Shown one piece after another: positions 1-12,314 of a stretch of 12,314 bases of DNA. This DNA is from Burkholderiales bacterium. Its GTDB lineage: Bacteria > Pseudomonadota > Gammaproteobacteria > Burkholderiales > Burkholderiaceae_C. A program made the translations under genes and the position numbers. The notes under the pieces are model-generated. The model worked only from the letters and a program-made list of their open reading frames with translations. It did no database searches and had not been told where the DNA came from. The DNA is taken from NCBI GenBank assembly GCA_947474415.1, contig CANJKD010000018.1, positions 1 through 12,314 of the forward strand, in the 5' to 3' direction. Each line of letters starts with the position of its first letter. Position 1 is the stretch's first letter.

Positions 1-1498
1 CATCGGCCGAGATGGCCTGCAGTGCCAGCGCCACGGCGCGCTCGTCGACGAAACAGGTGAGACGGCCGCGCAGCGCCAGCGGCAACCAGCGCGCGGCCAC
101 CTCGAAAGGCGCATCGGGCGCGAGTTGCATGCGCAGCGGGCACTCGATGTGGATCAGCCGACCCGCCGCGTCGACCACCGGGAAACTGGCGAGTTGCAAG
201 CGCCCTTCGACAAGGGCTTCGCGCACCCGTGCGGTGCGGCCGCGTTCGCCCAGGCCCGCCAGGGCTGGGGCCATCAGGTCGGCGGGGTCGGACCGTGCCG
301 CATCGGGACCGGCTTCGACAGAAGCAACGACCGAGAAGGGCCCGCCGCTCTCGGCGCGTGCCAACGCCAGATCGGCCCCACCCAGCACCTCGGCCAGGGC
401 CGAACCGTGGCGCGTCTCGACCACACCGGCGGCGACGGCCACGCCGTGCGCAAACGCCGGCAGCGCCGCGCGCAACAGCGCCACCACGGCCACCGCTGTC
501 TCGCGCGCCAACCCGCCCACCGGCAAGGCCAGGCCGAAGTCGGAGCCGTTGAGCCGGCCCACGAAGGCACCGTCGACCCGCTGCGTGTAGGTTTGCAGCG
601 TCTGCGCGATGGTGGCGATCAGCCGGTCGGTGCTGTCGTGGCCGAGCGAGCGGTTGACCTCGGCCAGATCGATCACCCGCAACAGCACCAGCCCACCGGC
701 AGCGGGCCCGTCTTCCCGATGCAGGCTGGCACCGAGCAAGGCCATGAAGTGGCTGCGGTTCGACAGGCCGGTCAGCGCATCGCAGGTGGCTTGGCGGCGC
801 ATGGCCTCCACTTGTGCGGCCTGGCCCTCGAATACGCCACGCAGGCGGTTGACCATGGTGTTCATCGCGCGTGTCAGGCGGCGCAGTTCGGGCACTTCGG
901 GCTCGACGAGCGTGGGGTACTCGCCGCGCTGTACGGCATTCGCCTGCCGAACCATCGCGTCGAGCGGCCGGCGGATGCGCGCGACGCCCACGGCAGCCAG
1001 CAGCCCCGCGCAAAGGCCCACGCTGGCCAGCACCAGCGCCACGCGCAGACTGCCACGCCACAACGCGTCGAGCGCATAGGCCGACTGGCTGACCACCTCG
1101 ACCGTGCCCAGCGGGCGCCAGCCGTCGGACACCTGGGCCACGCCGGGCACCGACTCGATCGGCAGCCACGCTGCAAACCAGACCGGCGCCACGCTGGCGG
1201 GCCCTGGCCGGTCGTGGGTGTTGCGTTCGAACAGCGTCCTGCCATCGGTGCCGGCGACGCGCATGTAGCTGTAGAAGCCGCTGTCGAACTGCGCTGCCGC
1301 AGCCCGCGCCATCAGCTCGGGTTGGCCGCGTTGCTGCGACAGCACCAGCGCCAAGGCAGTCGCGTTGTCGCTGTTCTTCAGGCGCAACTGCGTCTGCAGC
1401 GTCTCGCGCACCGAATACACGTTCACGCCAACGCTGCCGGCCCAGGCCAGCACCAGCGTGGCCAACAGCAGCAGCCCGATCTGCCGAATCAACGACAT
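1..1498 (-). CDS. lapD: LapD-like c-di-GMP receptor with degenerate GGDEF and EAL domains (3' end outside window)
   Basis: An open frame runs from ATG at 1498 to the left edge without a stop, giving 499 residues. The protein has an N-terminal membrane segment (about 5-27), a periplasmic LapD/MoxY-type domain (about 28-150, with FDSGFYSYMRV at 71-81 and a GW pair at 126-127), a second membrane segment (about 151-173), a HAMP linker (about 175-222), a GGDEF-like domain (about 235-400) and the start of an EAL domain (from about 420). The GGDEF signature reads NGSDF (317-321) and the EAL signature reads ECPLR (452-456). Both are degenerate, as in LapD proteins that bind c-di-GMP without making or degrading it and control the periplasmic protease LapG. 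The start MSLIRQ matches the usual family N-terminus; the ribosome site is weak (GGGGA about 7 nt upstream). No lapG gene lies directly upstream. A generic GGDEF/EAL protein is the alternative. Confidence 0.85.
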   Translation of the reverse strand, partial: MSLIRQIGLLLLATLVLAWAGSVGVNVYSVRETLQTQLRLKNSDNATALALVLSQQRGQPELMARAAAAQFDSGFYSYMRVAGTDGRTLFERNTHDRPGPASVAPVWFAAWLPIESVPGVAQVSDGWRPLGTVEVVSQSAYALDALWRGSLRVALVLASVGLCAGLLAAVGVARIRRPLDAMVRQANAVQRGEYPTLVEPEVPELRRLTRAMNTMVNRLRGVFEGQAAQVEAMRRQATCDALTGLSNRSHFMALLGASLHREDGPAAGGLVLLRVIDLAEVNRSLGHDSTDRLIATIAQTLQTYTQRVDGAFVGRLNGSDFGLALPVGGLARETAVAVVALLRAALPAFAHGVAVAAGVVETRHGSALAEVLGGADLALARAESGGPFSVVASVEAGPDAARSDPADLMAPALAGLGERGRTARVREALVEGRLQLASFPVVDAAGRLIHIECPLRMQLAPDAPFEVAARWLPLALRGRLTCFVDERAVALALQAISAD

Positions 1499-1753
1499 GC
1501 CCAGTTCCCCGTCTTCATTGAAACCCTTCGCACCGAACCCCGACCCGCCACGCGCCGGCGGGTGGCCCGCGCTGCAGCCGCTCGCACCCTGCCGCAAGCC
1601 GTTGGCATTGAAGCTGACCAAAAATGACAGGTCCGGGCGGCGCGAGGCGAGCCGGAGGTCGGTGGCCAACGTGTCAAGTATCGGCGGATCCCGCAAGGCG
1701 GTGCTGCGGGCAGCGCAGGCAACGTGCCCGCCCCGGTCGAACACCGCGTCGCG
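1499..1753. other. Gap between lpdA and lapD without a confident gene
   Basis: This 255-nt stretch separates the lpdA stop (TAG, 1754-1756) from the lapD ATG. On the minus strand the frame shared by both genes has no stop codon across the whole gap and uses mostly G/C-ending codons, with GTG at 1744 as a possible initiator. I do not recognise the translation. Two short inverted repeats are present: CCCGCA/TGCGGG at 1690-1710 and ACCCGCC/GGCGGGT at 1543-1563. Neither is followed by a T run in the direction of transcription, so neither is a convincing terminator. A TTGACA-like hexamer on the minus strand lies near 1677, but I see no matching -10 box. The stretch could hold the lapD promoter, a dispersed intergenic repeat or a gene remnant. 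Confidence 0.5.
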
Positions 1754-3568
1754 CTACTTCCTGACCGGCGGCAGGTCGGTGCACACCCCTTCGAAGGCCT
1801 CGGCCGCCAGACCAATGCTCTCGCCCAGCGTCGGGTGCGGATGGATGGTCTTGCCGATGTCGACCGCGTCCGCGCCCATCTCGATCGCCAGCGCGATCTC
1901 GCCGATCATGTCGCCCGCGTGCGTACCGACGATGCCGCCGCCGACGATGGCGTGCGTGTCTGCGTCGAACAGCAGCTTGGTGAAACCTTCGTCGCGCCCG
2001 TTCGCGATCGCGCGGCCCGAGGCGCTCCACGGGAACAGGCCCTTCCTGACCCTCATGCCGTTCGCCTTGGCCTCGTCTTCCGTCACGCCGACCCACGCCA
2101 CTTCGGGGTCGGTGTAGGCCACGCTCGGGATCACGCGCGCATCGAAGGCCGCCTTGCTGTCGCCGGCCGCCACTTCGGCGGCCACGTGGGCCTCGTGCAC
2201 CGCCTTGTGCGCCAGCATCGGCTGGCCGACGATGTCGCCGATCGCGAAGATGTGCGGCACGTTGGTGCGCATCTGGATGTCGACCGGGATGAAGCCGCGG
2301 TCGGTGACCGTGACGCCCGCCTTGTCGGCACCGATGCGCTTGCCGTTCGGCACGCGGCCCACAGCCTGCAGCACGAGGTCGTAGACCTGTTCCTTGAGCT
2401 GGCCTGCGGTTCCGTCAACCGATTCGAACTTCACCAGAATGCCGTCCTTGGTGGCCTCGGCACCGACCGTCTTCGTCTTCAGCATGATGTTGTCGAAGCG
2501 CGGCGCGTTCATCTTTTGCCACACCTTCACCAGGTCGCGGTCTGCCCCCTGCATCAGGCCGTCGAGCATCTCCACCACATCGAGCCGCGCCCCCAGCACG
2601 GAGTACACCGTGCCCATCTCCAGGCCGATGATGCCGCCGCCGATGATCAGCATGCGCTTCGGGTTCTGGCGCAGTTCCAGCGCACCGGTGGAGGTGACGA
2701 CGCGCGGGTCGTCCGTCGGCAGGAAAGGCAGCTTCACGGCTTCGGAACCGGCGGCGATGACGGCCTGTTTGAACTTCACCGTCTGCTTGCCTCCCTTGGC
2801 CAAGGCGATGCCGAGGTGGAACGGGTCGAGGAACTCGGCCGTGCCGTGCACCACCGTGACCTTGCGCATCTTCGCCATCGCAGCCAGACCGCCGGTCAGC
2901 TTGCCGATGACCTTTTCCTTGTGCGTGCGCAGCTTGGCCAGGTCGAGCACGGGCGGCGCGAAGGTGACGCCCATCGCGTCGAAGTGCTTCACTTCGTCCA
3001 TCACCGCCGCCACGTGCAGCAAGGCCTTCGACGGGATGCAACCCACGTTCAGGCACACGCCGCCGAGGGTGGCGAAGCGTTCCACCAGCACGACCTTCAG
3101 CCCCAAGTCGGCCGCGCGGAACGCGGCGGAATAGCCGCCAGGGCCGGCGCCGAGCACGACGAGGTCACATTCGACATCAGCGCCGCCGGCGTAGCTCGAC
3201 GCGATGGCGGCGGTGGCTCCCCCCTCACCTCGGCCCTCTTCCGCCGGCGCGGGAGAGGGAGCAGGAAGCGGCGATTCACTCCCTCGCCCGATTGCGGGAG
3301 AGGGTTGGGGTGAGCGTACTGCCGCCGCACCCTGCACCTCCAGCGAAAGAATGACCGACCCGTGGTTGACCACGTCACCGACCTTGAGCTTCACTTCCTT
3401 CACCACGCCGGCACGCGACGAAGGGATCTCCATCGAAGCCTTGTCGCTCTCCACGGAAATCAGGCTTTGTTCGGGCTTCACGGTATCGCCGGCCTTGACG
3501 AGCAGTTCGATGACGGCCACGTCCTTGAAGTCGCCGATGTCCGGAACCTTGATGTCGATGAGGGCCAT
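1754..3568 (-). CDS. lpdA: Dihydrolipoyl dehydrogenase (E3) with N-terminal lipoyl domain
   Basis: This is the FAD-dependent E3 subunit that reoxidises dihydrolipoyl groups of the pyruvate dehydrogenase complex and passes electrons to NAD+. Residues 1-80 form a lipoyl domain with the lipoylated lysine K43 in ESDKASME. A low-complexity linker follows (about 81-132). The E3 core then has the FAD motif GAGPGGY (140-146), the redox disulfide C172/C177 in GGVCLNVGCIPSK, the NAD motif IIGGGIIG (308-315) and the catalytic H578/E583 pair near the C-terminus. The 604-residue length exceeds the roughly 475 of E3 alone because of the lipoyl domain and linker; E3 proteins with a lipoyl domain are known from Neisseria and Ralstonia. 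Translation starts 2 nt after the upstream stop (TGA-GC-ATG), with GAAAGG as likely ribosome site, so it is probably coupled to the BPH gene. Residues 85-117 are encoded by a repeat-like insertion. Confidence 0.96.
   Translation of the reverse strand: MALIDIKVPDIGDFKDVAVIELLVKAGDTVKPEQSLISVESDKASMEIPSSRAGVVKEVKLKVGDVVNHGSVILSLEVQGAAAVRSPQPSPAIGRGSESPLPAPSPAPAEEGRGEGGATAAIASSYAGGADVECDLVVLGAGPGGYSAAFRAADLGLKVVLVERFATLGGVCLNVGCIPSKALLHVAAVMDEVKHFDAMGVTFAPPVLDLAKLRTHKEKVIGKLTGGLAAMAKMRKVTVVHGTAEFLDPFHLGIALAKGGKQTVKFKQAVIAAGSEAVKLPFLPTDDPRVVTSTGALELRQNPKRMLIIGGGIIGLEMGTVYSVLGARLDVVEMLDGLMQGADRDLVKVWQKMNAPRFDNIMLKTKTVGAEATKDGILVKFESVDGTAGQLKEQVYDLVLQAVGRVPNGKRIGADKAGVTVTDRGFIPVDIQMRTNVPHIFAIGDIVGQPMLAHKAVHEAHVAAEVAAGDSKAAFDARVIPSVAYTDPEVAWVGVTEDEAKANGMRVRKGLFPWSASGRAIANGRDEGFTKLLFDADTHAIVGGGIVGTHAGDMIGEIALAIEMGADAVDIGKTIHPHPTLGESIGLAAEAFEGVCTDLPPVRK
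3218..3316. repeat. Palindromic intergenic-type repeat inside the lpdA coding sequence
   Basis: The stretch contains CCCTCTTCCGC (3235-3245) facing GCGGGAGAGGG (3248-3258), an 11-bp stem with one G-T mismatch. A second, poorer copy lies at 3281-3304 (CCCTCGCCCG facing GCGGGAGAGGG). The outer ends also mirror each other, with CTCACC at 3224-3229 and GGTGAG at 3309-3314. Such CCCTCTCCC/GGGAGAGGG hairpins with flanking CTCACCCC are typical of dispersed repeats between genes in many proteobacteria. Here the insertion keeps the reading frame and encodes residues 85-117 of Lpd, rich in Pro, Ser, Gly and Glu. Assignment to a dispersed family is inference; the palindromic structure is seen directly. 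Confidence 0.7.
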
Positions 3569-3570
3569 GC

Positions 3571-4152
3571 TCAGCCTTTCACTACGTTGAGTTTGATGGT
3601 GTGGGCGTGAATCGGCCCACTGGAGTTCTTGTCGAATTCGCAGCCCGAGCGCACCCCCAGCTCCGCCAGTTCGCGCGCCGTCTTCAACTTGTCGAAGCCG
3701 GCGTACATTGCACCGAGCGCGAACGCGCGGCCGGTGCCGACGGCCCAGAAGCGGTCGAACTCGAAGACCTCGCGGTACGAGTACACACCGAAGATGCCGG
3801 CATGGTTCGCGATCAGCGCAGTGAACTGCGAGCTCTCGTACGGGTCGGCGTCTTCTTCCTTGGTGTTCAGGAAGAAGGTCTCCTTGAGCTTCGGGTGCAG
3901 CTTCAGGAAGGTCTCGAAAACCTGGTCGCGCGAGTGCAGGCGCAATTCGCCCGGCGGCAGGCTGTCGAGCGCGCGGCGCAGCACCGGGAAGTGCGCCGTG
4001 GTGCCGGCCATGCCGATCCAGCTGTCGCCGACCTTGAAGAGCTTCTCATTGGCCTCGTAGCCATGCGCCAGCCGCGTGTCACCGAAGGTGACGAGTGTGT
4101 CGGCGGCAATCGCGACTGTCCCGTTTTTTCGCACCACCACGACCGTGGTCAT
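3571..4152 (-). CDS. Proteasome beta-type threonine peptidase, BPH family (HslV-like)
   Basis: The 193-residue product is an N-terminal-nucleophile hydrolase of the proteasome/HslV fold. It begins MTTVVVVRKNGTVAIAADT, so Met removal would expose Thr2 as nucleophile without a propeptide. Asp18 and Lys37 sit where the catalytic Asp17 and Lys33 of HslV and proteasome beta subunits lie, and AVGTGRAFALGAMYAG (137-152) resembles the GSGGPYA region of HslV. It is longer than HslV (about 175 residues), diverges strongly after residue 20 and has no hslU neighbour. It therefore fits better with BPH, the betaproteobacterial proteasome homologue reported to form a double-ring particle. The start is 3 nt after the aceF stop and its stop is 2 nt before lpdA, so it is embedded in the pdh operon. 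Its substrates and any ATPase partner cannot be read from the sequence. Confidence 0.85.
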   Translation of the reverse strand: MTTVVVVRKNGTVAIAADTLVTFGDTRLAHGYEANEKLFKVGDSWIGMAGTTAHFPVLRRALDSLPPGELRLHSRDQVFETFLKLHPKLKETFFLNTKEEDADPYESSQFTALIANHAGIFGVYSYREVFEFDRFWAVGTGRAFALGAMYAGFDKLKTARELAELGVRSGCEFDKNSSGPIHAHTIKLNVVKG

Positions 4153-4155
4153 GGC

Positions 4156-5781
4156 CTACAGGAGCACGTGGCGGAAGTCACCCAGGATCTGGCCGAGGTA
4201 CGCATTGAAGCGCGCCGCCGCGGCGCCGTCGATCACGCGGTGGTCCCAGCTCAGGCTGAGCGGCAGCATCAGGCGCGGCTGGAACGCACCGCCATTCAAA
4301 TTCGCGTCCCACACCGGTTCCATGCTGCTCTTGCAAACGCCGAGGATGGCCACTTCGGGCGCGTTGATGATCGGCGTGAAGTAGCGCCCACCAATGCCGC
4401 CCAGCGACGAGATCGAGAAGCAGCCGCCGCTCATCTCGGCCGGGCTCAGCTTGCCGTCGCGGGCTTTCTTGGCCAGTTCGCCCATCTCTTGCGAGATTTG
4501 GAAGATGCCCTTCTTGTCGGCGTCCTTGATCACAGGGACCATCAGGCCGTTCGGCGTGTCGGCCGCGAAGCCGATGTGGAAGTACTGCTTGAAGACAATC
4601 TGGTCGCCGTCGATCGACGCGTTGAACTCGGGGAACTTCTTCAGCGCCGCCATGCAGGCCTTGATCAGGAAGGCGAGCATCGTGACTTTGATGCCGGCTG
4701 CGCCTGGCCGTTCGTTCTCCTTGTTCGTGGAGACACGGAAGGCTTCGAGGTCGGTGATGTCGGCGTCGTCGTGGTTCGTGACGTGCGGGATCAACACCCA
4801 GTTGCGGTGCAGGTTCGCGCCGCTGATCTTCTTGATGCGCGACATGCCCTTGCGCTCGACCGGGCCGAACTTCGAGAAGTCGACCTTCGGCCAGGCCAGC
4901 AGGCCGGGAAACGTGCCCCCGCTCGCAGCGGCGTCGGGCGCCTTGGCCGCTTGCGCTCTGGTTTGCGTTGCGCCAGCCATCACACTCTTGACGAAGCCCT
5001 GCACGTCGGCCTGAGTAATGCGGGCTTTCGGACCGCTGCCGTTCAATTCGCCCAGCGGCACGCCAAGCTCGCGGGCGAGCTTGCGGATCTTCGGCGAAGC
5101 GTGCGGCAACATGCCCTTGGGCGCGCTCGGTTCGTGGGCGGGCAAAGCGGCCGTCGGCAGCGCCTTTGCGACGGCTGTTGCGGGTACTGGCGCAGGCACC
5201 GACGCCACCGCGGCCCCCGGCGCCGAAGCGGCGGCAGCCGCAGGCGCTGCTGCGGAAGCGCCGCTGGCCTGAACGACCGCGACGAGGCTGCCCTTCCTGA
5301 CCTTGTCGCCGACCTTGACCTTCACCTCGATCACGGCGCCGGCATGCGACGACGGAATCTCCATCGAGGCCTTGTCGCTCTCGACCGTGATCAGGCTCTG
5401 CTCGACCTGGATGGTGTCGCCGACCTTGACCATGACCTCGATCACGGTGACTTCATCGAAGTCTCCGATGTCGGGGACCAGCACGTCGACGGGTGCGCCA
5501 CCAGCCTCACTTGCAGTGCGCGTTGCGGCTAGCAAGCCGGAACCTTCCACCTCGATCATCAACACCAGCGACCCTTCGGCCACCTTGTCGCCAACCTTGA
5601 CCTTCAACTCCTTCACCACGCCGGCATGCGACGACGGGATCTCCATCGAGGCCTTGTCGCTCTCCACCGTGATCAGCGATTGCTCGGCCTTCACCGTGTC
5701 GCCGGGCTTCACCAGCAGTTCGATGATTTCCACTTCCTTGAAGTCGCCGATGTCCGGGACCTTGACTTCCAGCAGTGCCAT
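4156..5781 (-). CDS. aceF: Pyruvate dehydrogenase E2, dihydrolipoyl acetyltransferase
   Basis: This is the E2 core of the pyruvate dehydrogenase complex, which transfers acetyl groups from lipoyl arms to CoA. The 541-residue protein has two lipoyl domains (about 1-80 and 97-172) with lysines K43 and K137 in identical ESDKASMEIPSSHAG contexts. An Ala/Pro-rich swinging linker (about 173-222), a peripheral subunit-binding domain (about 226-265, SPKIRKLARELGV) and the catalytic domain (about 300-541) follow. The catalytic domain has the active-site DHRVIDG motif (H514, D518) and ends in VLL, typical of E2 core packing. E. coli AceF has three lipoyl domains; two is common in betaproteobacteria. 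I chose ATG at 5781 because MALLEVKVPDIG is the standard N-terminus and GGAGA lies 8 nt upstream. The frame stays open for 24 codons further upstream to a GTG at 5853. Confidence 0.97.
   Translation of the reverse strand: MALLEVKVPDIGDFKEVEIIELLVKPGDTVKAEQSLITVESDKASMEIPSSHAGVVKELKVKVGDKVAEGSLVLMIEVEGSGLLAATRTASEAGGAPVDVLVPDIGDFDEVTVIEVMVKVGDTIQVEQSLITVESDKASMEIPSSHAGAVIEVKVKVGDKVRKGSLVAVVQASGASAAAPAAAAASAPGAAVASVPAPVPATAVAKALPTAALPAHEPSAPKGMLPHASPKIRKLARELGVPLGELNGSGPKARITQADVQGFVKSVMAGATQTRAQAAKAPDAAASGGTFPGLLAWPKVDFSKFGPVERKGMSRIKKISGANLHRNWVLIPHVTNHDDADITDLEAFRVSTNKENERPGAAGIKVTMLAFLIKACMAALKKFPEFNASIDGDQIVFKQYFHIGFAADTPNGLMVPVIKDADKKGIFQISQEMGELAKKARDGKLSPAEMSGGCFSISSLGGIGGRYFTPIINAPEVAILGVCKSSMEPVWDANLNGGAFQPRLMLPLSLSWDHRVIDGAAAARFNAYLGQILGDFRHVLL
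5337..5404 (-). repeat. Direct repeat, lipoyl-domain core, copy in second AceF lipoyl domain
   Basis: These 68 bp match 5619-5686 at 62 of 68 positions by eye, exactly 94 codons apart. They encode the region around the lipoylated lysine of the second lipoyl domain. A more diverged copy lies in lpdA at 3406-3473. The repeat reflects domain duplication, perhaps maintained by gene conversion. Confidence 0.9.
5619..5686 (-). repeat. Direct repeat, lipoyl-domain core, copy in first AceF lipoyl domain
   Basis: This is the partner of the copy at 5337-5404, differing at six positions, four of them clustered at one end. It encodes the K43 lipoylation site region of the first AceF lipoyl domain. Confidence 0.9.
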
Positions 5782-5819
5782 TTTCTTTGTCTCCGTGTTC
5801 GTTCTCGGGCGCGCGCTGT

Positions 5820-5865
5820 TGAGGAAACGCACCGCCGCCCGAAGTTTCCTCACCCTCCTTCGGGC
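5820..5865 (-). promoter_or_regulatory. Two interleaved inverted repeats (possible RNA pseudoknot) in the aceE-aceF gap
   Basis: Within the 122-nt gap, and read as mRNA, GCCCGAAG (5865-5858) can pair with CTTCGGGC (5844-5837), and TGAGGAAAC (5852-5844) can pair with GTTTCCTCA (5828-5820). Both stems are perfect (8 and 9 bp). The arms interleave in the order A, B, A', B', sharing base 5844, which is the arrangement of an H-type pseudoknot or of two mutually exclusive hairpins. The connecting loops are 5 nt (GAGGG) and 8 nt (GGCGGTGC). A consensus Shine-Dalgarno sequence AAGGAGG (5860-5854) lies across the first stem and loop, about 70 nt before the aceF start. No T run follows, so this is not an obvious terminator. 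Regulatory function is inference; a mobile intergenic repeat is an alternative. Confidence 0.5.
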
Positions 5866-5903
5866 TCGGACGACGTATGTTGTCGGCCCGGGGGCGCCAT
5901 TTT

Positions 5904-8636
5904 CTAAGCGTACAGCGGGTTGATCTTGTCGACGTTGATGCCGTACTTCGCGAGCGCCTCGGCCACCTTGGCCATCGGCACCGTGCCTTCATCGGCCAGC
6001 GCCTTCAGCGCCGCCACCACGATGTAGTGCCGGTTCACCTCGAAGTGCTCGCGCAGCTTGCTGCGGAAGTCGCTGCGGCCAAAGCCGTCGGTGCCGAGCA
6101 CGCGGTAGGTGCGGCCCTTCGGAATGAAGGCGCGGATCTGCTCGGCATAGTTCTTCATGTAGTCGGTCGACGCGATCACCGGGCCGGCGTACTTGTCGAG
6201 CTGCGCGGTGACGAAGGCCACGCGCTGCGATTCGTCGGTCGGGTGCAGCAGGTTCCAGCGGTCGGCGTCCTGGCCGTCGCGTGCGAGCTGGTTGAAGCTC
6301 GGGCAGCTCCACACGTTCGCCGCCACGGCCCAGTCGGCTTCCAGCAATTTCTTGGCAGCGACGCTCTCCAGCAGGATGCTGCCGCTGCCGAGCAGGTTCA
6401 CACGCGGCGCGGTGCCGGAGGCGCCCTTCGGGCTCGGCGCCGCGCCTTCGTCGAGCAGGTACATGCCTTTGATGATCTGCGCCTCGGTGCCGGACCTGAG
6501 GCCTGGCATCGGGTAGTTCTCGTTCAGCAGCGTAATGTAGAAATACACGTTCTCCTGGTCTTCGACCATGCGCTTCAAGCCGTGGTGCAGGATCACGCCC
6601 ACCTCATGTGCGAAGGTCGGGTCGTAGCTGATGCAGTTCGGGATCGTGCTGGCCAGGATGTGGCTGTGGCCGTCTTCGTGCTGCAGGCCTTCGCCGTTCA
6701 GCGTGGTGCGCCCAGAGGTGCCGCCGAGCAGGAAGCCGCGTGCCTGCATGTCGCCCGCAGCCCAGGCCAGGTCACCGACACGCTGGAAGCCGAACATCGA
6801 GTAGTAGACGAAGAACGGAATCATGATCCGGTTGTTCGTGCTGTAGCTCGTGGCCGCCGCGATCCAGCTGCTCATGCCGCCGGGTTCGTTGATGCCTTCC
6901 TGCAAGACCTGGCCGGCCTTGTCTTCGCGGTAGTACATCACCTGGTCCTTGTCGACCGGCGTGTAGTTTTGCCCTGCGGGGTTGTAGATGCCGATCTGGC
7001 GGAACAGGCCCTCCATGCCGAAGGTGCGGGCCTCGTCGACCAGGATCGGCACGGCGCGCGGGCCCAGTTCCTTGTCGCGCAACAGTTGCGTCAGGAAGCG
7101 CACGAAGGCCTGCGTGGTCGAGATCTCGCGGCCCTCCGCCGTGGCGTCGAGCACGGCCTTGAAGGTGTCGATTGGCGGCACGGCGAGCTTCTCGTCGGCC
7201 TTGGTGCGGCGGTGCGGCAGGTAGCCCCCAAGTGCCCGGCGCTTCTCGTGCAGGTACTTCATCTCCGGCGTGTCGTCGGCCGGCTTCAGGAACGGGATGT
7301 CGTGCAACTGGTCGTCGGGGATCGGGATGTTGAAACGGTCGCGGAAGATCTTCACGTCTTCGTCGATCAGCTTCTTGGTCTGGTGCGCGGTGTTCTTGCC
7401 CTCGCCGCTCTTGCCCATGCCGTAGCCCTTGACGGTCTTGATCAACAACACGGTGGGCTGGCCCACATGGTTGTTCGCCTTGTGGAAGGCGGCATACACC
7501 TTCTGCGGGTCGTGGCCGCCGCGGTTCAGGCGCCAGATGTCGTCGTCGCTCATCTTCGCAACCATCTCCAGCAGCTTCGGGTGCTGGCCGAAGAAGTGCT
7601 TGCGAACGAAGGCGCCGTCGTTCGCCTTCATGGCCTGGTAGTCGCCGTCGACAGTGTCCATCATCACCTTGCGCAGGATCTCGTCCTTGTCGCGCGCCAG
7701 CAGCGGGTCCCAGTAGCTGCCCCAGAGCAGCTTGATGACGTTCCAGCCCGAGCCGCGGAACTCCCCCTCCAGTTCCTGGATGATCTTGCCGTTGCCGCGC
7801 ACCGGGCCATCGAGGCGCTGCAGGTTGCAATTGACGACGAAGATCAGGTTGTCGAGCTTTTCGCGCGCCGCCATGCCGATGGCGCCGAGCGATTCGGGCT
7901 CGTCCATTTCGCCGTCGCCGCAAAACACCCAGACCTTGCGATTCGCGGTGTCGGCGATGCCACGTGCGTGCAGGTACTTGAGAAAGCGCGCCTGGTAGAT
8001 GGCCATCAGCGGGCCCAGGCCCATCGAGACGGTGGGGAACTGCCAGAACTCGGGCATCAGCTTCGGGTGCGGGTAGCTGGAAATTCCCTTGCCATCGACC
8101 TCTTGCCGGAAGTTCAGCATCTGCTCTTCGCTGATGCGGCCTTCCATGAAGGCGCGGGCGTAGACGCCGGGTGAAGAGTGGCCCTGGAAGTAGAGCAGGT
8201 CGCCGCCATGGCCTTCGCACTCGGCGTGCCAGAAGTGGTTGAAGCCCGTACCGAACATCGTGGCCAGCGAGGCAAAGCTGGAGATGTGGCCGCCCAGGTC
8301 ACCGCCGTCGACCGGGTGCAGGCGATTCGCCTTGACGACCATCGCCATCGCGTTCCACCGCATATAGGTGCGCAGCCGTTCCTCGATCTCGATGTTGCCT
8401 GGAGAGCGCTCTTCCTGGTCGGCAGGAATGGTGTTCACGTAGGCCGTATTGGCCGAGAACGGCACGTCGATACCGGCCTGGCGCGCATGGTCGATCAGGC
8501 TCTCGAGCAGGAAGTGGGCGCGGTCACCGCCCTCCGCACCAATGACGGCAGACAGGGCGTCGAGCCACTCGCGGGTTTCGGTCGAGTCGATGTCGTTCGC
8601 CGAAGCGCCGAGGAATGAATCAGGCATGTCTGACAT
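5904..8636 (-). CDS. aceE: Pyruvate dehydrogenase E1, homodimeric type
   Basis: This thiamine diphosphate enzyme decarboxylates pyruvate and acetylates the lipoyl arms of AceF. The 910-residue protein fits the single-chain E1 family (E. coli AceE is 887). Visible landmarks are HISSFAS (117-123), the HAECEGHGGDLLYFQGHSSPG stretch region (137-157), the thiamine-diphosphate/Mg motif starting GDGEMDEPE (240-248) and ending NCN (269-271), and the C-terminal transketolase-like half with NEPGGMSSWIAAATSYS. A short Gly/Ala/Pro/Ser insertion before VNLLGSGSI makes this copy slightly longer than the E. coli enzyme. Starts at 8636 (MSDMPDSF) and 8627 are both possible. I chose 8636 because AGGAGA lies 5 nt upstream. 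It is the first gene of the operon, and the divergent region upstream carries candidate control sites. Confidence 0.97.
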   Translation of the reverse strand: MSDMPDSFLGASANDIDSTETREWLDALSAVIGAEGGDRAHFLLESLIDHARQAGIDVPFSANTAYVNTIPADQEERSPGNIEIEERLRTYMRWNAMAMVVKANRLHPVDGGDLGGHISSFASLATMFGTGFNHFWHAECEGHGGDLLYFQGHSSPGVYARAFMEGRISEEQMLNFRQEVDGKGISSYPHPKLMPEFWQFPTVSMGLGPLMAIYQARFLKYLHARGIADTANRKVWVFCGDGEMDEPESLGAIGMAAREKLDNLIFVVNCNLQRLDGPVRGNGKIIQELEGEFRGSGWNVIKLLWGSYWDPLLARDKDEILRKVMMDTVDGDYQAMKANDGAFVRKHFFGQHPKLLEMVAKMSDDDIWRLNRGGHDPQKVYAAFHKANNHVGQPTVLLIKTVKGYGMGKSGEGKNTAHQTKKLIDEDVKIFRDRFNIPIPDDQLHDIPFLKPADDTPEMKYLHEKRRALGGYLPHRRTKADEKLAVPPIDTFKAVLDATAEGREISTTQAFVRFLTQLLRDKELGPRAVPILVDEARTFGMEGLFRQIGIYNPAGQNYTPVDKDQVMYYREDKAGQVLQEGINEPGGMSSWIAAATSYSTNNRIMIPFFVYYSMFGFQRVGDLAWAAGDMQARGFLLGGTSGRTTLNGEGLQHEDGHSHILASTIPNCISYDPTFAHEVGVILHHGLKRMVEDQENVYFYITLLNENYPMPGLRSGTEAQIIKGMYLLDEGAAPSPKGASGTAPRVNLLGSGSILLESVAAKKLLEADWAVAANVWSCPSFNQLARDGQDADRWNLLHPTDESQRVAFVTAQLDKYAGPVIASTDYMKNYAEQIRAFIPKGRTYRVLGTDGFGRSDFRSKLREHFEVNRHYIVVAALKALADEGTVPMAKVAEALAKYGINVDKINPLYA

Positions 8637-8641
8637 GCTTG

Positions 8642-8647
8642 TCTCCT
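8642..8647 (-). promoter_or_regulatory. Ribosome binding site of aceE
   Basis: AGGAGA on the minus strand lies 5 nt before ATG 8636. This spacing favours the 8636 start over the in-frame ATG at 8627. The aceF site GGAGACAA has a similar sequence. Confidence 0.75.
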
Positions 8648-8685
8648 GTCATGAATCTGGGGTTTTCTTGAGGCCGGCAGGAGTG

Positions 8686-8719
8686 TCGCACAACTGGAAT
8701 TGTTTTCCAAATTGTGCGA
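8686..8719. promoter_or_regulatory. 34-bp inverted repeat, candidate operator between aceE and the histidine kinase
   Basis: TCGCACAA (8686-8693) is mirrored perfectly by TTGTGCGA (8712-8719), separated by 18 bp. The spacer carries a second, nearly concentric inverted repeat TGGAA (8695-8699) / TTCCA (8705-8709). The site lies in an AT-rich island in otherwise GC-rich DNA, about 50-80 bp upstream of aceE and directly before a TATAAT hexamer on the plus strand. It is a good candidate for a dimeric regulator site controlling the pdh operon. It does not match the PdhR consensus of E. coli well, so the regulator is unknown. Confidence 0.5.
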
Positions 8720-8729
8720 AGTGATTTTG

Positions 8730-8735
8730 TATAAT
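8730..8735 (+). promoter_or_regulatory. Perfect TATAAT hexamer, candidate -10 element
   Basis: TATAAT on the plus strand lies 11 bp beyond the inverted repeat, preceded by TTTTG. No good -35 hexamer is found at 16-18 bp. It points toward the histidine kinase gene 110 bp away. The complementary strand reads ATTATAC and might serve aceE instead. This is a weak call because one hexamer in an AT-rich island can arise by chance. Confidence 0.3.
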
Positions 8736-8833
8736 GGAATTTCATTGCGACTTTGCTCACCGTGCGGCGCAATTCTTAACGCTCGCACTGCTTCAACACG
8801 AGCCAGCTCGGACCCGCCGGCGGGCGCTGCATC

Positions 8834-8839
8834 GATAAT
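8834..8839 (+). promoter_or_regulatory. Candidate -10 element for a leaderless histidine kinase mRNA
   Basis: GATAAT ends 6 nt before the A of the histidine kinase ATG at 8846. That is the normal distance from a -10 box to a transcription start, so transcription could begin at the start codon itself. No Shine-Dalgarno sequence precedes the ATG, which agrees with a leaderless message. The -35 region (about 8811-8816) is poor; a 12-bp palindrome CCCGCCGGCGGG lies there at 8813-8824. Confidence 0.4.
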
Positions 8840-8845
8840 CCCGCG

Positions 8846-11389
8846 ATGCACCCTTCCCCCGACGCCGCCCCGCAGCCGCGCCCCCCGAAGAACTGGCCCG
8901 AACGACGTTTCGGGCACTGGTGGCGGCGCCAGTCGGCGGCACGCCAGGACCGCTTCGCCACGCTCGGCCCGCTGGTGTCCGTGTTGCTTTTTCTGGCTGC
9001 CATCATCTTGGCGTTCTGGTATCTGCGCAATGAGGAATTCGAGCGCGAACAAGAGGCCGTCAAGCGCGACACCGAAGTCGCCCAACTGCAGATCCGTTTG
9101 CGCCTGGTCGAGAACCAGGAACAGCTGATCCGCATTGCCCGCGAAATTGCCACGCGCGCCATCGACCGTGGCCAGTTCCTGGCCCAGGCCGCCACCTTCA
9201 CCCGCGAGCGGCCGGAAATCACCAACCTGGTGTGGATCGATGGCGCGCACACGCCAAAGGCCAGCTATTCGGCGACCAGCTTCCCGCCCGACGCCGGCGT
9301 GTCGAGCGACGACACGCCCGCCGCACTGCCGCGCGAGGGCAGCGGCAACGCTTCCGAGGCCGCTTTCATCGCGTCCCGCACCCAACGACAACCGGTCTAT
9401 TCCAGGCAGTTCCTCGACGCCTTCGGCAACCCGGTGTTCCAGCTCCAGGTGCCGCTGCTCGAACACGCCGGTTTCGTCGGCGCGCTGATCGCCGAGTACT
9501 CGATCGAAGGCCTGATGCGCCGCAATGTTCCGAAGGAAATTGCAGCGCGCCACGCCATGAGCGTGCTCGACGCCGACGAGCGCATCGTCGCCAGCACGGT
9601 GACGCAGATGCCGGGGGCGACGGTTCAGCGCCCGACTATCGTCCACCAGATCCCCGTCACGCCGGCGAACAACGGTCTGATCCTGCGCGGCCAGGGCTAC
9701 CGCACCTCGATCAGCCTGATCAGCAACACGCTGTTCTGGATGGTGGCCGCGCTGTCGGCGCTGACGGTCTGGATGCTGCTCGGCACCTGGCGCCACATGG
9801 GGCGGCGCGTGCAGATGCAGAGCGCGCTGGTGACCGAAACGAACTTCCGCCGCGCCATGGAGAACTCGATGCTGACCGGCATGCGGACCATGGACATGGA
9901 AGGCCGTATCACCTATGTCAACCCGGCCTTCGGCGCAATGACCGGCTTCTCCGAGGCCGAACTGGTGGGCCGCAAGCCACCGTTCCCCCACTGGCCTCCC
10001 GACCGCTTCGACGAAAACGCCCGCCTGCTGCAGCAGGAATTGCAGGGCCGCAGCCCGGTCGGCGGCATCGAGGTGAAGGTGATGCGCAAGGACGGCTCGC
10101 TGTTCGATTCGCGCATGTACGTGTCGCCGCTGATCGACTCGAAGGGCCAGCAGACGGGCTGGATGACGTCGATGACGAACATCACCGAAGCGAAGCGCAT
10201 CCGTGACCAGCTTTCGGCCTCGCACGAGCGCTTCACGACCGTGCTTGAAGGGCTGGACGCCGCCGTTTCGGTGCTGTCGGTGAACCAGGGCGAACTGCTG
10301 TTCGCGAACCGCTCGTACCGCCTCTGGTTCGGTGCCGAATCGCAAGGCCATGCGCAGCTCGCTGGGGCCGACAAGGGCATGCCCTACCTGGCCGAGATCG
10401 ACGATGCGGTCGACAACTTCGGCGGCCTGCCGACGCAGGAGTTGACCGAGGCCGGCTCCGAGTCGCGCGAGGTGTTCATCGAGTCGCTGTCGAAGTGGTT
10501 CGACGTGCGCGCACGCTACCTGCAATGGACCGACGGCCGCTTGGCGCAGATGCTGATCGCCACCGACATCACCGCGCGCCGCAACGCCGAAACGCTGGCG
10601 GCCAGCCAGGCCGAGAAGGCCCAAGTGACCAGCCGTCTCGTGACGATGGGCGAGATGGCCTCGTCGGTGGCGCACGAGCTGAACCAGCCGCTGACCGCCA
10701 TCACGAACTACTGCAACGGCATGGTCACGCGCGTCAACAACAACGCGATCGAGAAGGCCGACCTGATCGCCGCTTTAGAGAAAACCTCGCGCCAGGCGCA
10801 GCGCGCGGGCCAGGTCATCCACCGCATCCGCACATTCGTGAAGCGCAGCGAACCGCAGCGCCAGGCCGCGCAGGCGAGCGAAATCGTCGACGACGCGGTC
10901 GAACTCGCCGGCATCGAACTTCGGCGCCGCAACGTCGCCATTCGCACCTATGTGGCGAAACGCCTGCCGACGCTGCAGGTCGACCCGATCCTGATCGAAC
11001 AGGTGGTGCTGAACCTGTTGAAGAACGCGGCGGAAGCGATCGACAACGCGCACCTGCCGCCAGCGCGGCGCAACATCGAGTTGCGCGTGGTGCCGCACCA
11101 CACACCCGAAGACGGCGGCATGATCGAGTTCAGCGTCACCGACATGGGCCCCGGCCTTCAGCCCGAAGTGATTACGCGCCTGTACGAGGCCTTCTTCTCG
11201 ACCAAGGTCGATGGCCTGGGCATCGGCCTGAGCCTGTGCCGCTCCATCATCGAGAGCCACCGCGGGCGTATCAAAGCGCGGAACCTCTACAATAGAGAAG
11301 TGGTCGTGGGCTGCCGTTTTTCATTCACGCTGCCCGTCAAAGTCTCGGCCACAGACCCTGCCACACCCAAGGCGTTTGTGACCCTATGA
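8846..11389 (+). CDS. Membrane sensor histidine kinase with two PAS domains
   Basis: This is an 847-residue sensor kinase. The N-terminus is cytoplasmic and basic. Membrane segments at about 40-61 and 291-313 enclose a periplasmic sensing region of about 230 residues. Two PAS domains follow (about 332-450, with GRITYVNPAFGAMTGFSEAELVG, split here as GRITYVNPAF and GAMTGFSEAE; and about 459-578). The dimerisation domain has the phospho-accepting H610 in SVAHELNQPL, of the FixL/DctB type. The ATPase domain shows the N box NLLKNAAEA (723-731), DMGPG (766-770) and GLGIGLS (790-796). The stop overlaps the next start as ATGA, so it is coupled to the response regulator. It is divergent from aceE across 209 bp, which suggests, but does not prove, that it senses a signal relevant to pyruvate metabolism. 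The ligand is unknown. The start at 8846 has no ribosome site. Confidence 0.93.
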   Translation: MHPSPDAAPQPRPPKNWPERRFGHWWRRQSAARQDRFATLGPLVSVLLFLAAIILAFWYLRNEEFEREQEAVKRDTEVAQLQIRLRLVENQEQLIRIAREIATRAIDRGQFLAQAATFTRERPEITNLVWIDGAHTPKASYSATSFPPDAGVSSDDTPAALPREGSGNASEAAFIASRTQRQPVYSRQFLDAFGNPVFQLQVPLLEHAGFVGALIAEYSIEGLMRRNVPKEIAARHAMSVLDADERIVASTVTQMPGATVQRPTIVHQIPVTPANNGLILRGQGYRTSISLISNTLFWMVAALSALTVWMLLGTWRHMGRRVQMQSALVTETNFRRAMENSMLTGMRTMDMEGRITYVNPAFGAMTGFSEAELVGRKPPFPHWPPDRFDENARLLQQELQGRSPVGGIEVKVMRKDGSLFDSRMYVSPLIDSKGQQTGWMTSMTNITEAKRIRDQLSASHERFTTVLEGLDAAVSVLSVNQGELLFANRSYRLWFGAESQGHAQLAGADKGMPYLAEIDDAVDNFGGLPTQELTEAGSESREVFIESLSKWFDVRARYLQWTDGRLAQMLIATDITARRNAETLAASQAEKAQVTSRLVTMGEMASSVAHELNQPLTAITNYCNGMVTRVNNNAIEKADLIAALEKTSRQAQRAGQVIHRIRTFVKRSEPQRQAAQASEIVDDAVELAGIELRRRNVAIRTYVAKRLPTLQVDPILIEQVVLNLLKNAAEAIDNAHLPPARRNIELRVVPHHTPEDGGMIEFSVTDMGPGLQPEVITRLYEAFFSTKVDGLGIGLSLCRSIIESHRGRIKARNLYNREVVVGCRFSFTLPVKVSATDPATPKAFVTL

Positions 11390-12009
11390 GCTTGATTCCA
11401 AAGAAGGGCACCGTCTACGTCGTCGACGACGATGAGGCTGTGCGTGACTCCTTGCAGTGGTTGCTGGAGGGCAAGGACTACCGCGTGAAGTGCTTCGATT
11501 CCGCCGAATCGTTTCTCTCGCGCTTCGACCCCCGCGAGGTGGCATGCCTGATCGCCGACATCCGCATGGACGGCATGAGCGGGCTGGAACTGCAAGACCG
11601 TCTGCTGGAACGCCGCTCGCCCTTGCCCGTGACCTTCATCACCGGCCATGGCGACGTGCCGATGGCCGTGACGACGATGAAAAAAGGCGCTGAAGACTTC
11701 ATCGAAAAGCCCTTCAAGGAAGACGAGCTGGTGCGCTTGGTCGAAAAGATGCTCGACCGCGCCCGCATCGATTTCTCCAGGCATCAGGAAGCCGCCAGCC
11801 GCGACGCGCTGTTGTCGCGCCTGACCACCCGTGAGGCGCAGGTACTGGAACGCATCGTCGCCGGCCGGCTGAACAAGCAGATCGCCGACGACCTCGGCAT
11901 CAGCATCAAGACGGTGGAAGCGCACCGCGCCAACATCATGGAAAAGCTCAACGCCAACACCGTCGCCGACCTGCTGAAGATCGCCCTGGGCGCTACAGCC
12001 AAGGCCTGA
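11386..12009 (+). CDS. FixJ/LuxR-type response regulator
   Basis: The 207-residue protein has a receiver domain (about 8-125) with the acidic cluster VVDDDE (12-17), phospho-accepting D58 in IADIRMDG, T86 and K108 in the KPF motif. A LuxR-type helix-turn-helix follows (about 143-203, LTTREAQVLERIVAGRLNKQ onward, with ISIKTVEAHR at 172-181). The architecture is that of FixJ, the usual partner of FixL/DctB-like kinases. It overlaps the kinase gene by 4 bp (ATGA) and has no strong ribosome site of its own, so it is probably translated by coupling. It is expected to bind DNA as a phosphorylated dimer. The inverted repeat in front of aceE is a possible target, by position only. Confidence 0.95.
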   Translation: MSLIPKKGTVYVVDDDEAVRDSLQWLLEGKDYRVKCFDSAESFLSRFDPREVACLIADIRMDGMSGLELQDRLLERRSPLPVTFITGHGDVPMAVTTMKKGAEDFIEKPFKEDELVRLVEKMLDRARIDFSRHQEAASRDALLSRLTTREAQVLERIVAGRLNKQIADDLGISIKTVEAHRANIMEKLNANTVADLLKIALGATAKA

Positions 12010-12050
12010 ATTCCTGACACCCGCCCAGCGCATCGATCCATAGGGCGCCC

Positions 12051-12090
12051 AAGGGCCACGAAGGCGCGCCTTCGTGGCCCTTGCCTTTTC
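12051..12090 (+). terminator. Rho-independent terminator after the two-component genes
   Basis: Bases 12051-12082 form a perfect 32-bp palindrome (AAGGGCCACGAAGGCG and its mirror), followed by a short T-rich stretch (TTGCCTTTTC). It lies 42 nt after the response regulator stop and ends before the folD ribosome site. The palindrome is symmetrical, but there is no T-rich tract on the opposite side, so termination is expected on the plus strand. Confidence 0.8.
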
Positions 12091-12108
12091 GTTCAAGGAC
12101 ACTGACCC

Positions 12109-12314
12109 GTGCCCGCACAACTCATCGACGGCAACGCCCTTGCCAAGACCATTCGCGCCAAAGTCGCCGCGCGCGCGGCCAGGCTCACTGCGCGCGGGCG
12201 CGCCCCGGGCCTGACGGTGATCCTGGCCGGCGAAGACCCGGCCTCGCAGGTCTACGTGAAGCACAAGGTCGCCGACTGCGAAGCCAGCGGTGTGCGCTCG
12301 GTGCTCGAACGTTA
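12109..12314 (+). CDS. folD: Methylenetetrahydrofolate dehydrogenase/cyclohydrolase (5' part, cut by window edge)
   Basis: The first 68 codons are present. FolD is a bifunctional enzyme that interconverts 5,10-methylene- and 10-formyl-tetrahydrofolate for one-carbon metabolism. The N-terminus ([17 protein letters not shown], then [19 protein letters not shown]) matches the family, including the catalytic lysine of the YxxxK motif (Y49, K53 in YVKHK). The start is GTG at 12109, supported by AAGGA at 12095-12099, 9 nt upstream. It lies behind a strong terminator, so it probably has its own promoter or depends on read-through; I see no clear promoter in the short gap. Confidence 0.95.

Follow-up and report, generated by a model that had tools for sequence, protein, structure and literature searches.

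The β-proteobacterial proteasome homolog (BPH) is a peptidase with a solved structure, and to our knowledge it has no known substrate or partner, unfoldases included. The family was described by Fuchs et al. (PMC5777263), and the accessible text of that article presents BPH as a tetradecameric closed double ring resembling HslV. The protein of Cupriavidus metallidurans (Cm-BPH) reacts with epoxomicin and MG132, and that of Thiobacillus denitrificans (Td-BPH) with epoxomicin; BPH was inert in the standard peptide and casein assays reported there. Three genomic neighborhoods are distinguished in the same text, namely argG, the pyruvate dehydrogenase complex (PDC) and Hsp33, so that the location of a BPH gene inside a PDC operon is already in print. 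The words Hsp15, HslR and YajQ are absent from the article. A literature search revealed no other apparent functional study of BPH; the family is also named in PMC8138137 and PMC6213913.

The analyzed window is a 12,314-nt stretch of a Burkholderiales genome (GCA_947474415.1, contig CANJKD010000018.1). It contains the minus-strand gene order aceE-aceF-bph-lpdA, with the following features:

5904..8636, minus strand: aceE (E1), upstream of aceF.
4156..5781, minus strand: aceF (E2), encoding two lipoyl domains, an E3-binding domain and an acyltransferase domain; stop codon at 4158-4156.
Open frame of aceF, minus strand: begins at GTG 5853; the ATG at 5781 (MALLEVKVPDIG) is probably the start.
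4153..4155, minus strand: aceF-bph junction of 3 nt; inspection by eye found no clear Shine-Dalgarno sequence ahead of the bph ATG.
3571..4152, minus strand: bph, a 193-aa BPH-family Thr peptidase (PF00227); ATG at 4152-4150, TGA at 3573-3571.
3829..3867, minus strand: acidic pore-loop segment NTKEEDADPYESS, BPH residues 96-108; the pore-loop assignment follows the accessible text of PMC5777263.
3569..3570, minus strand: bph-lpdA junction of 2 nt; AAAGG, seen by eye, lies 6 nt ahead of the lpdA ATG, within the end of bph.
1754..3568, minus strand: lpdA (E3), dihydrolipoyl dehydrogenase with an N-terminal lipoyl domain; ATG at 3568-3566.

Sequence comparison confirms the bph product as a BPH ortholog. 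Its best match in PDB is Cm-BPH (5OVU; E-value 2.6e-74, 252 bits, residues 2-191), followed at a distance by Td-BPH (5OVS; 1.5e-34, 123 bits), whereas an HslV (1m4y) is matched with an E-value of 2.8e-4 and 24 bits. PF00227 also matches the product (E-value 9.7e-8), which scores under the NCBIfam cut-off for archaeal proteasomes. By PDB and profile scores, the solved BPHs are therefore closer to it than HslV or proteasome beta subunits, and the earlier assignment to the proteasome/HslV fold, and to BPH in particular, is borne out by the 5OVU, 5OVS and PF00227 matches. That the gene encodes HslV itself is ruled out by these scores and by the presence in the source genome of a second HslV-family match and of HslU, the latter on another contig. 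Named relatives with BPHs 80-90% identical to this one belong to Rhizobacter, other Sphaerotilaceae and other Burkholderiales.

The residues Thr2, Asp18 and Lys37, numbered from Met1 and put forward as the catalytic set in the preliminary description of this DNA, align with Thr1, Asp17 and Lys37 of Td-BPH, whose catalytic roles are described in PMC5777263 (accessible text); together with Gly50 they are the counterparts of the catalytic set given there. The Thr directly follows the start Met, with no propeptide, and removal of Met1, which was shown for Cm-BPH in the same article, is expected to expose it. Among the 210 BPH genomes classified below, residue 2 is Thr in 208 and Ser in two, position 18 is Asp in 207 and Glu in three, and Lys37 and Gly50 are invariant. 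With residues this close to invariant, the match of Thr2, Asp18 and Lys37 is not a chance one. Two BPHs of the order start with Met-Ser (genomes G046, locus L024, and G184, locus L230), and G184 has a second BPH copy; the accessible text of PMC5777263 places Ser-1 BPHs outside β-proteobacteria. Ser-139 of Td-BPH, named there among the active-site features, corresponds to Thr140 in the window. The equivalent residue is Ser in 74 and Thr in 14 of the 88 PDC-linked BPHs, and Thr or Ala occupies it in 23 of all 210, so we do not treat it as defining for the family. The net acidic charge of the pore loop is 4-5 in 88/88 PDC-linked BPHs. Rough pairwise NG86 estimates of dN/dS, which have wide ranges (2037 pairs with dS of 0.1-1.5 from 71 genomes), have medians of 0.285 (BPH), 0.275 (Lpd) and 0.209 (catalytic part of AceF) and indicate that BPH is under purifying selection where it is present.

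The gaps of 3 nt to aceF and 2 nt to lpdA, with all three genes on one strand, are as previously described, the strand being minus. From such tight junctions we infer that expression of bph is likely coupled to that of E2 and E3, as had been proposed, and bph is likely co-expressed with the PDC genes. As no clear Shine-Dalgarno sequence precedes the bph ATG, re-initiation after aceF is likely. A 4-nt overlap joins aceF to bph in 19 of 88 genomes and bph to lpd in 20 of 87. In a simple scan for consensus matches, positions 1600-9000 yielded no sigma-70-like promoter, and the minus strand from aceF to lpdA yielded no terminator-like site.

Beyond the operon, at 8846-12009, the plus strand encodes a PAS histidine kinase together with a FixJ-like response regulator, divergently from aceE. 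The description of AccSR/BphPQ systems near ace genes of β-proteobacteria in PMC6456745 (accessible text) suggests that this pair probably belongs to such a system. The pair was found in 55 of the 58 named BPH-containing loci with enough upstream sequence, the three misses being Oxalobacteraceae, and in 20/20 BPH-less genomes of the family that were checked. Downstream of lpdA, at 2-1744 on the minus strand, lies part of a LapD-like GGDEF-type receptor of c-di-GMP (under the LapD cut-off at 256.6 bits).

Of the 399 genomes drawn across the order, 143 contain BPH, as do 74 of the 299 genomes drawn from the family of the window, the remaining 225 of which have no match. These two draws and additional relatives gave 218 BPH-positive genomes, of which 210 were classified by context, a pool that over-represents the window's family: 88 BPHs are PDC-linked, 65 are hslO/Hsp15-like, 43 are arg/yajQ-linked and 14 are found elsewhere. 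The second class comprises BPH genes lying upstream of hslO (Hsp33) or of an Hsp15-like S4 gene, within 1 kb and on the same strand; neighbor identities were checked on one representative each, and the Hsp15-like representative scores below its NCBIfam cut-off. Eight genomes were left out of the context counts (G599, G612, G493 (fragments), G195, G189, G209, G100 and G263), as was the second copy of G184, at C158. All 76 classified BPHs of the window's family lie between aceF and lpdA, and in family f21 the PDC-linked loci number 19 of 20 further ones, or 21 of 22 with two earlier loci. In the order draw, where five of the 143 BPH genomes were left unclassified, only 16 of 138 are PDC-linked. 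This tally, 76/76 across the family and 16/138 across the order, is new in this analysis. A tabulation of BPH homologs between aceF and lpdA had been suggested as a check on a tie to the PDC; the expected position held throughout the window's family and failed in the order draw, where homologs mostly lie elsewhere (122/138), the outcome that the preliminary description itself had named as speaking against the tie. Catalytic residues are nearly unchanged across the neighborhoods of the 210 classified genomes.

In the best-sampled careful tree of BPH, to which 12 more genus representatives of f21 were added from 20 new loci and in which the bootstrap is not fully settled, 59 PDC-linked rows and G727 form one clade (100/98). 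Locus L230 was removed from the careful trees for its long branch. In thinner trees a single PDC clade is less certain: it was recovered in 50% of bootstraps of a careful tree that included fewer sequences of f21, and on a quick tree the grouping of f21 with Hsp33-linked BPHs was not rejected by an AU test (p 0.81) and, when imposed as a constraint, gave the higher likelihood. An independent PDC insertion in f21 was considered and is rejected on the tree with denser f21 sampling by the single clade (100/98), subject to its not fully settled bootstrap. The arg-linked BPHs form one clade (99/100). Hsp33/Hsp15-linked BPHs are scattered in several places around the PDC and arg clades, a pattern compatible with an older setting among stress genes, but the tree is rooted insecurely on a very long HslV branch. 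As PDC linkage forms one clade on the best-sampled tree, the large family count probably represents one event, and the linkage looks like a single old insertion, inherited and often lost. G727 carries an intact 192-aa BPH of the PDC clade (locus L389, 1483-2061, minus strand), with no aceF or lpd match in its 3.4-kb locus.

Genomes of the family that lack BPH show an unchanged operon order. In all 55 examined BPH-less genomes of the family (of 225; a non-random set, mostly the best-ranked by Lpd similarity to the window among the matches listed), aceF adjoins lpdA, with a gap of at most 32 nt in 51 of them; the longest gap, 389 nt, is in L361 (G483). BPH is dispensable to the PDC. On a tree built from E2/E3 of 137 genomes, of which 84 have BPH and 53 lack it, the junction switches between having and lacking bph about 25 times, with at least 11 of the switches on starred branches; the changes may include regains as well as losses, which this tree does not separate. 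The tree is noisy, as the poor distance correlations of E2 indicate (r 0.25 for E2-E3 and 0.28 for E2-BPH, compared with 0.58 for BPH-E3). A link between E2/E3 architecture and BPH was rejected: among loci with enough sequence, two lipoyl domains in E2 are found in 35/38 with BPH and 32/39 without. Related species with and without BPH at the same junction represent natural test pairs.

The operon position invites the explanation that BPH is dedicated to quality control of the PDC, degrading unassembled, oxidized or mis-lipoylated E1, E2 or E3. Without help from an unfoldase, its chamber would perhaps thread the flexible E2 linkers, and the operon would match the amount of BPH to that of its clients. 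The constant position in the window's family (76/76), the short junctions, some with 4-nt overlaps, and the oxidative-stress link via PDC carbonylation proposed by Fuchs et al. (PMC5777263) agree with this explanation. The accessible text of the same article, however, reports pull-downs without PDC subunits or HslU (in one species, as "data not shown") and carbonylated-protein patterns that were the same regardless of BPH, and thus the predicted physical association of BPH with the PDC has one negative published test. In addition, the linkage traces to one clade, the aceF-lpdA junction is kept in every examined BPH-less genome, the BPH of G727 is intact outside a PDC operon, and most BPHs of the order are encoded elsewhere. 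On these grounds, and given the similar lipoyl architecture with and without BPH, the earlier proposal that the particle acts on, or is assembled with, the PDC is unsupported, and dedicated quality control appears doubtful. A narrower version is distinctly unlikely: in the PDC-linked clade, BPH would have turned into a client-specific chamber that degrades PDC subunits without an unfoldase and is entered via the flexible E2 linkers. If true, a central metabolic operon would contain its own dedicated protease. With the PDC as its client, BPH would clearly exemplify a compartmental protease devoted to a single metabolic complex. The census narrows this idea: the linkage looks like one event, and genomes often lack BPH yet keep the operon order.

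Two further explanations concern the activity of the particle. BPH could be a highly specific processing or ligation enzyme similar to connectase, with one or few substrates, which would account for its inertness on standard peptides and casein while its active site reacts with epoxomicin (PMC5777263). Connectase, according to the accessible text of PMC8665760, uses the same fold as a specific ligase, and the catalytic residues of BPH are nearly invariant; but connectase is monomeric in contrast to the closed, HslV-like double ring of BPH (PMC5777263), and we see no candidate substrate shared by the different BPH neighborhoods. Such an enzyme is improbable. Alternatively, BPH could serve as a second peptidase for HslU or another resident AAA+ unfoldase. 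HslU is encoded in the source genome, and HslV scores above cut-off in 127 of 143 BPH genomes versus 159 of 256 without BPH (Fisher p 4e-9, from a cross-table made by eye from two listings and with kinship ignored). In contrast, 16 of the 143 BPH genomes have no HslV above cut-off, and according to the accessible text of PMC5777263 the residues for contact with HslU lack conservation and the pull-down did not recover HslU; we consider this partnership highly improbable. A role of BPH as a substitute for HslV is rejected, both being present in 127 of the 143 genomes.

We favor, with a probability of about 0.6, an ATPase-independent peptidase of general or stress proteostasis that is co-expressed with the PDC through operon history. 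As in the solved relatives (PMC5777263, accessible text), BPH would assemble into a closed double ring that encloses the active sites; removal of Met1 would leave Thr1 as the nucleophile, activated by Lys and Asp as published there, and the acidic pore loop would line the cavity. With no unfoldase partner known, BPH most likely takes up, independently of ATP, chains that have already lost their fold or been damaged. An ancestor of several β-proteobacterial families would have gained bph once, between aceF and lpdA, and this single acquisition would explain its place in the PDC operon, where it would be transcribed with the PDC genes and probably translated by coupling. In this way a general or stress proteostasis chamber, and not a PDC-dedicated protease, would be expressed steadily and in step with growth. 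The BPH-PDC linkage is real, old and stable, but given a probable single event, catalytic residues that are kept in other neighborhoods and an operon order unchanged without BPH, linkage alone does not point to the PDC as client. Against the favored reading, retention in 76/76 loci of the family and 21/22 of f21 could reflect selection for the place in the operon. Both the substrates and the lack of PDC dedication are what we infer, and since BPH has no known substrate, general proteostasis is likewise a guess.

Compared with known systems, the product is most distant from HslV (ClpQ), with which it shares the fold and the Thr nucleophile. The sequence match is weak, 25 bits against the NCBIfam HslV cut-off of 157.75. 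The HslV gene usually lies beside hslU, whereas bph adjoins aceF and lpdA in the window, with hslU on another contig. Td-BPH (5OVS/5OVT) belongs to the same family and has the same catalytic residues; it is more distant than Cm-BPH, its gene lies in an arg operon and not in a PDC operon (PMC5777263, accessible text), and its Ser139 is replaced by Thr in the product described here. The closest described system is BPH of C. metallidurans (Rmet_1198, 5OVU), which shares with the window the catalytic residues, the acidic loop and the PDC operon context (PMC5777263, accessible text).
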